In this document: piece after piece, positions 1-64,000 of the stretch | Position numbering within the stretch: the first letter of the stretch is position 1 | Layout: each line of letters starts with the position of its first letter | Assembly: GCF_012027615.1 (NCBI RefSeq) | Contig: NZ_SNUT01000002.1 | Coordinates: forward strand, 124,001 to 188,000 | DNA from: Thermococcus sp. 21S7 | Lineage (GTDB): Archaea > Methanobacteriota_B > Thermococci > Thermococcales > Thermococcaceae | Direction of reading: 5' to 3' | DNA length: 64,000 nucleotides | Notes under the pieces: generated by a model | Databases searched by the model: none | What the model saw: the letters and a program-made list of their open reading frames with translations, nothing else | What the model was told of the DNA's origin: nothing | Translations under genes and position numbers: made by a program

Positions 1-654
1 GCCGCCTATCTCTCCATTTACGTCCTTGAGGACGCCCTCTCCGGCGCCGAGGAACATTCCCTCGCTGACGATTCCACGGAAGTTGGCCGGCGGGAGTAAC
101 GCGACAGCCACGCGGTTCCCTTCCTTCACTGTCATGTCGTTGGTGACGACGGTAATAGCTCTATCTCCGATGTTCACGTTGGTAACTAGCAATCGGTCAG
201 CGTTCGGGTGCTTGCCGACGCTCATAACCTCGCCGACCTTTATATCAACTGCTATGACCGGGTCGTTTATCTTCCCAAGGGCGAGGCGCTTGTCGAGGCC
301 GAGGATTGTGTTGAGGAAGAAGCGGACTTTAGCCACCTGCTCCTCGACCTTCTCGCGCTCGCTCTTATCCGCCAGGCTGATGAACTTGTGGTGCCAGTCC
401 TCTCCTCCAAGGGCCTCGATTATGCCGCTGGCCTTCTCCTTCAGGGCCTTCATCTGCGGTGTCTCAATCAGCTCCTTCGGCTCCACGTAGCTGTACCTCA
501 TCGCCTGTATCTCCGGAATCATCTCCTTCGCCAGCTGAATCGCTCCCTTCTTGTTCCACTTCCCCTTGAACTTCGCGTGCTCCACCGTCTTCAGGAACAG
601 CTCCACCGCCTTCTCCGCCACCAGTAAGCGGTAATCCTTGCTCGTGTCCCACAT
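1..654 (-). CDS. tRNA-binding (EMAP/CsaA-like) domain protein, 3' end cut by window
   Basis: The protein begins [21 protein letters not shown] helical N-terminal half (about residues 1-130) precedes an OB-fold of the tRNA-binding type that starts near [23 protein letters not shown]; the pattern G-x-V-x4-HPNADRL followed by [10 protein letters not shown] is typical of EMAP II, CsaA and the MetRS C-terminal domain. It probably binds structured RNA such as tRNA, as a free-standing domain. The ATG follows GGAGGGTGAG at good spacing. The frame stays open to base 1, so the C-terminus is missing. The upstream repeat-protein frame runs into this gene without stopping, which is odd. Family sure, exact role not. 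Confidence 0.8.
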
Positions 655-1696
655 AATTCTCACCCTCCAGTTCCTCTAAAACGCGGTTCTTAACGCTTTC
701 GTCCCTTATTCCCGCGGCTATCGAACGGGCCCTGGCTTCATCGCCCCAGCGGGCGTGGGCCAGGGCCACCTCCCCAAGGAGCTCCGACGCTATCTTATCG
801 TCCCTGATAACCCCTGCCAGAATCAGCGGCTCATCCAGGAATCCTATGCGGAGGAAGCGCCTAGCTATCCCCTCCAGCTCCCTGTCGGTCGGCCTGAACT
901 TGCCCACGAAGATTATCTCAAGGGCGTCGTCGAAGACCCTCCTGCCGAGCCTCGGCTGCTCGTGGAGGTAGAGCCAGTATGCCAGCTCAAGCATGGCTAC
1001 GGCTCTTCCCTCAAGCGGGAGGAAGCGCATCATTGAAATCGCGGGCTCTACCTCCCCCTTCTCAAGGAGCTCCTCCACCGCCGCTTTGCCCCTCTTCAAA
1101 ACGTCCTTTATCAGCTCCATCTTGTCCTCAATGTGCTTTGCCTGGAGTTTGAAGAATATCGAGGCGTAAACGTCCCGGGCAAGCTCGTAGAATCCCAGGG
1201 CCATTTCGTTGGGTACCTCGTCGGCGCTCTTCTCAATCAGCCGGGCGACCTTTATGAGCGATGACGTTGCCGCCGATGACAGCCCCCGCGAGGCCTGGAG
1301 GAGCTCTACGGCCTCCCTGAAAAGCCTCAAGCCATCTTTATAGCGGTCCGAGAGGACAAGGTTCCTTCCTATTCCTGCCAGCACCTCTCCCCTTACCCTC
1401 GGAGAGTCTATGCTCCCCGCGATGCCCACGGCGTTTTCAAAGTACGCCTCCGCGTCCCTGTCCCGGTCAAGCGTGTAGAGCGCCCTTCCGAGGATGGAAT
1501 ACGCTAAGGCCTTCTCCGGCGTTCCACCCACTGATTCAAGCGTATCCAGCATGTGGCTTAGGACTTCGTCCCGCGGAAAGGCCGTCAGGACTTCGGTTAA
1601 GGCTATCAGGCGCTTTATCCGGTCTCCGATACCCAGCGCATTCCTCAGTGCGTTTTTATAGTCCCCTTTGGATAGGTAAAGCTCCACGGCCTCCAC
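464..1696 (-). CDS. TPR/HEAT-like helical repeat protein; 3' end runs into next gene
   Basis: An all-helical protein with repeated pairs such as [26 protein letters not shown] and [20 protein letters not shown], resembling tetratricopeptide repeats; no catalytic motif is visible. A smaller relative lies near 21.5 kb. The GTG start follows GGTGGT; a TTG 12 bases further upstream is the alternative. After LEELEGENY the frame has no stop and reads about 190 bases into the tRNA-binding gene, giving a Gly/Glu-rich, unnatural-looking tail. The natural end is therefore probably near the neighbour's start, with the stop lost or shifted. Likely a protein-protein interaction scaffold, but this is inference from fold only. 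Confidence 0.55.
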
Positions 1697-1746
1697 GAGA
1701 ACCACCAACCGCTGGAAGTAGGGGACGAAAGTAAAAAAGGCTATCG

Positions 1747-2073
1747 CTAACCCTTGACCTTCTTATCCCAGTTCTCAAGCATCGTGTCGAGCGCCAAGAG
1801 GCTGTTGAGCCTCAGGCGAACCTTCCGGTTCTCCCAGTCTATGGAACCCTTGAACTCGTTGAGCAGGGCGAAGACCTTTTCAGCCTCTTTCCCCGGAAGG
1901 TTCCTCCCGTAGAACTCCTCACCGCAGTGGGGGCACTTGAAGACGAAACTTTCGAAGGTTTCCATGAACTTTTCTCGTTCTTGAAAAATCGCATCCGCGT
2001 TCTCAAGGGCTAGCATCTGCTCTATAAGTTCCGCCCAGTCGAGGGAACTGCCGCAGAGCGGGCACTTTGCCAT
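1747..2073 (-). CDS. small zinc-ribbon protein
   Basis: About 108 residues beginning MAKCPLCGSSLDWAELIEQ. Two CPxCG knuckles (CPLCG near residue 4 and CPHCGEEFYGR near residue 47) should bind one zinc ion. The rest is predicted helical with a basic C-terminus. ATG was chosen over an upstream TTG because GGAGGT sits eight bases before it; the TTG touches the Shine-Dalgarno. It starts one base after the stop of the DHH phosphoesterase, so the two are almost surely co-transcribed. No specific function recognised; nucleic-acid or protein binding would fit. Confidence 0.7.
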   Translation of the reverse strand: MAKCPLCGSSLDWAELIEQMLALENADAIFQEREKFMETFESFVFKCPHCGEEFYGRNLPGKEAEKVFALLNEFKGSIDWENRKVRLRLNSLLALDTMLENWDKKVKG

Positions 2074-2074
2074 A

Positions 2075-3058
2075 TCAATCAACCTCCCTCAAAAACCTCT
2101 CAATCTCCTTCAGGATCAGCTTTATAGCCTCATCGAGGTTCTTCCTTCCGTTCGCCCCGGCGGCGCCGGCGTGGCCGCCGCCCGAGCCGTCTATGACCGG
2201 CCCGACCTTCTCCATTATCTTCCCGAGGTGCAGGCCCTTCTTCACGAGGTTTTCTTTTGCCCTCGCCGAAATCCTCACTCCCTTCTTCTCACTCCCAACC
2301 ACCGCAATATCGGCGCCGAGGTTCAGGAACGTCTTGCATGCGAGGGATTCGTAGGCAGAAACCCTGGAGACCGCTATGATGTACCTTCTGAACTTCCTTA
2401 TCTCCATCCTCTGGCAGGCCTTGAGAACGGCCATACGCTTTGCCTGGTCTATGTTCTCGTCGCTGACGGGGGCCACGAGCTGGAAAATCTCACCCATCTG
2501 GACCGGAAAGCGCTCCAGCATCTCGCTCAGAGCCTTGAATGTCTTCGCGTTCGCGAAGCGGAAGTTTGCAGTGTCGGTGACTATTCCGGCGAGAAGGGCC
2601 TTAACGGCTTTCTCATCGTAGAAGTCGAGATATTTGAACAGCTCCCAGACTATCTCGGCCGTGGAGGTGCGCGATGAATCGACGACGGCTATATCGGCTC
2701 TGATCGGCTTCTCCTTCTCGGCATGGTGGTCTATGACGATGACTGTCTTACCGCGCGGAATCTCGATGGGTTCGAGCTGTTCGAGGGAGGAGGTGTCGAA
2801 GATTACCACCACGTCCTCCCGAACAGGGGGGTCCTTTTCGAGCGGAACGGGTGAGAGGGTGAGCAGTCTCTTGGCGTAGGAGGAGACGCTCTGGGCGACG
2901 CCTATTCTCACGTTTTCAACGCCGATTGATTTGAGATAGAGGGCAAACGCTATCGCCGAGCCGAGGGAATCGGGGTCGGCGTTGTGGTGGCAGAGGAGGA
3001 GGAAAGATTTATCCCGTGAGCGCTGCAGGAAGCGTTTAAGCCTTATTTTTCCCCTCAT
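2075..3058 (-). CDS. DHH-family phosphoesterase (NrnA/RecJ-like)
   Basis: A two-domain DHH/DHHA1 protein of about 327 residues. The metal-binding motifs are HHNADPDSLGSA (about residue 25), VVVIFDTSS, the signature VIDHH (about residue 112) and DTANFRF; the C-terminal DHHA1 domain has the substrate motif GSGGGHAGAAG (about residue 295). This family hydrolyses phosphodiesters in short oligonucleotides, cyclic dinucleotides or pAp, using Mn2+. It is the size of stand-alone NrnA-like enzymes and shorter than bacterial RecJ. The ATG lies six codons inside the end of the DUF3194 gene and follows GAGGGAGAT. Substrate cannot be told from sequence. Confidence 0.85.
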   Translation of the reverse strand: MRGKIRLKRFLQRSRDKSFLLLCHHNADPDSLGSAIAFALYLKSIGVENVRIGVAQSVSSYAKRLLTLSPVPLEKDPPVREDVVVIFDTSSLEQLEPIEIPRGKTVIVIDHHAEKEKPIRADIAVVDSSRTSTAEIVWELFKYLDFYDEKAVKALLAGIVTDTANFRFANAKTFKALSEMLERFPVQMGEIFQLVAPVSDENIDQAKRMAVLKACQRMEIRKFRRYIIAVSRVSAYESLACKTFLNLGADIAVVGSEKKGVRISARAKENLVKKGLHLGKIMEKVGPVIDGSGGGHAGAAGANGRKNLDEAIKLILKEIERFLREVD

Positions 3059-3368
3059 CCGCAATCTCCCTCAGCTTTCTCTCAACTGCCGCGTAGGCCT
3101 TCTCAAGGGCCTCGTCTATTAGCCCCTCAACGTCCACCTTCACGAAGATTGGAACCTCCAGGTAGACCTCAACCTCAAGGTCGAGGGTCTCGCCGTGGTT
3201 TATCCTCATCGTAACCTCTATATCCTTGACGTCGCTCCTGTTGAGGACGTCGAAGACGTGCTTGATTATCGTCTCCTGCGCAAGCTCGCCGATTTCTATT
3301 ATCTGCTCCTCGCTCAGCTCAGGCAGACCGATGTGGATAACCTTTCTCCCGCTGGCTCCCTCGTCCAT
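3036..3368 (-). CDS. DUF3194 protein next to prefoldin
   Basis: A small acidic protein of about 110 residues, beginning MDEGASGRKVIHIGLPELSE. An N-terminal helix is followed by a beta-rich segment (DIEVTMRINHGETLDLEVEVYLEVPIFVKVD) and a basic C-terminal helix. It matches my memory of the DUF3194 family that sits beside prefoldin beta in Thermococcales. The start follows GGTGGTAGCG. The 38 residues upstream in the open frame are Arg/Ser-rich and belong to no start. It overlaps the downstream DHH gene. Function unknown; the neighbourhood suggests a link to protein folding or RNA turnover. Confidence 0.72.
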   Translation of the reverse strand: MDEGASGRKVIHIGLPELSEEQIIEIGELAQETIIKHVFDVLNRSDVKDIEVTMRINHGETLDLEVEVYLEVPIFVKVDVEGLIDEALEKAYAAVERKLREIADEGKNKA

Positions 3369-3396
3369 CGCTACCACCCAAATGAAAGAGAAGAGG

Positions 3397-3747
3397 TCAG
3401 CCCGCGGTGGGTCTGAGGGCGGACTGTATCTTCGCGGTAAGCTCCTTGAGCTTCTCGTTGAGCTTCTTTTCCTGCCTCTCAAGGGCGTTCAGGCGAACTT
3501 CCAGGGTCTCGACCTTCTCCTCCAGCTCCCCAACGGCCTTAGCCTTGTCGGTCTTGACGATGAGCGTTCCAACGGTCTTGTAGATGACGGTTCCGTCCTC
3601 GACCTTCTCAAGCTCTTCCAACGCTTTCTTTGCCTCGGTGAGTTCAAGCTGGATCTTCTGCTTCTGCTGGATGACGAGCTGGAGCTGCTGCTGGTAGCTC
3701 TCAAGCTGGCCGAGCATGGCCTGAACCTGGGGCGGGATGTTCTGCAT
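3397..3747 (-). CDS. pfdB: prefoldin subunit beta
   Basis: About 116 residues starting MQNIPPQVQAMLGQLESYQQ. Two long coiled-coil helices flank a short beta hairpin (VIYKTVGTLIVKTDKAKAV), the layout of beta-type prefoldin. Four beta and two alpha subunits form the jellyfish-shaped hexamer that holds unfolded proteins and hands them to the thermosome in the cytoplasm. Size is normal. The ATG has GGAGGT in front, and a TATA-like CTTAAA lies on this strand near 3800. It heads an operon with DUF3194, the DHH phosphoesterase and the zinc-ribbon gene. Confidence 0.92.
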   Translation of the reverse strand: MQNIPPQVQAMLGQLESYQQQLQLVIQQKQKIQLELTEAKKALEELEKVEDGTVIYKTVGTLIVKTDKAKAVGELEEKVETLEVRLNALERQEKKLNEKLKELTAKIQSALRPTAG

Positions 3748-3883
3748 GAGACACACCTCCGTAATCGTAATGCCGGGTTAGAATAAGGGAGGGAGTTTAA
3801 GAAACTTGTGATGGTGGGTCCATAATCTACATTGCTATATAGAATCTATATTTATCTTGATACAACTATAAATTATTGCGGAA

Positions 3884-3920
3884 AGGTTTATATTCAATGC
3901 CCCAAAGTGGTAATCGGTGA
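3884..3920 (+). promoter_or_regulatory. pstS promoter and Shine-Dalgarno
   Basis: TTTATATT at 3887-3894 is a clear archaeal TATA box preceded by the purine-rich GAAAGG (BRE-like). Transcription should start about 25 bases later, close to GGTGA at 3916-3920, which serves the ATG at 3926. The 100 bases before it are very AT-rich, with several TATA-like steps and room for a phosphate-responsive regulator, but I see no clear palindrome. Confidence 0.6.
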
Positions 3921-3925
3921 AAGCC

Positions 3926-5095
3926 ATGAAGCGGTTCGCGGCACTGCTGCTGGTGTTTCTGCTCGGAATTGCCGTCCTGTCGAGCGGTTGCATAAGCTCC
4001 ACTGGGGAGGACAAAAGCCCAACAAGCAGCTCAACGGCCAAGTCCACGTCCACGGTCACCCAGGGGGCCAAAGCCGACGTCAAGGTTATAACCATCCGCA
4101 CGACCGGAGCGACCTTCCCGCAGTACCAGATTCAAAAGTGGATTGAGGCCTACATGAAGGCCCACCCGGACGTTAGGATCGAGTACGAGGGCGGCGGAAG
4201 CGGCCACGGTCAGGAGGCCTTCCTGAAAGGCCTCACGGACATAGGAAGGAGCGACCCGCCGGTTAAGGAGTCCACGTGGAAGAAGTTCCTGAAGACAGGC
4301 GACCAGCCCCTCCAGTTCCCGGAGATAGTCGGTGCGGTGGTCGTTGCCTACAACGTGCCCGGCCTCGATGAGCTCAAGCTCGACGGCGAAACCCTCGCGA
4401 AGATTTTCATGGGGGAGATAGAGTACTGGGACGACGAGGCGATAAAGAAGCTCAACCCGGACGCGAAGCTCCCGCACGAGAAGATAATCGTCGTCCACAG
4501 GAGCGACGCGAGCGGAACGACGGCGATATTCACCACCTACCTCACCCTCGTGAGCAAGGAGTTCGCCGAGAAGGTGGGGGCAGGAAAACTCGTCAACTGG
4601 CCGGTGGACAAGATGGGAAGGGGAATCGGCGGAAAGGGCAACCCCGGAGTTGTCCAGGCCCTCAAGAGCACCAAGTACAGCATAGCCTACACTGAGCTCT
4701 CCTTCGCCATAGAGGAGAACCTCAAGGTTGCCGCCCTCAAGAACAGGGACGGGAACTTCGTCAAGCCTACGGACGAGACCATTAAGGCGGCCGTTTCGGC
4801 CCTCAAGTCCAAAATCCCGGACCCGACCGAGGGCTACAAGGAGGACCTCAAGGGGCTCCTCAACGCGCCCGGCGAGAACGCCTACCCGGTAGTGGCATTC
4901 ACTCACCTGCTCGTCTGGCAGAACAGGGAAGGAAAGCACTACAGCCCCGAGAAGGCCAGGGAAATAAAGGAGTTCCTGAAGTGGGTCCTCACCGAGGGCC
5001 AGAGGGAGGAGTACCTCGCCCCGGGCTACGTCGGCCTCCCGAAGGACGTCGCGGAAATCGGGCTTAACGCTGTTGACATGATTCAGACCGGCTGA
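3926..5095 (+). CDS. pstS: phosphate ABC transporter substrate-binding lipoprotein PstS
   Basis: A lipoprotein signal ends in LSSGC (Cys22 is the anchor), followed by a Ser/Thr-rich linker, as in many Thermococcus binding proteins. The mature part has PBP-like phosphate-binding features: GGGSGHGQEAFLKGLTDIGRSDPP near residue 85 and HRSDASGTTAIFTTYL near residue 190 (phosphate-loop serine and threonine). It captures phosphate outside the membrane and delivers it to PstCA. ATG chosen over the GTG three codons upstream because GGTGA is spaced correctly for it. First gene of the pst operon; length about 389 residues is usual. Confidence 0.93.
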   Translation: MKRFAALLLVFLLGIAVLSSGCISSTGEDKSPTSSSTAKSTSTVTQGAKADVKVITIRTTGATFPQYQIQKWIEAYMKAHPDVRIEYEGGGSGHGQEAFLKGLTDIGRSDPPVKESTWKKFLKTGDQPLQFPEIVGAVVVAYNVPGLDELKLDGETLAKIFMGEIEYWDDEAIKKLNPDAKLPHEKIIVVHRSDASGTTAIFTTYLTLVSKEFAEKVGAGKLVNWPVDKMGRGIGGKGNPGVVQALKSTKYSIAYTELSFAIEENLKVAALKNRDGNFVKPTDETIKAAVSALKSKIPDPTEGYKEDLKGLLNAPGENAYPVVAFTHLLVWQNREGKHYSPEKAREIKEFLKWVLTEGQREEYLAPGYVGLPKDVAEIGLNAVDMIQTG

Positions 5096-5120
5096 CTCTT
5101 CTCCCTTTTTGGTGGTGGCC

Positions 5121-5909
5121 ATGAAGGTCGGCGTGAACACCTTCATAGTCAGGGAGGTCAGCGGGAACGGCTTCCCCCTCGATGAACTGGGCGTTGAGGT
5201 CCTTGAGCTCGGCTTCGACGACGTTGAGGTGCTCACTGAGAATGGCATCAACTGGGACGTCCTGAAGAACCTAGCCGGCCTCGGAGTCGAGTTCACACTC
5301 CACGCGCCGACGTCGGACGGGGGGAACGTCAGCGTTGACCTCGGCCACTACAGCAGGATGAACGTCGTGACCATGGAGCGGGTCTTCAGGGTGGCGAGCG
5401 CCCTCGACGCGAGCGTAGTCGTCATCCACGGGGGCGACATCAGGGAGAGCTACCACAGGGCCTTCGCCAACACGAGGAGACAGCTCATGGAGATTTCGGC
5501 CATCGCTGAGGACTACGGGGTTGAACTGCTCATGGAGAACCTCACCGATGCTAGGGTCGGCGCGTTTCCCCACGAGCTGCTGCCATTCATAGATGAGAAC
5601 GTCGGAATCTGCCTCGACGTCGGGCACGCCTTCCTGACGGCCATGAAGTACGGCGTTCCAATGGACGAGTTCGCCCTGCTGAAGGCCGAGGAAGCCCACG
5701 TCCACGACAACAACGGCGAGAGAGACGAGCATCTACCGCCGGGTGAGGGCATGATAGGGAAGAACTACATAGGGAGGCTCGTGGGGGCGGTGAGGCCCGA
5801 CTACGTTGTCCTTGAAATCCGGTGCTTCTCAAGGCCGGAGAGCGTTTTTGAGTCCATAGAGTTTGCCAAGTCCATTGGCAGGGTCAGGATAAGGGAGGTG
5901 GCGAGATGA
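5121..5909 (+). CDS. sugar phosphate isomerase/epimerase-like TIM barrel inside pst operon
   Basis: About 262 residues beginning MKVGVNTFIVREVSG. It is an AP-endonuclease-2/xylose-isomerase-like TIM barrel with metal-ligand-like residues at TLHAP, VIHGGD, LLMENL, CLDVGHA and AHVHDNNGERDEH. Known relatives are isomerases, epimerases or endonuclease IV; the substrate cannot be assigned. The ATG has GGTGGTGGCC directly upstream. It lies 25 bases after pstS and overlaps pstC by four bases (ATGA), so it belongs to the phosphate operon, an unusual insertion between binding protein and permease. A role in phosphate-related sugar or nucleotide metabolism is inference. Confidence 0.78.
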   Translation: MKVGVNTFIVREVSGNGFPLDELGVEVLELGFDDVEVLTENGINWDVLKNLAGLGVEFTLHAPTSDGGNVSVDLGHYSRMNVVTMERVFRVASALDASVVVIHGGDIRESYHRAFANTRRQLMEISAIAEDYGVELLMENLTDARVGAFPHELLPFIDENVGICLDVGHAFLTAMKYGVPMDEFALLKAEEAHVHDNNGERDEHLPPGEGMIGKNYIGRLVGAVRPDYVVLEIRCFSRPESVFESIEFAKSIGRVRIREVAR

Positions 5910-6820
5910 GGGACGCTTTCAAGACCGTGACGTTTCCCGCTGTCCTCGTCGTTTTTATCCTCTTCGCCGGCATGCTGTTCGTTTACTTCACCAACGCGGT
6001 GCCGGCCTTCCACCGCTTTGGGATTGGCGTCTACCTGAATAACGTGTGGATGGCCGCCGAGAACCCGGAAGACGAGATCTACGGCGTCGCCGCGGCGATA
6101 TGGGGGAGCATTTACACCTCACTGATTGCAATAGCGCTCGCACTCCCGCTTTCGATTTCGTACTCTGTTTTCGTCGTTGACTACGCCCCAAAGTGGCTTA
6201 AGAACCCCCTCATCGTCGTCTCCGACATAATGGCCGGGCTCCCGACGATAATCTACGGCCTCTGGGGGGCTCTCGTCCTCGTCCCGTTCCTCAGGGAGCA
6301 CGTCATGAAGCCCCTTCACGAGCACCTCTCCTTCATCCCGCTCTTCTCCTACCCGCCGACGACCGGCTACAGCTACTTCTCGGCCGGCGTCCTGCTCGCG
6401 ATTATGATTACCCCCTTCGCCTCGGCTGTAATCAGGGAGGCCTACTCGATGGTCCCCTTCACCTACCGCGAGGCGGTCTACGCGCTCGGCGCGACGAGGT
6501 TCGAGGCGACGAGGCTCCTCCTCGGCTACATAAGGCCCGCGATAGTTTCCGGAACCATACTCGCCTTCGGAAGGGCTATAGGAGAGACGGTAGCGGTGTC
6601 CCTCGTCATAGGAAACACCTTCAACATGACGTGCCAATTATTCGCCCCGGGCTACACCGTCTCGTCGCTCATAGCGAACCAGTTCGGCAACGCGTTCATC
6701 TACGAGTACATGACGCCGGTTCTCTACGCCGCGGGCCTCGCGCTCTTCGCGATAGGTCTCGCCGTGAACCTGCTCGGCCTCAGGATACTCCGGAGGTGGG
6801 AAGAGAATGTCAAGGCCTGA
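5906..6820 (+). CDS. pstC: phosphate ABC transporter permease PstC
   Basis: About 304 residues with roughly six membrane segments. The first is FPAVLVVFILFAGMLFVYF. The binding-protein-dependent permease motif lies in TYREAVYALGATRFEATRLLLGYIRPAIVSG, the EAA loop that docks on PstB. It forms the membrane channel with PstA. The ATG overlaps the TGA of the TIM-barrel gene, and its end overlaps pstA by 14 bases, implying tight translational coupling. PstC is told from PstA by position and by its N-terminal periplasmic stretch. Confidence 0.9.
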   Translation: MRDAFKTVTFPAVLVVFILFAGMLFVYFTNAVPAFHRFGIGVYLNNVWMAAENPEDEIYGVAAAIWGSIYTSLIAIALALPLSISYSVFVVDYAPKWLKNPLIVVSDIMAGLPTIIYGLWGALVLVPFLREHVMKPLHEHLSFIPLFSYPPTTGYSYFSAGVLLAIMITPFASAVIREAYSMVPFTYREAVYALGATRFEATRLLLGYIRPAIVSGTILAFGRAIGETVAVSLVIGNTFNMTCQLFAPGYTVSSLIANQFGNAFIYEYMTPVLYAAGLALFAIGLAVNLLGLRILRRWEENVKA

Positions 6821-7640
6821 GACGAGGAGGCTCAAGGAGAAGGCATTCCTGGCCTGCGTAGGGGCCCTGACCTTCCTCGCAATCCTCCCGCTCTTCCACA
6901 TCATCCTCACGGTCACGGCGAAGGGCCTGCCGGTCATAGCGGAGCGCGGGAGGACGTTCATCACCGGCACGCTCTCGGAGGGTGGAATCGGGCCGGCCAT
7001 AGCCGGAACCTTCCTGCTGACCTTCCTCTCGGCCCTCCTCGGGCTCCCCGTGGCCTTCCTCGTCGGCCTCTACGCCTACGAGTTCCCGAACAGCACCATA
7101 GGCAGGTGGACGAAGACGCTCCTCCAGATAATGCTCGAATTCCCGACGATACTCGTCGGGGTCTTCGTGATGCAGGCCTTAGTAGTCCCGATGGGGACCT
7201 ACTCCGCCATAGCCGGCGCGCTGGCCCTCGCGATAATCCTCACACCTTACGTCGCCGTCTACACCCACGAGGCTATGCGCGAGATACCCTTCACCTACCG
7301 CGAGGCGGCCTTCTCCCTCGGGCTCACGAGGGCGAAGGTCCTCTTCCGGGTCCTGGCGCCGATGGCGAAGCGCGGAATCCTGACCGGAGTCCTCATAGGC
7401 CTCGCCAAGGTTGCCGGAGAAACGGCACCGCTCCTCTTCACCGCCGGCGGGCTCTACGAGAGCTACCCCCACTCCGTGACGAAGCCGGTCGGCGCAATCC
7501 CGCTCCTCATCTACCAGCTCGTCCAGAGCCCGAGTAAGATGGACCACCAGACGGCGTGGGGGGCCTCGCTCGTCCTCCTGCTGATTTTCCTCGGGATATT
7601 CGTCCCGATAAGGCTCAGCCTTAGGGAGGTGAAACTGTGA
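6807..7640 (+). CDS. pstA: phosphate ABC transporter permease PstA
   Basis: About 277 residues and six membrane spans. The EAA loop is [32 protein letters not shown]. The membrane-spanning stretch [23 protein letters not shown] and the C-terminal [34 protein letters not shown] are typical of PstA. It pairs with PstC in the phosphate importer. It starts inside the end of pstC and ends in a GTGA overlap with pstB. Confidence 0.9.
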
Positions 7641-8395
7641 ACCGCGCGATTGAGACGAAGAACCTGAACGTCTACTACGGCTCAAACCACGTTATCAAGG
7701 GCGTCGACCTCCAGATTCCCGAGAGGGGCGTCTTCGCCCTCATGGGCCCGAGCGGCTGCGGAAAATCGACGATGCTGAGGACATTCAACAGGCTGATAGA
7801 ACTCAACGAGAGCGCGAGGGTCGAGGGGGAGGTCAGGCTCTTCGGAGAGAACATATACTCCCCCGATGTCGACCCGATAGAGGTGAGGAGGCAGGTGGGG
7901 ATGGTCTTCCAGTATCCGAACCCCTTCCCGCACCTGACGATTTACGAGAACGTGGCCCTCGGACTGAAGCTGAACAACCTGCTCCCCAGGGAGGAGATGC
8001 CTGAGAGGGTCGAGTGGGCGCTGAAGAAGGCCGCCCTCTGGGATGAGGTCAGGGACAGGCTCAACGATTATCCCTCGAACTTATCCGGCGGTCAGAGGCA
8101 GAGGCTTGTGATAGCGCGGGCCCTCGCGATGAAGCCGAGAATCCTCCTGATGGACGAGCCGACTGCAAACATAGACCCGGTGGGGACTGCGAAGATTGAG
8201 GAGCTCCTGTTCGAGCTGAAGGGGGAGTACACGATAGTCCTCGTCACCCACTCCCCGGCGCAGGCGGCGCGCGTTTCGGACTGGGTGGCCTTCCTCTACC
8301 TCGGGAAGCTAATCGAGGTGGGCCCGACGAGGAAGGTCTTCGAGAACCCGGAGCACGAGCTGACCGAGAAGTACGTGACGGGGGCGCTGGGATGA
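7637..8395 (+). CDS. pstB: phosphate ABC transporter ATPase PstB
   Basis: A 252-residue ABC ATPase. Walker A is GPSGCGKST (about residue 36), the Q-loop is [10 protein letters not shown], the signature is LSGGQRQRL (about residue 150) and Walker B is [13 protein letters not shown], with the switch histidine in [10 protein letters not shown]. These fit PstB closely, including the YPNPFP sequence after the Q-loop. It powers phosphate import at the inner face of the membrane. The GTG start overlaps the pstA stop (GTGA), and its TGA overlaps the start of the first phoU. Confidence 0.95.
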
Positions 8396-8997
8396 AGTGG
8401 AAGGCGATGGAGAAGGCCCGGAACCTGCTGGAAGAGCTCGGGGGGATGGTTCTGAACGGCATGGAGACCCTTGAGAGGGAGGCCAAGGAAAATGAGCCCG
8501 GGGAAGTCGAGGACCTCTTCTGGGAGGCCGTACATCTGAGGATGAAGCTCAACGACATCCTGATAGAGATACTGCTCCGCTATCAGCCCCTCGCGAGGGA
8601 GTTGCGCTTCGTCCGCTCGGCCCTCGATTCCTCCTATGACCTCTACAGGATAGCGAGGCACCTGTCGAGGATGGAGGCCCTCCTCTTCATAGGGAGCCCG
8701 GAGTGCGCCCGGGATGTGGCGGTTGATGGGCTGAGCCTCCTGCGGTCATGGCTGGCCATTGGAATCGAGTCGCTGGTCAGGGAGAAGCCCTACCCCGTGG
8801 AGGAGCTCCCCTTCCTTGAATTGTCCTTTGAGGAGTTCTGGAAGGGGAACGTTAAGACGGAGAACCCGATGGTCATGGCGACGCTGATGCACTGTGAGGG
8901 GATTTACAATCACACAAAGAACGTTCTCCGCTCGGCACTCTACTACCTTGAGGGTTCGAAGGGGCTCGAAAGGGCCCCGATACTCTTCGTCTCGTGA
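8392..8997 (+). CDS. phoU: PhoU-like phosphate regulator, first copy
   Basis: About 201 residues, all helical. The PhoU pattern is recognisable in [35 protein letters not shown], with the acidic and aromatic residues that line metal sites in PhoU proteins, but the second half (from about residue 100) is diverged. PhoU proteins adjust Pst activity to phosphate supply in the cytoplasm. The ATG overlaps the pstB stop. It is followed nine bases later by a second, more canonical copy. The two may form a heteromer. Confidence 0.82.
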
Positions 8998-9006
8998 GGT
9001 GGTAGC

Positions 9007-9597
9007 ATGAGGAAGCTTCTCGACATAGGGATTGAGCAGCTGAAGAAAATGATTGGGGAGATGGCCAACGGCTCCATCGAGGCCCTTGAGTCTGCGAGGA
9101 AGAGCATCGAGGGCGACTTCGATTCGACGGAGGAGATATCGAGCAGGCTACACCTCATAAGGGCCGACGTCCTTGAGCTCGCCACAGAGCTCCTCGTCCG
9201 CTACTCCCCGGTTGCCGGCGACCTGCGATTTATCCAGAGCGCCATAGACGTCTCCTATGACCTCTACCGGATTTCCAGATACGCTATGGAGATAGAGCGG
9301 ACGGCGAGGATTGTTGGGGGGTCGACTGAGCTCTCCCGGAGGGCGTTTACCCTGACGGAGGAAGCTGTGAGGCTCTCAGTTGACGCGTTCATGGGGCTGA
9401 ACGAAACCCTCGTCGGCAGGCTCCTTGAGCTCGACAGGCGGATTGACGGGTATTACCTGAGGTCGCTTGAGGCCCTAAACGAGAGTCCTGGGAAGGCGAG
9501 GGACGCGCTGATAATGCGCCACCTCGAAAGGATAAGCGACCACGCAAAAGAGATAGGCGCGAGGGTGATATACATAAAAGAGGGCAGGAGGGTTTGA
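9007..9597 (+). CDS. phoU: PhoU-like phosphate regulator, second copy
   Basis: About 196 residues of two three-helix bundles. The repeat signatures are LLVRYSPVAGDLRFIQSAIDVSYDLYRISRYAMEIE near residue 70 and ALIMRHLERISDHAKEIGARVIYI near the C-terminus; E/D-R-x-S-DHA is the PhoU metal motif. The start follows GAGGTGGTAGC. It ends the pst operon. Compared with the first copy it keeps both bundles intact, so it is more likely the main regulator, but this is inference. Confidence 0.88.
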   Translation: MRKLLDIGIEQLKKMIGEMANGSIEALESARKSIEGDFDSTEEISSRLHLIRADVLELATELLVRYSPVAGDLRFIQSAIDVSYDLYRISRYAMEIERTARIVGGSTELSRRAFTLTEEAVRLSVDAFMGLNETLVGRLLELDRRIDGYYLRSLEALNESPGKARDALIMRHLERISDHAKEIGARVIYIKEGRRV

Positions 9598-9616
9598 GCC
9601 ATCTTGCTGTTTCCAT

Positions 9617-9874
9617 TTAAACCTCAAGCGAGTCCATAGCGACCTTGATCCATCTCAGATAGGAGTTCAGCGTTCCCCTCAGGGCGGAGTTGTCCCGGGC
9701 GAGAAAGCGGATTATTATCCTGTTCCCCTCGCGGAGGAACTCTATCCTGCTCCTCCGGTAGGGCACGCTCTCGTGCTCGTACAGAACGCTCTCGTAGACT
9801 ATCCTAGCAGTCTCCTCATCGGGAAAGGAGATTTCGATCACTCCTTCGATTGGCCAGGCTTTTTCTTCAGCCAC
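9617..9874 (-). CDS. pcc1: KEOPS complex subunit Pcc1
   Basis: About 85 residues. The Pcc1 fold is seen in the pattern GVIEISFPDEETARIVYESVLYEHE, then SRIEFLREGNRIIIRFLARDNSALRGTLNSYLRWI. Pcc1 dimerises and bridges the KEOPS complex (Kae1, Bud32, Cgi121) that makes t6A at position 37 of ANN-decoding tRNAs. I chose the GTG preceded by GGAGG; the longer open frame with extra Gly-rich residues looks non-coding. It overlaps the 3' end of the Brix gene by about 12 codons, so it is co-transcribed with it. Confidence 0.82.
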   Translation of the reverse strand: MAEEKAWPIEGVIEISFPDEETARIVYESVLYEHESVPYRRSRIEFLREGNRIIIRFLARDNSALRGTLNSYLRWIKVAMDSLEV

Positions 9875-10479
9875 GCCGCCTCCTTGTAGTCCCATCTCCG
9901 CCCGTCCTCCATTATCCATATCTTGACGCTTATGAGCGGGCCAACGGCCTTCTCCTTATTGACGTCCAGGCGGTAGAAGTTCACCGCCATTCCGCGCGGG
10001 TGCCTCTCGATTACGCTCAGCACGTCGGTGTTGTACCTGTCGGCTATTCCTAGGAGCGAGCGCTCCTTCCTCGGGACGAACTTTCCGCCGGTCAGCTCGG
10101 CGAAAACCTGGGCGAACGCAACGTGGTCGAGGCCGACGCGCTTTGCGGTGGTCACAACAAGCGGCATCTCCTCGCGTATGGGCCTTATGTCCCTGAAACC
10201 AATCTCGCGCTGGAGCTTGATGCCGTGGAGGTACAGGTAGCCGAGGTAGCCCCAGTCCTCGGGGTCAACTTTGATAAAGGTCATCTTGAGCGGGTTGCCC
10301 TTCCAGACGTTGACTATCAAGAGCCTCTCGTAGTTCCTGTCGTAGGCCTCCATGAGCAGGTCCTGGACCGTCTTCTTTCCCCTGGTCAGGTAGAGCGAGT
10401 TGGGGAAGACCTTCTCCAGGTCGTGGCCGAAGCTCCTCGTCCTCCTCGTGGGTCTGTGGGAAGTCGTTATCAGCATCAT
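9838..10479 (-). CDS. Brix-domain rRNA-maturation protein (Imp4-like)
   Basis: About 213 residues starting MMLITTSHRPTRRTRSFGHDLEKVFPNS, the classical archaeal Brix/Imp4 opening (TTSxRPxxRTRSFxxDL). The basic Arg-rich N-terminus and the later LVVTTAKRVGLDHVAFAQVFAELTGGKFVPRK fit the sigma70-like RNA-binding fold. These proteins chaperone pre-rRNA during ribosome assembly. Two adjacent ATGs are possible; a GTG nine bases further up is less likely. It belongs to the L37Ae-RpoP-Brix-Pcc1 cluster. Confidence 0.87.
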   Translation of the reverse strand: MMLITTSHRPTRRTRSFGHDLEKVFPNSLYLTRGKKTVQDLLMEAYDRNYERLLIVNVWKGNPLKMTFIKVDPEDWGYLGYLYLHGIKLQREIGFRDIRPIREEMPLVVTTAKRVGLDHVAFAQVFAELTGGKFVPRKERSLLGIADRYNTDVLSVIERHPRGMAVNFYRLDVNKEKAVGPLISVKIWIMEDGRRWDYKEAAWLKKKPGQSKE

Positions 10480-10531
10480 AGCCCTCACTCAAAATTCGTT
10501 TAAGCGATAAAAGGCTTTCGAAACGAAAGAA

Positions 10532-10681
10532 TCAGATCGCCTTTACGCGTCTGGCCACCCTGGGCCTGGGCTTGTAGAGTATCTTGCTGCCGCAGTAGGG
10601 GCAGCGGACTTCCCTGGTGTTTTCGAGGTCGAGCTCGACCTCCTTTCCACATTTTGCGCAGCGGTAAACGGCCATCACCAT
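10532..10681 (-). CDS. rpoP: RNA polymerase subunit P (Rpo12)
   Basis: A 49-residue protein: MVMAVYRCAKCGKEVELD at the start and CPYCGSKILYKPRP in the middle, ending RRVKAI. Two CxxC knuckles form one zinc ribbon, as in archaeal RpoP and eukaryotic Rpb12. It helps hold the RNA polymerase Rpo3-Rpo10-Rpo11-Rpo12 platform together. GGGTGAT sits five bases before the first ATG. It lies between L37Ae and the Brix gene on the same strand. Confidence 0.93.
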   Translation of the reverse strand: MVMAVYRCAKCGKEVELDLENTREVRCPYCGSKILYKPRPRVARRVKAI

Positions 10682-10714
10682 GGTTATCACCCTAAACTAA
10701 GCAAAGGAAAGGGG

Positions 10715-10975
10715 TCAGGCCTTGGAGGCCGTGACACGCTTGGCGACCTTTCCTGCCGGAGTGGTCGGCAGGTAGGCACCGCCGGCGAAGGTGGCGCCGC
10801 ACTTCTGGCACTGCCATATGCCGGTGCTTATCCTCCTGACGGCCTTCCTTCCGCAGACCGGGCAGACGTGCTTCTGCTTCATCTTGGCCTCAACGGCCGC
10901 GACCCTTCTTCTAATCTTGAGACCGTACCTTGGACCGTACCTTCCGGCTGAACCAACCTTAGTAGTCCTTCCCAT
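10715..10975 (-). CDS. rpl37ae: 50S ribosomal protein L37Ae
   Basis: About 86 residues: [25 protein letters not shown], then the zinc ribbon [31 protein letters not shown]. This is the conserved L37Ae pattern (CPxCG...C..CG). It binds 23S rRNA in the large subunit. The ATG follows GGTGATGCTC; three extra codons upstream in the frame are not used. It is first in its operon, with a TATA box about 60 bases upstream. Confidence 0.95.
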
Positions 10976-11030
10976 GAGCATCACCTCTAATTATCAACCG
11001 ATTTTCACGACTGGAGAGTGTTTCCGGGGA

Positions 11031-11046
11031 CGTTTTATAAACCTTT
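11031..11046 (-). promoter_or_regulatory. TATA box for the L37Ae operon
   Basis: On the minus strand the sequence reads AGGTTTATAAAACG, a near-ideal archaeal BRE/TATA. Predicted transcription start is about 25 bases downstream, leaving a leader of about 30 bases before the L37Ae ATG. Confidence 0.6.
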
Positions 11047-11118
11047 GCCCGGAAGCTTTGCATGGTAAAGTTTCATCAAAGTTCGCGGTTCCTTTAAACC
11101 TGCCGGTTGATGGAAGAG

Positions 11119-11250
11119 TTCTTTATAAAATTTATCTGATTGAAGCTTTGGAAAAAGCTTCACCAGAAAAGTTTGTAAGGGGGGCAGTGGAGATGTCGCC
11201 CCCCTGGGGGTCCCGACGTCATCGCAACCCACTACTCGTCGGGCATTCAT
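11119..11250 (+). ncRNA. candidate structured RNA: three consecutive hairpins with its own TATA box
   Basis: A TATA box, CTTTATAAAATTTATC, is followed within 60 bases by three perfect stems. The first is GAAGCTTT with AAAGCTTC closing a GGAA tetraloop (11142-11161). The second is GGGGGGC with GCCCCCC (11179-11204). The third is CCCGACG with CGTCGGG (11212-11243). An alternative fold pairs AGTGG (11186-11190) and GATG with CATC and CCACT (11229-11233) around C5/G5. No good open frame or C/D box is present, and no ACA follows the last stem. The next gene has its own TATA (CCTTATAACA) after the structure, so a separate short transcript is plausible. Inference only. The rest of the intergenic stretch (10976-11304) holds just the two flanking promoters. 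Confidence 0.42.
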
Positions 11251-11304
11251 TTCTATGCACAAAACCTTATAACAGTTGGGCCTACTCACCCATAGGTGCA
11301 GAAC

Positions 11305-11805
11305 ATGGCAGGAACGGTAAGCAAGGTAATACACTTCCGCGACGAGGAGGAGTTCTTCGACGACATGACTGAGATAATGGAGCGCTTTTCCTACCTGGCC
11401 AGCAAATACGGTCACAATCCCGTTGAGGGTGTTCTCCTGTGGGACTACATAGGCGTTCAGGACGAAGAAGGCGTTAAAATTTTCCGCGTGGGCGAGTTTC
11501 CCTACTTTGAGGGGGCCCTGAAGGTTGACCTTGAGACCCTTAGAGTCATGGAGCGCTACTTCGACGAGATGGAGAGCAAGTGGGACGAACTCCGCGTGGA
11601 GGACATCGCTTACTTCGTGGAGATGCTCAACGACGCCCTGGGCAGGGAAATCGTCTACTACGAAGCCTACGACCTCGGCCTGGACAGGAACACTGCCTAC
11701 ATAATCCTCAACCTCGTCAGCCTGCACTATCTGGAGAGCGTTCTCGACGGAAGGGACAGGGAGATATTCGAGGAAGCCGTTGAGATGCTAATGAAGTACA
11801 TTTGA
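11305..11805 (+). CDS. conserved acidic helical protein of unknown function
   Basis: About 166 residues starting MAGTVSKVIHFRDEEEFFDDMTEIMERFSYLASKYGHNP. It is strongly acidic and mainly helical; no known motif, no membrane segment and no cysteines are seen. The C-terminal part (YIILNLVSLHYLESVLDGRDREIFEEAVEMLMKYI) looks like a helical hairpin. The ATG, rather than the GTG nine bases before it, fits the spacing of AGGTG. TATA (CCTTATAACA) lies about 35 bases upstream. I do not recognise the family; it may be restricted to Thermococcales. Confidence 0.68.
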   Translation: MAGTVSKVIHFRDEEEFFDDMTEIMERFSYLASKYGHNPVEGVLLWDYIGVQDEEGVKIFRVGEFPYFEGALKVDLETLRVMERYFDEMESKWDELRVEDIAYFVEMLNDALGREIVYYEAYDLGLDRNTAYIILNLVSLHYLESVLDGRDREIFEEAVEMLMKYI

Positions 11806-11858
11806 TTATGTGATTGTTGAATTATGTAATTGCTTGATTAAAGCTTGAGGTGATGCCC

Positions 11859-12110
11859 GTGCTCTTCAAGAAGAGGGGAACCTTCACCGAGGAGGACGCC
11901 AGAAAGGTCATCGAGATTGTGAGCGAGAGGCCCGATGAGAGGGAGATAATCGTCATGGCGGAGAAGGTTACGGACGGGGCAAAGAGGCGCCTCTGGGACT
12001 ACGCGAGGGGAGTTCAGCTCATGGCCGACATGACCGGCGAGAACCGGAGCGTGAGGGTGGAGATTCTTGAGGGCTACGTGAGCGAACATGTGAAGGGCGT
12101 TGAACTATGA
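11859..12110 (+). CDS. small protein, possibly SepF-like alpha/beta fold
   Basis: About 83 residues, GTG start after GAGGTGAT. The order of helix (FTEEDARKVIEIVSERPDE), strand (REIIVMAE), helix (DGAKRRLWDYARGVQLMADM) and strand (VRVEILEGYVSEHV) is similar to SepF/DUF552 proteins, where a dimer of this fold tethers FtsZ, but key residues cannot be confirmed and no membrane-targeting helix is present. Treat as hypothetical. Upstream there is a 17-base imperfect tandem repeat of ATTATGTRATTG type and no obvious TATA, so it may be read through from the previous gene. Confidence 0.5.
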   Translation: MLFKKRGTFTEEDARKVIEIVSERPDEREIIVMAEKVTDGAKRRLWDYARGVQLMADMTGENRSVRVEILEGYVSEHVKGVEL

Positions 12111-12138
12111 ATCCCCCTGTCTCTTCTCAATGGAAATG

Positions 12139-12169
12139 TTTATATATCGGGTAAACAAATATTTACCCG
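12139..12169 (+). promoter_or_regulatory. TATA box and 22-base palindromic operator of the ArsR operon
   Basis: TTTATATAT (12139-12147) is immediately followed by a perfect inverted repeat with arms CGGGTAAA and TTTACCCG around CAAATA (12148-12169). The palindrome fills the space between TATA box and predicted start site, where a bound dimer would block RNA polymerase. The operon encodes an ArsR-type repressor, so autoregulation is the natural reading. Confidence 0.72.
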
Positions 12170-12216
12170 GTAGAATCAATATTGACTGTAATGAAAGCCG
12201 AAAGGGGGAATGAGAG

Positions 12217-12435
12217 ATGCCCGTACCTATGCCCCCGGGAACGGAATTCCTGGGCTGGCTCTTGCTTCTGGCCGCTGTGGCGGGGGTAGTATTCCTCATA
12301 GTCCGCTGTTCCGGTTCCTCCGGGACATCGAGGCCGGCAAACCCGGGTATGGAAGATTCTATGTCGGCCCTGCTTGAGGAGATAAGGCTCCTTAGGGAAG
12401 AGATTCGGGAACTCAGGGAGGAACTCAAGGAGTGA
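12217..12435 (+). CDS. small membrane protein with C-terminal coiled coil
   Basis: A 72-residue protein: one membrane helix (FLGWLLLLAAVAGVVFLIVRC, about residues 11-31), a Ser/Gly/Pro linker, then a charged heptad-like coiled coil (ALLEEIRLLREEIRELREELKE). The cytoplasmic tail probably dimerises. The start follows GGGGGAATGAGAG. It lies eight bases before the ArsR gene and shares its promoter and operator, so its level is probably set by that regulator. Function unknown; a membrane-anchored sensor or partner for the regulator is possible but unproven. Confidence 0.65.
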   Translation: MPVPMPPGTEFLGWLLLLAAVAGVVFLIVRCSGSSGTSRPANPGMEDSMSALLEEIRLLREEIRELREELKE

Positions 12436-12442
12436 TGGGCTG

Positions 12443-12760
12443 ATGGACGAAAGGAGTTCCGAGAGGGACATCCAGAGGATTTCCGAGACGTTCAAGGCTC
12501 TCTCAAGTCCAACCCGACTCAGGATACTGGTACTGTGCATGGGGGAAGAGAAAACCAGCAGGGAGCTCAGGGAAGCACTGGGAATATCAAAGCCCCTTCT
12601 CATCTCACATCTCCGGAAGCTCCTGAGTGCGGGGCTCCTTGAGTACAGGGTTGAGCTGGACAAAAAGCGTATGATAGTCCGGAAGTACTACCGAACGCGA
12701 GCCGATGTTCCATGCATCGAGGAAATCCTGAGAAGCGTCAAGGGTCGACCTGAAACTTGA
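12443..12760 (+). CDS. ArsR-family winged-helix transcriptional regulator
   Basis: About 105 residues. The ArsR pattern is FKALSSPTRLRILVLCMGEEKTSRELREALGISKPLLISHLRKLLSAGLLE, then the beta wing VELDKKRMIVRKYYR. One cysteine lies in helix alpha 3 (LCMGEE) and one near the C-terminus (DVPCIEE), too few to name a metal site with confidence. It likely binds the palindrome upstream of its own operon and is released by a metal, redox or metabolite signal. Starts after GTGATGGGCTG. Confidence 0.85.
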   Translation: MDERSSERDIQRISETFKALSSPTRLRILVLCMGEEKTSRELREALGISKPLLISHLRKLLSAGLLEYRVELDKKRMIVRKYYRTRADVPCIEEILRSVKGRPET

Positions 12761-12808
12761 AGTCGCTGGAAGCCAAATCCTTAAAACTGCCTCGGAGTAG
12801 TGTCTGTC

Positions 12809-13570
12809 ATGAAGCTTGTAATGGCCGAAGTCTTCAACAGTTGGCAGGGTGAAGGCGGAAGCGTCGAGGGCTCTGCCTTCGGGAGGAGGCAGATTTTCGT
12901 CCGCTTCGCAGGATGCGACCTTCGTTGTGTCTTCTGCGACTCCAGGGAGTACCTCGACGCCCCCCGCGTTTCACGCTGGTGCTATGAGGTCGAGCCGTTC
13001 ACCGGACGGTTCGAGTACCGACCTAATCCAGCGGAGCTCGGCGACGTCGTTGATGCCATCCTGCGCCTCGATACCGGCGATATACACTCGGTAAGCTACA
13101 CCGGCGGTGAGCCGACGCTCCAGGCGAGGCCGTTAAAGGCCCTGATGGAGCGCATGAAGGAAATCGGCTTCGACAACTTCCTCGAAACTCACGGCGGCCT
13201 TCCGGAGCTGATTAAGGAGGTTGCCCACCTTACAGATTACGCGAGCGTTGATATAAAGGACGAGACCGCGAAGGCTACGGAGGACTGGAGGGCCCTGGTT
13301 CTCCGTGAGGTGGAAAGCATAAGGATTCTGAAGGAAGCCGGCGCAAGAGTTTACGCCAAGCTCGTCGTTACGTCGGAGACGAAAATCGAGAACGTCCGCT
13401 GGTACGCTGAACTGTTGAAGGGTTTGGCTCCCCTTGTAATCCAGCCGAGGGAGCCGATTGAGATAAGTCAGAGGAGGCTCATGGAACTCTACCGTGAGGC
13501 GGCGCTGATCATGGGCCGGCGGAACGTCGGGCTGAGCTTCCAGGTTCATAAGTATCTCAACGTCCTCTGA
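12809..13570 (+). CDS. queE: 7-carboxy-7-deazaguanine synthase QueE
   Basis: About 253 residues. It opens with KLVMAEVFNSWQGEGGSVEG, typical of QueE, followed by the radical SAM motif CDLRCVFC (CxxxCxxC) and SYTGGEPTLQ. QueE contracts the ring of 6-carboxy-tetrahydropterin to CDG, the precursor of preQ0 and so of archaeosine in archaeal tRNA. A TATA-like CCTTAAAAC lies 26-30 bases before the ATG and no Shine-Dalgarno is visible, so the message is probably leaderless. The next gene follows ten bases later. Confidence 0.88.
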   Translation: MKLVMAEVFNSWQGEGGSVEGSAFGRRQIFVRFAGCDLRCVFCDSREYLDAPRVSRWCYEVEPFTGRFEYRPNPAELGDVVDAILRLDTGDIHSVSYTGGEPTLQARPLKALMERMKEIGFDNFLETHGGLPELIKEVAHLTDYASVDIKDETAKATEDWRALVLREVESIRILKEAGARVYAKLVVTSETKIENVRWYAELLKGLAPLVIQPREPIEISQRRLMELYREAALIMGRRNVGLSFQVHKYLNVL

Positions 13571-13579
13571 GGTGGGAGG

Positions 13580-14020
13580 GTGAAGGGCGAGGCGCTTGCT
13601 GCACTCTCCCTCGTCTTTGTCGGTCTCTCGGCATATTTCCAGGATTCCGGCGGAAAGCTTTCTCTTCCACTCCTCCTGGCGGCGTTTGCGGTGCTCTTTG
13701 CCGGCGTTCGTGTAATCAACCGTTCAATGCCATCAAAGCGTTCTGGGGAGGCTTATCTCCTTCTCGGCCTTTCCCTCCCACTCCTGCTGTTCCTGAACTA
13801 CGGAAACCCGCTTTACCTCGTCGCGGGCTGGCTTATGGTGGGGGCCTTCTTTTGGAATTCTGAGAAATCGGTTCTGCTGCTGGTTCCGGTGGGGCTGATA
13901 ATGGGCTGGCTGGCCATTGGAGAAAACTCGTACGCGGCCAGGTTCGTCGGCGCTTTCCTGCTCGCGGTTTCCATCATCGTGGGGAGTGCGTCGCTGTACT
14001 TCTGGCTGAGATACAGGTGA
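13580..14020 (+). CDS. small multi-pass membrane protein, unknown function
   Basis: About 146 residues with five or six hydrophobic segments (for example LAALSLVFVGLSAYF, LPLLLAAFAVLFAGV, AYLLLGLSLPLLLFLNYGNPLYLVAGWLMVGAFFW, SVLLLVPVGLIMGWLAI, FVGAFLLAVSIIVGSASLYFWL). No transport or enzyme motif is seen. GTG start after GGTGGGAGG; spacing suggests co-transcription with queE, though a functional tie is not evident. Confidence 0.6.
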   Translation: MKGEALAALSLVFVGLSAYFQDSGGKLSLPLLLAAFAVLFAGVRVINRSMPSKRSGEAYLLLGLSLPLLLFLNYGNPLYLVAGWLMVGAFFWNSEKSVLLLVPVGLIMGWLAIGENSYAARFVGAFLLAVSIIVGSASLYFWLRYR

Positions 14021-14021
14021 G

Positions 14022-14031
14022 CTTTTAAGGC
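14022..14031 (+). promoter_or_regulatory. TATA box for the C/D box sRNA
   Basis: CTTTTAAGG right after the membrane-protein stop is about 25 bases before the predicted 5' end of the C/D box RNA, the standard archaeal distance. Confidence 0.5.
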
Positions 14032-14048
14032 ATTCCCCGAAGTGAATG

Positions 14049-14106
14049 CGGCGATGATGAGATTGGCCTTTGGGGTGAACGATGCCCGGGATCGACGGCC
14101 TGAGCC
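14049..14106 (+). ncRNA. C/D box guide sRNA
   Basis: A compact box arrangement: C box GATGATGA (14053-14060), a guide-length segment, a weak D' (GTGA near 14075) with a weak C' (CGATGC), a second guide, then D box CTGA (14100-14103). GC closes one side and GCC the other as the terminal stem. Total length of about 55-60 bases and box spacing are normal for Thermococcales 2'-O-methylation guides. The nucleotide opposite the fifth base upstream of D lies in a segment complementary to GCCGTCGATCC. A dedicated TATA sits at the right distance. The D'/C' pair is poor, so only the D guide may work. No other gene occupies this interval. Confidence 0.68.
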
Positions 14107-14139
14107 AAAAACTTTTAACCTTTAACTTCCTCCCAATCA

Positions 14140-15174
14140 GTGGTGGTAATCATCGAGGTTCTCAGGTGCGAGCGGTGCGGTGCGCCCCTTGAGACCACCC
14201 CGGAGGATGTGATAGTCGTCTGCCCCTACTGCGGCTATCCCAACTCCTACGATAGAATATTCACCGAGAAAAACGTCTTCTTCGTTGAGAGCCTCCCGAA
14301 GAAGGAAATCCTGCGCCTCTTCCGGGAGCGCGTGAGGAGGGACAAGGACTACCTGGGCCTCCGCGGGAAAGTTGAGGTTGCGAAGGTTGAGGGCTTCTAC
14401 GTTCCGATATGGTTCGGGAAGGTCAAGGGCCATGGGTACGTCAGGTTCGTGGATTATATGGAGAAAGATGGCAGAAAGGAGAAGATTATCAGACACAGGC
14501 AGTTTGAAGAGGACTCCGTTGTCTGCGTTCCCGCAAGAAGGGGCGTCTATGATATAGCGGTTGAGGCCTTGGCAGAGAAGTTCGAGAGGGGAGGTTATAT
14601 CACCTTCAACGAGATTGGGGACACGCTCAGGTATATGATGGATGTAAGGCCCATAACCGAACTCACCCCCGAGAGGTGGGAGGAACTTGAGCCGGACTTC
14701 TTGAACACCGACTTCGGAAAGGAGCAGGCAAAGGCGGCGCTTCTGGACAGGGCTTCGGACAGGGCCAAGGAGATCCATATTCCAAGGGACACAGAAGTAA
14801 AGTCCTTCGGGTTTGGTGGGGAAGTTGAGGATATTGCCCTCGTCTTTTACCCCCTCTGGAAGGTGTACTACGACATCGAGGGTGGGACCTATTTCGTCGC
14901 CTACGACGGTCACAAAGGAAGGGAAGTACTCACCATTGAGCCCGTGAGGGTCTGGCGCAAGGTGGCGTACGCCCTTGCGGCGCTAATGGGAGTGGCGGCG
15001 GCCTCGCTCTTCACGACCCCATACGGCAACGTGGAATACTGGGACTTCGTTGCCCACGCCAGACAGGGGGCTGTTCTCGCCCTGATCATTCCAGCCCTGC
15101 TCGCCTACTTCGGGTTCGGGCTCGCAAGGGGCTACGGGAGAAAAATGGCGCGTGACGTGAGGGTCGAAAGATGA
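14140..15174 (+). CDS. zinc-ribbon membrane protein, first of a pair
   Basis: About 344 residues. An N-terminal zinc ribbon (LRCERCGAPLETT... VVCPYCGYPNSYDR) is followed by a long mixed soluble region (with VPIWFGKVKGHGYVRFVDY and ALVFYPLWKVYYDIEGG) and a C-terminal hairpin of two membrane helices (VAYALAALMGVAAASLF, VLALIIPALLAYFGFGLA). TATA CTTTTAACC lies about 25 bases before the GTG, so the start is probably leaderless; an adjacent GTG is equally possible. Overlaps the next gene by ATGA. The next gene has the same layout, so they are tandem paralogues. Function unknown. Confidence 0.7.
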   Translation: MVVIIEVLRCERCGAPLETTPEDVIVVCPYCGYPNSYDRIFTEKNVFFVESLPKKEILRLFRERVRRDKDYLGLRGKVEVAKVEGFYVPIWFGKVKGHGYVRFVDYMEKDGRKEKIIRHRQFEEDSVVCVPARRGVYDIAVEALAEKFERGGYITFNEIGDTLRYMMDVRPITELTPERWEELEPDFLNTDFGKEQAKAALLDRASDRAKEIHIPRDTEVKSFGFGGEVEDIALVFYPLWKVYYDIEGGTYFVAYDGHKGREVLTIEPVRVWRKVAYALAALMGVAAASLFTTPYGNVEYWDFVAHARQGAVLALIIPALLAYFGFGLARGYGRKMARDVRVER

Positions 15175-16118
15175 GGGTTAGATGCCCCAACTGCGGTGCC
15201 GAGTTCGAGGCGGACGGGAATTTTGTGACGTGCCCCTACTGCGGATTCCAGATACAGCTCGGTGAGGCCAAGACGTTCACGTATCCGCTGAGGGTTGAGG
15301 ATCCCTGGAAGCCCCTGGTGTCATTTATACGGCTCCAGCGCCTTTCTCCCAACGACGTCGAGTGGAATGCACAGCTTATCGAGAGGGAGCTGCTTTACGT
15401 TCCATTTTACGTGTTCTTCGTAAAGGCCACCGGCATGACCTATACGGGAACGTTCTCCCCGGAAGGGGCCGGCAACGTTGAGTTCTTCAATTACCTTACC
15501 GTCCCTGCGGCGGGTGGCTTCAACGAGCTGATGAACTATCCCCTGCCCACGAGGGGGAGGAAGTACTTCGACGGCAGGGTTAATGGAAAGCTCGTGGAGA
15601 AAACTCTGAGTGAGAATGAGGCAGAGGAAAAGCTCAGACGGGCCGTGGGGGAGATCCTTAAGGGGGAGGCTAGGCACTACTTTCACTGGGGCAGGGTTGG
15701 ACTGGACGAGACGAGTTTTGAGGTGGCTCTGGACGGCCTGGTCTACTACCCGATATGGCGCCTCAGATACAGGTACGGTTTTCTCACCCATAGGGCCTAC
15801 GTGGACGGTGCTGATGGGAGGGTTCCCTACGCCGAATTTCCGGTAGCGCTGCCGAAGAGGTTCGTCAACTTCACCCTGGGCTCCCTGCTTCTGGCCTCGG
15901 GCTTTTTCCTTGGAAGGATGCTCTTTCCCCACGGATTTACATCGATCATTGGTTCGATGGGTGCCGCCGTTGCCGCTTCCTTCCCATCGCTGAGGCGGGC
16001 ATTCACCCCACGCGGAAGGGCCAGCGAGCACCGGCTCCTGGCGGAGATAGCCGATGACTACGCCCCAGAGGAGGAGGCCTTCGGTGCTGTAATGCGCTTC
16101 TGGAAGGCCCACTTGTGA
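15171..16118 (+). CDS. zinc-ribbon membrane protein, second of a pair
   Basis: About 315 residues with the order zinc ribbon (VRCPNCGAEFEADGNFVTCPYCGFQIQLG), a soluble segment holding LLYVPFYVFFVKATGMTYTGTF and DGLVYYPIWRLRYRYGFLTHRAYVDGADGRVPY, then two membrane helices and a charged tail. The YPIW/YPLW and VPFYVF/VPIWFG motifs are shared with the upstream paralogue. The pair overlaps ATGA and probably forms a heteromeric membrane assembly with cytoplasmic zinc ribbons. No enzymatic motif. Confidence 0.7.
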   Translation: MRVRCPNCGAEFEADGNFVTCPYCGFQIQLGEAKTFTYPLRVEDPWKPLVSFIRLQRLSPNDVEWNAQLIERELLYVPFYVFFVKATGMTYTGTFSPEGAGNVEFFNYLTVPAAGGFNELMNYPLPTRGRKYFDGRVNGKLVEKTLSENEAEEKLRRAVGEILKGEARHYFHWGRVGLDETSFEVALDGLVYYPIWRLRYRYGFLTHRAYVDGADGRVPYAEFPVALPKRFVNFTLGSLLLASGFFLGRMLFPHGFTSIIGSMGAAVAASFPSLRRAFTPRGRASEHRLLAEIADDYAPEEEAFGAVMRFWKAHL

Positions 16119-16182
16119 CCCGTCAAATTTTTAAAGCTCCCTCCTTTTAGTAACCCCCGGTAAAGATTAAGGGGGTGGTGCC

Positions 16183-17505
16183 GTGCCGGTGATAGAGGAA
16201 GTGGCTCCAAGGAGCTTCGAGAGAATCGGAAGTCATTCCCACATCAAGGGTCTGGGTCTCGACGAGAGAGGGAAGGCGAAGTTCATGGCCGACGGAATGG
16301 TCGGGCAGATTAAGGCGAGGGAAGCCGCCGGCATAGCGGTCGAGCTTATCAAGCGCGGCAAGCTCGCCGGAAAGGGAATCCTCCTCGTTGGTCCGACGGG
16401 GAGCGGTAAGACAGCGATAGCGATGGGCATAGCGAGGGAACTTGGTGAGGACGTTCCCTTCGTCCAGATAGCGGGAAGTGAGATTTACTCCGCCGAGGTC
16501 AAGAAGACCGAGTTCCTGAAGGAGGCCCTGAGGAGGGCCATAGGTGTAAGGATAAGCGAGGAGAGGAAGGTTTACGAGGGTGAGGTCAGGGAGATAAGGA
16601 TAAACCGCACCAGACACCCGTTCAACCCCTACGTCGAGGTTCCCGAGAGCGTCATAGTAACCCTCCGCACCAAGGATGACCAGAAGACCATCAGGGCGGG
16701 CAGGGAGATAGCCTACCAGCTCATGGAGATGGGCGTCGAGGAGGGCGACGTCATACAGATTGACGCCGAAACCGGAAGGATTTCCAAGATAGGCACGACC
16801 AAGGAGGAAGAGGGGCTGTTCTTCAAGCGCAAGGTGAACCTGCCGAGCGGCCCGGTTCTCAAGATAAAGGAGTTCACCTACACCGTTACGCTCCACGACC
16901 TCGACGTTGCCAACGCAAGGGGCAACATCTTCGGCCTGCTCTTCAGCACCGGGGCGGAGATAAGCGACGAGATAAGGGGGCGCGTTGATGAAACGGTCAA
17001 GAAATGGATTGAGGAAGGAAAGGCCAGCCTCGTGCCGGGGGTTCTCTTCATAGACGAGGTTCACATGCTCGACATCGAGGCGTTCTCCTTCCTCGCGAGG
17101 GCCATGGAGAGCGAACTGGCGCCGATTCTCATCCTCGCGACGAACCGCGGAAGAACGAAGATAAGGGGCACCGACCTCGAAGCCCCGCACGGGATACCCA
17201 TCGACATGCTCGACAGGCTACTCATAATCAACACCGAGCCCTATAAAAAGGAGGAAATCAGGGAGATAATCAAGATTCGCGCAAGGGAGGAGAAGATTGA
17301 AGTCAGCGGGGAGGCGATAGAGTACCTCGCGGAGCTCGGGGAGAAGACCAGCCTCCGCTACGCGGTGCAGCTCCTGGCCCCGGCCAGCGTCCTGGCAAAG
17401 GGCGGAAGGGTGGAGAGGGAGCACATCGAGAGGGCGAAGGAATACTTCGCGGACCTCAGGAGGAGCATGGACTTCGTGAAGAAGCTGGAGGGCATGCTTC
17501 GCTGA
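16183..17505 (+). CDS. TIP49/RuvB-like AAA+ ATPase
   Basis: About 440 residues. Walker A is GPTGSGKTA (about residue 70), Walker B is LFIDEVHMLD, sensor 1 is ILATNRGRTKIRGTD, and sensor 2 is in KTSLRYAVQLLAPA. The long insertion after Walker A (residues 120-230, with VYEGEVREIRI) is the OB-like domain II that marks the RuvBL1/2 family rather than bacterial RuvB. These ATPases form hexamers; the archaeal role is not settled. GTG after GGTGGTGCC. Its stop codon lies at the edge of a transposon-end remnant, so the C-terminus (KKLEGMLR) may have been slightly altered. Confidence 0.88.
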   Translation: MPVIEEVAPRSFERIGSHSHIKGLGLDERGKAKFMADGMVGQIKAREAAGIAVELIKRGKLAGKGILLVGPTGSGKTAIAMGIARELGEDVPFVQIAGSEIYSAEVKKTEFLKEALRRAIGVRISEERKVYEGEVREIRINRTRHPFNPYVEVPESVIVTLRTKDDQKTIRAGREIAYQLMEMGVEEGDVIQIDAETGRISKIGTTKEEEGLFFKRKVNLPSGPVLKIKEFTYTVTLHDLDVANARGNIFGLLFSTGAEISDEIRGRVDETVKKWIEEGKASLVPGVLFIDEVHMLDIEAFSFLARAMESELAPILILATNRGRTKIRGTDLEAPHGIPIDMLDRLLIINTEPYKKEEIREIIKIRAREEKIEVSGEAIEYLAELGEKTSLRYAVQLLAPASVLAKGGRVEREHIERAKEYFADLRRSMDFVKKLEGMLR

Positions 17506-17545
17506 CCTCCTTCTCGCCCTTCAGGGCGAGGCTTTCAAAAGAAAC
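17502..17545 (-). mobile_element. minimal IS200/IS605 end remnant (RE fused to LE)
   Basis: The segment CTGACCTCCTTCTCGCCC, with TTC and the matching arm GGGCGAG, is nearly the same as the right end of the IS605-type relic at 61.6 kb (CTGACCTCCTTC-CGCCC-loop-GGGCG). It is followed directly by CTTTCAAAAGAAA, which is the left-end sequence of that same relic. So both ends are here with nothing between them, like a palindrome-associated element without transposase. It also offers a hairpin that may act as terminator. It supplies the TGA of the helicase gene. Confidence 0.6.
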
Positions 17546-17588
17546 ATATTTTTAAGCTTTACTTTTGTTAATTCTTTTTGGTGATACT

Positions 17589-17900
17589 GTGCCGCTGGGG
17601 CCTCTTAAGGATGCAAGGAGGCTTTTCTACGCAATTCCATTCCTGTTATTTGGATTGGGGCTGCTGTTCTGGCAGCTGACCTTCGCAAGAGCTATGGTTG
17701 TGCTCCTCGGCTGGCTCACCTTTGCCATGGAGTACCGCTACGGGGGAGAGAGCAGGGAAGGCGACGAGCTGGTCGCACTTGGTATCTCGATGCCCGTGGT
17801 GCTCATCCCCGTACATGAAGCTATTGCCGAGACACTGGCCCTCTTCATCTTCATCCTCGTGATGGCGGATCTCTTTATTAAGTTCAAACGGGGGACTTAG
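17589..17900 (+). CDS. small membrane protein, unknown function
   Basis: About 103 residues with three or four hydrophobic stretches (YAIPFLLFGLGLLFWQL, AMVVLLGWLTFAMEY, LVALGISMPVVLIPVHEAIAETLALFIFILVMADLF). GTG after GGTGAT; TATA-like TTTTTAAGC lies about 30 bases upstream. No family recognised. It ends against the stop of the PIN-domain gene on the opposite strand. Confidence 0.55.
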   Translation: MPLGPLKDARRLFYAIPFLLFGLGLLFWQLTFARAMVVLLGWLTFAMEYRYGGESREGDELVALGISMPVVLIPVHEAIAETLALFIFILVMADLFIKFKRGT

Positions 17901-18893
17901 CTACCCCATTATCCTCATCAGCTTTCTCGACAGCTTTAGGTGGAACTCGAACTCGTGGTAGGCCCTGTTTTCCGCCGGGAAGACCAGCTTCAGCTCGTTC
18001 AGCCCGCCCTTGCCTCCGAACTCGCCGAAAATCGTTATTCCGTTCACCTCTATGACGCCGAAGACCGCCGCGAGGTTGAAGAGGAGCGTTCTGAGCTGGT
18101 ATGCTGTAACGTCGTGCCGCCCAATATCTTGGCGCGGATACTTGAAGAGGAAGTACTCAAGTCCCTCCATCTCGGCCACGTCGGTTATCGCTATGTCTGC
18201 CGTTAGGAAGACCAGAAGAGTTGGCGTCATGTTGTCGTAGTGCTTCAGGGACTTCACTATTATCTCATCGTTGTTGTGGGCCTGCTCCTTAATGCTCTCG
18301 GCTATGATTATCCTGTCCTTTAGCCTCTCAAACTCTTTGAGGGCTATGTAAGCGGCCTTCCTGCTCCTCTTCGTCCGCCTGTTGCTGAACTCCCGGAGAA
18401 GGCTTCCGTTTCTCACCTCGCGCCTGATTTCCTCCAGCTCCCTGTGCCGGTACTTGTAGTTCATGGCGTTCTCTATCTCTTTCTTCACGCCCTCCGCCAC
18501 GACTATCTGGTACCTGTCGAGGGGCTTGAAGCCCGAGATGAAGCGGTGGTAGAAGAGGTTGGTGTCCGGGGCGAAGGCCACGCCCTTCTTGAGCCTCTCG
18601 TAGAGTTCAAGGTTCTGGACGAACTCATCGATGTTCGCGTACCTCACGATTCCCGCGGAGATGAAACATTCGTAGAAGTCCGTCCAGGTGGGGAGTTCAT
18701 GTGAGAGATGCTCGGGAACCCTCTCGTTGAACTCCCGCCTCTTTACCGTGAGCTCAACACGGTAGCCGGTTTCCGCCGGCTCTGCCCTCAGCAGGGACAG
18801 CCCGTAGAGCGGATAACCTACCCTGATGTCCCCCAGAACGTTGAGGAGTATCTGGAGCTCCGGCTTCTCTATAATCTCGCTAGTCCCCTTCAC
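17901..18893 (-). CDS. PIN-domain nuclease-like protein, partner of CARF-like sensor
   Basis: About 330 residues. The first 105 are of unknown fold. Residues 108-250 look like a PIN nuclease: FAPDTNLFYH (D113), EGVKKEIENAM (E142), NNDEIIV (D212) and LTADIAITDVA (D236, D241), the acidic set that binds Mg/Mn in PIN RNases (numbers from the GTG nine bases upstream of the chosen start). A basic stretch (SNRRTKRSRKAAY) sits inside and may bind RNA. The C-terminal 70 residues are unassigned. The GTG follows GGGTGATG; an ATG six bases upstream is the alternative. It overlaps the CARF-like gene's end, so the two are translationally coupled. Likely an RNase, regulated by its neighbour; inferred. Confidence 0.7.
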   Translation of the reverse strand: MKGTSEIIEKPELQILLNVLGDIRVGYPLYGLSLLRAEPAETGYRVELTVKRREFNERVPEHLSHELPTWTDFYECFISAGIVRYANIDEFVQNLELYERLKKGVAFAPDTNLFYHRFISGFKPLDRYQIVVAEGVKKEIENAMNYKYRHRELEEIRREVRNGSLLREFSNRRTKRSRKAAYIALKEFERLKDRIIIAESIKEQAHNNDEIIVKSLKHYDNMTPTLLVFLTADIAITDVAEMEGLEYFLFKYPRQDIGRHDVTAYQLRTLLFNLAAVFGVIEVNGITIFGEFGGKGGLNELKLVFPAENRAYHEFEFHLKLSRKLMRIMG

Positions 18894-19362
18894 TCTCATC
18901 ACCCAGGAAGTTCTTTATCGGCTGCATGTGGGTTGGAATCATCATGTATGGTCGATCAGGGAAGTCGAGGTCGAGGAGACCCATATAGACGATGAACGCC
19001 ACCGGGAACTGCCTTATCTGGACTATCGCGGCCGCAACGAGGGCTTTCCTGCCGGAGGTTATGTCCAGACCCATCCTGTAGCCCTCGCGCTCCAGCTTGG
19101 AGAACAGCTCCCTGAACTTTCTGTCGGCGACGAAGAAGCCGTAGTCCGGAACGACCTCGGTTTCTATCGTTGGGTTGAGGTTGTACGCTTCCGAAATTGC
19201 CCTAATGGCCTCAACGACCCGGGGCAGGTTGTGGCGGTAGCGCTCCTCCGTGAACACGTATATCCTCTCGGCCTTCCCTCCACGTGTGAGGATCTTGTAG
19301 TATGTGTTGACGACCGCCCACGGAGAGCGGCCGAGCAGTGTTATGTACGCGACCTTCACCAT
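18880..19362 (-). CDS. stand-alone CARF-like (CRISPR-associated Rossmann fold) sensor
   Basis: A 160-residue Rossmann-like protein: MVKVAYITLLGRSPWAVVNTYYKIL gives strand 1 and the first loop, IYVFTEERY is strand 2, and MGLDITSGRKALVAAAIV matches the second CARF motif (usually D-x-T-G-G-x-K). These two loops bind cyclic oligoadenylates in CARF proteins of type III CRISPR systems. Here no effector domain is fused; the PIN gene follows with overlapping frames. It overlaps the upstream membrane-protein gene by seven bases. No Cas gene or array lies in the window, so ligand and trigger are open. Fold assignment is by motif only. Confidence 0.62.
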   Translation of the reverse strand: MVKVAYITLLGRSPWAVVNTYYKILTRGGKAERIYVFTEERYRHNLPRVVEAIRAISEAYNLNPTIETEVVPDYGFFVADRKFRELFSKLEREGYRMGLDITSGRKALVAAAIVQIRQFPVAFIVYMGLLDLDFPDRPYMMIPTHMQPIKNFLGDESEGD

Positions 19363-19811
19363 AATCCATTCCCCCAGATGTACGCCAGAATCCAGTAAAC
19401 GAACGCTAAAATGAATGGGACCGCTGAAATCCGCCCCTTAACCGTCTTGTGGGCGATCAGGAACGGCACCAGCGCCATTATGAAGTACTCAGCGCCGTAG
19501 GTTTCGTGAACTCCAACGCCCCCCGCGGCGAAGAGGAAGAGGAGTGCGGTGAACACTCCTGCGGGAACGGTTAAAACCGTGAGCATGAGAACGTCGGGGG
19601 TTTTGATCGATTTTCTCTCCGGAACCAGGACTATCCAGAAGAGGAAGCTGAGAACAATGAAGTGGAGCAGCAGCTGCGGGAACTCCACCTCAACGCCGGG
19701 CTCCCCCTTTCCGGGCAGGTAGTAGAAGAGGGCCGCCCCGAAGGCATAGACAAGCGTCATGGTGAGTGAGATTCCCCACTTCGTTCCGGCGGGGGAGACG
19801 TTTTCCTTCAT
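19356..19811 (-). CDS. four-helix membrane protein in CARF-PIN operon
   Basis: About 151 residues and four or five membrane helices (ISLTMTLVYAFGAALFYYL, LLLHFIVLSFLFWIVLV, VLMLTVLTVPAGVFTALLFLFAA, YFIMALVPFLIAHKTV, AVPFILAFVYWILAYIW). No transporter motif. ATG preceded by GGGTGCGAACGG. Its last codons overlap the CARF-like gene, so it belongs to the same transcript. It could anchor the sensor or be a membrane effector; neither is shown by the sequence. Confidence 0.6.
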   Translation of the reverse strand: MKENVSPAGTKWGISLTMTLVYAFGAALFYYLPGKGEPGVEVEFPQLLLHFIVLSFLFWIVLVPERKSIKTPDVLMLTVLTVPAGVFTALLFLFAAGGVGVHETYGAEYFIMALVPFLIAHKTVKGRISAVPFILAFVYWILAYIWGNGLW

Positions 19812-19823
19812 CCGTTCGCACCC

Positions 19824-20285
19824 TTATTCAATTAGAACCATCCCGTACAAAACGCTTTCGGAGAAGTTGATTTCCACGAGGTTCCCAATCTCGATGCCCA
19901 CCGCGTCTATACTCGGTCTGACCCTGGTGGGCATTCTGCACGGCTTGCCCCTCTCGAAGGGACAGTCGTCGCAGAGGTTGCAGGAGCCGGGAAACAGCGC
20001 CATCGCGTACATCTTTCCCTCCCGGAAAAGCTCCTCCTCCCTCTTCAGGAGATACAGGAGGGCTTCCCGCTTTTCGTCTTCAAAGCGCTCCATGTCTATC
20101 TCGAACTTCACTATCAGGGCCCTCCTGAAGTGCCGCACCCACTCCCTCGCTTCCCTCCAGTCCGGGATGTGGGGAGGACAGCTCGGCCTCCTGCCGTACA
20201 TCGGACAGGAGCGGCACTTCCAGACCGGTCTGGGCGAGACGACTATCTCATCCGCAGGAATCTCCCTCTCCCACAGCACCTTCAT
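19824..20285 (-). CDS. DUF2284 cysteine-rich metal-binding protein
   Basis: About 153 residues. The conserved DUF2284 cysteine pattern is KCRSCPMYGRRPSCPPHIPDW near residue 24 and GSCNLCDDCPFERGKPCRMPTRVRPSIDAVGI near residue 100, suggesting a metal or Fe-S centre. The ATG is about 28 bases downstream of TTTTTAAGC, so a short leader is likely. It is the first gene of the stretch that continues, 12 bases later, into the membrane, CARF-like and PIN genes. Biochemical role unknown. Confidence 0.72.
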   Translation of the reverse strand: MKVLWEREIPADEIVVSPRPVWKCRSCPMYGRRPSCPPHIPDWREAREWVRHFRRALIVKFEIDMERFEDEKREALLYLLKREEELFREGKMYAMALFPGSCNLCDDCPFERGKPCRMPTRVRPSIDAVGIEIGNLVEINFSESVLYGMVLIE

Positions 20286-20398
20286 GGGGCATCAAGAAAA
20301 CATGGCGCCGGAGCTTAAAAATCAATCCATGTCGGTGGTTTGCGCTAGGTGAACTTTTCCTCCGAAATATTTTTACGTTTGAAAAAGGAGTTATTAAC

Positions 20399-20956
20399 AT
20401 GAAGGGATTCGCGGTAGCACTGGTTTTGATTTTGGGGGTGTGCATCGCGGGATGCACGTCCCATGAAAACCCCGAAGGAGGTGTGAGTATGGACCTTGAG
20501 ATAGGTTCGGTGTTTCACAACGGGGAGTACATACCCGTTGAGTTCACATGCGATGGAGAGAACGTTAATCCCCCGATATTCATGGGGCACATAGACCCCG
20601 CTGTCAAGAGCCTGGTCATCATAATGGACGACCCCGATGCCCCGGGTGGAACCTTCACCCACTGGATAGCGTGGAACATTCCGCCCCTTGGTGAGATACC
20701 CAAGGGTGTACCAAAACAGGCGGAGGTTGATGCCCCCGTTCATGTTGTTCAGGGACGCAACGATTTCGGAATGATAGGCTACGGTGGCCCGTGTCCGCCG
20801 AGGGGTCACGGGGTGCACCACTATCACTTCAAGGTTTACGGCCTTGACACGACGCTCAACCTCAGGCCCGGCTCCGGAAGAAAGGAATTAGAGGAGGCCA
20901 TGAAGGGCCACATCGTTCAGTGGGGAGAACTCGTTGGTCTGTACAGACGGGACTGA
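20399..20956 (+). CDS. PEBP-family (YbhB/YbcL, Raf kinase inhibitor-like) lipoprotein
   Basis: About 185 residues with a lipoprotein signal ending IAGCTS, then a PEBP domain: IIMDDPDAPGGTFTHWIAWNIPP near residue 78 and YGGPCPPRGHGVHHYHFKVYGLD near residue 125 line the anion pocket of PEBP proteins. Prokaryotic members have no settled role; a membrane-anchored ligand-binding protein on the outer face is expected. A TATA-like ATATTTTTACG lies about 28 bases before the ATG and no Shine-Dalgarno is seen. Confidence 0.85.
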   Translation: MKGFAVALVLILGVCIAGCTSHENPEGGVSMDLEIGSVFHNGEYIPVEFTCDGENVNPPIFMGHIDPAVKSLVIIMDDPDAPGGTFTHWIAWNIPPLGEIPKGVPKQAEVDAPVHVVQGRNDFGMIGYGGPCPPRGHGVHHYHFKVYGLDTTLNLRPGSGRKELEEAMKGHIVQWGELVGLYRRD

Positions 20957-20959
20957 GGC

Positions 20960-21208
20960 TCAGTAGCGGAGTTTGACGAAGAGGTTCACCGCGCTCTGGA
21001 ACGCGGAGAGGAAGTTCAGGGTGAAGAATATCCAGTCCCGTATTATGTATGAGTACACCGTCAGGAAGCTGGCCGCTAGGACGTAGATTAGGATGAACTC
21101 CAGGTTCAGCGGGCAGTGCCTCTTCCTTATCGTCTCCACTGTCTGGGGAATCCATGAGCCCACGAGTAGCAGCATTCCAAGAAGTCCTATTATCTCTCCA
21201 CCGTTCAT
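20960..21208 (-). CDS. PQ-loop (SemiSWEET-like) membrane protein
   Basis: About 82 residues and three membrane helices. The PQ-loop motif GSWIPQTVETIRKRHCPLNLEF follows helix 1, as in SemiSWEET sugar transporters, which work as dimers of three-helix bundles. Helices 2 and 3 are FILIYVLAASFLTVYSYII and WIFFTLNFLSAFQSAVNLF. The ATG follows GGGTGAG. It converges on the PEBP gene with only three bases between stops. Substrate unknown. Confidence 0.75.
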   Translation of the reverse strand: MNGGEIIGLLGMLLLVGSWIPQTVETIRKRHCPLNLEFILIYVLAASFLTVYSYIIRDWIFFTLNFLSAFQSAVNLFVKLRY

Positions 21209-21308
21209 TTTTCTCACCCGGACGGGAAATGAGAGAGTCTAAAAAAGCCTTGTGGATTGCTGCGTGTCAAATTTTTAAAAATATCGTGGGGAAATAGGCA
21301 AATTCGAG

Positions 21309-21773
21309 CTAAAGCTGGCTGGCCAGTCTGGACATCGCCCACGTCTTAACGTCCTCGTCCATGATTCCGTTGATGATTTCCATCGCCTCGGAGACCTTCC
21401 CCGCCTTGGCTAGGGTTAGCGCGACCTCTGCTTCGACCTTGGACCGGTTTGAGAGGTCGGTTATGTAACGGGATATCCTCATGGCTTCGTCAGGTTTCCC
21501 GAGGTTCAGAAACCCAAAGGTCAGGCTCATGAGCGCCTTTGTGCTCTCCTCGTGGTTTTCTATATCGAGAGCAGCCTTTATCGCCCTCTCCAGGGCCTCC
21601 CCATAGTCCAGACCCTTTCTTGCGACTTCAATGGCTATATGCGAGAAGGCCTTGGAGCGGATCATCCTGTCGGGTATTCCATCCGCCATCTGAAGCGCTT
21701 CCTCGGTTTTTCCGGAGTTGACGAGCTTAAGAACCGCCTCGTACAGCGCCCTGGAGCGATACCACTCCTGCAT
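21309..21773 (-). CDS. TPR/HEAT-like repeat protein
   Basis: About 154 residues of helical pairs, e.g. LYEAVLKLVNSGKTEEALQMADGIPDRMIRSKAFSHIAIEVARKG and EVALTLAKAGKVSEAMEIINGIMDEDVKTWAMSRLASQL. The repeat unit (helix, GK-x-x-EAL, helix, DR) resembles the larger repeat protein at the start of the window. The inner of two ATGs has GGGG at usual spacing. A TATA (CTTAAATTC) lies about 35 bases upstream on this strand. Probably mediates protein contacts; partner unknown. Confidence 0.65.
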   Translation of the reverse strand: MQEWYRSRALYEAVLKLVNSGKTEEALQMADGIPDRMIRSKAFSHIAIEVARKGLDYGEALERAIKAALDIENHEESTKALMSLTFGFLNLGKPDEAMRISRYITDLSNRSKVEAEVALTLAKAGKVSEAMEIINGIMDEDVKTWAMSRLASQL

Positions 21774-21929
21774 GATCATCCCCTATCCTCTTCTACGTTG
21801 AAGAATTTAAGCGTTCCCCTGGGACTTCAATTTGAACGCAACGGGGGTTTAATGCATCAGCGCCCCGAATGGCAGGGCTTTCAGAGGAAAGTATATAACC
21901 TCCACACATAAGTCCAAATGGGTGATCGA

Positions 21930-22499
21930 ATGAATAAATTTGGTGCGGTGGTCCTTATCATACTCCTTGTGGGATTTGCGGCCGGCTGCATTTCGAATGG
22001 CAGCAACACGAGCACCGAAACGACTTCCACCACCAACCCAGAATACGTTGTCGTGAACGGTACTAAAATATATTTCAATGAGATTCACTTTTACATGTAC
22101 GGCATGAAGACGTGTCCCCACTGTCATAAAATGAGAGAAGAGATTCCGGCCACTTACGGCGATGGCAGCCTGACCTATTATGAACTCGTGAACAATGAGG
22201 AGAACACGAAACTCTTCCAGGAGGTATACCAGACAACGGGCATTCAGGGTGTTCCTGCAATAGCGATAACCTACAATGGGACGCTTTACGCCGTACTCGA
22301 AGGGGAGTTCAACGTTACCGCGACCCCTGAGATAATCTATGCCGCAATGGAGCACAATGGTGTTCTTCTCTTCGTGGGTGGCAATGCGTACATACTGCCC
22401 CGCGACAAGGGAGACTCGGTTAAGGTGATAGATAAACTGTACGCGCTCTTCGTTGAGCACAAAATGCCCTCTGAAGCTTCAAACTCCACATCTGGCTGA
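21930..22499 (+). CDS. thioredoxin-fold lipoprotein (CPHC active site)
   Basis: About 189 residues. A signal sequence ends in FAAGCIS (lipobox), then a Thr/Ser-rich linker, then a thioredoxin-like domain with the active site MKTCPHCHKM (about residue 65) and cis-proline loop GVPAIAI (about residue 113). It should reduce or exchange disulfides on the outer face of the membrane. ATG chosen because GGGTGATCGA is just upstream. TATA GTATATAACC lies about 36 bases before. The CcdA gene follows, which likely feeds it electrons. Confidence 0.83.
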   Translation: MNKFGAVVLIILLVGFAAGCISNGSNTSTETTSTTNPEYVVVNGTKIYFNEIHFYMYGMKTCPHCHKMREEIPATYGDGSLTYYELVNNEENTKLFQEVYQTTGIQGVPAIAITYNGTLYAVLEGEFNVTATPEIIYAAMEHNGVLLFVGGNAYILPRDKGDSVKVIDKLYALFVEHKMPSEASNSTSG

Positions 22500-22563
22500 A
22501 CTACTTTTGTTCTCAACTTTTTGTTTTAGAAAGCCACAAAAAGACCTGCGATAACTTTCTACC

Positions 22564-23292
22564 ATGAGGAGTGAGATAAAGGGTCTGGCGCTCATAGTCC
22601 TTGCATCCTTCGGGATAAGCTCCCTGGCACTGTGGGCACTGGGCATGACCAGCTTCATCCCCCAGTTCTTCACCCTTGCGATGACTGACTCCATAAACCC
22701 GTGCACGTTCGTCATATACACCATGCTCCTCATAGCCCTCTCGGTCAGGGAGATTTCCAAGAGACGGCTCTACCTCATAGGTGCCGCTTTCATAGCCGCC
22801 GTTTACATGTCCTACTACCTGCTGGGCGTCGGCCTGCTCTATTTCGCCGGCTACCTGCCCCTGTGGGTCGCGGGAGTTGCCGCGATAATCTTTGGGGTCT
22901 ACACCATAGCAACCGGGCTGATGGAGAAGTCGCGCATAGCTGACAAAAAGGGCGTCAAGAGGAGGATATTCAGCAGCGACGCAACCGCCATTGGGGCTTT
23001 TACGCTTGGAGTTATAGTCTCGACAACCCTCCTTCCATGTTCCGCGGGCAGTTACCTCGTTTACGCGATAATAATCTCAAAGGCAGGCAAGGCGCTCGCT
23101 TTCCTCCTGCTGGCCCTGTACAACCTGGTGTTCGTGCTTCCGCTGGTGATCATACTGCTTGCCATGGGGAGCGTCACGGAGAGCAAGCGCTTCTCCCAGG
23201 CGATGGTGAGGAGGGGCAGGGAGCTTTCGGTCATAGCCGGGATACTGCTGATAGCCATCGGAGTCTGGGTTCTTACGGGCGCCTCACTCTAA
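22564..23292 (+). CDS. ccdA: CcdA/DsbD-like transmembrane thiol electron carrier
   Basis: About 242 residues and six or seven membrane helices. Two membrane cysteines lie in the conserved contexts DSINPCTFVIYTML and STTLLPCSAGSYLVYAI, the redox pair of CcdA proteins that passes electrons from a cytoplasmic thioredoxin or glutaredoxin to an outside thiol protein. It sits between an extracytoplasmic CPHC lipoprotein and a cytoplasmic CPYC protein encoded tail to tail (nine-base overlap), so the whole relay is local. Confidence 0.86.
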   Translation: MRSEIKGLALIVLASFGISSLALWALGMTSFIPQFFTLAMTDSINPCTFVIYTMLLIALSVREISKRRLYLIGAAFIAAVYMSYYLLGVGLLYFAGYLPLWVAGVAAIIFGVYTIATGLMEKSRIADKKGVKRRIFSSDATAIGAFTLGVIVSTTLLPCSAGSYLVYAIIISKAGKALAFLLLALYNLVFVLPLVIILLAMGSVTESKRFSQAMVRRGRELSVIAGILLIAIGVWVLTGASL

Positions 23293-23631
23293 ACCCAGCT
23301 TTTCTCTCACCCTTCTCTCGAATTCGGCAAAGTTCGGAACTCCAATGAACTCCACCCTGTTGTCTATGAGTATCGTGGGAGTTCCCATTATGTTGTGCTC
23401 CATGGCTTTCCTCTGGCCTTCGGGAGTGGCCACGCTCAGTTCCCTCGCTATGACGCCCTCGTATTTTCTCTCAAGCTCCTGAGCCATTGCCCAGGCTATC
23501 GGGCAGTATGGACAGCCGGGTGACGTTATGACCTCGATGACTACCTTTCTCTTCGGCTTGACCTCCATCATTCCCGCCTTCTTCATGAGTTCGAGCATCT
23601 TCTTTCTCCTTATCATCTCAAGCTCGTCCAT
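23284..23631 (-). CDS. cytoplasmic glutaredoxin/thioredoxin-like protein (CPYC)
   Basis: About 115 residues. A basic N-terminal helix (ELEMIRRKKMLELMKKAGMM) precedes a compact thioredoxin fold with active site SPGCPYCPIAW (about residue 39) and cis-proline GTPTILID (about residue 83). No signal peptide, so it acts in the cytoplasm and could be the electron donor to CcdA. The ATG follows GGGGTGAGAGG. The N-terminal helix resembles the opening of PDCD5-type proteins; this is probably chance. Confidence 0.82.
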   Translation of the reverse strand: MDELEMIRRKKMLELMKKAGMMEVKPKRKVVIEVITSPGCPYCPIAWAMAQELERKYEGVIARELSVATPEGQRKAMEHNIMGTPTILIDNRVEFIGVPNFAEFERRVREKLGLE

Positions 23632-23699
23632 CCTCTCACCCCCGTCAGAAAAGAGAAAGGAATGGGTTTAAAAAGGAATTCTTGAAAAAAGCTTCAATC

Positions 23700-24512
23700 T
23701 CAGAACGCCCCGCTTCCAGGGCCGCATATCTTTGCGAAAGGACAGACCGAGCAGTCCTCGGTGTACGGCTTGAGGTATGGCTCGCCCTTGATGGCCTTCG
23801 TTATCTCCTTCGCCCGCTCCATTGCCTCATCGTCCCCCTCAAGGACGAGGGTGACGCTTCCTTCAGCTCCGCCCGCTCCGCCTGCCGCTATCGGAATCGC
23901 CTCCACGTCCGCCAGAATCCTGTAGGCTTCAACCTCCGTAACGGGGTGGGAGTGCGGTATCGGCACTAGGGCTGAGTAAAGCCCGGTTCCCCAGTCGAAG
24001 GAGTAGATGCCGGTGAGCTTGGCGCTCTCCTCGACCGGCGTCGGCACGAACTTCTCAAGGCTTACAGGTGTTATCGTGAAGACGCCCTTGGTTATAGTCC
24101 ATCCAAAGGTTTTTCCTATCGTTCCCCCGTCGGGAGCCGCTGCAAAAACTGCCACGTTCCAGTTGATGTCGATCGCGTTGGCACCTTTGATAAAGACGTC
24201 CTTCGGCCCCATCCTCTTGAGGGCCTCCAGAGGATCGTCGAAGGGCTCTCCCTTGTACAGAACAAGGTGCTTGGGCCAGGTTGCCTTTGGGGTAACGCAG
24301 GTTCTTCCCTTACTGATAATGCCGACGGTCCACTTCTCCTTCTCTATCTTCTCTCCGAGTATCTCCTCGGCCACATAGGCGGCTGTTGTGCCGGTGGCTA
24401 TGTAAACGAAGCCGTGTTTGAGGGCGTGCTGAACTTCGGGCATGGCAACGACGGCCTTTGCGATGAGCTTTTTGCTCTCGGGTGGGGTAAGGGTAACCAG
24501 GGCCCTTTTCAT
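23700..24512 (-). CDS. conserved protein with C-terminal cysteine cluster, unknown function
   Basis: About 270 residues beginning MKRALVTLTPPESKKLIAKAVVAMPEVQHAL. Motifs such as VYIATGTTAAYVAEEILGE, VGIISKGRTCVTP, DVFIKGANAIDINWNVAVFAAAPDGGTIGKTFG and AIPIAAGGAGGAEGSV suggest a Rossmann-like or phosphate-binding fold. It ends in CSVCPFAKICGPG, a four-cysteine cluster that could hold Fe-S. I recall similar proteins in methanogens and Thermococcales, without a known activity. The ATG follows GGTGATTCTT. Located beside the redox regulon but with its own start. Confidence 0.65.
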   Translation of the reverse strand: MKRALVTLTPPESKKLIAKAVVAMPEVQHALKHGFVYIATGTTAAYVAEEILGEKIEKEKWTVGIISKGRTCVTPKATWPKHLVLYKGEPFDDPLEALKRMGPKDVFIKGANAIDINWNVAVFAAAPDGGTIGKTFGWTITKGVFTITPVSLEKFVPTPVEESAKLTGIYSFDWGTGLYSALVPIPHSHPVTEVEAYRILADVEAIPIAAGGAGGAEGSVTLVLEGDDEAMERAKEITKAIKGEPYLKPYTEDCSVCPFAKICGPGSGAF

Positions 24513-24583
24513 AAGAATCACCGACATTAAAATCTCCATCGAAACATATTAACTTTCCCTTAGCCGAACCGAGAAGCCTTAGC

Positions 24584-24970
24584 TCAGCCGAAAAGTTCGA
24601 GGCATACGCTGCATTCCGCGGGATTCACCTCTGGATCGATTTTTGAATGGAACTGGCAGACGTATCCCTTTCCAAGCATCTCGACGGAGATTTCCACCAG
24701 CTTCCTGTGTACCTTGTACTCACTCGGTTTTTTCTTAATGATCTCGTCGGCAAATGAACGAAGCTCGTTATCTATGTCTGGAAACTGGGAAACGTCCATC
24801 AATGCGCCCCTGTCCATCCGGAGATAGCGGGAAACCGCCGACTGGGTTATGTGGAGAAGCTGGGCTATCTCGGTCTGCTTCAGGCCGTTTTCGTAGAGTA
24901 TCTCAACAAGCCTCCGCCTGAGTGAGGGATACACGTAGCGCGAGGCCACTTCGAAAGCGTTGGTCTTCAT
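24584..24970 (-). CDS. HTH regulator with C-terminal cysteines, proposed master of the Hcp regulon
   Basis: About 128 residues starting MKTNAFEVASRYVYPSLRRRLVEILYENG. The helix-turn-helix is LKQTEIAQLLHITQSAVSRYLRMDRG (about residues 30-55). The C-terminus carries YVCQFH...NPAECSVCLE, three cysteines and a histidine that could bind Fe-S or sense NO or oxidants. The ATG is about 28 bases after TTTAAATA, so leaderless; the longer open frame from 25045 starts inside an operator and is less likely. It is divergent to hcp, with palindromes between them. Regulator role is inferred from position and motif. Confidence 0.75.
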   Translation of the reverse strand: MKTNAFEVASRYVYPSLRRRLVEILYENGLKQTEIAQLLHITQSAVSRYLRMDRGALMDVSQFPDIDNELRSFADEIIKKKPSEYKVHRKLVEISVEMLGKGYVCQFHSKIDPEVNPAECSVCLELFG

Positions 24971-25031
24971 GGTATCCTTTATGACGCGTGGAATATTTAA
25001 ACCTTTCTGCCAAGCCTTTTGGGATGTTGTT

Positions 25032-25045
25032 ATGACATAAGTCAT
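25032..25045. promoter_or_regulatory. palindromic operator 1 of the Hcp regulon
   Basis: ATGACATAAGTCAT, in the space between the HTH regulator and hcp, about 35 bases upstream of the regulator's TATA. One of four copies of ATGACAYNNGTCAT found only at the promoters of this cluster. Confidence 0.6.
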
Positions 25046-25111
25046 ATAACCCCTTTAGGTTAAGAAACCGCAAGATTTTTATGAAGGTCACTTCATCTAT
25101 AATCGAAGGAT

Positions 25112-25125
25112 ATGACACGTGTCAT
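25112..25125. promoter_or_regulatory. palindromic operator 2, hcp promoter
   Basis: ATGACACGTGTCAT, a perfect 14-base palindrome just after the predicted hcp transcription start (TATA GATTTTTATG at 25074-25083). Its position suggests repression. Confidence 0.68.
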
Positions 25126-25142
25126 AAAAGGAGGGATTGAAG

Positions 25143-26510
25143 ATGATAAAGGTGCCTGAGAATTTGGACATGCTCTGCAACCAGTGCTCGATGAGTCTGG
25201 CCGGAGGATGTACGGTAAGGGGAGTCTGCGGTAAAGACCCCGACCTCAACTCGCTCCAGGAGGCCCTTCTGTACGGTATAAAGGGAACCGCGGCCTACTA
25301 CTACCACGCCCTTGAGGTCGGCTACGACGACCCTAGAATAGGTCACTTTTTGGCTGAGGCGCTTTACTCGACCCTGACCAACGTGAACTTCGACAAAAAC
25401 CGCTTCCTTGAGCTTATCCTCGAAAACGGAAGGGTTCACCTTGAGGCCATGAAGCTCCTCGACAAAGCTTACGTTGAAACCTTCGGAAGGCCTGAGCCGG
25501 TTGAAGTTCCGACCGGAACGGCCGACGGGCACGGCATACTCGTTACCGGCCACAGCTACAAAGCCCTGCACGAACTCCTCAGGCAGATTGAAGAGATGGG
25601 CCTTGAGGAAGAGCTCAAGGTTTACACCCACGCGGAGATGTTCCCAGCCCATGCATACCCCGAGCTGAGGAAGTTCAAAGCGCTTTACGGCAACTGGGGA
25701 GGCTCGTGGCTCTACCAGAAGAAGGAATTCGCGGAGTTTCCGGGAGTGATCCTGGGAACAAGCAACTGTGTCCAGCAGCCGACGAAGGCGTATCAGGATA
25801 GAATCTTCACCGTCGGAATAGCGGGCCTTGAGGGAGTTCCCCACATCGAGGACTACAACTTCGAGCCGCTCATAAAGCGCGCCCTTGAGACGCCGAAGAT
25901 GCAGGCTTACGACGGCGGAAAGCTCCTCACCGGCTTCCACCACACTAACGTCCTCGCCATGAAGGACAAACTGATAGAGCTCATCCAGGAGGGCAAGATA
26001 AGGCACATCTTCGTCGTGGGCGGCTGTGATACGCCGCACAAGGGCATGGGCTACTACGAGAGGCTCACCGAGCTGATTCCAAAGGATGCGCTGATACTCT
26101 CCGCGGCATGCGGCAAGTTCCGCTACAACAGGCGCAACTACGGCGAAATCGAGGGGATTCCGAGGTTCCTCGACTTCGGCCAGTGCAACAACGTGTACTC
26201 AATAATCGAGATTGCAATAGCACTCGCGAACGAGCTCGGAACGGATGTGAACTCCCTGCCGGTAAGCATAGTTCTGAGCTGGATGGAGCAGAAGGCCATA
26301 GCGATACTCTACTCGCTCCTCTACCTGGGAATCAAAGGCATCTACATCGGACCGAAGCCGCCGGAGTTTCTGACTCAGGGGGTCTTTGAAATCCTTAGGA
26401 GGCAGTTTGACCTCAGGCTTATCGGTGACCCGGAGGCTGACCTCAGGGACATGCTGAGCAGGGGAACAAAGGTAGAAGAGGGTTCGCCCCTCGCTGAGGA
26501 GCTTGATTGA
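25143..26510 (+). CDS. hcp: hydroxylamine reductase / hybrid cluster protein, short class
   Basis: About 455 residues, shorter than the 540-550 of enterobacterial Hcp and like the short class in thermophiles that lacks part of the helical domain. N-terminal cluster ligands are C12, C15, C23 and C29 (CNQCSMSLAGGC...GVC). Hybrid-cluster contexts follow: GTADGHGILVTGHS, LGTSNCVQQP, VVGGCDTPHKG, SAACGKFRYN and a later Glu in SWMEQKA. Hcp reduces NO or hydroxylamine and protects against nitrosative stress. The ATG follows GGAGGG. Palindrome ATGACACGTGTCAT lies in its leader. Confidence 0.93.
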   Translation: MIKVPENLDMLCNQCSMSLAGGCTVRGVCGKDPDLNSLQEALLYGIKGTAAYYYHALEVGYDDPRIGHFLAEALYSTLTNVNFDKNRFLELILENGRVHLEAMKLLDKAYVETFGRPEPVEVPTGTADGHGILVTGHSYKALHELLRQIEEMGLEEELKVYTHAEMFPAHAYPELRKFKALYGNWGGSWLYQKKEFAEFPGVILGTSNCVQQPTKAYQDRIFTVGIAGLEGVPHIEDYNFEPLIKRALETPKMQAYDGGKLLTGFHHTNVLAMKDKLIELIQEGKIRHIFVVGGCDTPHKGMGYYERLTELIPKDALILSAACGKFRYNRRNYGEIEGIPRFLDFGQCNNVYSIIEIAIALANELGTDVNSLPVSIVLSWMEQKAIAILYSLLYLGIKGIYIGPKPPEFLTQGVFEILRRQFDLRLIGDPEADLRDMLSRGTKVEEGSPLAEELD

Positions 26511-26514
26511 TTTT

Positions 26515-26994
26515 TTACTTTTTCTTTTCCAGCCCTTTCAGTTCTTCCATCATCTCTTTGAACTTCTCGTCGTTCATTCCGATGAGTCTCTTGGCATCCC
26601 TCAGGGTTATCGTCCTCGCGAGGGTCTTTCTCATCTCGGGATTCTCAAGGGGCGAGAAGCCGTACTTCACCAGGATTTTGAGGGATTCCGGATAGGTCTT
26701 TAGGAGCTTGCCCACGTTGGTTTCCTCCGTTATTTTGTCCAGCTTATCGTCGCACTCCTTGACTTCCATCGTAAGCTCCTTGGAGTTCTCGGTCTTGGTT
26801 ATCCTGAGCACGAATGCCCCGCCAACTTCTTTCAGTTCAACCCGATAACCGGCTTCCTCAAGTTTTCCCAGCATGTCAACGAAGGGCTTGTCGCCTATGA
26901 CTTCAAGCGTTTCCCCCACCTGAAGCTTTCCGAGGGACTGGATTATCATAACCGCCGGCTGGGGAGGCTGTAACCCACGAACGTCAAGCATCAT
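26515..26994 (-). CDS. DUF2249-DUF1858 protein
   Basis: About 159 residues. The N-terminal half (MLDVRGLQPPQPAVMIIQSLGKLQVGETLEVIGDKPF) is TusA/DUF2249-like; the C-terminal half (TNVGKLLKTYPESLKILVKYGFSPLENPEMRKTLARTITLRDA) is DUF1858. Both domains recur next to hcp and DUF438 genes in anaerobes and may bind ligand or metal. No catalytic residue is evident. Start after GGTGATG. Its promoter carries an operator copy next to the TATA. It converges on hcp with four bases between stops. Confidence 0.8.
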   Translation of the reverse strand: MMLDVRGLQPPQPAVMIIQSLGKLQVGETLEVIGDKPFVDMLGKLEEAGYRVELKEVGGAFVLRITKTENSKELTMEVKECDDKLDKITEETNVGKLLKTYPESLKILVKYGFSPLENPEMRKTLARTITLRDAKRLIGMNDEKFKEMMEELKGLEKKK

Positions 26995-27015
26995 TTTTCA
27001 TCACCGTTCCCTCCT

Positions 27016-27029
27016 ATGACATGCGGCAT
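27016..27029. promoter_or_regulatory. palindromic operator 3, DUF2249/DUF1858 promoter
   Basis: ATGACATGCGGCAT, one mismatch from the palindrome ATGACAYNNGTCAT. It overlaps the edge of the minus-strand TATA (TTTATATG) and the start-site region. Confidence 0.58.
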
Positions 27030-27078
27030 ATAAAGATTGTTGGGCAAATCTGCCCAGAAACGCTTAAAAGTACCCAGT

Positions 27079-27092
27079 ATGACACTTGTCAT
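27079..27092. promoter_or_regulatory. palindromic operator 4, DUF438 promoter
   Basis: ATGACACTTGTCAT, at the predicted start of the DUF438 transcript (TATA CTTAAAAG at 27063-27070). Same motif and same placement as at hcp. Confidence 0.64.
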
Positions 27093-27105
27093 GAAGGTGA
27101 TAAAG

Positions 27106-28446
27106 ATGACTGAGTTGCTGAAGAATCGCGAATACAAGAAGGAGCAGCTGAAGAAGCTTCTCCTTAGAATTCACGCGGGAGAGGACGTGAATAAACTCAA
27201 GGACGAATTCCGCCAGGTTTTGAGCGGCATTTCACCCCTTGAGATTCCAATCATAGAGCAGGAGCTCGTGAAGGAGGGAATCTCCGCTAAGGACATAGCG
27301 AAGATGTGCGACCTGCACGTTGAGCTGTTCAGGGAAGCGGTTGCCGGAACGGAGGAGCTTGAGGAGAAAGACCTGCCCGACGGACACCCGCTCAAGACGC
27401 TCTACCTCGAAAACAAGGAGATAATGAAGGACGCCGAGATGCTCAACCTCTACGCGAGGACTTTGGCAACCACCAAGGACGAGCGCATGAGGAAGGAAAT
27501 CCTCGGTGTCCTGGAGGAGATAGTGGGCAACCTCAGAAAGGTCGGCTTCACCCACTACAACCGGGAGGAGATGCTCACCTTCCCGTACATCGAGCGCCGC
27601 GGTCTGACCGCGATAGCGACGGTTCTCTGGACGAAGCACGACGAGATAAGGTTCATGATAAAGAGGCTTGCCGAGCTTTTGAGGAAGAGGGACGAGATTC
27701 CCTGGGAGGAGTTCGTTGAACGCTTTAAGGAAAAGGCCGGCGAGGCTTCATTCGCGCTGAGCGACATGGTCTTCAGGGAGAACAACATCTACTACCCAAC
27801 CCTCAGGGCGCTGCTCACAGATGGCGAGTGGAAGGCAATAAGAATGCAGGAGGATGAGATCGGTTATTACAAGGTCAACCCCCCCGCTTGGGACCCCGGC
27901 GAGGACGTTAAACCGCTCCATCCATGGGAAATCGACCCTGAACTGAGCGTCGAGGAACTTTTGAACCTTCCAAAGGAGGTTCAGCAGGCATTGAAGGGCA
28001 GGCCGCTGGAATTCGACAAGTCTCAGCTCATGAGAGAGGGCGACATCGACCTCGGAACGGGCTTCGTCAGCCTGGAAGAGCTGAAGGCGATATTCGAGGC
28101 CCTTCCGGTCGATGTGACCTTCATCGACAAGGACGACCGCGTTCGCTTCTTCTCTCCGGGCGAGAGAATATTCACAAGAACCCCCTCCGTGCTCGGGAGG
28201 CCCGTCCAGCTCTGCCACCCGCCGAAGAGCGTCCACATAGTCAACAAGATACTCAAGGCATTCAAGGAGGGCAGAAAGAAGGAGGCAACCTTCTGGCTCA
28301 GGCTCGGACCGAAGTACGTTTACATAAAATACGTGCCTCTCTTTGACAAGGAGGGCAACTATCTGGGAACCCTTGAAATGACCATGGACATCGAGCCGTA
28401 TAAAAGGATTGAGGGCGAGAAGAGACTGCTGGACTGGAGGGATTGA
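27106..28446 (+). CDS. DUF438-hemerythrin-PAS sensor/NO-stress protein
   Basis: About 446 residues in three parts. Residues 1-80 are DUF438 (LLKNREYKKEQLKKLLLRIHAGEDVNKLKDEFRQVL). Residues 90-230 are a hemerythrin-like bundle (HPLKTLYLENKEIM, HYNREEMLTFPYIERRG, TKHDEIRFMIKRL). The C-terminal PAS-like domain (LPVDVTFIDKDDRVRFFSPGERIF...LGRPVQLCHPPKSVHIVNKIL) has a CHPP histidine that may bind heme or iron. Such proteins accompany hcp in many anaerobes and are thought to handle NO or damaged Fe-S clusters. The start is after GGTGAT; the longer frame begins before the operator. Confidence 0.84.
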   Translation: MTELLKNREYKKEQLKKLLLRIHAGEDVNKLKDEFRQVLSGISPLEIPIIEQELVKEGISAKDIAKMCDLHVELFREAVAGTEELEEKDLPDGHPLKTLYLENKEIMKDAEMLNLYARTLATTKDERMRKEILGVLEEIVGNLRKVGFTHYNREEMLTFPYIERRGLTAIATVLWTKHDEIRFMIKRLAELLRKRDEIPWEEFVERFKEKAGEASFALSDMVFRENNIYYPTLRALLTDGEWKAIRMQEDEIGYYKVNPPAWDPGEDVKPLHPWEIDPELSVEELLNLPKEVQQALKGRPLEFDKSQLMREGDIDLGTGFVSLEELKAIFEALPVDVTFIDKDDRVRFFSPGERIFTRTPSVLGRPVQLCHPPKSVHIVNKILKAFKEGRKKEATFWLRLGPKYVYIKYVPLFDKEGNYLGTLEMTMDIEPYKRIEGEKRLLDWRD

Positions 28447-28447
28447 G

Positions 28448-28759
28448 ATGATAGTTGTTAGGGTTGAAGACGCCCCGCGGGTTGACAACCCCCACGGAGT
28501 GGACGTGAGAAAGCTGATGGATGAGAAAAGTGCCCAGATATTTTACATAACCCTGAAGCCGGGGGAGAGCCTGAAGAGACACACAACGCCGGTTGATGCG
28601 TTCATCTATGTCCTTAAGGGCAGGGGCATCGTAGAGGTCGGTGATGAGAGGGCAGAGGTTAAGAAGGGAACCGCCGTATATCTCCCGAAGGAAGTGCCGC
28701 ACGCGGTCTCCAACGGGGGAAGCCTCGACATGACATTCCTCGTTATCAAGGTGATGTAA
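28448..28759 (+). CDS. small cupin-domain protein
   Basis: About 103 residues of a single beta barrel. Cupin motif 1 is degenerate (GESLKRHTTPVDAFIYVLKGRG, one His and no clear Glu), motif 2 is YLPKEVPHAVSNGG with one His, so metal binding is uncertain. Starts one base after the DUF438 stop and abuts the M24 gene, so it is co-transcribed with the regulon. Function unknown; small cupins often bind metabolites or metal. Confidence 0.82.
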   Translation: MIVVRVEDAPRVDNPHGVDVRKLMDEKSAQIFYITLKPGESLKRHTTPVDAFIYVLKGRGIVEVGDERAEVKKGTAVYLPKEVPHAVSNGGSLDMTFLVIKVM

Positions 28760-29836
28760 ATGCGCGGAAATCCTGAAATTTTCAAAAGACGGGTGGAGCG
28801 CTTTCAGGAACTCCTCAGGGAGAACGAGATAGATGGAGCGGTTATCAGAACCCTTTCCAGCTTCATATATTTCACCGGAACCAAGTGGCTCAGGCCGAGC
28901 CTCCTCATCCCGGCGGAGGGCGAACCCGTGGTTTACGTCGTCAAAGGTGAGGCGGAGCTTTTCAGGGAGAAGAGCTGGATTGAAAACGTTGTGGAGTTCC
29001 AAAAGGTAGAGGACCTTATGGCCGGTGTCGTAAGCTGGATCCACAGGAACGGGATGAGCAGGGTCGGCCTTGAGTTTGGCGTTGAGAGGGACGCCTACCT
29101 GATATTCCTCAAGATATTCGAGCGCCTCAACCCCACGATTGAGATAGTTGACGTTCTTGACCTCACAATGAGCCTGAGGATGGTGAAGGATGACTGGGAA
29201 CTGGACAACATCAGGAAGGCAGGGAAGATAGCCGTTAAGGGAATGAAGGTCGCCGAGGAGGTCATAAAGCCCGGACTGAGTGAGCTTGAGATAGCGGCGG
29301 AGGTAGTCAAGGAGCTCATGCTCAACGGAAGCGAGGATCCCAAGGTCTACGTTTCAACTACGCCCAGGGCTCATGCCGAACCGTTCCGCGACCTGAGGGT
29401 TCCGGAGAACGGCGTCGTTACCGTCGTCATCGGGGCGGACTGGAACAGCTATTATGCTAACATGGCCAGAACCTTCATCGTTGGAGAGCCGGGCGAAAGG
29501 GTCAGAAGGGCCATTGAAGTCAAGGAAGAGGCCTACAGGATTGCGCTTGAGGAAACTAAGGTTGGAGTTCCACTGAGCGCCGTCGAGAAGAAGCTCGCGA
29601 ACTTCTTTAAGGAGAAGGGATTCGCCGACGCTTACATAGCCGGCTACACCCACGGTGTCGGCCTTCTCATCGAGGAGCCGCCTATAGCGACGATAGTCGT
29701 CCCCCAGAGGGCCGCAAAGGTTCAGGAAAACATGGTTCTGACGGTTATCCACTCGCCGCTGATGATTCCGGAGGGCGCGATAAAGCACGAAGACACTTAC
29801 ATCGTCAAAAAGGATGGGCTTGAGAGGGTAACCTGA
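28760..29836 (+). CDS. M24 (aminopeptidase P/prolidase) family protein lacking metal ligands
   Basis: About 358 residues: a creatinase-like N-domain (residues 1-130) and a pita-bread M24 domain. The catalytic set of prolidase is two Asp, one His and two Glu. Here the first Asp position reads VIGADWNSYYANMARTF (Val and Asn where Asp should be), the His is kept (THGVGLLIEEPP), the next Glu position is VLTVIHSPLM (His), and only the last, KHEDTYIV, is normal. So it probably is not a normal dimetal peptidase. It starts directly after the cupin stop and ends the regulon transcript. Confidence 0.8.
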   Translation: MRGNPEIFKRRVERFQELLRENEIDGAVIRTLSSFIYFTGTKWLRPSLLIPAEGEPVVYVVKGEAELFREKSWIENVVEFQKVEDLMAGVVSWIHRNGMSRVGLEFGVERDAYLIFLKIFERLNPTIEIVDVLDLTMSLRMVKDDWELDNIRKAGKIAVKGMKVAEEVIKPGLSELEIAAEVVKELMLNGSEDPKVYVSTTPRAHAEPFRDLRVPENGVVTVVIGADWNSYYANMARTFIVGEPGERVRRAIEVKEEAYRIALEETKVGVPLSAVEKKLANFFKEKGFADAYIAGYTHGVGLLIEEPPIATIVVPQRAAKVQENMVLTVIHSPLMIPEGAIKHEDTYIVKKDGLERVT

Positions 29837-29970
29837 GGGGCATTCCCTGTTCATTTTTCTCCCGCAGGTTCCGGCACCGTACACCGGTGTGGCCCAAATT
29901 TTGCAAAGGCACACATTATCCCCCGCTTCTTTATAAACCCCGGTTTTTCTTTTTTGCCTGCCGAGTTTGA

Positions 29971-29984
29971 TTAGGTTGGCCTAA
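29971..29984. promoter_or_regulatory. DtxR-type operator 1 upstream of feo
   Basis: TTAGGTTGGCCTAA, a palindrome with arms TTAGG and CCTAA, 14 bases. It resembles iron-dependent DtxR/MDR1 sites of Thermococcales. A TATA-like CTTTATAAACC lies about 40 bases upstream, behind a T-rich stretch that may end the preceding transcript. Confidence 0.6.
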
Positions 29985-30030
29985 TTATCACCTATTTTAA
30001 CTTCAAAGGTTACTTTTACAAATAGAAAGA

Positions 30031-30047
30031 CTTTTAAGGTGCCCTAA
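30031..30047. promoter_or_regulatory. feo promoter TATA overlapped by DtxR-type operator 2
   Basis: CTTTTAAGG is the likely TATA. The overlapping TTAAGGTGCCCTAA (30034-30047) has nine of ten arm positions of TTAGG-N4-CCTAA. A repressor here would block TBP. Confidence 0.55.
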
Positions 30048-30064
30048 TTCATATTGCCACGTTG

Positions 30065-30078
30065 TTAGGAAAGCCTAA
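30065..30078. promoter_or_regulatory. DtxR-type operator 3 upstream of feoA
   Basis: TTAGGAAAGCCTAA, perfect arms TTAGG and CCTAA, just past the predicted feo transcription start. With the other two copies it makes an iron-responsive promoter likely. Confidence 0.65.
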
Positions 30079-30112
30079 CTACAATCGCCAGCCTTGTACA
30101 GGAGGTGGTTCG

Positions 30113-30340
30113 ATGCGGCTGGACGAAGTTCCCGTCGGTTCGACCGTCAGGGTAAGGAAGCTCTGCGGGGGCCCGATACTGAAGTTCATGGAGATGGGGG
30201 TGCTCCCGGGAACTGAAGTGAGGGTTCTCAAGAAGGCGCCGCTCGGTGACCCGATAGAGGTGGAGCTCCGGGGCTACCGCCTGTCGCTCAGGAAGGAGGA
30301 AGCGGAGTGCCTGGAGGTGGTTCCCTGTGGTTCCCCTTAA
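30113..30340 (+). CDS. feoA: FeoA family protein, first copy
   Basis: About 75 residues with the SH3-like FeoA fold: MRLDEVPVGSTVRVRKLCGGPILKFMEMGVLPGTEVRVLKKAPLGDPIEVELRGYRLSLRKEEAECLEV. The pattern MEMGVLPGTEV is diagnostic. FeoA assists or regulates FeoB in ferrous iron uptake at the cytoplasmic face. The ATG follows GGAGGTGG; 17 upstream codons in the frame are not used. It overlaps the second feoA. Confidence 0.88.
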   Translation: MRLDEVPVGSTVRVRKLCGGPILKFMEMGVLPGTEVRVLKKAPLGDPIEVELRGYRLSLRKEEAECLEVVPCGSP

Positions 30341-30554
30341 CTTTATCGAGCCGGGGAGGCGCGTCAGGCTCGTCAGGGTCTGGGGGAGGGGAATATCCGA
30401 AAGGCTCGCCGAGATGGGCCTCCACCCAGGAAGCGACCTCAGAGTGGTAAGAAACAGCTTCTCCGGCCCCCTCGTTGTCGAGGTCAAGGGCGTTCAGGTG
30501 GCGCTCGGCAGGGGCGTTTCCTCAAGAATCTACGTTGAGGTGATCGGGGAATGA
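30327..30554 (+). CDS. feoA: FeoA family protein, second copy
   Basis: About 75 residues: FIEPGRRVRLVRVWGRGISERLAEMGLHPGSDLRVVRNSFSGPLVVEVKGVQVALGRGVSSRIYVE. Same SH3-like fold with AEMGLHPGSDL. GTG after GGAGGTGG, inside the end of the first copy. It overlaps feoB by ATGA. Two different FeoA proteins may form a mixed complex on FeoB. Confidence 0.88.
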   Translation: MVPLNFIEPGRRVRLVRVWGRGISERLAEMGLHPGSDLRVVRNSFSGPLVVEVKGVQVALGRGVSSRIYVEVIGE

Positions 30555-32545
30555 AGGAAGTCACGATAGCGATAATAGGCAACCCCAACGTCGGAAAAAC
30601 GACAGTCTTCAACGCTCTGACCGGGATGAGGCACAAGGTGGCCAACTGGCCCGGCGTCACGGTGGAGAAGAAGGAGGGCCGCTTCACCCACGGAGGGGTT
30701 GGGTTTCACATCGTTGACCTGCCCGGGGTCTACAGCCTCTCCGCCCGCTCCGTTGACGAAAGGATTGCGAGGAACTTCATACTCGAAGAGAGGCCTTCCC
30801 TGATAATCGACGTTGTGGACGCATCAAACCTCGAAAGAAACCTCTACCTCCTTCTTCAGATCCTTGAGATGGGTGTGCCCGTGGTCGTGGCACTCAACAA
30901 GATGGATTCCGCTGAGGAGAAGGGGCTGAAGATAGACCCCAGAAGGTTGGGGGAGAGGCTCCGCATTCCGGTTGTCCCGCTCGTGGCCACGAGGGGCGAA
31001 GGGGTTGAGGGGCTGAAGGACGCGGTTTTGTCTGCCTGCCGCAGCGGCGCAAAACCAAAACCGCCCACCTACCCGGGTTTTGAGGGGCATGTGAGGCGCC
31101 TGTCGGCGCTCCTCAACGGAAAGGTGGAAAACCCCACGTGGGTCGCGTTAAGGCTCCTTGAGGACGATGATGAAGTCAGGGAAATTGTGAAGGAAAGGGC
31201 GCCGGAGGCGCTCGATGAGTACAGGAAAATTCTGAGGGAAGAGGGTAAAACGGAGGAGGAGCTCCTGCTCGCGCTTGCGGACGCGCGCTACCGGCTCGCG
31301 GCGGAGATTGCAGGGTATGCCATCCTTGAGAGAAGGGAGCGGATGACGGTCTCGGATATGCTCGATGAGGTGTTCCTCCACAGGTGGCTCGGGATACCGG
31401 TCTTCGTCGCCCTTGTGTGGATGGCGTTCAAGTTCGCCTTCGACATAGCCGGGCCCTTTGTGGATGCTGTCGATGCGCTGTTCGCATGGCTCGGGGAGGT
31501 TGCCGGAGAGCACATAGGCAACGAAATGCTCTCCTCGCTCGTGGCCGATGGAATAATAGCCGGCGTTGGGAGCGTCCTCGTTTTCGTCCCCCAGATAGCC
31601 TTCCTGTTCCTTGCCTTCGCGTGGCTTGAGGACTCCGGCTATATGGCGAGGGCCGCTTTTGTGATGGACAGGGTCATGAAGAAGTTCGGGCTTCACGGCA
31701 AGTCCCTGATCCCCCTGCTCCTCGGCTTCAGCTGCAACGTTCCGGCGATAATGGCCACGAGGACCATCGAGGACGAGAAGGACAGAATCCTCACCGTGCT
31801 CGTCAATCCGCTCATGTCCTGCAGCGCCCGTCTGCCGGTCTACGCCCTCTTCGCAGGGGCATTCTTCGCGGGCAGGGAGGGCAGCGTTGTCACCGCGATG
31901 TACTTCCTCGGGATAGCCCTTGCGCTCGTGATGGCCTGGCTCTTCAGGAGGGCCATTTTCGGTGGCGAGCCCTCCTACTTCGTCATGGAACTCCCGCCCT
32001 ACAACCGGCCCAACTGGGGCTTAATTCTCGGGGTGACCTGGGAGAGGACAAAGAAGTTCCTCGCCAAGGCAGGCACGGTAATCTTCGGCACGGTCGTCCT
32101 GATATGGCTCCTGAGCGTTTTCGGGCCCGGCGGCTACATCGGGCCGGGGGCCTTTGAGAGCGGGGAGACGCTCTCGAAGTCATGGGTGGCCTGGATCGGC
32201 CGCGCCCTTGAGCCGCTCTTCAGCCCCCTTGGATGGAACTGGAAGGCCGTGGTCGGCCTCGTCTTCGGACTCCTTGCCAAGGAGGTGGTCGTGGGAACCC
32301 TTGGCATCCTCCACGGGGTCGGCGAGGAGGGCCTCGGGGAGGTGCTTGCCGCGAGCGGTGACTTCACTCCCGTTTCGGCCTTCGCGTACATGGCCTTCGT
32401 TTTGATTTACGTGCCCTGCATAGCCACCATTGGAGCAATAAAGGGCGAGATAGGCGGCAAATGGGCGGCCTTTGCGGTGGCCTACGGGATAGTGCTGGCC
32501 TACGCAGTTGCCCTTCTTATAGTTGCAGGGGGTGCTCTGATATGA
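30551..32545 (+). CDS. feoB: ferrous iron transport protein B
   Basis: About 664 residues. N-terminal GTPase: G1 GNPNVGKTT, G3 DLPGVYSL, G4 ALNKMD, followed by a helical GDI-like region. From about residue 270 come the membrane helices with the Gate motifs, including SCNVPAIMATRTI and LMSCSARLPVYALFAGAFF; the cysteines in these are candidates for Fe(II) relay. It moves Fe2+ inward. It lies between two feoA genes and a small membrane protein gene, all overlapping by four bases. Confidence 0.96.
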   Translation: MKEVTIAIIGNPNVGKTTVFNALTGMRHKVANWPGVTVEKKEGRFTHGGVGFHIVDLPGVYSLSARSVDERIARNFILEERPSLIIDVVDASNLERNLYLLLQILEMGVPVVVALNKMDSAEEKGLKIDPRRLGERLRIPVVPLVATRGEGVEGLKDAVLSACRSGAKPKPPTYPGFEGHVRRLSALLNGKVENPTWVALRLLEDDDEVREIVKERAPEALDEYRKILREEGKTEEELLLALADARYRLAAEIAGYAILERRERMTVSDMLDEVFLHRWLGIPVFVALVWMAFKFAFDIAGPFVDAVDALFAWLGEVAGEHIGNEMLSSLVADGIIAGVGSVLVFVPQIAFLFLAFAWLEDSGYMARAAFVMDRVMKKFGLHGKSLIPLLLGFSCNVPAIMATRTIEDEKDRILTVLVNPLMSCSARLPVYALFAGAFFAGREGSVVTAMYFLGIALALVMAWLFRRAIFGGEPSYFVMELPPYNRPNWGLILGVTWERTKKFLAKAGTVIFGTVVLIWLLSVFGPGGYIGPGAFESGETLSKSWVAWIGRALEPLFSPLGWNWKAVVGLVFGLLAKEVVVGTLGILHGVGEEGLGEVLAASGDFTPVSAFAYMAFVLIYVPCIATIGAIKGEIGGKWAAFAVAYGIVLAYAVALLIVAGGALI

Positions 32546-32955
32546 ACACGAAGAACACCGGAATAACGTGTGCCGTACTTGGCACCACATTCCTGCTCGC
32601 GGGGTTTGCTGAGATGCTGGCCTTCGCAGGGGCTGTTACTTCAGAGGCGCCCGCCCTCAGCGGGGACTTTTTCACCGGCTTTGTCCTGCTGACGATAGGA
32701 GCCGTCTTTCTGACCGGTGTCCCAAAGGCCCGGAAGGGGGAGAGCAGGAGCGTTGCCTACCTCTACTCCGGCCTGCTCCTCGGCCTCGGTCTCCTCGCGG
32801 TGGGTGCCTTTTACACCCTCGCCGATTTCGTCGGCACCGCCGTGGTTGAGGGCCAGCCATGGAGCCCCCGTGTGCCGCTCTACCTGCTGCTCGGCGTTGT
32901 CTCGGGCCTAATCTACATCCCCGTTAGAAAGGGGGTGAGGGAATGGACTGGATAA
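32542..32955 (+). CDS. small membrane protein in feo operon
   Basis: About 137 residues, four membrane helices (ITCAVLGTTFLLAGFAEMLAF, FFTGFVLLTIGAVFLTGV, AYLYSGLLLGLGLLAVGAFYTLADFV, VPLYLLLGVVSGLIYIPV). ATG overlaps the feoB stop; its end overlaps the radical SAM gene by 13 bases. No motif identifies it. A FeoC-like or accessory subunit is possible, but FeoC proteins are normally small winged helices, so this is something else. Confidence 0.68.
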   Translation: MNTKNTGITCAVLGTTFLLAGFAEMLAFAGAVTSEAPALSGDFFTGFVLLTIGAVFLTGVPKARKGESRSVAYLYSGLLLGLGLLAVGAFYTLADFVGTAVVEGQPWSPRVPLYLLLGVVSGLIYIPVRKGVREWTG

Positions 32956-34133
32956 AGACCCACCACAGGGCCCTCTCCCCCCTGCGGCCCTTTTTCAGGG
33001 ACGTGGACGTCTCGGTTCCCAGGCTCTACCGGAACAGGAAGGGGTTCCTCTACGTCCACGTCCCGTTCTGCACCGGCAACTGCACGTTCTGCATCCTCTA
33101 CCGGGAGAGGCCAACGGTACCCTATGAGAGGTACGTGAACGCCCTCCTCAGGGAGCTCCGGAACTGTCACTCCTTCAAACCTGTGGTGGTGTACTTCGGC
33201 GGGGGTACACCGACCCTCCTTCCCGCGGAGGGGTTCGGGGAGATACTCGACGAAGTCACCTCCAGGACATCGCCGGGAGAAGTCACCGTGGAGAGCACCG
33301 TGTCCGAGTTTGACGAGGAGAAGGCCAGGGCCCTCTCGGAGCTTGGGGTGAACAGGATAAGCTTTGGCATCCAGACGTTTGAGGGGCGGAAAAGGGCACT
33401 CCTCGGCAGACGTTCCGGGGCGGAGGAGGCCTTTAAAAAGCTCAAACTCGCGATGGAGTACTTTGACGTTGTATCGGTAGACCTCCTCTACGACCTCCCC
33501 TTCGGAAATACCCTCTTAGAGGACGTTGAGACAGTTATAAAGCTCGATATCGACGGGCTCTCGATATACCCCCTTGAGCACACGCCACTGACGGCCAAAT
33601 ACCCCCACCCCTCCGTGGAGGAGAACCTGAGGGACTTTCTGTCCGCGGTAACGTTCCTGTACGAGCACGGCTACCGGCACCTCTCGATGAACCACTTCAC
33701 GAACGGGAGGGACGGTTTCCTCTACTCTGTAACGTTCACGAGGCCTGAGGTGCCCCTCCTCGGTATCGGGCCCGGAGCGGGAGGTCACGTAATGGGGCAC
33801 CGCATCTTTCATTCTCCGGGAGTGGGGAGGTACCTCTCGAATCCCTACTCGGTGAAGGCGGTTCTTTCCGGGGCTTTCGACTTTGAGCGGTTTGCATCGC
33901 GGCTTTTCGAGGGGAGGCTTACCTTTGATACCTTCAGGCTGGAGGACTTCCCCTCGCTGGCCATCGCGGAGGAAAGGGGATGGGTCGAGGTAAGGGGCAA
34001 AACCGCCCTTTTAACGCCCCTCGGCCTCTTCTGGGCGAACACCCTCGCCTATCTGATGTGCCTCGACTACGTCCGTACGAGGCTCGAAGCGGCGCTCGGA
34101 GAAGCTGAAGTCGGGGGTGAAGCGGCCCCCTAA
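32943..34133 (+). CDS. HemW/ChuW-like radical SAM protein in iron operon
   Basis: About 396 residues. Radical SAM cluster CTGNCTFC (CxxxCxxC, about residue 43), preceded by YVHVPFC as in the HemN/HemW/ChuW group; later VYFGGGTPTLL, VNRISFGIQTF, DLLYDLPFG and GIGPGAGGHVMG. HemN-type enzymes act on porphyrinogens, ChuW opens heme anaerobically to free iron, and HemW carries heme. Thermococcales are not known to make heme, and the gene sits in the feo operon, so release of iron from heme-like sources is an attractive idea (inference). It converges on lrp with four bases of overlap. Confidence 0.85.
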   Translation: MDWIKTHHRALSPLRPFFRDVDVSVPRLYRNRKGFLYVHVPFCTGNCTFCILYRERPTVPYERYVNALLRELRNCHSFKPVVVYFGGGTPTLLPAEGFGEILDEVTSRTSPGEVTVESTVSEFDEEKARALSELGVNRISFGIQTFEGRKRALLGRRSGAEEAFKKLKLAMEYFDVVSVDLLYDLPFGNTLLEDVETVIKLDIDGLSIYPLEHTPLTAKYPHPSVEENLRDFLSAVTFLYEHGYRHLSMNHFTNGRDGFLYSVTFTRPEVPLLGIGPGAGGHVMGHRIFHSPGVGRYLSNPYSVKAVLSGAFDFERFASRLFEGRLTFDTFRLEDFPSLAIAEERGWVEVRGKTALLTPLGLFWANTLAYLMCLDYVRTRLEAALGEAEVGGEAAP

Positions 34134-34591
34134 AACACCCTCGCGTAGCCCCACTTCCGGACGCTCGTGAGGATTGAGGTTTCGGTGCTCCTCAGCCCCT
34201 CTATTTTTCCGAGCTTTTCTATGAGGAAGCTCTCAAGCTCCTGGAGGTCCTTAACGGTCACCTGCATGAGTATATCGTGCGCCCCGGTCGCTATACCGAG
34301 AACGTCCACCTCGGGAAGTTTGCTCAGCTCCTCGGCGGCCTTTTTCACCCTGCTCGGCTCGACATCAACGGCTATGAAAGCGACTATTGAATAGCCGGCC
34401 TTGAAGGGGTTTATCAGCGCCGAGAACTTCCTGATGACGCCCCTCTCGACGAGCTTCTTCACGCGCAGCCTGACCGTCGATTCCGGCACCTTGAGGCGTC
34501 TCGCTATCTCGGAGTAGCTGGCCCGCCCGTCCTCCTGAAGGATGTGGAGTATCATCCTGTCAAGTTCGTCAAGGTGCTCATTAGTTCGCAT
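34130..34591 (-). CDS. Lrp/AsnC family transcriptional regulator
   Basis: About 153 residues. N-terminal HTH: LDELDRMILHILQEDGRASYSEIARRLKVPESTVRLRVKKLVERGVI. C-terminal RAM/ACT-like domain from about residue 65: AGYSIVAFIAVDVEPSRVKKAAEELSKLPEVDVLGIATGAHDILMQV. It binds DNA as a dimer or octamer in response to amino acids. The start follows GGGGTGAAAA; the longer open frame starts without signals. It faces the class III aminotransferase gene, its likely target. Confidence 0.88.
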   Translation of the reverse strand: MRTNEHLDELDRMILHILQEDGRASYSEIARRLKVPESTVRLRVKKLVERGVIRKFSALINPFKAGYSIVAFIAVDVEPSRVKKAAEELSKLPEVDVLGIATGAHDILMQVTVKDLQELESFLIEKLGKIEGLRSTETSILTSVRKWGYARVF

Positions 34592-34599
34592 TTTTTCAC

Positions 34600-34661
34600 C
34601 CCAATTTTTGTCAGTATTTTGCACTACTTTTAATTTTTCTGCGAAATCAGCAAAATTTGGG
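34600..34661. promoter_or_regulatory. divergent lrp/aminotransferase control region with inverted repeat
   Basis: CCCAATTTTTG (34600-34610) and CAAAATTTGGG (34651-34661) are inverted copies with one mismatch, 40 bases apart. GCGAAATC occurs twice (near 34641 and 34661). The minus-strand TATA for lrp (AAATTAAAAG) lies between the arms. Spacing of about four helical turns is common for Lrp-type octamer binding. Confidence 0.42.
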
Positions 34662-34707
34662 CGAAATCCCTATTAATTCCAAGCACATATAACAGTACGG
34701 TGAGAGC

Positions 34708-36051
34708 ATGGGGTATCCCAAGAACAGGGAGGAAGTCCTGGAGCGCTATTCACGGGTTTTCCCGAGGTCAGCGCGCGTCACCTACGCGCCGATAGTGGGG
34801 GTCAAAGCCCGGAACGCCCTCGTCTGGGACATCGAGGGCAGGGAGTACATAGACTTCCTGAGCGATGCGGCAGTCCAGAACGTCGGCCACAACAACCCCC
34901 GGGTTGTAGACGCAATAAGGGAGCAGGCGGAGAGGCTGATACACTTCACCTTTATCTACGGCTTCCCGGTTGAGCCGCTCCTCCTGGCTGAAAAGCTCGC
35001 CGAGATAGCGCCGATTGAAAATCCAAAGGTCAGCTTCGGAATGACTGGGAGCGACGCCAATGATGGGGCAATAAAACTCGCGAGGGCCTATACACGGAGG
35101 AGGACGATACTCAGCTACCTCAGGAGCTACTACGGGGCGACCTACGGCGCGATGAGCATAACAGGCCTTGACTTCGAGGTTCGCTCCATAGTGGGGGAGC
35201 TGAGCGGTATTCATTACCTCCCATACCCCAACTGCTACCGCTGTCCCTTCGGGAAGGATCCGAAGACCTGCAAAATGGAGTGTGTCTCATACATCAGGGA
35301 GAAGTTCGAGGGGGAGGTCTACGCCGAGGGAACCGCCGCACTCTTCGCCGAACCGATACAGGGCGATGCCGGGATGGTCGTTCCGCCGGAGGGCTACTTC
35401 AAAAAGGTGAAGAGAATCCTCGATGAACACGGCATCCTCCTGGCTGTGGACGAGGTTCAGAGCGGCATGGGAAGAACCGGAAGGTGGTTCGCGATAGAGC
35501 ACTTCGGGGTTGAACCGGACATAATAACCCTCGCGAAGCCCCTCGGGGGAGGACTGCCGATAAGCGCGATAATAGGGCGCTCCGAGGTCATGGAATCCCT
35601 TCCCCCGCTCGGCCACACCTTCACCCTCAGCGGCAATCCCGTGACGAGCAGAGCTGCTTTGGCGGTTATCGAGGAGATAGAGGAGAAGGACCTGCTCAGG
35701 AGGGCGGAGAAGCTCGGAAAACACACAAAAAGACGGCTCGAAAAGATGAAGGAGGAGCACGAGCTCATCGGCGACGTCCGCGGTTTAGGCCTGATGCTCG
35801 GCGTTGACCTTGTGAAGGACAGGGAGACGAAGGAGAGGGCCTATGAAGAGGCCAGAAAGGTCGTCTGGCGTGCCTACGAGCTGGGTCTAGTCCTTGCGTT
35901 CCTCCAGGGCAACGTGCTGAGGATTCAGCCTCCCCTCACGATAGAGGAGGACCTCCTTGATGAGGGTCTCGACAGGCTGGAACGGGCCATAGCCGACGTG
36001 GAGAACGGTAATGTCCCCGACGAGGTTCTGACGAAGGTTCAGGGCTGGTGA
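34708..36051 (+). CDS. class III aminotransferase / amino acid racemase-like PLP enzyme
   Basis: About 447 residues of a fold-type I PLP enzyme. Motifs: [28 protein letters not shown] (phosphate loop), [18 protein letters not shown] (PLP ring Asp) and [16 protein letters not shown], with the Lys in TLAKPLGGG that forms the Schiff base. The sequence, including [12 protein letters not shown], is close to what I remember of the broad-substrate amino-acid racemase and related omega-aminotransferases of Thermococcales; which reaction it performs is not decidable here. ATG after GGTGAGAGC. TATA CATATAAC lies about 20 bases upstream of the start. Divergent to lrp. Confidence 0.85.
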
Positions 36052-36127
36052 TTAACATTTTTCTGTCTATTTCTCCCACTCCCGAAAACTTTTTAAACAA
36101 ACTTCCACACAGCTTGAGCGGGCTTCA

Positions 36128-37429
36128 ATGGAGACCCTGGAAACCATGAAAGGACAGGTACTGAAGGTTGGAATCGAGGATAAGGTCGAACCTTCAAAGG
36201 CTTTGGTTTTTGGCCTTCAGCACGTTCTCGCGATGTTCGGTGCCACCGTCACCGTGCCTCTGGTTGTGGGGGGCGCCGTTGGTCTGAGCGGCTCCGAGAT
36301 TGCCCTCATGATACAGGCCGTTCTGCTGGCGATGGGCATCGCAACGCTGCTCCAGACGACGATAGGCTCAAGGTATCCAATAGTGCAGGGCTCAAGCTTC
36401 GCCTTTATCCCGGGGCTGATAGCGATAGGCTCAAGCCTCGGAATGGCAGCGGTTCAGGGTGCGCTGATCGTTGGGGGTTTGATAGAGGCCGCCATCGGAT
36501 GGCTCGGGATAATCGGGAAGGTCAGGAGGCTCTTCACCCCGCTGGTCACGGGCGTCACGATAACGCTGATAGGCTTCAGCCTGGCCGACGTCGCGGTTAA
36601 GAACTTCTTCAACTTCTACGCCGACCCGTCTGGAGGAACCATTGCCCGGGCAACCCTGGTCGCGGTCGTAACTTTCCTAACGACCGTTATGGTCGCCCTG
36701 AAGGCAAAGGGAAGCCTGAAGGCGATGCCGGTCGTTGTGGGTGCCGCGGTCGGCTATCTCGTGAGCGTTCCCCTTGGCCTCGTTAATCTTGACCTCGTGA
36801 AAAGCCTGCCGGTCGTGAGCATCCCAAGGCCCTTCCCGTGGGGCGAGCCGGTCTTCGATACCACTGCGATAGTCCTGCTTCTCTTCGCCTTCCTGGTGAG
36901 CATCATAGAGAGCGTTGGGGACTACCACGCGATAGCCACCGTTACGGGCTCCGAGGTAACCGGCGGGCACATAGCGAGGGGAATCGGCAGCGAGGGCCTG
37001 GCATGTTCGATAGCCGGCCTCCTCGGCGCGTGCGGAACGACGAGCTACTCCGAGAACATAGGCGTCGTTGCCCTGACCAAGGTCGGCAGCAGGTACGTGG
37101 TGCAGATAGGGGCGGTTATCCTCATACTGCTCTCCCTGGTTCCGAAGTTCGCGGGAGTTCTGGCGTCAATGCCTGCCCCGGTTCTCGGCGGCCTGACCCT
37201 GGCCCTCTACGGAATGATAAGCGTCACGGGGCTGAGGCTGATAAAGGAGAGGGTTGAGTTCAACGACAGGAACACGCTGATACTGGCCGCCGCGCTGATA
37301 GCCGGCCTCGGAGCGCCCCAGCTGCCGCAGGAGTTTCTGACGGCCTTCCCGAAGATAGTCGCCAGCATCATGGAGTCTGGAATGGCGGTGGGGGCACTTA
37401 CAGCTATAGTGCTCGACAGGCTCCTCTGA
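36128..37429 (+). CDS. uracil-xanthine permease (NCS2 family)
   Basis: About 433 residues and 13-14 membrane segments. NCS2 signatures: FGLQHVLAMFGATVTVPLVVGG near residue 28, YPIVQGSSFAFIPGLI, and the substrate loop ESVGDYHAIATVTG around residue 262, with the family motif near GLLGACGTTSYSENIGVVALTKVGSRYV. It imports uracil or a xanthine-type purine with protons or sodium. TATA CTTTTTAAAC is about 35 bases upstream; the first ATG is used, a second lies six codons in. Followed by a T-rich terminator. Confidence 0.88.
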   Translation: METLETMKGQVLKVGIEDKVEPSKALVFGLQHVLAMFGATVTVPLVVGGAVGLSGSEIALMIQAVLLAMGIATLLQTTIGSRYPIVQGSSFAFIPGLIAIGSSLGMAAVQGALIVGGLIEAAIGWLGIIGKVRRLFTPLVTGVTITLIGFSLADVAVKNFFNFYADPSGGTIARATLVAVVTFLTTVMVALKAKGSLKAMPVVVGAAVGYLVSVPLGLVNLDLVKSLPVVSIPRPFPWGEPVFDTTAIVLLLFAFLVSIIESVGDYHAIATVTGSEVTGGHIARGIGSEGLACSIAGLLGACGTTSYSENIGVVALTKVGSRYVVQIGAVILILLSLVPKFAGVLASMPAPVLGGLTLALYGMISVTGLRLIKERVEFNDRNTLILAAALIAGLGAPQLPQEFLTAFPKIVASIMESGMAVGALTAIVLDRLL

Positions 37430-37446
37430 ATTTCTCTTTTTTTATG
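37430..37446 (+). terminator. T-rich terminator after the NCS2 permease
   Basis: TTTCTCTTTTTTT follows the stop codon by one base; archaeal termination needs only such a T run. On the opposite strand the DUF996 gene ends just to the right. Confidence 0.5.
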
Positions 37447-37464
37447 AAAGACAAAAGAAAAGGG

Positions 37465-38040
37465 TCACCAGATGATCTCTTCTTCCGCGGGGGCTGGCCC
37501 AGGCTCCTCTCCAATCTCCTCGGGCATCTTGTTGAAGGCTATTATGACGAAGACGCGCGCTATCAGGAGCAGCAGGAATCCGACGAGGACTATGGCTGTT
37601 AGTGCACCCCACCACACCCACGTGGCAGCGTCTTTGAACTCCTTGGTGTTGGTTATCTCGTACATCGCAAGCCAGGCCCTCCTCTGGAAGTAGGCCGCTC
37701 CGATTATCAGGGCCACGAACACTATAAAGAGCAGGACTGCCAGCCCTATCCCTGCCGATTCGCTGGGGTGCCATCTCCCAGGAGCGAGGGTGAACGTTCC
37801 GAAGAGAAGGGCGAGGGTGACAATCATGCCACCCGCAGCGAAGATGACGGCGTAGAGGTAGTTCTTGAAGGGCCTATCGTCGCCCACGGCATCGCCTATG
37901 CCCTTGAGTGCCAGCAGTATCAGGATGAAACCGATCAGCGATACCACGCTACCGACGTACGGTACAAAACCGCCAACGAGAGTGAGGATTGCCCCCCACA
38001 TTCCCATGCTTTTTTCACTGCTGACGTTAACAACAACCAT
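37465..38040 (-). CDS. DUF996 membrane protein, first copy
   Basis: About 191 residues with five or so membrane helices. Typical DUF996 features: VSSEKSMGMWGAILTLVGGFVPYVGSVVSLIGFILILLALKGIGDAVGDDRPFKNYLYAVI, then two further helices and RRAWLAMYEITNTKEFKDAATWVWWGALTAIVLVGFLLLLIARVF. The ATG has GGTGGTTTCG in front. A close relative lies directly upstream. Function unknown. Confidence 0.8.
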   Translation of the reverse strand: MVVVNVSSEKSMGMWGAILTLVGGFVPYVGSVVSLIGFILILLALKGIGDAVGDDRPFKNYLYAVIFAAGGMIVTLALLFGTFTLAPGRWHPSESAGIGLAVLLFIVFVALIIGAAYFQRRAWLAMYEITNTKEFKDAATWVWWGALTAIVLVGFLLLLIARVFVIIAFNKMPEEIGEEPGPAPAEEEIIW

Positions 38041-38100
38041 CGAAACCACCGTATGGGAATCCATTGGGGGCTTAAAAACCTTACCTAAAAAAATGGAAAA

Positions 38101-38694
38101 TCATACAATCGGGTTGAACTCCTCCGCGCCGGCCCTTTCCTCCAGCTCCTCCGGGAGGTTGGTGAAGGCCAGTATCTGGTACACCGCAGCCACGAGGAGG
38201 AGGACGAGACCCACGACGACTATTGCCAGCACCGCACCCCACAGGAGCCACGTGGCGGTTTTGTTGAACTCCTCAACGCCCGTGAGCTCGTACATGACGC
38301 GCCAAGTCTTTATGGCATAGTAGATGCCGATTACTGCGGCCGCAAGCAGTATGAGTATTCCTAAGCCCAGAAAGGCGATTCCGATCGTGGATATCGTGTC
38401 CGCCTCGTCAACGAAGGCGGGTATCGAGACGGCTCCTATTGCCATGAATACAACGGCGATTATGGCTCCAGCTATGCCCGATATGACCGAGTACAGGTAG
38501 TACCTGAAGGGTCTTCCATCCCCAAGCTTGTCCCCGATTCCTTTCAGCGAGAGCAGTATCAGCACTTCTCCAATCAGCGACACCGCCCCTAAGAACGCCC
38601 CTATGTAGGGGATTATGCCGAGGAATCCCCCGACAACCATCAGAACCGAACCTATTAGGCCGTAGTTCTTTTCGCTCTTCAGGTTTACCGTCAT
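38101..38694 (-). CDS. DUF996 membrane protein, second copy
   Basis: About 197 residues, same layout as its neighbour: LKSEKNYGLIGSVLMVVGGFLGIIPYIGAFLGAVSLIGEVLILLSLKGIGDKLGDGRPFRYYLYSVI and a C-terminal TWRVMYELTGVEEFNKTATWLLWGAVLAIVVVGLVLLLVAAVYQ. Gene duplication is evident. Start after GGGTGATG. Between the two is a TATA on this strand (GGTTTTTAAGCC), so the downstream copy has its own promoter. No function known. Confidence 0.8.
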   Translation of the reverse strand: MTVNLKSEKNYGLIGSVLMVVGGFLGIIPYIGAFLGAVSLIGEVLILLSLKGIGDKLGDGRPFRYYLYSVISGIAGAIIAVVFMAIGAVSIPAFVDEADTISTIGIAFLGLGILILLAAAVIGIYYAIKTWRVMYELTGVEEFNKTATWLLWGAVLAIVVVGLVLLLVAAVYQILAFTNLPEELEERAGAEEFNPIV

Positions 38695-38737
38695 CACATC
38701 ACCCCTCCACGTTGTTGACCCTTATAACTTTAAAAGG

Positions 38738-38790
38738 TTACCTTTTTCTTTTGAAAGCCCTGTCGTTCCGAACGGGAGCATCTCGTCAGC
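38738..38790 (+). mobile_element. IS200/IS605 left-end remnant after TTAC
   Basis: TTAC (38738-38741) is followed by a sequence matching the left end of the 62 kb relic: CTTTTTCTTTTGAAAG here, ATTTTTCTTTTGAAAG there, each then with a short GC-rich hairpin (CGTTCCGAACG here). TTAC is the target tetranucleotide flanking left ends in IS608-type elements. No right end or transposase is nearby, so only a fragment remains. Confidence 0.5.
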
Positions 38791-38816
38791 TGGAGGGGAA
38801 AGAAAAGAGATGTGGA

Positions 38817-39551
38817 TTACTCCTTCTTCTCCTCGGGCTTGGCCTGGGCCTTTTCCTCAGTCTTCCCAGCCGGCTTGACTTCCTTCTTTTCGGACGGCTT
38901 GGCGGCCTCTTTCTTTTCCTGGGCCGTGGCAGGCTTTGCCGCTGGCTTGGCCGGCGTCGGCTTCTTGGGCGGCCTCAGACCGTAGCCGAGTATCTTGAAC
39001 TCTATCTTGTCTCCGTCGCGGAGGTGGTAGATGTGAGTACCGTCCTCGCGCTTCTCGATCTTGACCACCGGGAAGCGGTAGTCCCTGAACTTCTCGTTGA
39101 GCTCCCTGACCTTCTTCGGGTCTATGGGCACCCAGTCGTAGAGCTCCAGGTCCTCCTCCAGGCCGCCGGTGGTGAGGTAGTAGTTCTCGGTGAAGTCAAG
39201 GGCACCGGTCGGGCAGACGTCGACACAGAACTGGCAGAAGGTGCACCTGCCGTAGTCCACCTTCGGGTGCGGCCTCTTCTCCATCTTGCCATCTACTTCC
39301 ATCCATGTCATCTCTATAGCCCTGGCTGGACATATCTGGCCGCAGAAGTTACAGCCGACGCAGGTCTTCCAGTTCAGCGTGTGGAACCCCCTGTACTTCG
39401 GTGCCGGCTCTATCTGCTCGAAGGGTATCTTTAGCGTAACCGGCTTCTTGAAGAGGTACTTGATGCCCATCCACGGCTTGACGAATGATTTCTTGAGCTT
39501 GACCTTCTCCTCGCCGACGACCCTAACCTTTGGCTTCTCAACGTTCTCCAT
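38817..39551 (-). CDS. mbxN: Mbx complex 2x[4Fe-4S] ferredoxin-like subunit MbxN
   Basis: About 244 residues. Two [4Fe-4S] motifs, CVGCNFCGQICPARAI and CTFCQFCVDVCPTGAL (about residues 65 and 107), as in NuoI/MbhN; they hand electrons from ferredoxin to MbxJ. The last 55 residues are rich in Lys, Pro, Ala and Glu (KKPTPAKPAAKPATAQEKKE...), a disordered tail. Start after GGTGATGAAG. Last gene of the mbx operon and nearly touching mbxL. Confidence 0.9.
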   Translation of the reverse strand: MENVEKPKVRVVGEEKVKLKKSFVKPWMGIKYLFKKPVTLKIPFEQIEPAPKYRGFHTLNWKTCVGCNFCGQICPARAIEMTWMEVDGKMEKRPHPKVDYGRCTFCQFCVDVCPTGALDFTENYYLTTGGLEEDLELYDWVPIDPKKVRELNEKFRDYRFPVVKIEKREDGTHIYHLRDGDKIEFKILGYGLRPPKKPTPAKPAAKPATAQEKKEAAKPSEKKEVKPAGKTEEKAQAKPEEKKE

Positions 39552-39556
39552 CTTCA

Positions 39557-40741
39557 TCACCTGTCTATGTCCGGCGGGCAGTTGTCGAGGGTCTTCAGGA
39601 TGACCGGAACGTCCGCAAGGCGCGCTCCCTTCAGGAGCTCCTCAAGCACCGTGACTCCGTGGCTCTGGCTCGGGCCTCTGATGTGAACCCTGTACGGTTT
39701 GTGGGTTCCGTCGCTGACGACGTAGGCGCCAAAGTCTCCCTTCGTGCTCTCGACGTGGGCGTAGGCGTCACCCTTCGGGGGCTTGAACCTCGGCAGGGCC
39801 TTGAGCCTGGCGTCCTTCACCATGTACGGCCCGCTCGGCGGCCCCATATCGAGGAGCTGCTCCAGGATGTAGAGATCCTGCTCCATCTCGTACCTCCTCA
39901 CGAGAACCCTGGCCAGGCTGTCGCCCTCCCTCAGGACCGGAACCTCGAACTCCAGCTCGGGATAGAGCAGGTACGGGTCGTCCTTCCTGACGTCGTAGGG
40001 AACGCCGACTGCCCTTAGGTTCGGACCTGTGACGGCATGCTTCAGCGCAAACCTCTTGTCCATTACGCCGACTCCCTCAGTCCTCTCGAAGGTGATGTAG
40101 TTGTCGAAGAGTATCTCATCGAAGTCCTTAAGCTTGCCCTTGAGGTATTCGACCGTGTCGCGGAGCTGGCGGAGCCATTTGTCACCGGGTATGTCCCTCC
40201 TGACTCCTCCGGGCACGGTGTAGATGTGGTAGACCCTACCGCCTGTGAGCTCCTCGAAGAGGCGCATGAACCTCTCACGATAGGCTGCAGCCCACTGGCC
40301 CGCTGTATAGAGACCTATCTCGTTTCCAAAGCCCATTATCCAGAACATCCAGGCGCTCATCCTGGCCATTTCGAGGACTACCGTCCTTATCCACTGGGCC
40401 CTCTCCGGAACCTCCCAGCCGACTATCTCGTCAACTGCCATGGAGTAGATGTTCTCCGGCACGTCGCTCTCCGGAACACATATACGGAGGAGCAGGGCGA
40501 TGTTGGTGAAATAGGGCCTCTGCTCGGCGAGTTTTTCAAAACCCCTGTGGAGGAAGCCGGGGTTGACTATGGCCTTCTCAACCCTGCTGCCGTCCATTTT
40601 GAGGATTATGCTGAAGTTCTCGGTGGCCATGTGCTGCGGACCGAAGAACAGCTCGTAGGTATCCTTGTCTATGGGGTGAAGGTACATGTCGTGGGCCTTT
40701 GCCTCTTCCCTAAGCTCCTTCGGGACTTCCAAATTAGTCAT
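39557..40741 (-). CDS. mbxL: Mbx catalytic-like large subunit MbxL
   Basis: About 394 residues, NuoD/hydrogenase-large-subunit fold. Opening HPIDKDTYELFFGPQHMATENFSIILKMDG and NPGFLHRGFEKLAEQRPYFTN. The two CxxC motifs that hold NiFe in hydrogenases are broken: the first reads RICVPESDVPENIYS and the C-terminal one DNCPPDIDR, one Cys each. So it is not a hydrogenase; this matches MbxL of the sulfane-sulfur reductase (MBS). Start after GGTGATGATC; overlaps neighbours tightly. Confidence 0.9.
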   Translation of the reverse strand: MTNLEVPKELREEAKAHDMYLHPIDKDTYELFFGPQHMATENFSIILKMDGSRVEKAIVNPGFLHRGFEKLAEQRPYFTNIALLLRICVPESDVPENIYSMAVDEIVGWEVPERAQWIRTVVLEMARMSAWMFWIMGFGNEIGLYTAGQWAAAYRERFMRLFEELTGGRVYHIYTVPGGVRRDIPGDKWLRQLRDTVEYLKGKLKDFDEILFDNYITFERTEGVGVMDKRFALKHAVTGPNLRAVGVPYDVRKDDPYLLYPELEFEVPVLREGDSLARVLVRRYEMEQDLYILEQLLDMGPPSGPYMVKDARLKALPRFKPPKGDAYAHVESTKGDFGAYVVSDGTHKPYRVHIRGPSQSHGVTVLEELLKGARLADVPVILKTLDNCPPDIDR

Positions 40742-40751
40742 GATCATCACC

Positions 40752-41351
40752 TCATATCACATAGTTGGTCTTGCTCTCGTCGTACCTGTCAAAGTCCTCT
40801 CCGTATATCGTCTTGACGTAGCCGAGCGTGTTGAAGTCCTTTCTGAATGGGTGCTTCTCGTACTCCCTTGGCTCCAGGATGAACGGACCGAGCCTCGGGT
40901 TGCCCTCGAATACTATGCCGAAGAACTCGTGTGCTTCCCTCTCGTAGGTTTCGGCGACCGGCCAGATGTCCATGACGGTCGGCATCTTTGCGTTTTCTCG
41001 GGGTATCCTCGTTCTCACGAATGCATGGACGCTCTCACTGACGCTCCAGAGCTGGTAGACAAGCTCGAACTCGCCTTCCTTGAGCCAGTCGACGACGCTT
41101 ATCTGGATGAGCATCTCGAACTTCTCACTCGCGAGTTCGAGGAACTCCTTTATCCTGTCCGCCGGGACTTTGAACTCAACGCGCCTCTCGCGCCTGACAT
41201 TGCCCTCTGCGTAGGGTGCCTTCTCAAGCACCTCCGCGACCAGCTTCCCCTCTTTGGTATCGGGGAGCTTTGGGGCCTCCACTTCCGGAACCTCCTGGGG
41301 CTTCTGATCCTCAATCTTCTCCCCGACCTTGGGCTTCTCGTTCATATCCAT
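40752..41351 (-). CDS. mbxK: Mbx subunit MbxK (NuoC-like)
   Basis: About 199 residues. NuoC/30-kDa features: VEFKVPADRIKEFLELASEKFEMLIQISVVDWLKEGEFELVYQLWSV, RTRIPRENAKMPTVMDIWPVAETYEREAHEFFGIVFEGNP. The N-terminal 45 residues are Lys/Glu/Pro-rich and probably flexible. It supports the catalytic subunit in the peripheral arm. ATG preceded by GGTGGCTGGC; overlaps the mbxJ stop. Confidence 0.88.
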   Translation of the reverse strand: MDMNEKPKVGEKIEDQKPQEVPEVEAPKLPDTKEGKLVAEVLEKAPYAEGNVRRERRVEFKVPADRIKEFLELASEKFEMLIQISVVDWLKEGEFELVYQLWSVSESVHAFVRTRIPRENAKMPTVMDIWPVAETYEREAHEFFGIVFEGNPRLGPFILEPREYEKHPFRKDFNTLGYVKTIYGEDFDRYDESKTNYVI

Positions 41352-41932
41352 GCCAGCCACCTCCTGGCGTCCTTCTCGCGCCATCCTTCTCCAAACAGCT
41401 CGTCCTGATTCTTCCGGTAGTACTCGTAGTTCTCCCTATAGCGCTTCCAGCCGTCGGCGGTTCCATCCTCTATCTTGCGCATTATCTCCATTATTCCGTC
41501 CATAACTGCTTCCGGCCTTGGCATGCATCCGGCTATCGCCACGTCAACAGGCAGATACTTGTCGAACTGCTTGACCACGTTGTAGGAGTCCCAGTAGACT
41601 CCGCCGTTTATCGGGCACGATCCGTGTATCAGCACGTACTTGGGGTCCTGCATCATCTCGTAGGTTATGATTATCCTCTTGAGGGTCTTCGGCGTGACGT
41701 AGCCCGTGATGAGGAAGAGGTCGCCCATCCTCGGTGCCGGGTTCGGCATTATTCCGAAGCGCTCAAAGTCGTACCTGGCTGTGGCCAGCGGCGGCATCTC
41801 GATACCGCCACAGCCCGTACAGAAGGCCACTATCCAGAGGCTCTTCTTGCGCGCCCACCGAAAGAGGGGCTCGAAGAGCTTGAACTCCTGGAGTTCGTAG
41901 CTTATGAAATCGTCATTCTTTCTCTCACTCAT
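41342..41932 (-). CDS. mbxJ: Mbx subunit MbxJ (NuoB-like, proximal [4Fe-4S])
   Basis: About 196 residues. Cluster ligands: FCTGCGGIEMPP (about residue 40), HGSCPINGGVYWDSYN and IAGCMPRPEAV, the NuoB pattern. It holds the last Fe-S cluster next to the MbxL active site. ATG after GGTGATGTGG. Overlaps mbxK. Confidence 0.92.
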   Translation of the reverse strand: MSERKNDDFISYELQEFKLFEPLFRWARKKSLWIVAFCTGCGGIEMPPLATARYDFERFGIMPNPAPRMGDLFLITGYVTPKTLKRIIITYEMMQDPKYVLIHGSCPINGGVYWDSYNVVKQFDKYLPVDVAIAGCMPRPEAVMDGIMEIMRKIEDGTADGWKRYRENYEYYRKNQDELFGEGWREKDARRWLAWI

Positions 41933-41942
41933 CCACATCACC

Positions 41943-42836
41943 TCACATCGTCAGGAGCACGGCTATTATTCCCAGTATCGTGGGCCACTTCCAGAAGAAC
42001 TTGGCCGCCTGGTCTATGGTGAACCTCGGGTAGATGCTGGCCACGAATATCGCTATGAAGAGCACCGCTATCTGCTTGATGAGCAGTTCGATGAGGTTGC
42101 TGGCTCCTCCGAGGAAGATTACCGCAAAGAAGGCCGTCTCTGCGAAGAGCTGAACCGCATGCTGGGTAAAGAGCAGTGCCGCGTGCTTGCCGCCGTACTC
42201 GACCATGGGGCCCATCGAGATTTCCGCCGGGGCGGTGATTATGTCGAAGGGCTCAAGGCCGAGCATCGCCTGGAAGACTATGTCGAAGACTATCATTGCC
42301 AGGAAGAGCGCCGGAACGAGTATGCTCCATCCCTGGGCCTGCTGGAGGGACACCAGCTCGTTCAGCTTGAACGTTCCCCAGTGCTGGATGATGGCTATCA
42401 GCGCCAGACCGTACGGGAGCTGCATGGCCACCATGGTGAGCAGTCCACGCTGGACACCGACCGCCGAATAGGGGTTGCCCGAACTCATGGCACCGAGCAT
42501 TATACCGAGCATCGGCACCTCCAGGAGGTACGCAACGACGATGAGGTCGGCGCTGGCGCTGAAGAGGCGGAAGCCTGCGAGGGGAATGAAGAGCAGCGCT
42601 GCGATGCTGGCTCCGAGGGCGAATATCGGGCCGAAGTCGTAGATGAACCCGTGGGTGACGCTCTCCTTTTTGCCCAGCAGCTTGAGGGTGTCTATTATCG
42701 GCTGGTATATCGGCGGACCCACACGGCGCTGAATCCTTGCCATGGCCTTTCTCTCGATGCCCATGAAGATGAAGCCCATGAAGGTGGCGTATATCAGCAT
42801 TCCAATGACTTCCAGGACGAGCTTCCAGTCAATCAT
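41943..42836 (-). CDS. mbxM: Mbx subunit MbxM (NuoH-like membrane anchor)
   Basis: About 297 residues, eight membrane helices. NuoH marks: GIERKAMARIQRRVGPPIYQPIIDTLKLLGKKE and PFDIITAPAEISMGPMVEYGGKHAALLF. It links the peripheral arm to the ion-pumping modules and carries acidic residues for ion transfer. Starts at ATG that is flush against mbxH'. Confidence 0.93.
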   Translation of the reverse strand: MIDWKLVLEVIGMLIYATFMGFIFMGIERKAMARIQRRVGPPIYQPIIDTLKLLGKKESVTHGFIYDFGPIFALGASIAALLFIPLAGFRLFSASADLIVVAYLLEVPMLGIMLGAMSSGNPYSAVGVQRGLLTMVAMQLPYGLALIAIIQHWGTFKLNELVSLQQAQGWSILVPALFLAMIVFDIVFQAMLGLEPFDIITAPAEISMGPMVEYGGKHAALLFTQHAVQLFAETAFFAVIFLGGASNLIELLIKQIAVLFIAIFVASIYPRFTIDQAAKFFWKWPTILGIIAVLLTM

Positions 42837-44681
42837 TCACAACACCCCCCACAGTGCGAGTATGAGCAGCACTATCGCCAGGTACCACGAATAGCTCTGC
42901 ACGTTGCCGTTGTACACGGCCTGCCTGAGTGAGTCCGCGAAGTCCTCGGTCATACCCGCTAGACGCTCGTAGAACCTGTCCCAGCTGTACTTGAGCCAGA
43001 AGTCGAGGGCCTCTGCCAGCGGCCTGTAGAAGTTCTTCCTGATGCTGAGGTTGAACTCCTCGGTGACGGGGTTACCCGACTGGTAGGTGTTGGTCACCCG
43101 TATCTTCCTAACCCTGGCTCCGTAGAGGTATATCAGTCCCGCTATTGCAAGGCCTATAACGAGGGCTATCGTCACCAGCATGGCGTTGTAGGTTCCGGTT
43201 GGGGTAACGAGCCTGTAGTAGTCGCCACCGACGACCTCCCCGCCGAGCATCTTGTTGATGTACTCCGTGACGATGCCCGGTGCAACACCGAAGAGGAGGT
43301 TGGGGATCGCCAGTATCGCCATTCCTATGAGGAGCGGTAGCGGGGCTTCCTTCACGTCCTCAAGGTCGCTCGGTCTCTGACCGAACCAGACCGCGTAGAG
43401 GAACCTGACCACGTAGGCAAACGCTATGCCGCTTCCGAGGAATATGGCGCCTGCAACGAGAGGCATGTGGGCACTTATGGCCGCCTCGTAGATGAGCCAC
43501 TTGCTCGCGAAGCCCGCCAGCGGCGGGATTCCGGAGAGGCTCAGCACCGCTATGAGGCCCATGGCGAAGGTGAAGGGCATCTTTTCAGCGAGGCCTCCCA
43601 TGTCCTTGAACTGGGTCTTCCCTGTCTGGAGGATTATGGCAGCGGTCACGAGCCAGAAGAGGCCCTTGAACACGGCGTGGCTGAGCACGTGGAAGAGGCC
43701 TCCGGCAAAGCCGAGGCTGCTGCCGAGTCCGAAGGCGAGCAGTATGTAGCCGACCTGGCTGACCGATGAGTAGGCGAAGAGCTTCCTGATGTCCTCCTGG
43801 AGAACCGCGAGGAAGCCTGCGACGACTACTGTTATCGCCCCAATCCACGCGATTATGTAGGCGAAGGTCAGGTGTCCGTGGAAGGTTCCGAGGGCCGCGT
43901 AGAGCTTGTAGCCCATGAGGATGTAGAGCAGGAGGAATCCGTAGGCTCCGGCCTTGCTGAGGGCGCCGCTGAAGAAGGTCGTGTAGCTCTGGTCGGTCTC
44001 GCTGTAAGCTCCGGGTGCCCAGACGTGGAGCGGAACGGCACCTGCCTTAACGCCGAACGCCGTCAGGAACAGCCCGAATATGAGGGCCGTCTCGGCGGTG
44101 CTTATCGCTCCGATACTGGCGTCCACGTAGAGAGCCTGCCTTATGGTGGCGAAGTCGAGCGCTCCGGTCTTGGCGTAGAGGATGCCTATCGCCACCAGCA
44201 TCGCGTAGGCTCCGATGACGCTCAGCACGAAGTACTTGAGGGACTCGTGCCTGTTCCTCCTGACAACCATCATGAAGCTGGCAAAGGTCATCATCTCCCA
44301 GAGCAGGAAGAATCCCACGAAGTCCTGGCTCAGGAAGACGCCGAGCACTCCCGTGTAGCTCATCAGGGCAAAGAGCCAGTCGTATGAGCTCTTTGAGGTT
44401 GATGCCATTCCGAAGGCCATCGCGAGGCCGACGAGGGAAGCGACGGCCGCAAAGTACCAGCTCATGGTGTTGAGCTGGAAATGCAGTGTGAACCCGCTAA
44501 CCGTAACCGAATAGTTTACCGTCTCGTTCAGGACGGTGGAGTACAGCTTGCCGAGGTACGCGAGGGGTACCGCCGCGCCTATAAGGCCTATGGCTTCCCT
44601 CACGCCCTTTACGTCGAGCGCCCACGCTATGATTCCGGCTATCAGGGGCGCAAAGATTATGATGATGAGTTCGTTGATCAT
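42837..44681 (-). CDS. mbxH': Mbx subunit MbxH' (antiporter-like, NuoL/MrpD-type)
   Basis: About 614 residues, some 15 membrane helices of the NuoL/M/N-Mrp family: TFFSGALSKAGAYGFLLLYILMG carries the conserved Lys, and VGYILLAFGLGSSLGFAGGLFHVLSHAVFKGLFWLV holds the His-Lys pair. A long C-terminal part follows. Having two antiporter-like subunits, H and H', sets Mbx (MBS) apart from Mbh. It probably pumps Na+ or H+. Confidence 0.92.
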   Translation of the reverse strand: MINELIIIIFAPLIAGIIAWALDVKGVREAIGLIGAAVPLAYLGKLYSTVLNETVNYSVTVSGFTLHFQLNTMSWYFAAVASLVGLAMAFGMASTSKSSYDWLFALMSYTGVLGVFLSQDFVGFFLLWEMMTFASFMMVVRRNRHESLKYFVLSVIGAYAMLVAIGILYAKTGALDFATIRQALYVDASIGAISTAETALIFGLFLTAFGVKAGAVPLHVWAPGAYSETDQSYTTFFSGALSKAGAYGFLLLYILMGYKLYAALGTFHGHLTFAYIIAWIGAITVVVAGFLAVLQEDIRKLFAYSSVSQVGYILLAFGLGSSLGFAGGLFHVLSHAVFKGLFWLVTAAIILQTGKTQFKDMGGLAEKMPFTFAMGLIAVLSLSGIPPLAGFASKWLIYEAAISAHMPLVAGAIFLGSGIAFAYVVRFLYAVWFGQRPSDLEDVKEAPLPLLIGMAILAIPNLLFGVAPGIVTEYINKMLGGEVVGGDYYRLVTPTGTYNAMLVTIALVIGLAIAGLIYLYGARVRKIRVTNTYQSGNPVTEEFNLSIRKNFYRPLAEALDFWLKYSWDRFYERLAGMTEDFADSLRQAVYNGNVQSYSWYLAIVLLILALWGVL

Positions 44682-46165
44682 GCTCCCACCCCCATCAGCG
44701 GCACGTTCTTAACGTACTGGGCAACGTTGAAGATGTCGTTTCCGGCCTTCTGGGCAAGGTTCCAGGCGTAGTCTGGGTAGATTCCTATCACGACCACGAG
44801 GGCCGCGAGGAACAGCACCATGAGGCCGATAACGATGTTCTCGTCTATCCTCTCTCCGTCTCCCTCGAACCACATCGTGTGGAGCAGCCTGAAGTAATAG
44901 ACTGCCTCCACGACGCTTGCGGTGAGCACCAGGACAGCCGCCCACGTGTAGCCCACCTGGAGGGTGGCGAGTATTATCCTGATTTTGCTCCAGAATATGT
45001 TGAACAGCGGTATTCCGACGGTGGCTATGGCACCCACCGAAATCGCGAATGCCGTCAGCGGCATCCTCCTTCCAAGTCCCCTGAAGTTCTCAATCTCGGC
45101 CCCTCCGAGGGTCATCGCAACGTAGCCCACCGCGAGGAACAGCATGGCCTTCACGATGGCGTGGTTTATCATATGGAAGACGCCGGCGTCGATGCCGCTC
45201 TGGGTTCCGAGGGCGAAGGCTAGCGCGATGAGGCCTATCTGGGCTATACTGGAGTAGGCTATCATCCTCTTGACGTTCCTCTGCCTGAGCGCGGCGAGCT
45301 CCGCAACGATTACCGTGAGCGTCGCCAGCACGACGAGAAGCTTTAGGACCGAACCCCAGCCTCCGACGTCCTGCATCAGGTAGAGAATCCTGGCCATTGC
45401 GTAAAGGCCCGCCTTGACGACGAAGGCCGAGAACATGACGGTCACCGGGTGCGGAGCGGCCTGGTATGCATCGGGGGCCCAGGCGTTGAGCGGGAAGAGC
45501 TCCGCCTCAACGGCCAGGCCGAAGATTATCAGCGCCAGTCCCACCTGTGCGACGGTCGGGTCCATTGTTGCGGCCAGCTGCGCTATCTGTGCCATGTTGA
45601 GGGTTCCGAGAGAGCCGTAGATGAGCGCTATGCCCACGAGGAAGAAGCTGGAACCGATTCCACCGAGGATTATGTACTTCATCGAGGCCTCAGCGGCTTC
45701 ACCGGTTTTGTTGTAGGCGGTTAGAGCGTAGGCGCTGATGGCGGTTATCTCCATGAATACGAAGAGGTTGAATATGTCCCCCGTCGCTATCATGCCGGTG
45801 GCTCCGAGCATGAGGAGCAGGAAGAGCATGGCGTACTTGTCTATGGGCTCGACTTCGATTGCCCTGAGGCTGAAGAGGGCCATGAGGAAGCTGATTGCCG
45901 CGACGATGAGCACGAAGAGCGCCGCGAAGTGGCCGAAGTACAGGTTGATTCCAACGGGCGGCTTCCAGCCACCTGCGATGACGATTATCGGCTGTCCCGT
46001 AGAGTAAACCCCCTGGAACACCCACGCGGCTATTCCGGTCTGGAGTGCGGTAACTGCTATGAGGAAGTACCTGACTGCGTTCTTTCCGGCGCCCTTCAGC
46101 AGGGGCACGAAGAACGCGCTGATGAGGGGTAACGCTATGAGCAGAGCGGCGTACTGCCCGTTCAT
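44678..46165 (-). CDS. mbxH: Mbx subunit MbxH (antiporter-like, MrpD-type)
   Basis: About 495 residues, 14 membrane helices. Motifs: VFMEITAISAYALTAY, MFSAFVVKAGLYAMARI (conserved Lys), IAYSSIAQIGLIALAFALG, and MINHAIVKAMLFLAVGYV (His and Lys in the broken helix). Works with H' as ion pump. ATG flush with mbxG's end; overlap with H' is four bases. Confidence 0.92.
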   Translation of the reverse strand: MNGQYAALLIALPLISAFFVPLLKGAGKNAVRYFLIAVTALQTGIAAWVFQGVYSTGQPIIVIAGGWKPPVGINLYFGHFAALFVLIVAAISFLMALFSLRAIEVEPIDKYAMLFLLLMLGATGMIATGDIFNLFVFMEITAISAYALTAYNKTGEAAEASMKYIILGGIGSSFFLVGIALIYGSLGTLNMAQIAQLAATMDPTVAQVGLALIIFGLAVEAELFPLNAWAPDAYQAAPHPVTVMFSAFVVKAGLYAMARILYLMQDVGGWGSVLKLLVVLATLTVIVAELAALRQRNVKRMIAYSSIAQIGLIALAFALGTQSGIDAGVFHMINHAIVKAMLFLAVGYVAMTLGGAEIENFRGLGRRMPLTAFAISVGAIATVGIPLFNIFWSKIRIILATLQVGYTWAAVLVLTASVVEAVYYFRLLHTMWFEGDGERIDENIVIGLMVLFLAALVVVIGIYPDYAWNLAQKAGNDIFNVAQYVKNVPLMGVGA

Positions 46166-46506
46166 CCTCTCAACCTCCTTATCTCCTCGATGTTAAGGGT
46201 TCCGTACTTCTCGTAGATCAGCATGGCGACGCTAAGGGCCATGGCGGTGGTGGCAACGCCTATAACTATCGCGGTGAGCACGAGGGCCTGCGGAATCGGG
46301 TCGACGGCCTGGTTCGGACCGATTCCCTCGCTCAGTATAGGTGCGCTCCTTCCGGAGACGTAGCCCACGCTGATGAGAAGCAGGTTCACGCCGGTTTCCA
46401 TTATGCTGAGTCCTATGAGCACCTTCAGGAGGTTCTTCTTGACGAGTATCGCGTAGAGGCCCACGAGGATGAGTGCTATGGCGCCGAAGTAGTAGACGCT
46501 GATCAT
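46162..46506 (-). CDS. mbxG: Mbx subunit MbxG (MrpC/NuoK-like)
   Basis: About 114 residues, three membrane helices: YYFGAIALILVGLYAILV, LLKVLIGLSIMETGVNLLLISVGY, ALVLTAIVIGVATTAMALSVAMLIYEKYG. The Glu in IMETGVN is conserved in NuoK/MrpC. ATG after GGAGGTGAGCG; the longer open frame before it is a shadow. Confidence 0.9.
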   Translation of the reverse strand: MISVYYFGAIALILVGLYAILVKKNLLKVLIGLSIMETGVNLLLISVGYVSGRSAPILSEGIGPNQAVDPIPQALVLTAIVIGVATTAMALSVAMLIYEKYGTLNIEEIRRLRG

Positions 46507-47210
46507 TCGCTCACCTCCTCCTTGAGCATGTTGTCGATGATGCCGCTGAGCTCGGTGCCGACCTTCAGGCCGATGATGGTGTAGATTATCGGTATGAATC
46601 CACCGCTCAGGAGCCTTCCAACGTTCTCCGTGCCGAAGTTCCAGGTCTGCCATATCCAGTCGAAGAGGAAGTAGCCGCCTATGGCGAGACCGATGAGGCC
46701 GACGAGAACGTAGCCCATTCCGGCGAGCCCCTCGGTCTTCTCGAAGCTTTTGTGGGGTATCTCGTAGGTTATGAACGCCAGATACAGCAGCAGGAACGCG
46801 GTGGCGATGGTGGCTCCGCCCGGGAATCCTCCTCCCGGTGTGAGGTGCCCGTGGATGAAGATGTAGGCACCGAAGAGCATGACGAAGGGCACTAGGAGTC
46901 TCGTTCCGGTTGTGAGGACTATCGAACCCTCGGTCTTGGCGCTCCTCTTCTTCTTTTTCCTCCAGAGGAGTGCGCCGACTCCGGTTGATGCTATGAACAG
47001 AACGGTGACCTCACCGAGGGTATCGAACCCACGGTAGTTGACGACGACGGCGGTGACCGCGTTGACCGCTCCGGTCTGCTGCTTCACGTTGTCGAGGTAG
47101 TACTGGCCCACCAGCATTTTGTCCTGGCCGAAGGGAACTCCAGCAAGGCCCTGGGCGAGCCAGTAACCCACGATGAGGAGCAGGATTATAGCGAGTGCGC
47201 GCTTGAGCAT
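46503..47210 (-). CDS. mbxF: Mbx subunit MbxF (MrpB-like, fused form)
   Basis: About 235 residues, six membrane helices. The first part has VVVNYRGFDTLGEVTVLFIASTGVGALLW (MrpA C-terminal/MbhE-like), the second LVPFVMLFGAYIFIHGHLTPGGGFPGGATIATAFLLLYLAF (MrpB). So two Mrp modules that are separate genes elsewhere are fused here, as is normal for Mbx. ATG after GGTGGTGAAA. Confidence 0.88.
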   Translation of the reverse strand: MLKRALAIILLLIVGYWLAQGLAGVPFGQDKMLVGQYYLDNVKQQTGAVNAVTAVVVNYRGFDTLGEVTVLFIASTGVGALLWRKKKKRSAKTEGSIVLTTGTRLLVPFVMLFGAYIFIHGHLTPGGGFPGGATIATAFLLLYLAFITYEIPHKSFEKTEGLAGMGYVLVGLIGLAIGGYFLFDWIWQTWNFGTENVGRLLSGGFIPIIYTIIGLKVGTELSGIIDNMLKEEVSE

Positions 47211-47212
47211 TT

Positions 47213-47497
47213 TCACCACCTCACCCACCAGCCGGGCTTTTCTTCCTCCTCCGTCTCAAAGCGCTGGGTTCTCTTGATGGCGAAGATGAATATCGCACCG
47301 CTGAGCGCTGCGCCTATAGCTGCCTCGGTCATTGCGACGTCCGGCGCCTGCAGCATGAAGAACAGCAGCGAGGCGAATAGACTGACCGCGGCCATTCCAA
47401 CTGCCGCCGCCAGGAGGTCTCTCCACTCCACCGCGAGAACCGCGGATATTATCATGATGCCGACTATGATGTATTCAATGCAGGTTATGCAGTTCAT
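47213..47497 (-). CDS. mbxD: Mbx subunit MbxD
   Basis: About 94 residues, three membrane helices: IEYIIVGIMIISAVLAVEW, LLAAAVGMAAVSLFASLLFFML, and DVAMTEAAIGAALSGAIFIFAIKRTQRF. The motif APDVAMTEAAIGAAL is the DUF4040/MrpA-C segment. Overlaps mbxC by four bases. Confidence 0.88.
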   Translation of the reverse strand: MNCITCIEYIIVGIMIISAVLAVEWRDLLAAAVGMAAVSLFASLLFFMLQAPDVAMTEAAIGAALSGAIFIFAIKRTQRFETEEEEKPGWWVRW

Positions 47498-47913
47498 TCC
47501 TCACCACCCTCCCCAGCGGGTGTTTCTTCGGGTGCCTCGGGGGCCTCAACTTCCTCCCTCATCCGTGCCTCCAGGTGCTCCCTGTACTTGTCAACAACGC
47601 TGCCCTCCCAGAGAGGTATGCCGCTCTTGTAGGCCGCCCTTATGAGCGCGTGGGCGCTTATCGGGTTGGTGAGCAGCAGAAAGACCGCGATGACGATGGT
47701 CTTCGTGAGCCAGGGGATGCTTCCGAAGTCGGTGCCGAGCGCCCAGATGCCGACGCCCACCAGGACACCGAGCGAACCGAGAGTGGCGCTCTTGGTCGAG
47801 GTCTGCATCCTGTTGTAGACGTCCGGCATTCTGATGAGACCCAGCGCCGACAGGAAGTAGAAGAACGTTCCCAGCAGCACGAGGATTTCACCGATGGCGG
47901 TGAGCGCGTTCAT
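47494..47913 (-). CDS. mbxC: Mbx subunit MbxC (MrpG-like)
   Basis: About 139 residues, three membrane helices and a hydrophilic tail. MrpG pattern: ALTAIGEILVLLGTFFYFLSALGLIRMPDVYNRMQTSTKSATLGSLGVLVGV, then LTNPISAHALIRAAYKSG. The tail is rich in Glu/Ala/Pro. Part of the Mrp-like ion module. Confidence 0.9.
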   Translation of the reverse strand: MNALTAIGEILVLLGTFFYFLSALGLIRMPDVYNRMQTSTKSATLGSLGVLVGVGIWALGTDFGSIPWLTKTIVIAVFLLLTNPISAHALIRAAYKSGIPLWEGSVVDKYREHLEARMREEVEAPEAPEETPAGEGGEE

Positions 47914-48164
47914 AGGCCTCCCTCCATGTAGCGCGCGAAGGCTATGACTCCACCGAAGGCGAGTATCGCGTAGACCAGGGCAACGTCGAGGAATATCATC
48001 CTCCTGTAGTAGAGCGCGAAGAGAACCATGAGCCCGGTGGTTATGGTTGTCATGATGTCAACGGCGACGAGCCTGTCAACTGTGGTCGGTCCTCTGAAGA
48101 CCCTGTACATGCTGAGCAGCGTCGCTACGGCTATGAGCGCGAGATAAATGTTTATCCCTATCAT
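47910..48164 (-). CDS. mbxB: Mbx subunit MbxB (MrpF-like)
   Basis: About 84 residues with three membrane helices: YLALIAVATLLSMYRVFRGPTTVDRLVAVDIMTTITTGLMVLFALYYRRMIFLDVALVYAILAFGGVIAFARYMEGGL. The RGPTxxDRLxAxD motif is MrpF. Overlaps mbxA by four bases. Confidence 0.92.
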   Translation of the reverse strand: MIGINIYLALIAVATLLSMYRVFRGPTTVDRLVAVDIMTTITTGLMVLFALYYRRMIFLDVALVYAILAFGGVIAFARYMEGGL

Positions 48165-48667
48165 CCGAAGATCACCTTCAGGAACTTTTCAAAGGGCTGG
48201 GTTATGTTCTTGGAGGCACCTTCAACAGAATCGTCCTTGACGTCTATCCAGTGTATGAAGTACTTGTCACCGTCAACGTCGAGGGTTATGGTTCCCGGAG
48301 TCAGGGTGATGGAGTTCGCCAGGCTGAGCTTCCCGACGTCGCTTTCAAGAACAGTCCTGCACTCGACGATTCCCGGGTTTATCGGTCTCTTGGGATGCAG
48401 AACCCTGTATGCGACGTCGAGGTTTGCCATTATCATCGCCCACAGGAAGTAGGGGATGTAGGCTATTGCGTATGCTATCCTCCTCGGGCTGAGGTTTGCG
48501 AGGCCGTTCGTTGTGAATATCTCGTAGGTGAAGGCACCGACGATGAGCGACAGTAGTAGGCCGATTTCCAGTTCCTGTGGGTCCAAACTGGCCGTTAGAA
48601 ACAGCCATATTAGGAACAGTACGATAACCGTGTACAGGTAGCGGCTTATCCTGCTTGCTTCTCCCAT
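48161..48667 (-). CDS. mbxA: Mbx subunit MbxA (MrpE-like), first gene of operon
   Basis: About 168 residues. Two membrane helices at the start (YTVIVLFLIWLFLTASLDPQELEIGLLLSLIVGAFTYEIF), one at IAYIPYFLWAMIMANLDVAYRVLHPKRPINPGIV, then a soluble part (NSITLTPGTITLDVDGDKYFIHWIDV). This is the MrpE pattern. It opens the 13-gene operon. The ATG is about 55 bases after the predicted start site; SurR-like sites flank the TATA. Confidence 0.9.
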   Translation of the reverse strand: MGEASRISRYLYTVIVLFLIWLFLTASLDPQELEIGLLLSLIVGAFTYEIFTTNGLANLSPRRIAYAIAYIPYFLWAMIMANLDVAYRVLHPKRPINPGIVECRTVLESDVGKLSLANSITLTPGTITLDVDGDKYFIHWIDVKDDSVEGASKNITQPFEKFLKVIFG

Positions 48668-48729
48668 TCGACAACCCTCCGCAGGTTGATGGAAGTGCTC
48701 CCAATAGAGTTAAGCGAAGCTAATTTTTG

Positions 48730-48789
48730 GTTTTAAACAATGGCTTATAAACCTTACCTGCGAATAACAAAGGTTTAAAACGTTTGGTT
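48730..48789 (-). promoter_or_regulatory. mbx promoter: TATA with two SurR-type sites
   Basis: TTTATAAG (minus strand, 48744-48751) is the TATA. Upstream of it, at 48773-48789, the plus strand reads GTTTAAAACGTTTGGTT, which fits the extended SurR motif GTTn3AACn5GTT exactly. Between TATA and start site, GTTTTAAAC at 48730-48738 fits the core GTTn3AAC. SurR is the sulfur-responsive redox regulator of Thermococcales and is known to control mbx. Confidence 0.66.
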
Positions 48790-48799
48790 AAAACAGGGG

Positions 48800-48820
48800 C
48801 ATCAGACTTGTTCTCTGATG
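48800..48820. other. hairpin upstream of mbx
   Basis: CATCAGA and TCTGATG form a perfect seven-base stem around a seven-base loop. It lies between the end of the ACT-domain regulator gene and the mbx promoter. The rest of this 260-base gap is AT-rich with no gene that I can support. It could be a protein site or a terminator. Confidence 0.35.
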
Positions 48821-48930
48821 TTAGAAAGGGTTCCTCATGGCGCACAGCTTGAGAGGAGTCACGAAGTTTCGGGATTTGATTACATAATGTATAGAAAATT
48901 GATGAAAATTTCAATCAAAATGGAAAGCCG

Positions 48931-49431
48931 TCAGTAGATGGATATTCTCTTGACGCCCTCCAGCTTGGAGAGCTCGTTGATGAGGTCGCCGGGGATCGGC
49001 TTTTCGGTGATTATCGTGAGGGTTGCTTCGGGATAGAGTTCGGGGTCTTCGGCAACGACCTGGATGATGTTTATGTCCCTCTCCGCTATCTTCTGGGCGA
49101 TCTTGGCGAGTATTCCTATCGCCCTGGGTTCGGGCTCAATCTCTATGACGCCGTAGCCGACGTGTCTTCCAACGTATTTCATGTGAACGGTCGGTTCAAG
49201 GTTGGTGTATACCTCCTTCAGCTCGGGTATCTTGAGTATCATCCCAACGGTTTCCTTGACGACGCGCCGGTCAACGTCGAGGGCCTTCGCGATCTTGGTG
49301 TACGGAACCTCTATGTCACCGGCCTTAATCTTCATATCATCGGAAACTCTGAGGCCGTACTTGAGGAGCGTCTTGGCGATCTGCTTCCTCACGGGATACT
49401 CGTCAAAGTAATGCTCGATCTTTCCCCACAT
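48931..49431 (-). CDS. HTH-ACT domain amino-acid-responsive regulator
   Basis: About 166 residues. The N-terminal part (FDEYPVRKQIAKTLLKYGLRVSDDMKIKAGDIEVPYTKIAKALDVDRRVVKETVGMIL) has a helix-turn-helix; the C-terminal ACT domain (GYGVIEIEPEPRAIGILAKIAQKIAERDINIIQVVAEDPELYPEATLTIIT) binds small ligands. It matches the group annotated as regulators of amino acid metabolism. The ATG follows GGGTGATAGTG, with TTTTAATATT as TATA about 60 bases upstream. Confidence 0.82.
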   Translation of the reverse strand: MWGKIEHYFDEYPVRKQIAKTLLKYGLRVSDDMKIKAGDIEVPYTKIAKALDVDRRVVKETVGMILKIPELKEVYTNLEPTVHMKYVGRHVGYGVIEIEPEPRAIGILAKIAQKIAERDINIIQVVAEDPELYPEATLTIITEKPIPGDLINELSKLEGVKRISIY

Positions 49432-49556
49432 CACTATCACCCATACTAGTTCATCACTAGACTGTTTAATTCAATAATATTAAAATGTTTCCATGCCCGC
49501 ATGAGGGCAAAAGGTCTCCCCTTAAAAACTTTTGGGCGTGGATGTCTGGAACCGTT

Positions 49557-49668
49557 TCTTCCTGCACCTATTTTCGTTGCAAACACTCGCTAACCACTAC
49601 CAAGGAATTCTTGTGGTGCAGGAGGTTGGCCTCAACCACCAGCATCACAGGACTCACCGAGTCCTCAA
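49557..49668 (-). ncRNA. candidate omegaRNA/reRNA at tnpB 3' end
   Basis: On the RNA (minus) strand, two local stems lie in the tnpB tail: AGGACTC-GGT-GAGTCCT (near 49650) and GGTTG-AGGC-CAACC (near 49630). A nine-base pairing, TCCTGCACC with GGTGCAGGA (49615-49623 with 49559-49567), closes a larger loop across the stop codon. Guide RNAs of TnpB elements are processed from this position. The exact 3' end and guide are not visible. Confidence 0.38.
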
Positions 49669-50881
49669 CTGGCGGCTCACAGGCCTTCGGGCTGAACGGA
49701 AACAGCCCCAACAAGTTCAAGACCGCCACAAAATCCCTATCCAAAGAAAAACCACAAACGGGACACTCGAAAACCCTCCGACGCAGAGCGTCGTCATCGG
49801 GTTTAACCTTAAACGCACCACAGTGCGGACAAACCTGAGAAGAATAAGAGGGGTTGACGAAAACCACAGGAACACCATATTCAATAGCCTTCTCCAAAAC
49901 GAACCGCTGAAACCCGTTCATCCCAATATTATGAAGAGTATCCCTCAACCTCTTCTCGCTCTTCCTTCTCCTCTTGGTCACCTTCTGGTTGAAATTCTTG
50001 GGAACAACCTCAAGGACAATCGTAGTGTTCAACTCTTTGGCAACTTCAACCAGTCTCTTCGCCAACTTCCTCTGCAAATCAATTCTCCTACTCATCTTTC
50101 TCCGTCCGAACTTCCTTAGGAGTTCCTTTCCCCTCGTTGAAGGCAGTTTCCTATTCCAGCCGACCGAGTGAGACTCCTGAATCCCCTTCCTCACACTGGA
50201 ATAAAACCTCGTCAGTCTTCCCAATTCAGTCTGAACCTGAATCAGGAACTCTCCAGTCCCAAAGGAAACGTTATCAGCATTGTAATCAACGCTGAGAAAG
50301 TTTCCAGTCAGTTCTCTTTCATCAAACTCTTTCTCGAAGACAAAATACGCAAGAACTTTTCGTTCTTTCTCGACAATATGGAGCTTCACGCCAGCCTTGA
50401 CTTTCCATCCCTCGTTGAGATACTTGAAGAAAAGTTTGTGGGGTTTCAGAGGAAGTTTTACTCGCCCCCGTTTGGTGGTCAATCCAATCACAAGGATTTT
50501 TCTTCCGTCTTTGAGCGTGTTAAATTGGGGGAATCGTTTGTAGTCCCACAGAACATCGTCCAGCCAGAGGGAGATTTTCCTGACGACTGGTTTCTCTGTT
50601 CCCGCTCTTCCCTTCTTTTTCAGTTCAAGAAAACTTTTAGCCCTCGTTACGGCGTCTTGGCAAACCGTGTAGTAATAGTGCGTTGGAAGATCGTATTCTT
50701 CCTTGAGTTTTCCATAAAAGAGTTTTCTGAGTTTCAGGTGGCTCTTCACCCTGTTCTCGACGGCGTAATCTGTCAGGAACTCCAGAATCGCCGAGTATTC
50801 ATCATACACTTCTTTTATCGCTTCGAACTTTCTCCTCGTGAGGGGGAGACTCTCAAGGACTACTGTTCTGGTTAGTTTCAC
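49568..50881 (-). CDS. tnpB: TnpB RNA-guided nuclease (IS607 type)
   Basis: About 437 residues. The RuvC acidic triad seems intact: LSVDYNADNVSF (first Asp), TIVLEVVPKNF (Glu) and FSLDRDFVAVLNLLG (last Asp). A zinc finger CPHCGAF...FECPVCGF lies before the last Asp. N-terminal part has the TnpB helical and WED-like domains. TnpB is guided by an RNA from the element's 3' end and cuts DNA, which helps the element persist. Overlaps the recombinase by four bases. The stop codon lies in an inverted-repeat copy. Confidence 0.9.
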   Translation of the reverse strand: MKLTRTVVLESLPLTRRKFEAIKEVYDEYSAILEFLTDYAVENRVKSHLKLRKLFYGKLKEEYDLPTHYYYTVCQDAVTRAKSFLELKKKGRAGTEKPVVRKISLWLDDVLWDYKRFPQFNTLKDGRKILVIGLTTKRGRVKLPLKPHKLFFKYLNEGWKVKAGVKLHIVEKERKVLAYFVFEKEFDERELTGNFLSVDYNADNVSFGTGEFLIQVQTELGRLTRFYSSVRKGIQESHSVGWNRKLPSTRGKELLRKFGRRKMSRRIDLQRKLAKRLVEVAKELNTTIVLEVVPKNFNQKVTKRRRKSEKRLRDTLHNIGMNGFQRFVLEKAIEYGVPVVFVNPSYSSQVCPHCGAFKVKPDDDALRRRVFECPVCGFSLDRDFVAVLNLLGLFPFSPKACEPPVEDSVSPVMLVVEANLLHHKNSLVVVSECLQRK

Positions 50882-51498
50882 TCGTTTTCAACCTCCGTGA
50901 GGAGTTTTTTGAACTCTTGGACGAACTTCTTGTTCTTGTGACTTCTTAACCCGTAGAGTCTCCCCGCAAAACTGGTTATTATGGCTATTAGGTCTTCAAT
51001 GAGTTCTTCTCGGGGAGTCTTATCTTTTTTGAAGACCGATTCAATCCTCACGTTGTAGGCTGAGAAGAGTTCTTCCAAGTATTTGAAACCGAATCTTGTT
51101 AGCCTGTCGGGGTAGGTTATTAAAAGGATGTCATATTCTCCGTTCTTGGCGAGGTTGATGAGTTTTTTAAGGCCTTTCCTGTTCTCGTTCAGTCCGGAGG
51201 CAATTTCTTTCACTTCTTCAACGATTTGGTAGCCTTTGCTAACTGCGTATTGTTCGAGGGTTTTGAGCTGGGTTTCAAGGTTGTTCTTCTGGTCTCTTCC
51301 TGAGACTCTTGCGTAGAGGACTGCTCTGGTTGTCTCGTTCTTTTTGCCGAGTAGTTTTTGGACTTCTTCTTCGGGGATTCTGTAGTCTCGGCCTATTTTG
51401 ATTGCCCTGATTTTTCCTGCGTGAATCCAGCGGATTATTGTGACTTTGTTGTAGTTTAAGAGTTCTGCGACTTCTGAGGGTTTATAAAACTTGGGCAT
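50878..51498 (-). CDS. tnpA: IS607-family serine recombinase TnpA
   Basis: About 206 residues. N-terminal MerR-like HTH (FYKPSEVAELLNYNKVTIIRWIHAGKIRAIKIGRDYRIPEEEV), then the serine recombinase catalytic domain: VLYARVSGRDQKNNLETQLKTLEQYA, with the Ser in RVSG as nucleophile and Arg in the ITYPDRLTRFGFKYL helix. It moves the element with little site choice. ATG at MPKFYKPSE; a GTG three codons upstream is possible. Confidence 0.9.
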   Translation of the reverse strand: MPKFYKPSEVAELLNYNKVTIIRWIHAGKIRAIKIGRDYRIPEEEVQKLLGKKNETTRAVLYARVSGRDQKNNLETQLKTLEQYAVSKGYQIVEEVKEIASGLNENRKGLKKLINLAKNGEYDILLITYPDRLTRFGFKYLEELFSAYNVRIESVFKKDKTPREELIEDLIAIITSFAGRLYGLRSHKNKKFVQEFKKLLTEVENE

Positions 51499-51634
51499 TG
51501 ATGACACTCAAGTAAGAATATGCAACGAAAGTATTTAAAATTATCGGAAAACACTATTTGGAGAACAGCCATCACCGGGGGACGGATGTTTTGTCCATCG
51601 GCGGGTTTTTAAAACCCCCGCGGAACCCGCAAAC

Positions 51635-52894
51635 ATGATAGCGGTAAGGCTTCCCCATACACACTTTGAAGATGCCGGTGAGAATATCAGACTGGTCTGG
51701 CGCGAGACGCTCTGCGCCGATTTTGAGAAGGAGGAACTCGCGAGAGCTATTAAACGGAAATACCGCGTGAAACCAGTCATAACCGCGAGGGACGGTGCCC
51801 TCCTGGTGGAGGCCGACTACCCCGACGTTGAGAAGTACATAGCCCTCTACATCCAGAACAACCTCGGCGCCCTGCTGAGAAACCGCTATACCGGAAGGAA
51901 GGTCATCTACATCCATGAGGGACTCGATGTTCCGCTCCTCGGCTACAACGCCTTCGGCCTGATAGACAGGGGGACCAACCTCATACAGGTCAGGGGCGTG
52001 AGCGGCTGCAACCTCAGTTGCGTGTTCTGCTCCGTGGACGAGGGACCGTATTCGAGGACGAGGAAGCTCGACTACGTCGTTGACGTTGACTACCTCGTGA
52101 AATGGTTCGACGACGTTGCGAGGATAAAGGGAAGGGGACTTGAGGCGCACCTCGACGGGCAGGGCGAGCCGCTCATCTACCCTTTCCGCGTCGAGCTCGT
52201 CCAGGCTTTACGGGAGCACCCGAACGTGTCCGTCATCTCGATGCAGAGCAACGGAACGCTCCTGAACGACAAACTTGTTGAGGAGCTTGCCGAGGCCGGC
52301 CTCGACAGGGTGAACCTCTCCATCCACTCCCTCGACCCGGACAAGGCGAGGATGCTCATGGGGATGAAGAGCTACGACCTTGAGCACGTCCTAGACATGG
52401 CGGAGGCTCTGGTCAACGCGGGAATAGACGTTCTCCTCGCCCCCGTCATAATCTTTGGAATAAACGACGATGAGGCCGAGGCCTTCATAGAGTTCGCGAG
52501 GAAAATCGGCGCCGGAAAGCGCTGGCCGGCCCTCGGCTTTCAGAACTACATCCCGTACAAGTTCGGCAGAAACCCGACGATAGCGAAGCTCGTCCCCTTC
52601 AAGGACTTCTACGCCTGGCTCAGAAAGCTTGAGGAGAAGACCGGCATGAGGCCGCTCGTTCTGAAGCCCAGGCACTTCGGAATGGAAAAGCGCGAATTCA
52701 TTCCCCTCTCCTTCAGGCCGGGAGAAATCGTCAAGGCCGAGATCGTTCTTCCTGGGAGGATAAAGGGCGAGATGCTGGCGAAAGCCCGGAACCGGCTCAT
52801 CGAGGTCGTAAACACGGACGCAGAGATAGGAGACCGGATAAGAATACGGATAGTCCGGACCCGGCACGGAATTTACATCGGCACTCCGGTTTAG
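51635..52894 (+). CDS. radical SAM protein with C-terminal TRAM domain
   Basis: About 419 residues. An N-terminal region of about 105 residues is followed by the radical SAM motif CNLSCVFC (CxxxCxxC), then DGQGEPLIYPF, MQSNGTLL and RVNLSIHSLDPDKARMLMG. The last 60 residues are a TRAM beta barrel (EIVKAEIVLPGRIKGEMLAKARNRLIEVVNTDAEIGDRIRIRIVRTRHGIYIGTPV), a usual sign of RNA binding. It likely modifies RNA, perhaps tRNA; substrate not known. TATA TTTTTAAAAC lies 25-30 bases before the ATG, so leaderless. The 170 bases after it hold a GC-rich hairpin (52927-52968) and nothing else clear. Confidence 0.84.
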   Translation: MIAVRLPHTHFEDAGENIRLVWRETLCADFEKEELARAIKRKYRVKPVITARDGALLVEADYPDVEKYIALYIQNNLGALLRNRYTGRKVIYIHEGLDVPLLGYNAFGLIDRGTNLIQVRGVSGCNLSCVFCSVDEGPYSRTRKLDYVVDVDYLVKWFDDVARIKGRGLEAHLDGQGEPLIYPFRVELVQALREHPNVSVISMQSNGTLLNDKLVEELAEAGLDRVNLSIHSLDPDKARMLMGMKSYDLEHVLDMAEALVNAGIDVLLAPVIIFGINDDEAEAFIEFARKIGAGKRWPALGFQNYIPYKFGRNPTIAKLVPFKDFYAWLRKLEEKTGMRPLVLKPRHFGMEKREFIPLSFRPGEIVKAEIVLPGRIKGEMLAKARNRLIEVVNTDAEIGDRIRIRIVRTRHGIYIGTPV

Positions 52895-53063
52895 CCGTTT
52901 ACCTTTTCTCGCGAACGGCATCAGCAGGTGAGCGCGTGAGGCACCCGGCCGACGACCGCAGCGTCACCACTTGAATGATGAATCCACAACTCCTTTGGAT
53001 ATCGTTCAAATCTAACTCCAAAAAGTTTAAATCCCCGAAAGTGTTACTTTACTGGGGGAGAAA

Positions 53064-53642
53064 ATGAAAAAGCTGCACCTCGTTGGTATGGTCATGGTAG
53101 TCCTGGTTCTCATATTCTACTTCGGAGACTTCACCCTGGCCAGATCAGAGACCCATGCGAGTGTCCAAACTGTGGGAGTGAGGAATACCAACGCGACTTT
53201 CAACGAGGGGTTCTGCGTGTACCCTGATTCTCCCTTTGGGGGTCTGGTCGCCTCAGAACTGAGGGCTAGGGGACACAGGGTTCTGACGCTCTCCGCCCCC
53301 GTGGAATGCGACGGCCAGTTTCTGGCGGTCTGGGTCGAGTGGGTTAACGTGAGCTACCTCCCCGTGCTCTCAAAGGGACACGTACTGGCAGTTGCCATCT
53401 ACTCAAGTGCCGGCGATCCAACCCCTTACCTCAAGTACATGAACGCCACCGACAAGAAGAAGGCACTGCTAAAGCTTGAAGGGACCAAAAAGCCCCAGTT
53501 CCAGACTCACATCATTGCCGAAGTTTCTGACGAATCCGAAGGCTTCATAGCTCTCAGGGGCTATCACGATTACCTTCTGAGGCAGGCGGCGAAGGCCATC
53601 GCCGATCAGGTGGAGGGCATCCGCAGGGGTGGGCAGCGATGA
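53064..53642 (+). CDS. secreted or membrane-anchored protein, unknown (first of pair)
   Basis: About 192 residues with an N-terminal membrane helix or signal (LHLVGMVMVVLVLIFYFGDFTLA). The outside domain has two cysteines (EGFCVYPDS and APVECDGQF), perhaps bonded. Segments such as FGGLVASELRARGHRVLTL and QAAKAIADQVEGI suggest an alpha/beta fold. TATA AGTTTAAATCC lies 35 bases upstream. ATGA overlap with the next gene. No family recognised. Confidence 0.65.
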   Translation: MKKLHLVGMVMVVLVLIFYFGDFTLARSETHASVQTVGVRNTNATFNEGFCVYPDSPFGGLVASELRARGHRVLTLSAPVECDGQFLAVWVEWVNVSYLPVLSKGHVLAVAIYSSAGDPTPYLKYMNATDKKKALLKLEGTKKPQFQTHIIAEVSDESEGFIALRGYHDYLLRQAAKAIADQVEGIRRGGQR

Positions 53643-54340
53643 GACGCCTTTACCTCCCGGTTTTCGCAGTCGTTATCCTCTGCTTCCTCTTGGTCGGCTA
53701 CACGGCCTCTTCCGTTTCCGTCGGCAATGAAGCCAGGGGAGAGTTCAACTTTCTGTTTGAGGTGAATTCATCTCCCAGGGTGGTCGTTCAGCTCCCGTAC
53801 AGCCTAACACTGTCTTCTGGGATTTACCCCGGCGAAAACACGGAAGAAGATTTCGAAAACGCTCTGAAAAAAGAAACCGCTGAGGCACTTGGCTCCAGCG
53901 GCCTTTATCCCGAGTTCAGGAGCGTCGAGCCGCTCGTCCTCCTCCCGGGCGAAAAACCCCCCGAGAGAATAGCGGAACCGCTGATAATATTCTTCGTGCC
54001 GTTCTACGGCCACGAGGAGAACATCTACTACGAATCCTGCTACGCGAGCGTTCTCGTTTACATGAGCTCCCGGGGCGACGTTGGAAGCTATCTATCTGTG
54101 GAGGAGAAATACTCGGGTGATTCGACCAAAACTGACGACCTGAAGTACTTCGCCAGCGACCTCTTTGACGCCGCGATGAAGGCGGCGGAGTCCGGTAACG
54201 GTTCCCATTCGCTGAAGGTGGTCTACTGGAACGTCCTTGAGGTGCGGCGCGGCAGACTGGCCGGCGGGGACTGCTGGGACATCCTCGCTGAAGAGATTGG
54301 AAAGGAAATCGCCGAGTGGGCACGGACACTCAATCCCTAA
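53639..54340 (+). CDS. secreted or membrane-anchored protein, unknown (second of pair)
   Basis: About 233 residues. N-terminal signal anchor (YLPVFAVVILCFLLVGYTASSV). The outside part is acidic with two cysteines (YYESCYASVLVYMSS and GGDCWDILAEEIG) and ends EWARTLNP. The ends of the two proteins (KAIADQVEG and EEIGKEIAEW) look alike, and both have a middle segment leading into a C-terminal helix, so they may be distant paralogues. Function unknown. Confidence 0.63.
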   Translation: MRRLYLPVFAVVILCFLLVGYTASSVSVGNEARGEFNFLFEVNSSPRVVVQLPYSLTLSSGIYPGENTEEDFENALKKETAEALGSSGLYPEFRSVEPLVLLPGEKPPERIAEPLIIFFVPFYGHEENIYYESCYASVLVYMSSRGDVGSYLSVEEKYSGDSTKTDDLKYFASDLFDAAMKAAESGNGSHSLKVVYWNVLEVRRGRLAGGDCWDILAEEIGKEIAEWARTLNP

Positions 54341-54362
54341 CCGCAGAAGCCAAAAGAAAAAG

Positions 54363-55496
54363 TCAGATGAACCTTGAGCTCCTGACCCCCAACTCCCCCT
54401 TTTCGTTAAGCTCCAGCAGTATTCTCACTATCCTGTCTCCTGCCCTTCCGTCGCCGAAGGGATTCGGCGCCTCTGCCATTTTCCGGTAGAACCCCTCGTC
54501 CTCCATGAGCTTCTGGAGGTATCCAATAGCCCGCTCCTTCTCCAGGCCGACGAGGATGTTGCCGCCCGCCTTTACCGTTTCTGGCCTCTCGGTGTTGTAG
54601 CGGAGGGTAAGGCAGGGCACGTTGAGGATTATGCTCTCCTCCTGTATTCCGCCGGAGTCCGTCATTATCGCGAAGGCGTTCTTCTCCAGCTTTAGGAAGT
54701 CGAGGTAGCCGAGGGGCCGGGTGATGATGAGGTTCTCTATCGAGCTTATCCTTTCCCAGAGGCCGAACTCCTTCAGCCTGTTCCTCGTGCGCGGGTGCAT
54801 GGGGTAGATGGCCTTTATCGGAAGGGCCTCAAGTATCCCAACGAGCTTTGTCAGATTCTCCCTGCTGTCCGTGTTCTCGGCCCTGTGGGCTGTTATCAGG
54901 AGGTATTCCTTTGGTTTGAGGCCGAACCTCTTGAGAACGTCGCTCTTCTTCTCCGCTATCTCTGAATTCTGGAGAACGGCGTCGACCACAGTGTTGCCGA
55001 CGACGTAAACGTTCTCGGTTATCCCCTCCCGCTCAAGGTTCGTTCTTGCCTCCTCCGTTGGGGCGAAAAGAACCTCACTCGCGTGGTCGGCCAGGATTCT
55101 GTTTATCTCCTCCGGCATCGTCCTGTCGAAGCTCCTCAACCCAGCTTCGACGTGGGCGACAGGTATTTTCAGCTTAACGCTCGCTATAGCCCCGGCCAGA
55201 ACCGTGTTGGTGTCGCCCTGCACGAGGGTCACGTCCGGCCTTTCGTCCATCAAAACCCTCTCAATCTTCATCATCGCGGTTCCAGTTTGCTCCGCCTGGG
55301 TGCCTGAGCCGACCTCCAGGTGGTGGTCTATCCCATTGAGCTCAAGCTCCTCCAAAAAGACCCTGCTCATCTCGTAGTCGTAGTGCTGTCCCGTGTGGAT
55401 GAGGAGCGGCTTGATACCCCTCTCCTCGAACGCCCTTATGACCGGTGCCAGCTTTATTATCTCTGGCCTCGTTCCGAAGACGAAGGCCGGCCTCAA
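54363..55496 (-). CDS. wecB: UDP-N-acetylglucosamine 2-epimerase (non-hydrolysing)
   Basis: About 377 residues of GT-B fold. Motifs: FGTRPEIIKLAPVIRA, HTGQHYDYEMS, VQGDTNTVLAGAIA, VAHVEAGLRSFDRTMPEEINR, ITAHRAENTD and TDSGGIQEES. It interconverts UDP-GlcNAc and UDP-ManNAc. TTG start right after GGAGGGGGGAG, overlapping the wecC stop (TTGA). With wecC it forms UDP-ManNAcA for surface glycans or protein glycosylation. Confidence 0.93.
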   Translation of the reverse strand: MRPAFVFGTRPEIIKLAPVIRAFEERGIKPLLIHTGQHYDYEMSRVFLEELELNGIDHHLEVGSGTQAEQTGTAMMKIERVLMDERPDVTLVQGDTNTVLAGAIASVKLKIPVAHVEAGLRSFDRTMPEEINRILADHASEVLFAPTEEARTNLEREGITENVYVVGNTVVDAVLQNSEIAEKKSDVLKRFGLKPKEYLLITAHRAENTDSRENLTKLVGILEALPIKAIYPMHPRTRNRLKEFGLWERISSIENLIITRPLGYLDFLKLEKNAFAIMTDSGGIQEESIILNVPCLTLRYNTERPETVKAGGNILVGLEKERAIGYLQKLMEDEGFYRKMAEAPNPFGDGRAGDRIVRILLELNEKGELGVRSSRFI

Positions 55497-56779
55497 TACT
55501 CCCCCCTCCCAACTCCCCTGAAGACGAACCCGCGGGGCGGTTTCTCCACAACGTGCCTCCCATCCACGAGGATCCTCGTTCTCATGAGCTTACCTAGCCC
55601 TTCCCAGTCGAGGGACTTGAAAGCCGTGTGGTCCGTGGCTATGACGACCGCATCGGCTCCCTCGACGGCGTCCTCCAGGCTTTCGTGGGTTCCTCTGACA
55701 AACGGATCATAAGTTCTGACCTCGGCAACGTCGTCCCGTATGGCATCGACGAACGCAAACGCCGGTGAGTTTCTCGTGTCATCGCTGTCCCCTTTGTAGG
55801 CGAGTCCGAGAACGGCGATGACGGCGTCGCTCGGGGGGATGTTCAGCTCCCTGAGGGCAGAGAAGAGCAAATCCTTAGTGAAGAGGGGCATGGAGTCGTT
55901 TACTTCCCTCGCGAGCTTTATCAGCCCAAAGTCCTCCTTGGCGGGCCAGACGAGCAGGTGGGGGTCCTTTGGAAGGCAGTGGCCGCCGACACCAATGCCT
56001 GGAACGTGAATCTTGACCCTCGGATGGGTGTTCGCCAGGTTTATCGCCTCAAAGACGTCTATCCCGTACTGGTGAGCTAAAAATGCGAACTCGTTGGCGA
56101 GGGCTATGTTGACGTCGCGGAAGGTGTTCTCCATGAGCTTGACGACCTCGCTGACGGTTGAGCTGGTTTTAAAGGTCTGTCCCCTGACGAAGGAACGGTA
56201 CAGTTTTTCGGCGAGCTCGGCGCTCTCAGGGGTTATTCCCCCGAAAATGCGGGAGTTGTAAACCAGTTCCTTGAATATCCTACCAGGCATCACCCTCTCC
56301 GGGGCGTGAACCATGTAGAAGTCCGCCCCCGCCCTGAATCCGGTGAGTTCCTCTATGAGTTCTGCCATTTTAACGGTGGTGAGCGGTGGAACGGTGCTCT
56401 CAATTATGACCAGCGAACCCTTTTTCATGGCCTTTGCGACGGTCTCGACGGCGCTCCGCAGAAACTCCAGATTCGGGGTCTTATCGTCCCTGAGGGGAGT
56501 CTGGACGCAGATTATGTAGACGTCCTTGTCCTTGATGTCGTTTGGATCGGAGGTCGCCCGGAGGGTGCCGTTTTCGATGGCCTTTTTGAGGAGGTCGTCT
56601 ATCTCGGGTTCCACTATGTGGGCCTTTCCGGAGTTTATGCTCTCGACGACGTTCCTCCTTATTTCGTACCCAGTGACACTGAAACCCGCGTTGGCGAACA
56701 TTATCGCCGTCGGGAGGCCTATGTAACCGAGACCTATCACGGCTATCTCCACGCTCTTGTCCTCAATCCTGTCCAGCAT
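55493..56779 (-). CDS. wecC: UDP-N-acetyl-D-mannosamine dehydrogenase
   Basis: About 428 residues of the UDP-sugar dehydrogenase family. NAD motif VIGLGYIGLPTAIMFANAG; VIIESTVPPLTT; YMVHAPERVMPG (this form marks the UDP-ManNAc type), the active-site Cys in GVGGHCLPKDPH; and AVLGLAYKGDSDDTRNSPA. Oxidises UDP-ManNAc to UDP-ManNAcA. ATG after GGGTGAAAAGC. Heads the operon with wecB. Confidence 0.93.
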   Translation of the reverse strand: MLDRIEDKSVEIAVIGLGYIGLPTAIMFANAGFSVTGYEIRRNVVESINSGKAHIVEPEIDDLLKKAIENGTLRATSDPNDIKDKDVYIICVQTPLRDDKTPNLEFLRSAVETVAKAMKKGSLVIIESTVPPLTTVKMAELIEELTGFRAGADFYMVHAPERVMPGRIFKELVYNSRIFGGITPESAELAEKLYRSFVRGQTFKTSSTVSEVVKLMENTFRDVNIALANEFAFLAHQYGIDVFEAINLANTHPRVKIHVPGIGVGGHCLPKDPHLLVWPAKEDFGLIKLAREVNDSMPLFTKDLLFSALRELNIPPSDAVIAVLGLAYKGDSDDTRNSPAFAFVDAIRDDVAEVRTYDPFVRGTHESLEDAVEGADAVVIATDHTAFKSLDWEGLGKLMRTRILVDGRHVVEKPPRGFVFRGVGRGEY

Positions 56780-57064
56780 GCTTTTCACCCACTACCCCCT
56801 AACTCCGTCCTTGAATAAAAGTCTTTTCCAAAAAACGATTTCCTGCCTGATTTCCTGCACCTGCAGGGTCTTGAGTCCCCTTTGGCCCCCCACCGTTTTT
56901 CTTCCCATTGTATATCACGTGACTTTTTTGGTTTCACCGAAAGAAAGCGTTTTAAACGTTTGTTCGGCCCAGCACGGTACGAAAAAACTTTGAAAAGAAC
57001 GATTCACAATCGTTTTTGGGAAAGCCTTATATTGAACAGAGTTGTCCAGTAAATGGGTGGTAAA
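56780..57064. promoter_or_regulatory. divergent wecC / DUF354 control region
   Basis: 285 bases without a gene. On the minus strand CTTTTATTC (about 56815) may be the wecC TATA; on the plus strand CCTTATATTG (57023-57032) serves the DUF354 gene. Symmetric sequences lie between: AACGAT and ATCGTT around TCACA (56999-57015), CGTTTTAAACG (56949-56959), and a direct repeat GATTTCCTGC twice (56838-56859). They could bind regulators of surface sugar genes. Confidence 0.45.
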
Positions 57065-58198
57065 ATGAAGGTATGGATTGACATCACGAACGCCCCTCAC
57101 GTTCACTTTTTCAAAGGTGTAATAAATGAGCTGGAGAAGGCCGGACACGAGGTTCTGGTCACAACCCGCGAGTTCGACGGACTCACCGGAATCCTTGACA
57201 TGTTCGGGTTTGATTACTACGTGGTCGGAAGGCACGGCGGTGCGACCCTTGAGGGCAAGCTCCTGGCGGGCACCGAAAGGATGTACAAGCTGTCCAAGCT
57301 GATAATTGAAGAAAAGCCCGACCTGGCGATTTACAAACATTCGGCCGAAGCCCCAAGGGTTGCCTTCGGCCTCCAGATACCCGCCATAGGCTTCGTTGAC
57401 AACGAGACGGCCGTTGCCCAGAACAAGCTTATACTCCCCTACACCACGCTCCTCGTCTACCCAACCGCAATAGACGCCTACGAACTCCTCCGGTGCGGTG
57501 CCGACCCAAACGGGATGCGCCCGGTTAAAGGCTTTTCTGAGCTGGCTCACCTCTACGGCTTCATCCCCGACAGGAAGGTCCTGCACGAGCTGGGATTAAA
57601 GCGCGGGGAGTACATCGTCATGCGCACGGAGCCGATAAAGGCCAACTACTTCAACGGGCCCCCGAAGAGCGTTCTTGAGGACGTTATTCCTCTCCTTCCG
57701 GAGACTCCCATAGTCCTCTTCCCCAGGACGGAGGAGCAGAGGAAACGCTTTGAGCACTTCGAAAACGTGATAATGCCCGAAAGACCAGTCGACAGCCTCA
57801 GCCTGCTCTACTATGCCAAGCTCATGATAGGCGCAGGGGGAACGATGAACAGGGAGGCCATAGCCCTTGGAACCCCGACGATTTCGACCTATCCCGGAAA
57901 GCTGCTGGCGGTCACCAAGTGGCTCGTGGAGAAGGGAGTGAAGTTCCACTCGACCGACCCGGTGAAGGTTGCAATGATGGCGGAGCGCATGATGGAGATG
58001 AACGGCGGCTACCGCGCCTACATCCGGAGCGTTGTGAGCGGTTTCGAGAACCCCATGGACGTAATCCTGCGCGAGATAGAAACCTACGAGGAGTTCGGAA
58101 CGTTCATGACCATGAAGGTGGAAGAATCGTCAGACCCCGGCAACGCGCGGGGTTACGTAGGCCTCAATGAAAGCCGCCACAAGGAGGAGCAGCACTGA
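57065..58198 (+). CDS. DUF354 glycosyltransferase-like protein
   Basis: About 377 residues, predicted GT-B-like. Opening MKVWIDITNAPHVHFFKGVINELEKAGHEVLVTTREF, then HSAEAPRVAFGLQIPAIGFVDNE, IVMRTEPIKANYFNG and the sugar-nucleotide-like MIGAGGTMNREAIALGTPTISTYPGK. DUF354 proteins are related to UDP-GlcNAc 2-epimerases and glycosyltransferases, fitting the neighbours wecB and wecC. ATG after GGGTGGTAAA, not the upstream ATG. Its last 69 bases overlap the SpoIIM-like gene on the other strand. Confidence 0.82.
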   Translation: MKVWIDITNAPHVHFFKGVINELEKAGHEVLVTTREFDGLTGILDMFGFDYYVVGRHGGATLEGKLLAGTERMYKLSKLIIEEKPDLAIYKHSAEAPRVAFGLQIPAIGFVDNETAVAQNKLILPYTTLLVYPTAIDAYELLRCGADPNGMRPVKGFSELAHLYGFIPDRKVLHELGLKRGEYIVMRTEPIKANYFNGPPKSVLEDVIPLLPETPIVLFPRTEEQRKRFEHFENVIMPERPVDSLSLLYYAKLMIGAGGTMNREAIALGTPTISTYPGKLLAVTKWLVEKGVKFHSTDPVKVAMMAERMMEMNGGYRAYIRSVVSGFENPMDVILREIETYEEFGTFMTMKVEESSDPGNARGYVGLNESRHKEEQH

Positions 58199-58708
58199 GA
58201 CTGCGAAGAGCTTTAACCCCTTTTCCGCTCCCCTTCTGAACCTTTCTCCCGCTTCTCCCTCGCCCCTTACTATCTCACGGTACCAGACTATTCCCGAGAC
58301 CCCAGCGAGCGCTATCGCCGGTATCTCGATGATTCCATGCGGTACCAGCCCCAGGATTATCTGGGGGAACGAAAGCTCTCCGCTCGCCTGAACGGCCCTG
58401 ACTACGAGGCCGACCACGAAGCCGTTGAAGGCCATTATGAGCCAGGGGCCGAGGCCGAAGAAGAGGCCGGAGAGGAGCATGAAGAAGGCCACCATTGAGT
58501 TGTTGGTGAATATCTTGACGAAGTTCTCAAAGCTGGAATCTGAGATAGGTCCCATCCGCTCGGCAAGTTTTTTAACGGCCTCAACCGCGGCATCGGGGTT
58601 CCCGAGGGCAAAAACATAACCAAGGAAAGATGCCGCGAGGAAAACTATTAGAAGGTAGCCCAGGGTCTTTTTGGGAACCTCCGCGCCAATCTTGGGCAAG
58701 GGGCTCAC
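58130..58708 (-). CDS. SpoIIM/DUF95-like membrane protein
   Basis: About 192 residues and five membrane helices. The SpoIIM pattern is FVKIFTNNSMVAFFMLLSGLFFGLGPWLIMAFNGFVVGLVV, then LVPHGIIEIPAIALAGVSGI (H-G-x-x-E-x-P-A motif) and a C-terminal helix. Function in archaea unknown; perhaps membrane remodelling. Start either GTG or, with better spacing after GAGGTGAG, the TTG nine bases later. Starts right after the stop of the upstream gene. Confidence 0.83.
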   Translation of the reverse strand: MSPLPKIGAEVPKKTLGYLLIVFLAASFLGYVFALGNPDAAVEAVKKLAERMGPISDSSFENFVKIFTNNSMVAFFMLLSGLFFGLGPWLIMAFNGFVVGLVVRAVQASGELSFPQIILGLVPHGIIEIPAIALAGVSGIVWYREIVRGEGEAGERFRRGAEKGLKLFAVSVLLLLVAAFIEAYVTPRVAGV

Positions 58709-58709
58709 C

Positions 58710-58994
58710 TCACTTCCCCAGGGCGTTCTTCAGGGCGATCTTGAAGTCCTCGACGTTAACGTAGGGCATCTCCACGTCCATCCTCACCGCAAAGAACTCG
58801 TCTATCAGGTTCTCCAGCTCTTCAAGCCTGTGTCCCTCAAGTGTTTTTTCGAGCTCCTGAACGGTCTCCTCCGGATGCATGAAAAAGTCTCCCGTAATCT
58901 TGACGTGCTCGGCAATACCGTCTCTCTCGTCGAACTCTATCCTTATCAAACCCTTCTTGGCCTTGTGCTCTCCGACGTGGTGCCTCATACCCAT
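58710..58994 (-). CDS. lipoate-protein ligase C-terminal subunit (LplB-like)
   Basis: About 94 residues: KAKKGLIRIEFDERDGIAEHVKITGDFFMHPEETVQELEKTLEGHRLEELENLIDEFFAVR. This is the lipoate ligase C-terminal accessory domain (KITGDFF...LE..L.G); in Archaea it is a separate protein needed for lipoyl-AMP formation by LplA. No LplA lies in the window. TATA CCTTTAAAAAG is about 25 bases upstream; a second ATG six bases in is also possible. The frame is open much further but that part is antisense to argS. Confidence 0.78.
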   Translation of the reverse strand: MGMRHHVGEHKAKKGLIRIEFDERDGIAEHVKITGDFFMHPEETVQELEKTLEGHRLEELENLIDEFFAVRMDVEMPYVNVEDFKIALKNALGK

Positions 58995-59039
58995 CCCCAA
59001 AGTAAATCCCTCGGAGAACTTTTTAAAGGTTGGGTATAA

Positions 59040-60986
<1,947 letters not shown>

Positions 60987-61476
60987 TCACTCCCTCAACA
61001 CTTTTTCCACCACTGGGTCTATTATCCGGTACCCCCCGTTTTCCTTCTTTATCCATCCCATCTTTTCCAGGTTCCTGATAAGGCTGCCCAGCCTGGCGTT
61101 CGTTATGGGACCGCTCTTTGCCTCCACGTAGTCCCTTATCTCGGACCACCTTGATAGTCCGATGGAGACCGCGCGCAGGATGAGGGTGTACCTCGGGGAG
61201 CGCTTTTCAAGTTCTAGCAGTTCCTCCCGTATCATGTTCCTTGCCTTTGCTATCGTGGCTTCCAGGGCCTTTTTGGGGTCTCCCTTTTTCCAGGTAGAGT
61301 CCGATTCCCTGATATTCGTTGAGGGCCGCCTTTAGAAGGGAGCTCTTGCCCACACGGCGGATTCCTATGATAAGGGTTATCGGATACTCCTCCATACCCG
61401 TGAGAACGGCATCAAGCTCCGCCTCCCTGTCAAACATCTCCTCCCTTCTCTCTTTTGGTCTCGGGTCAAAGAGCAT
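60987..61476 (-). pseudogene. archaeal-type AAA ATPase remnant with internal deletion
   Basis: N-terminal piece MLFDPRPKERREEMFDREAELDAVLTGMEEYPITLIIGIRRVGKSSLLKAALNEYQGIGLYLEKG has the DRE motif and Walker A (GIRRVGKSS) of the archaeal ATPase family. The frame then shifts by one base, and the C-terminal piece (GDPKKALEATIAKARNMIREELLELEKRSPRYTLILRAV...) is the family's winged helix. Full-length members have 350-450 residues; here about 160 are left, and Walker B and the sensor part are gone. So a large deletion plus a frameshift. Confidence 0.75.
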
Positions 61477-61497
61477 AGGTATCGCCCCCGACACTTG

Positions 61498-61513
61498 GTA
61501 TCGGTACCGATAC
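61498..61513. promoter_or_regulatory. perfect 16-base palindrome at ATPase promoter
   Basis: GTATCGGTACCGATAC. It overlaps the edge of the minus-strand TATA (TTTTTAAGT) and lies about 25-37 bases before the ATPase start, where an operator would sit. The protein that binds it is unknown. Confidence 0.5.
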
Positions 61514-61608
61514 TTAAAAACTTCCCGGAACCCCAAAATACCCCCTTCCCCCAAAAATCTTCGGTGATTCCATGCGCGGTGTTGTGGTGCCCCTTCTGAC
61601 CTCCTTCC

Positions 61609-61706
61609 CGCCCTGGAGGGCGAGGGTTCGGCTTAACCCCTCGCCATTGGCGGGAGGTTTGAGGGGCTTCATTAAAGCCCAATTTAAAACGGGCTTTCAG
61701 CCCCTC
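61609..61706 (-). ncRNA. omegaRNA-like scaffold kept in the IS605 relic
   Basis: A nested perfect hairpin, GAGGGGCT (61661-61668) with AGCCCCTC (61699-61706) and AAAGCCC (61674-61680) with GGGCTTT (61691-61697), spans the tnpB stop. It is followed towards the right end by CGCCATTGGCGGG and by the terminal hairpin CGCCC/GGGCG (61609-61622). TnpB guide RNAs end at this border, so the guide would be the flanking DNA read from 61595 leftwards. Expression is not known. Confidence 0.42.
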
Positions 61707-62168
61707 AGGGAGGGTCTCCCCCCGTTACCCCTCCTCTGAGCGTAAAACCCGCTCAGATTCGGGGTTATGGTTTTTACGGCCTTTTTCAAAATATTGAAAC
61801 CACCAACCAAGTCCGCGTTAAAAACAAGTCCCGTCGCGGGACACTTAAACAACCCCCGAACGAAGCGAGCCTCCTCATGAGGCCTCCCGCAAACGGGACA
61901 AAGCTTAGAAGTGAAAGCCTCATCAACAACCACAACACCAATACCATACCCCTCCGCAACTTCAGTTAGGCGTTTAATGACAGTATTGAACCTCCAAACG
62001 TGAGAGAGGATAAAATTCTGCTTTTTGCTCTTATCAGGATTCCGAGCTATTCCCTTTGGGTAGCCAACGACAATCTTAGAAACTCCCAAATCGTAAAGCC
62101 TCTAACTGGAAGAGCTTTAGCTCTTGCTCCTTTGAGGGTTGGAGTTTTACCGTTACTGCTCGCTTCAT
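61697..62168 (-). pseudogene. tnpB: tnpB with internal deletion and frameshift
   Basis: ATG at the right side opens MKRAVTVKLQPSKEQELKLF, the usual TnpB start. After about 26 codons a frameshifted join leads to GVSKIVVGYPKGIARNPDKSK...FNTVIKRLTEVAEGYGIGVVVVDEAFTSKLCPVCGRPHEEARFVRGLFKCPATGLVFNADLVGGFNILKKA. That is the C-terminal third with the Glu region (VVVDEAF), zinc finger (CPVCG; second pair reduced to one Cys) and last Asp (FNADLVGGFN). The first RuvC Asp is lost, so no nuclease. Confidence 0.8.
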
Positions 62169-63144
62169 TTCAAAGTATGGTATGAATTTTAGGCTTTAAA
62201 AGAGTATCGCTTCCCTGTTCGAAGGCTGGTTGGGTTGTTCACTTCATCCCCGCTGTGAACGGCAAGACTTTCAAAAGAAAAATGTAACGCCCTTCAACGA
62301 GGACTACTCCATCGATATTCCCGCCCTTGAGGAGCACATCGAGTTTCTCCAGAAGGTCGGCGTTCACGGGATATTCATCAACGCGACGACCGGCGAGTTC
62401 ACGAGCCTCAGCGTCGAGGAGAGGAAGTTTCTGGCCGAGAGGGGCAGGGAGCTCGTCAACGCCTCATTCTACTTGGTCGGTACGGCCTCCTCGAACACCT
62501 TTGAGGTCATTGAGCTTACAAAGCACGCCCAGGACATAGGGGCCGACTACGTCGTGATAGCGCCCCCCCTACTACTGCCCCCTGAACGACGACGCCCTGT
62601 TTACGCACTACTCGATGGTCGCCGAGAGAACCGATATTCCTAATTATACTATACAACATCCCCTCCTGCGCCAACCCGCTCAGCGTGCCACTCATCAAAC
62701 GCCTCGCCCTAGAGTACCCGAACATCGCCGGTGTGAAGGAGACGATTGACAGTGTAAATCACATCAGGGACGTTATCTTCGAGGTTAAGGGCGAAAGAAA
62801 GGACTTCAAGGTATTCACCGGCCTCGACCAGCACTTCTTGAACACGCTCGTTCTCGGCGGGGTTGGGGAATAATGGCCTGTGCTGACTTTGCCCCCGAGG
62901 TTCATCTGGCCCTCTACAAGGCCTTTCAGGAAAAGAGGTTCGAAGAAGCATTCGAGCACGCGAGAAGGCTGGCAAAGCTGTCCGGGGTCTACGATGCGGC
63001 ATCATCATTCGGCTCCGCAATAAAGCTCGCCATGTCGCTCCGCGGCTTCTCGATAAAACCCGTCCTCAGACCCCCGTACTTGATGGATGGGGAAGAGGTG
63101 AAGGAAGGAATAAGAAAGCTGCTCGCCGAGGTACTGGGCTGAGC

Positions 63145-64000
63145 TCACTGAATCTTGTACCTCAGGAAGGCCCCCAGCCCTCCAAAGGCCTTGTAGAACT
63201 GCTGGCCCTCGTCCGTGTCGAGGGAGATGATCTCCACTTCGGAACCGCTTTCCTCGGCCATTTTTATGAACTCCTCGGCGACGTCCCATTTCTCAAAGCT
63301 TATGTTCTGGCTGCCGCACTTTGGGCAGTGGGTGAGCTTCTTCCTGTAGACGTGGAACTCGCTCTCGCTCATGGTCTTCTCCTCCTGCCAGCCGCAGTTG
63401 TTGCACTTTGCCCTGACGCGAACCTTGTCGTAGCCCTCGCTGATGAGGAGCGTGTCAACGGCGCCAAGCTCAAGGGCCTGCCGCACCTCCCTCTCACCGT
63501 AGGTTATCATTCCCGTGTCCTTAACGAGGTGCCTGAAGAAGTTCTGTATAAGGTGGCGCTCTTTGACCGCCTCGTGGTCCTTGAGTATATCGCTGGCCTT
63601 CTCCACCAGCTCTCTCAGCCCGTACTCGCCGTGGTAGCTGATGTCCACAACGCCGATGACCTTCTTTCGAAGCTCGTGGTGAAGGTAGTCGCCCTCAACG
63701 AACTCCTCCTTGGTCGGGCCCGGGCCGCCGATGATTATCCCTCTCAGCTCGCCCTTCTCAAGGAGCGGAAGGAAGGCCTTGTTGGCGTGCTCGCCGATGC
63801 GCTTCATGAACTCGTGGGTTTCCTGCTCGCGAATCCTCTCGTAACGTCTCGCGGACTGACCACCCGCGCGGGTCTTTCCGGGGACGTTTGAAGTCAGCTC
63901 GTCGATGACGTCAATGCGCTTTCCCCTGAGGAGGCCTATCGTTGCCTCGTTCTTTTCGACTGTGATGAGGCCGTAGGCGTCCTTTACGCGGAGCATCTCC
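63145..64000 (-). CDS. prf1: peptide chain release factor aRF1, 5' end cut by window
   Basis: The visible 285 residues cover domains 2 and 3. GGQ motif: [27 protein letters not shown]; domain 3 has KCNNCGWQE and HCPKCGSQN, a zinc ribbon seen in archaeal aRF1, and ends FLRYKIQ. It frees the peptide at all three stop codons. The NIKS domain lies outside the window. Two bases separate its end from the aldolase pseudogene's stop on the other strand. Confidence 0.94.

Follow-up and report, generated by a model that had tools for sequence, protein, structure and literature searches.

The stretch of DNA analysed here, 64,000 nucleotides in its full length (the window), includes a segment at 11119-11250 that lies between the gene for L37Ae and a divergent gene of 166 amino acids. 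The features in and around this segment are as follows:

11121-11136, plus strand: TATA-like stretch CTTTATAAAATTTATC, outside the RNA gene and within a block at ~10960-11173
11141-11177, no strand assigned: dispersed repeat with an 8-bp hairpin, many matches per genome
11179-11245, minus strand: sRk28 RNA gene (see below), 67 nt, predicted +1 at 11245, end of hairpin 2 at 11179
11179-11204, minus strand: second hairpin, 7 bp, 99.8% of alignment cells paired
11205-11211, minus strand: linker ACCCCCA, whose ACCC can pair with the loop GGGU (possible pseudoknot)
11212-11243, minus strand: first hairpin (S1), 7 bp (11237-11243 with 11212-11218), 18-nt loop, 99.4% of cells paired
11219-11230, minus strand: loop GGGUUGCGAUGA, nearly invariant in the alignments, predicted unpaired
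11267-11272, minus strand: TATA box TTATAA, -27 to -22 of the RNA
11305-11805, plus strand: divergent gene for a 166-aa protein that matches nothing in Pfam or NCBIfam; a neighbour of the RNA and not part of it

The individual elements listed in a preliminary description of this segment are all present. They include the TATA-like stretch, an 8-bp stem closed by GGAA (GAAGCTTT/AAAGCTTC, at 11142-11161) and two 7-bp stems, GGGGGGC/GCCCCCC (11179-11185 with 11198-11204) and CCCGACG/CGTCGGG (11212-11218 with 11237-11243). The folding of the 132-nt plus strand beats all 200 dinucleotide shuffles (z -3.67). The energy of the 70-nt core is unremarkable (z -0.58 for the plus and -1.65 for the minus strand), and the case therefore rests on conservation and covariation, not on energy.

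The preliminary description treated the three hairpins and the TATA box as a single unit, a view that did not survive comparison with other genomes. A DNA search with 11100-11270 found matches in 59 of 61 congeneric genomes, and these were of two kinds: strong matches to ~11177-11246 and many short ones, dispersed through the genomes, to ~11141-11177. When the query was 11175-11275, exactly one match was obtained in each of 76 genomes out of 115 from the phylum; these represent 6 of 12 genera and all belong to the family of the window. Since the strong matches are single-copy, the conserved unit consists of the two 7-bp hairpins and the linker between them. Covariance analysis across other Thermococcus genomes supports two of the three stems; the first hairpin in plus-strand order lies in a dispersed repeat.

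In four related loci (L075, L076, L083 and L078) the block corresponding to ~10960-11175 lies 251, 251, 275 and 531 bp, respectively, from the block that begins at 11159 or 11174. In L075 and L076 both block edges carry near-identical stretches of 14-15 bases with one G different; the window has a single copy, at 11159-11173. The simplest reading is that ~250 bp were probably deleted in this genome between short direct repeats, although there may instead have been an insertion in the relatives. Dispersed AT-rich hairpin repeats occur at 11141-11177 and 11043-11098, with several in this genome and many in its relatives. In many Thermococcus such repeats directly adjoin the 3' end of sRk28.

Identity and structure of sRk28

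An RNA of ~70 nt called sRk28 has been described in Pyrococcus abyssi (2011, PMC3124441) and in Thermococcus kodakarensis (2014, PMC4247193). Its expression is documented in both organisms and is regulated by growth phase, and both papers label it a 'putative preQ1 riboswitch'. In T. kodakarensis it is an orphan transcript and the downstream gene is transcribed independently (PMC4247193). The P. abyssi RNA is placed at 527697-527833 on the minus strand with a 5' start at 527798 and a length of 70/100 nt (Phok et al. 2011, PMC3124441).

From 71 distinct copies we built a covariance model that spans 78 positions with 14 pairs. It matches the window at 11169-11246 on the minus strand with 100 bits. 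In the P. abyssi genome (G085; chromosome of 1,765,118 bases) the DNA match covers 527745-527798 and the model match 527720-527799, minus strand. The published 5' end at 527798 is one base inside the latter and aligns with window position 11245. Agreement with the published RNA in place, strand and 5' end puts sRk28 on the minus strand of the window with +1 at ~11245, a predicted start set by homology to the published P. abyssi 5' end. The assignment of G085 to P. abyssi is supported by a CRISPR array at the place of CRISPR 1 in the paper and by SscA at the place given there for sRk33/SscA. We conclude that 11179-11245 is almost certainly the gene of an sRk28 homolog. It equals the RNA of P. 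abyssi and T. kodakarensis in sequence, strand, predicted 5' end, length and the presence of two hairpins. It differs in its surroundings: a PP-loop ATPase gene lies downstream in P. abyssi, whereas in the window the next gene is that for L37Ae, 209 nt further on. Counted from +1, hairpin 2 ends after 65-71 nt across the copies, a length like that of the published 70-nt band; no fixed T-run was seen after hairpin 2 in the aligned copies.

The preliminary description had proposed a new small RNA on the plus strand. It is indeed a small RNA but not a new one, being already known as sRk28 (PMC3124441, PMC4247193), and homology, model hits and promoter all point to the minus strand. It is without a gathering-level match in Rfam 15: no family reached the gathering score in the whole window and none came near it in the core. 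This includes the box C/D and H/ACA guide RNAs, where HgcG with 11.9 bits (cut-off 77) and PyrR206 with 10.3 (cut-off 46) had the top H/ACA scores. SscA and HgcG are also conserved intergenic RNAs of Thermococcales, but SscA was matched at its own locus and not at the sRk28 site, where HgcG stays at its 11.9 bits against 77. The present analysis defines the strand and borders of the RNA in this genome, maps its distribution in 115 genomes and counts its losses; it also adds evidence from the promoter that the gene is autonomous, and arguments against a cis-acting switch. None of these was found in the literature searched, most of which was available in part.

The two hairpins looked for in an sRk28 copy were found to be conserved and to show compensatory changes. 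Over both stems, 99.6% of the cells are paired (71 distinct rows), and pairing falls to 42-60% when the stem partners are slid. One pair in S1 is C-G, G-C or U-A in 49, 20 and 2 of the 71 rows, and one in hairpin 2 is G-C in 40 rows and C-G in 29. Double changes occupy 51 cells in the stems compared with 18 in shuffles. The covarying pairs amount to only 2 of 14, and neither their number (2) nor the number of pair types (5) exceeds that in shuffles. The structure guided the fitting of the alignment, but both exchanges can also be seen in a plain MAFFT alignment. Overall, 42 of the 67 positions do not vary among 75 copies, with a median identity to the window of 91%. The GGGU of the loop and the ACCC of the linker could form four pairs in all 71 rows (three with a wobble); as they do not covary, this provides no test of the loop-linker pairing.

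Could the conservation reflect a small protein, MTSGPPGGR, read from an AUG in the loop? The peptide is found in 64 of 75 copies, with MTSGPPGGQ in three more, and from the alignment both covarying positions are third codon positions. However, the length of the frame varies between 6 and 287 codons (for G036, G051 and G082 at least, the automatic reading started at another AUG), and most synonymous positions are invariant too. We rejected this candidate because of the varying frame length and regard it as highly improbable. The open frame MTSGPPGG(R/Q) itself, at 11179-11219 on the minus strand in the window, begins in the loop and is present in 67 of 75 copies; it is probably a by-product of nucleotide conservation.

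Distribution and losses

With the covariance model, sRk28 was found in 78 of the 115 genomes of the phylum, with one copy each (75 full and three degraded, the latter in G100, G105 and G040). All 78 belong to the window's family, which is represented by 94 genomes. There was no match in the 21 genomes of the same phylum outside the family, nor in 21 genomes from other archaea, which were accessed by way of their L37Ae loci and for which an empty answer carries no weight. Among the genomes compared, we take G012 to be T. kodakarensis and G099 to be T. sibiricus. The distribution expected of sRk28, with conservation in the Thermococcales except T. sibiricus, fits the 78 matches in 94 family genomes and the lack of one in G099.

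Fourteen of the 16 family genomes without a match are drafts; those in a single piece are G096 and G099. Where the spacer beside the 166-aa gene was read, the loci, including some with degraded copies, differ in what is left of the RNA. In G034, G038 and G043 the spacer beside the 166-aa gene measures 91-113 nt and is devoid of sRk28, while G099, G042 and G104 have longer spacers, also with no sRk28 match. Only the 3' part remains in G096, 15 nt are missing inside the RNA in G040, and the copies in G100 and G105 have broken stems. A weak copy lies at a greater distance in G047. Immediately upstream of the degraded copy in G105 are a resolvase gene and an OrfB/TnpB-like gene (L204, 548-2442).

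To count the losses, we used a tree built from 70 rows of the 166-aa protein, 10 of which lack an intact RNA. Six changes are needed and at least four of these are required by well-supported branches. At least four losses show that sRk28 is dispensable. In addition, the natural losses (G034, G038/G043, G040 and the group G096/G099/G104/G105) make its function testable by comparison. We considered, and rejected, a loss of the RNA together with the preQ0 pathway. QueE is present in 89 of 94 family genomes, including all 74 of good quality, and a QueC model match was found in all 94, above the cut-off in 84. The latter include G096 and G099, both without sRk28. Since QueE and QueC persist where the RNA is absent, its loss is not coupled to loss of the pathway.

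Promoter and neighbouring genes

When the 75 full copies are aligned at +1, an A/T-only hexamer starts at -27 in 55 of them, compared with a mean of 3% at other offsets; it is TTATAA itself at 28 loci. A is found at -32 in 89% and at -31 in 75% of the copies, and positions -26 to -23 are more than 98% A/T. Reading these elements as a promoter follows the BRE/TATA spacing rule. From its spacing, the TTATAA at 11267-11272 is probably used by the divergent gene at 11305 as well. At 33 of the 75 loci, 56-62 nt separate the start of the RNA from the start codon of the divergent gene, which would leave room for one shared TATA box. For P. abyssi, Phok et al. detected no promoter in front of sRk28 and suggested that the RNA is processed out of a longer transcript (PMC3124441); at the -27 spacing this genome has AAATAA, within the run AAAAGGAAATAAG.

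Such an arrangement raises the question of whether the RNA is a functionless by-product of a bidirectional promoter. The 56-62 nt spacing would allow this, and bidirectional transcription has been reported in P. furiosus. Against it stand the 42 invariant positions and the covarying stems, together with the retention of the hexamer where the divergent gene is not nearby. The 166-aa gene lies divergently within 900 bp of the RNA at 59 of 75 loci, 41 of which have the hexamer at -27; the corresponding figure for loci without this gene within 900 bp is 14 of 16 (mean at other offsets 6%). We therefore consider a by-product very unlikely.

The preliminary description had the RNA or attenuator start from the TATA box at 11121 on the plus strand and comprise three hairpins with a long-range switch, AGTGG-GATG pairing with CATC-CCACT. 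The elements exist and fold well together, and the long-range pairs form in the window sequence and are possible in 79.5% of cells compared with 31-65% when slid. This level is not above shuffles (329 of 500 reach it), and no row other than the window has a double change, so that no covariation across relatives supports the switch. Moreover, on the plus strand the sequence to the left of the core shows no constant position for an A/T hexamer in the 75 loci (best offset 14 of 75), and the plus-strand promoter was accordingly discarded. In the four relatives compared, the block with the TATA box and first hairpin is separated from the core. A plus-strand RNA of this kind is scarcely credible.

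The gene downstream of sRk28 is far from constant. The nearest recognised one within 900 bp is L37Ae at 23 of 75 loci, a topoisomerase at 15, a DUF357 protein at 7, an HTH-CBS protein at 7, another protein at 3, a helicase at 2 and the 166-aa gene at one; the remaining 17 have none of these, and 8 of the 17 are Pyrococcus-group loci with the PP-loop ATPase downstream. The genes that follow sRk28 are of at least seven kinds, with names that rest on Pfam for one example each. In G020 the RNA is in the opposite orientation, between the L37Ae and 166-aa genes.

These data bear on the possibility that the RNA acts in cis on the downstream gene, as a riboswitch or attenuator; Phok et al. (PMC3124441) proposed such a role, of preQ1 type and beside a QueC-like ATPase. 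Consistent with this are the PP-loop ATPase after the RNA at the 8 Pyrococcus-group loci, whose N-terminal part matches Pfam QueC with 30.9 bits (cut-off 22; ThiI gives 33.4), a QueE-like radical SAM gene in the divergent run of the window (12800-13570, under the cut-offs of the NCBIfam QueE models) and the possible loop-linker pseudoknot, which would resemble the H-type one of preQ1 riboswitches. However, the ATPase is far under the NCBIfam QueC cut-off (29.4 versus 150.3) and P. abyssi has a separate QueC above that cut-off elsewhere in its genome. Unlike preQ1 riboswitches, sRk28 has no constant target gene, and preQ1 models are absent among the Rfam matches at E<=10 for both the window and the P. 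abyssi copy. No leader position before queuosine or archaeosine genes was found, as the downstream genes vary among the 75 loci, and the T. kodakarensis downstream gene is transcribed independently (PMC4247193). The preQ1 riboswitch was rejected on the combined grounds of Rfam, target and the P. abyssi neighbour, which is not that genome's QueC, and cis regulation in general appears improbable. Nor do the relatives support the attenuator-like structure suggested in the preliminary description. Because the -27 hexamer is kept even where the usual divergent gene is not nearby and the downstream gene varies, sRk28 is best regarded as an autonomous gene, which argues against both a preQ1 riboswitch and an attenuator. 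The comparative evidence thus disfavours the 'putative preQ1 riboswitch' label: across the family sRk28 behaves as an autonomous gene and not as a leader.

Possible mode of action

An autonomous gene of this type could give an antisense RNA that pairs with mRNAs through the loop GGGUUGCGAUGA or the linker. The loop is nearly invariant and predicted to be unpaired, and an orphan transcript could work in this way. However, the stems are almost as conserved as the loops, which antisense action does not require. Furthermore, the exact complement of the 12-base loop occurs at its own locus alone in 12 of 15 sRk28 genomes; each of the remaining three contains one or two further sites, six in all. 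Counting exact matches, none of these is shared among the 15 genomes, and a common exact target of the loop was therefore discarded. We consider antisense action rather unlikely.

The best explanation, to which we give a probability of roughly 0.6, is that sRk28 is an autonomous, growth-phase structured RNA acting in trans. It would be made as an independent transcript of ~70 nt from its own BRE/TATA-like promoter and would fold into two hairpins and a C-rich linker able to pair with the first loop. The folded RNA would then act in trans during growth, not in cis on the downstream gene, and a protein or ligand would most likely recognise the nearly invariant loop and the linker. Its own promoter, the conserved stems, loop and linker, the varying neighbours and the lack of a shared loop complement together point to a folded RNA of this sort. 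Action in trans taken by itself is likely. The chances seem about even that this action depends on a fold bound by a protein or ligand rather than on antisense pairing.

A more specific form of the trans-acting RNA would be a free-standing sensor. Its promoter would often be shared back to back with the run of genes containing the QueE-like gene, and its output might report the supply of 7-deazaguanine (archaeosine) or the growth rate. We regard this as quite doubtful; if true, sRk28 would be a riboswitch-like aptamer freed from any mRNA.

The divergent run itself has some further features. Genes similar to the QueE-like one also come after the 166-aa gene at the other loci read out. The genes at 11305-11805 and 11850-12110, the second of 86 aa, are conserved, have no Pfam or NCBIfam match, and precede the QueE-like gene both here and at other loci. 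In the window, two extra genes (a 72-aa ORF and one for an ArsR-type regulator, at 12217-12760) lie between the 86-aa and QueE-like genes, which adjoin each other at the other loci read out.

What the first reader, a model, noticed from the sequence alone, without database searches (positions are those of the whole stretch)
30113..34133. Ferrous uptake operon that ends in a HemW/ChuW-like radical SAM enzyme
Seen: feoA-feoA-feoB-membrane protein-radical SAM, overlapping by 4 to 14 bases. The last protein has the HemN-group CTGNCTFC motif. Known: ChuW opens heme without oxygen; HemN and HemW act in heme supply. Thermococcales are not known for heme synthesis. Inference: iron may be gained from tetrapyrroles, or the enzyme is an iron-linked factor of a new type.
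Basis: partly seen in the sequence, partly recalled or inferred. Interest (0 to 1): 0.56.

Follow-up and report, generated by a model that had tools for sequence, protein, structure and literature searches.

The report
Archaeal heme-to-iron operon, partly deleted here
A few heat-loving archaea appear to carry an iron-starvation operon that joins a ferrous-iron pump to a heme importer and a relative of the enzymes that gut bacteria use to break heme open without oxygen; the copy in this window has lost the importer.

Summary
In detail: feoA-feoA-feoB-membrane protein-radical SAM, overlapping by 4-14 bases. The enzyme is in only 4 of 94 genomes of the order, always after feoB and the same small membrane protein. 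In two of the four the operon continues with a substrate-binding protein, FecCD permease, FecE ATPase and a FeoC-like protein. The closest relative (G018, 94.6% DNA identity) shows that this 2,968-base stretch is missing from the window. Trees place the enzyme in the clade of anaerobic heme-opening enzymes (ChuW/HutW and HmuW-like; 97/94), not with HemW. Two clade-specific motifs agree, though it scores below the curated ChuW/HutW cut-off. Outside the four genomes, close relatives of the importer occur in 16 others, all beside cytochrome bd genes or cut off by contig ends, in a group reported to lack heme synthesis: this points to heme as cargo. None of the four has cydA. Best reading: an iron-repressed operon that opens imported heme and releases Fe2+. 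Heme binding and ring opening are untested, and the window's genome has lost its dedicated importer. New variant of a known kind; the first archaeal case I could find.

The parts
29971..29984 (+). TTAGGTTGGCCTAA, palindromic box of DtxR/IdeR type (motif recalled), 142 bases before the feoA1 start
   Evidence: exact boxes also at matching places in L030 and L031, one exact box in L032
30065..30078 (+). TTAGGAAAGCCTAA, second box, 48 bases before the feoA1 start
30113..30340 (+). feoA1 (75 aa)
   Evidence: PF04023 75.6 bits
30327..30554 (+). feoA2 (75 aa, GTG start)
   Evidence: PF04023 70 bits
30551..32545 (+). feoB (664 aa)
   Evidence: TIGR00437 684 bits; FeoB_N, Gate, FeoB_C
32542..32955 (+). 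small membrane protein (137 aa, about four hydrophobic segments), no family; follows feoB in all 13 genomes that have it
32943..34133 (+). radical SAM enzyme of the ChuW/HutW/HmuW clade (396 aa; CxxxCxxC at residues 43-50)
34126..34129 (.). junction: the place where G018 has substrate-binding protein, FecCD, FecE and FeoC-like genes (L030 7411-10378)

Best explanation
This is an iron-acquisition operon for anaerobic use of heme. Under iron shortage a DtxR-type repressor leaves two boxes before feoA (inferred). FeoA/FeoB take up free Fe2+. In the complete form (G018, G023) a FecB/FecCD/FecE-type ABC importer brings in heme or a similar iron tetrapyrrole (inferred). The radical SAM enzyme, which needs no oxygen, uses two SAM molecules to methylate and break a meso bridge as ChuW/HutW/HmuW do, releasing Fe2+ inside the cell (inferred from kinship). 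A Flavodoxin_5-type protein may supply electrons or reduce the opened product. Shown here: gene order, kinship, absence of the importer from the window, and linkage of the importer's nearest relatives to cytochrome bd. The window's genome keeps a conserved enzyme but must get its substrate by another route, or the enzyme is on its way out.
For: The enzyme falls in a 16-row clade with ChuW/HutW and HmuW-like proteins, 97/94 (an earlier tree of 61 rows gave 99/94). The motif [AG]GG is in 4 of 4, 4 of 4 and 8 of 8 rows of the three branches, against 0 of 15 HemW, 0 of 4 HemN, 0 of 4 archaeal and 0 of 4 other rows; GxFW is in 4 of 4, 4 of 4 and 7 of 8, against 0 of 15, 0 of 4, 0 of 4 and 1 of 4. 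Linked to feoB in 4 of 4 genomes and inside a feoB...FeoC-like operon in 2 of 4. A bacterial clade member, L215, has the order enzyme-binding protein-permease-ATPase-FeoB; L216 has permease-ATPase-binding protein-enzyme. The importer relatives: 18 of 94 genomes, 16 with cydA and 2 with the enzyme. Binding protein: best NCBIfam hit IsdE heme-binding (63 bits); ATPase: best hit heme ATPase PRK13548 (209.7 bits). Table lines of PMC3004389 (passages) show no hem genes in the listed Thermococcus and Pyrococcus. Boxes before feoA in all four operons. rSAM dN 0.0022, dS 0.047 against G018.
Against: TIGR04107 gives 180 bits against a cut-off of 400, and HemW proteins reach 164-213 bits on that model. 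Thc+HemN is not rejected (p-AU 0.134). Profile comparison does not separate the clade from HemW (ChuW/HutW 392, HemW of 12 rows 411). The long stem leaves the exact position unsure. The importer is absent from the window's genome (best match 28%), and in G093 no binding-protein match exceeds 180 bits. Importer subunits miss every curated cut-off and the permease's best hit is BtuC. Within the feo operons the flavodoxin is present only in G023 and its frame is broken there. The Cetobacterium (L157) and L212 homologues show no heme importer nearby. Free heme at hot vents is not an obvious iron source.
Confidence: 0.6

Rival explanations
1. The enzyme is a class C radical SAM methylase acting on some other iron-linked small molecule (a metallophore, a cobamide or another tetrapyrrole), imported by the FecBCD-type system; no heme is opened.
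For: The clade neighbours class C methylases: PDB sequence match NocN 75.8 bits, above HemN 68.1. The permease's best curated hit is BtuC and several PDB hits of the binding protein are siderophore binders. The importer is found without the enzyme in 16 genomes.
Against: The 16 enzyme-less importers are all in, or cut from, a cytochrome bd cluster with a TIGR04053 radical SAM enzyme of the AhbD/NirJ group, which points to heme. Thc + Paenibacillus class C-like rows as one clade is rejected (p-AU 0.0129).
Confidence: 0.2
2. It is a HemW-type heme chaperone or heme-handling protein without ring-opening activity.
For: HemW is the largest group among the nearest matches by pairwise search, and hhalign scores for HemW and ChuW/HutW are close.
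Against: TIGR00539 120 bits against 205; the HemW rows form their own clade, 99/96; Thc+HemW rejected, p-AU 0.0198; HemN_C domain not detected; [AG]GG and GxFW absent from 15 of 15 HemW rows.
Confidence: 0.12
3. It is a HemN-like decarboxylase of porphyrinogens or of coproheme.
For: HemN is the best structural match of the model (1olt, TM 0.75), and Thc+HemN is not rejected (p-AU 0.134).
Against: No ChuW, HutW or HemW structure turned up in the sequence search of the PDB, so the fold match does not discriminate. TIGR00538 101 bits against 325; hhalign 231 against 379-392 for the W groups; clade motifs absent from 4 of 4 HemN rows.
Confidence: 0.05

Closest known systems
hmuTRUVWF of Fusobacterium nucleatum (HmuW anaerobilin synthase, HmuF flavodoxin; PMC10404700: abstract, passages and one section read)
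   Same: Class C-type radical SAM enzyme with HmuT/U/V-type importer; a flavodoxin-family gene in the G023 form; anaerobe
   Different: No TonB-type receptor gene in the stretches read; fused into a feo operon; the enzyme is a separate deep branch; host is a hyperthermophilic archaeon (inferred); the window's copy has no importer
ChuW/HutW (E. coli chu and Vibrio hut loci; PMC10035031, first of four parts read)
   Same: Clade membership, [AG]GG and GxFW motifs, no HemN_C domain found in ChuW or here
   Different: 25-28% identity; 180 bits against the family cut-off of 400; no ChuX or ChuY relative seen in the archaeal operons
FeoABC ferrous iron uptake operon
   Same: feoA, feoA, feoB and, in G018 and G023, a FeoC-like last gene
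   Different: A membrane protein, a radical SAM enzyme and an ABC importer lie between feoB and the FeoC-like gene
cydAB-TIGR04053-SBP-SBP-FecCD-flavodoxin-FecE-UbiD-UbiA cluster of 16 other genomes of the order
   Same: Compared with the G018/G023 importer: binding protein 45-52%, permease 61-63%, ATPase 59-62% identical
   Different: No ChuW-like enzyme and no feoB in the stretches read; a second binding protein; cytochrome bd instead

Membership tests
ChuW/HutW/HmuW (anaerobilin synthases) | Radical SAM core with CxxxCxxC | tested here: met
   PF04055 78 bits against 29.5; C43, C47, C50
ChuW/HutW/HmuW (anaerobilin synthases) | Score above the TIGR04107 curated cut-off | tested here: not met
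   180.4 against 400. L215 270, L212 233, L157 216 and L216 212 also miss it; L213 passes with 461
ChuW/HutW/HmuW (anaerobilin synthases) | Grouping in one clade with ChuW/HutW apart from HemW and HemN | tested here: met
   97/94 for 16 rows; 99/94 for 11 rows. HemN alternative not rejected by the AU test
ChuW/HutW/HmuW (anaerobilin synthases) | Clade motifs [AG]GG and GxFW (defined here from the alignment) | tested here: met
   Both in 4 of 4 archaeal rows
ChuW/HutW/HmuW (anaerobilin synthases) | Gene beside a heme ABC importer | tested here: inconclusive
   Beside an importer in G018 and G023, not in the window or G093; cargo inferred, subunits below curated cut-offs
ChuW/HutW/HmuW (anaerobilin synthases) | SAM-dependent opening of heme with release of Fe2+ | not testable with these tools
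   Needs purified enzyme
HemW | Score above TIGR00539 cut-off, HemN_C domain, HemW clade | tested here: not met
   120 against 205.4; no HemN_C hit; HemW clade 99/96 excludes it; p-AU 0.0198
HemN | Score above TIGR00538 cut-off, HemN_C domain | tested here: not met
   101 against 325; no HemN_C hit
Feo (FeoA, FeoB) | FeoA domain and full FeoB | tested here: met
FeoC | PF09012 domain in the last gene of the G018/G023 operon | tested here: not met
   Only weak winged-helix hits; called FeoC-like for size, winged helix and a Cys cluster only

The most novel reading that the evidence does not exclude
Some hyperthermophilic archaea without heme synthesis import heme and crack it without oxygen for iron, using a third deep branch of the anaerobilin-synthase clade built into the feo operon, while relatives use a sister importer to feed heme to cytochrome bd. 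The window's lineage lost the importer but kept the enzyme.
Probability: 0.55. Interest if true: 0.72.

Novelty: new variant of a known kind. Interest (0 to 1): 0.62.

Why it matters
Anaerobic heme opening is described in the papers seen here for bacteria, mostly host-associated ones. An archaeal version inside a ferrous iron operon would move it to a free-living, probably hyperthermophilic group, give a heat-stable enzyme for structural work, and suggest that heme circulates at vents as an iron source. The paired observation (same importer type beside cytochrome bd in 16 genomes) also gives a testable answer to how these heme-synthesis-free archaea could supply a heme oxidase.

Tried and rejected
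HMM score alone: TIGR04107 is the enzyme's best NCBIfam hit, but HemW proteins score 164-213 bits on the same model, so I did not use it as proof.

Six other archaeal homologues among 298 genomes fall outside the clade (for five of these six plus L176, for four). A search around G665 found no second L215-like operon: of 290 genomes 14 passed the threshold, the best after G665 being the already known G660 and G823.

Cobalamin import as the importer's role: not excluded; the permease's best hit is BtuC. I weigh it lower because the importer is in only 18 of 94 genomes and tracks cydA or the enzyme.

Box count: within the window the boxes (up to one mismatch) are not more frequent than in shuffles (3 against a mean of 1.89; 31 of 100 shuffles reach 3). 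The case rests on position, conservation in four operons, and 11 exact sites in the genome against 4 for the reversed control.

hhalign did not separate HemW from ChuW/HutW. PDB fold search gave HemN first, which does not discriminate. A PDB sequence search with the G022 flavodoxin found nothing at E 0.01. Fisher tests ignore relatedness of genomes.

Full report
OBSERVATION. The five genes are present, intact and overlapping as described. Pfam and NCBIfam confirm FeoA twice, FeoB and a radical SAM core. The 137-residue membrane protein matches no family above a cut-off. Two exact TTAGGNNNNCCTAA boxes lie 142 and 48 bases before feoA1. The DtxR reading of that motif is recalled; PMC12827226 (passages) says a DtxR homologue, TK0107, may regulate iron genes in T. 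kodakarensis and that its two Feo operons were upregulated in that study.

DISTRIBUTION. The enzyme is in 4 of 94 genomes of the order and in 4 of 115 of the phylum: the window genome G000, G018 (99%), G023 (62%) and G093 (55%). In all four it follows feoB and the membrane protein. The membrane protein is in 13 of 94 genomes and lies beside feoB in all 13, nine of them without the enzyme.

THE FULL OPERON. G018: feoA-feoA-feoB-membrane protein-rSAM-binding protein-FecCD-FecE-FeoC-like. G023: feoA-feoB-membrane protein-rSAM-binding protein-FecCD-flavodoxin-FecE-FeoC-like. That G018 has two feoA genes is read from its 94.6% alignment to the window. G093 has two feoA-like reading frames in the printed DNA (my reading), feoB, membrane protein and rSAM, with no importer next to it. 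Boxes precede feoA in all four: two exact in G000, G018 and G023, one exact and two with one mismatch in G093. The FeoC-like protein has a winged helix and a C..CPL...C cluster but does not reach Pfam FeoC.

LOSS IN THE WINDOW. Window 28750-34126 aligns to L030 2035-7410 at 94.6%. L030 7411-10378 has no counterpart, and alignment resumes at window 34129 (letters). Because G023, much more distant, also has the importer in this place, loss in the window lineage is the simpler reading. The best importer match anywhere in G000 is 28%. Between window and G018 the enzyme has dN 0.0022 and dS 0.047, FeoB 0.022 and 0.065: the enzyme was constrained over that divergence, though this does not date the deletion.

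WHAT THE ENZYME IS. NCBIfam: ChuW/HutW 180 bits (cut-off 400), STM4012 137, HemW 120 (205), HemN 101 (325). No curated full-length family is met. In a tree of 43 rows the four archaeal proteins, four HmuW-like rows (L215, L216, L212, Cetobacterium) and eight ChuW/HutW rows form one clade, 97/94; HemW (15 rows) 99/96 and HemN (4 rows) 100/100 are separate. An earlier 61-row tree agrees. The rows were chosen by me from larger sets: first 61, from 118 open frames plus 12 references, then 43 with six new ones. Tests of other placements: with HemW rejected (0.0198), with Paenibacillus class C-like rows rejected (0.0129), with HemN not rejected (0.134). Motifs separate the clade: [AG]GG in 16 of 16 clade rows and 0 of 27 others; GxFW in 15 of 16 and 1 of 27. 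An N-terminal HH is shared by the archaeal and HmuW-like rows, 8 of 8, and is absent from the eight ChuW/HutW rows at the aligned place; one archaeal row outside the clade (L173) has it too. HemN_C is detected in E. coli HemW and HemN but not in ChuW, L215 or here. The predicted fold (pLDDT 86.9, pTM 0.85) matches HemN, TM 0.75.

CONTEXT IN OTHER CLADE MEMBERS. L215, an unnamed bacterium, has rSAM-binding protein-permease-ATPase-FeoB with a FeoB only 29% identical to the archaeal one, so the enzyme-importer-FeoB linkage arose or was kept outside the archaea too. L216 has permease-ATPase-binding protein-rSAM; L210 and L213 have ChuX-, ChuU- and ChuV-like genes and matches to a TonB-type receptor. 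L212 and L157 have none of these close by.

WHAT THE IMPORTER CARRIES. The G018 binding protein has strong relatives (over 320 bits) in 18 of 94 genomes; the next match drops to 183. Besides G018 and G023 these are 16 genomes. In all 16 the stretch read shows a TIGR04053-type radical SAM gene followed by binding protein 1, binding protein 2 and FecCD; cydA and cydB precede it in 14, and in the other two the contig ends there. TIGR04053 scores 522 bits against 395 for L178, with AhbD (heme b synthase) next at 306. cydA is in 18 of 94 genomes; 16 of them have the importer (exceptions G019 and G057), and none of the four rSAM genomes has cydA. PMC3512248 (passages) reports cytochrome bd in T. gammatolerans and T. 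sp. AM4; the table lines of PMC3004389 seen show no hem genes in T. gammatolerans or the other listed Thermococcus and Pyrococcus. A heme oxidase without heme synthesis implies heme or precursor uptake, and this importer is the obvious candidate. The same importer type in the feo operon, without cydA, then fits heme as iron source. I did not test hem genes in these genomes myself. Curated hits lean the same way for two of three subunits, all below cut-off: IsdE for the binding protein, heme ATPase PRK13548 for the ATPase, but BtuC for the permease. PDB matches of the binding protein include heme-binding IsdE (second) and several siderophore binders.

MECHANISM. From PMC10035031 (part 1 of 4) and PMC10404700 (abstract, passages, section 4): two SAM molecules; a 5'-deoxyadenosyl radical makes a methylene radical from the second; this adds to a meso carbon, the ring opens and iron leaves; electrons come from flavodoxin (ChuW, HmuW) or NADPH (HutW). 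I transfer this to the archaeal enzyme by kinship only. The open question is why FeoB, which takes up external Fe2+, shares the transcript; the simplest view is two iron routes under one iron switch.

NOVELTY. Searches for anaerobic heme degradation, ChuW/HutW/anaerobilin, heme uptake and Thermococcales/Thermococcus listed no paper by title or abstract start on heme degradation in Thermococcales; I read only the papers named above, in part, and subscription papers are not held.

VERDICT. I file the enzyme as a new deep branch of the ChuW/HutW/HmuW clade, not as a curated ChuW/HutW member, and the system as a new variant of a known kind.

Noticed in passing
L178 3171-13602 and L242-L256: cydA-cydB-TIGR04053 radical SAM-two binding proteins-FecCD-Flavodoxin_5-FecE-UbiD-UbiA cluster: a likely self-contained heme-supply and quinol oxidase island in 16 genomes of the order.
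   Followed up: partly
L215 930-7760: Bacterial ChuW-like enzyme followed by binding protein, permease, ATPase and FeoB in an unnamed 1.8 Mb genome; 38% identical to the window enzyme over 234 residues.
   Followed up: partly
L031 8664-9208: The flavodoxin gene of G023 is split over two frames; decay or sequencing error.
   Followed up: no
window 34130-34624: Lrp/AsnC-type regulator, convergent with and overlapping the end of the radical SAM gene by 4 bases; an aminotransferase-like gene follows at 34708.
   Followed up: no
G000:C7:36321-37247 (L179 3286-4920) and box at C7:40113: A second FecBCD-type importer whose binding protein carries an extra N-terminal part, with a TTAGGNNNNCCTAA box about 3 kb away; may be part of the same iron regulon.
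   Followed up: no
G000:C4:57988 and C4:56174 (L023): Another exact box about 1.3 kb beyond a radical SAM domain in the window's genome.
   Followed up: no
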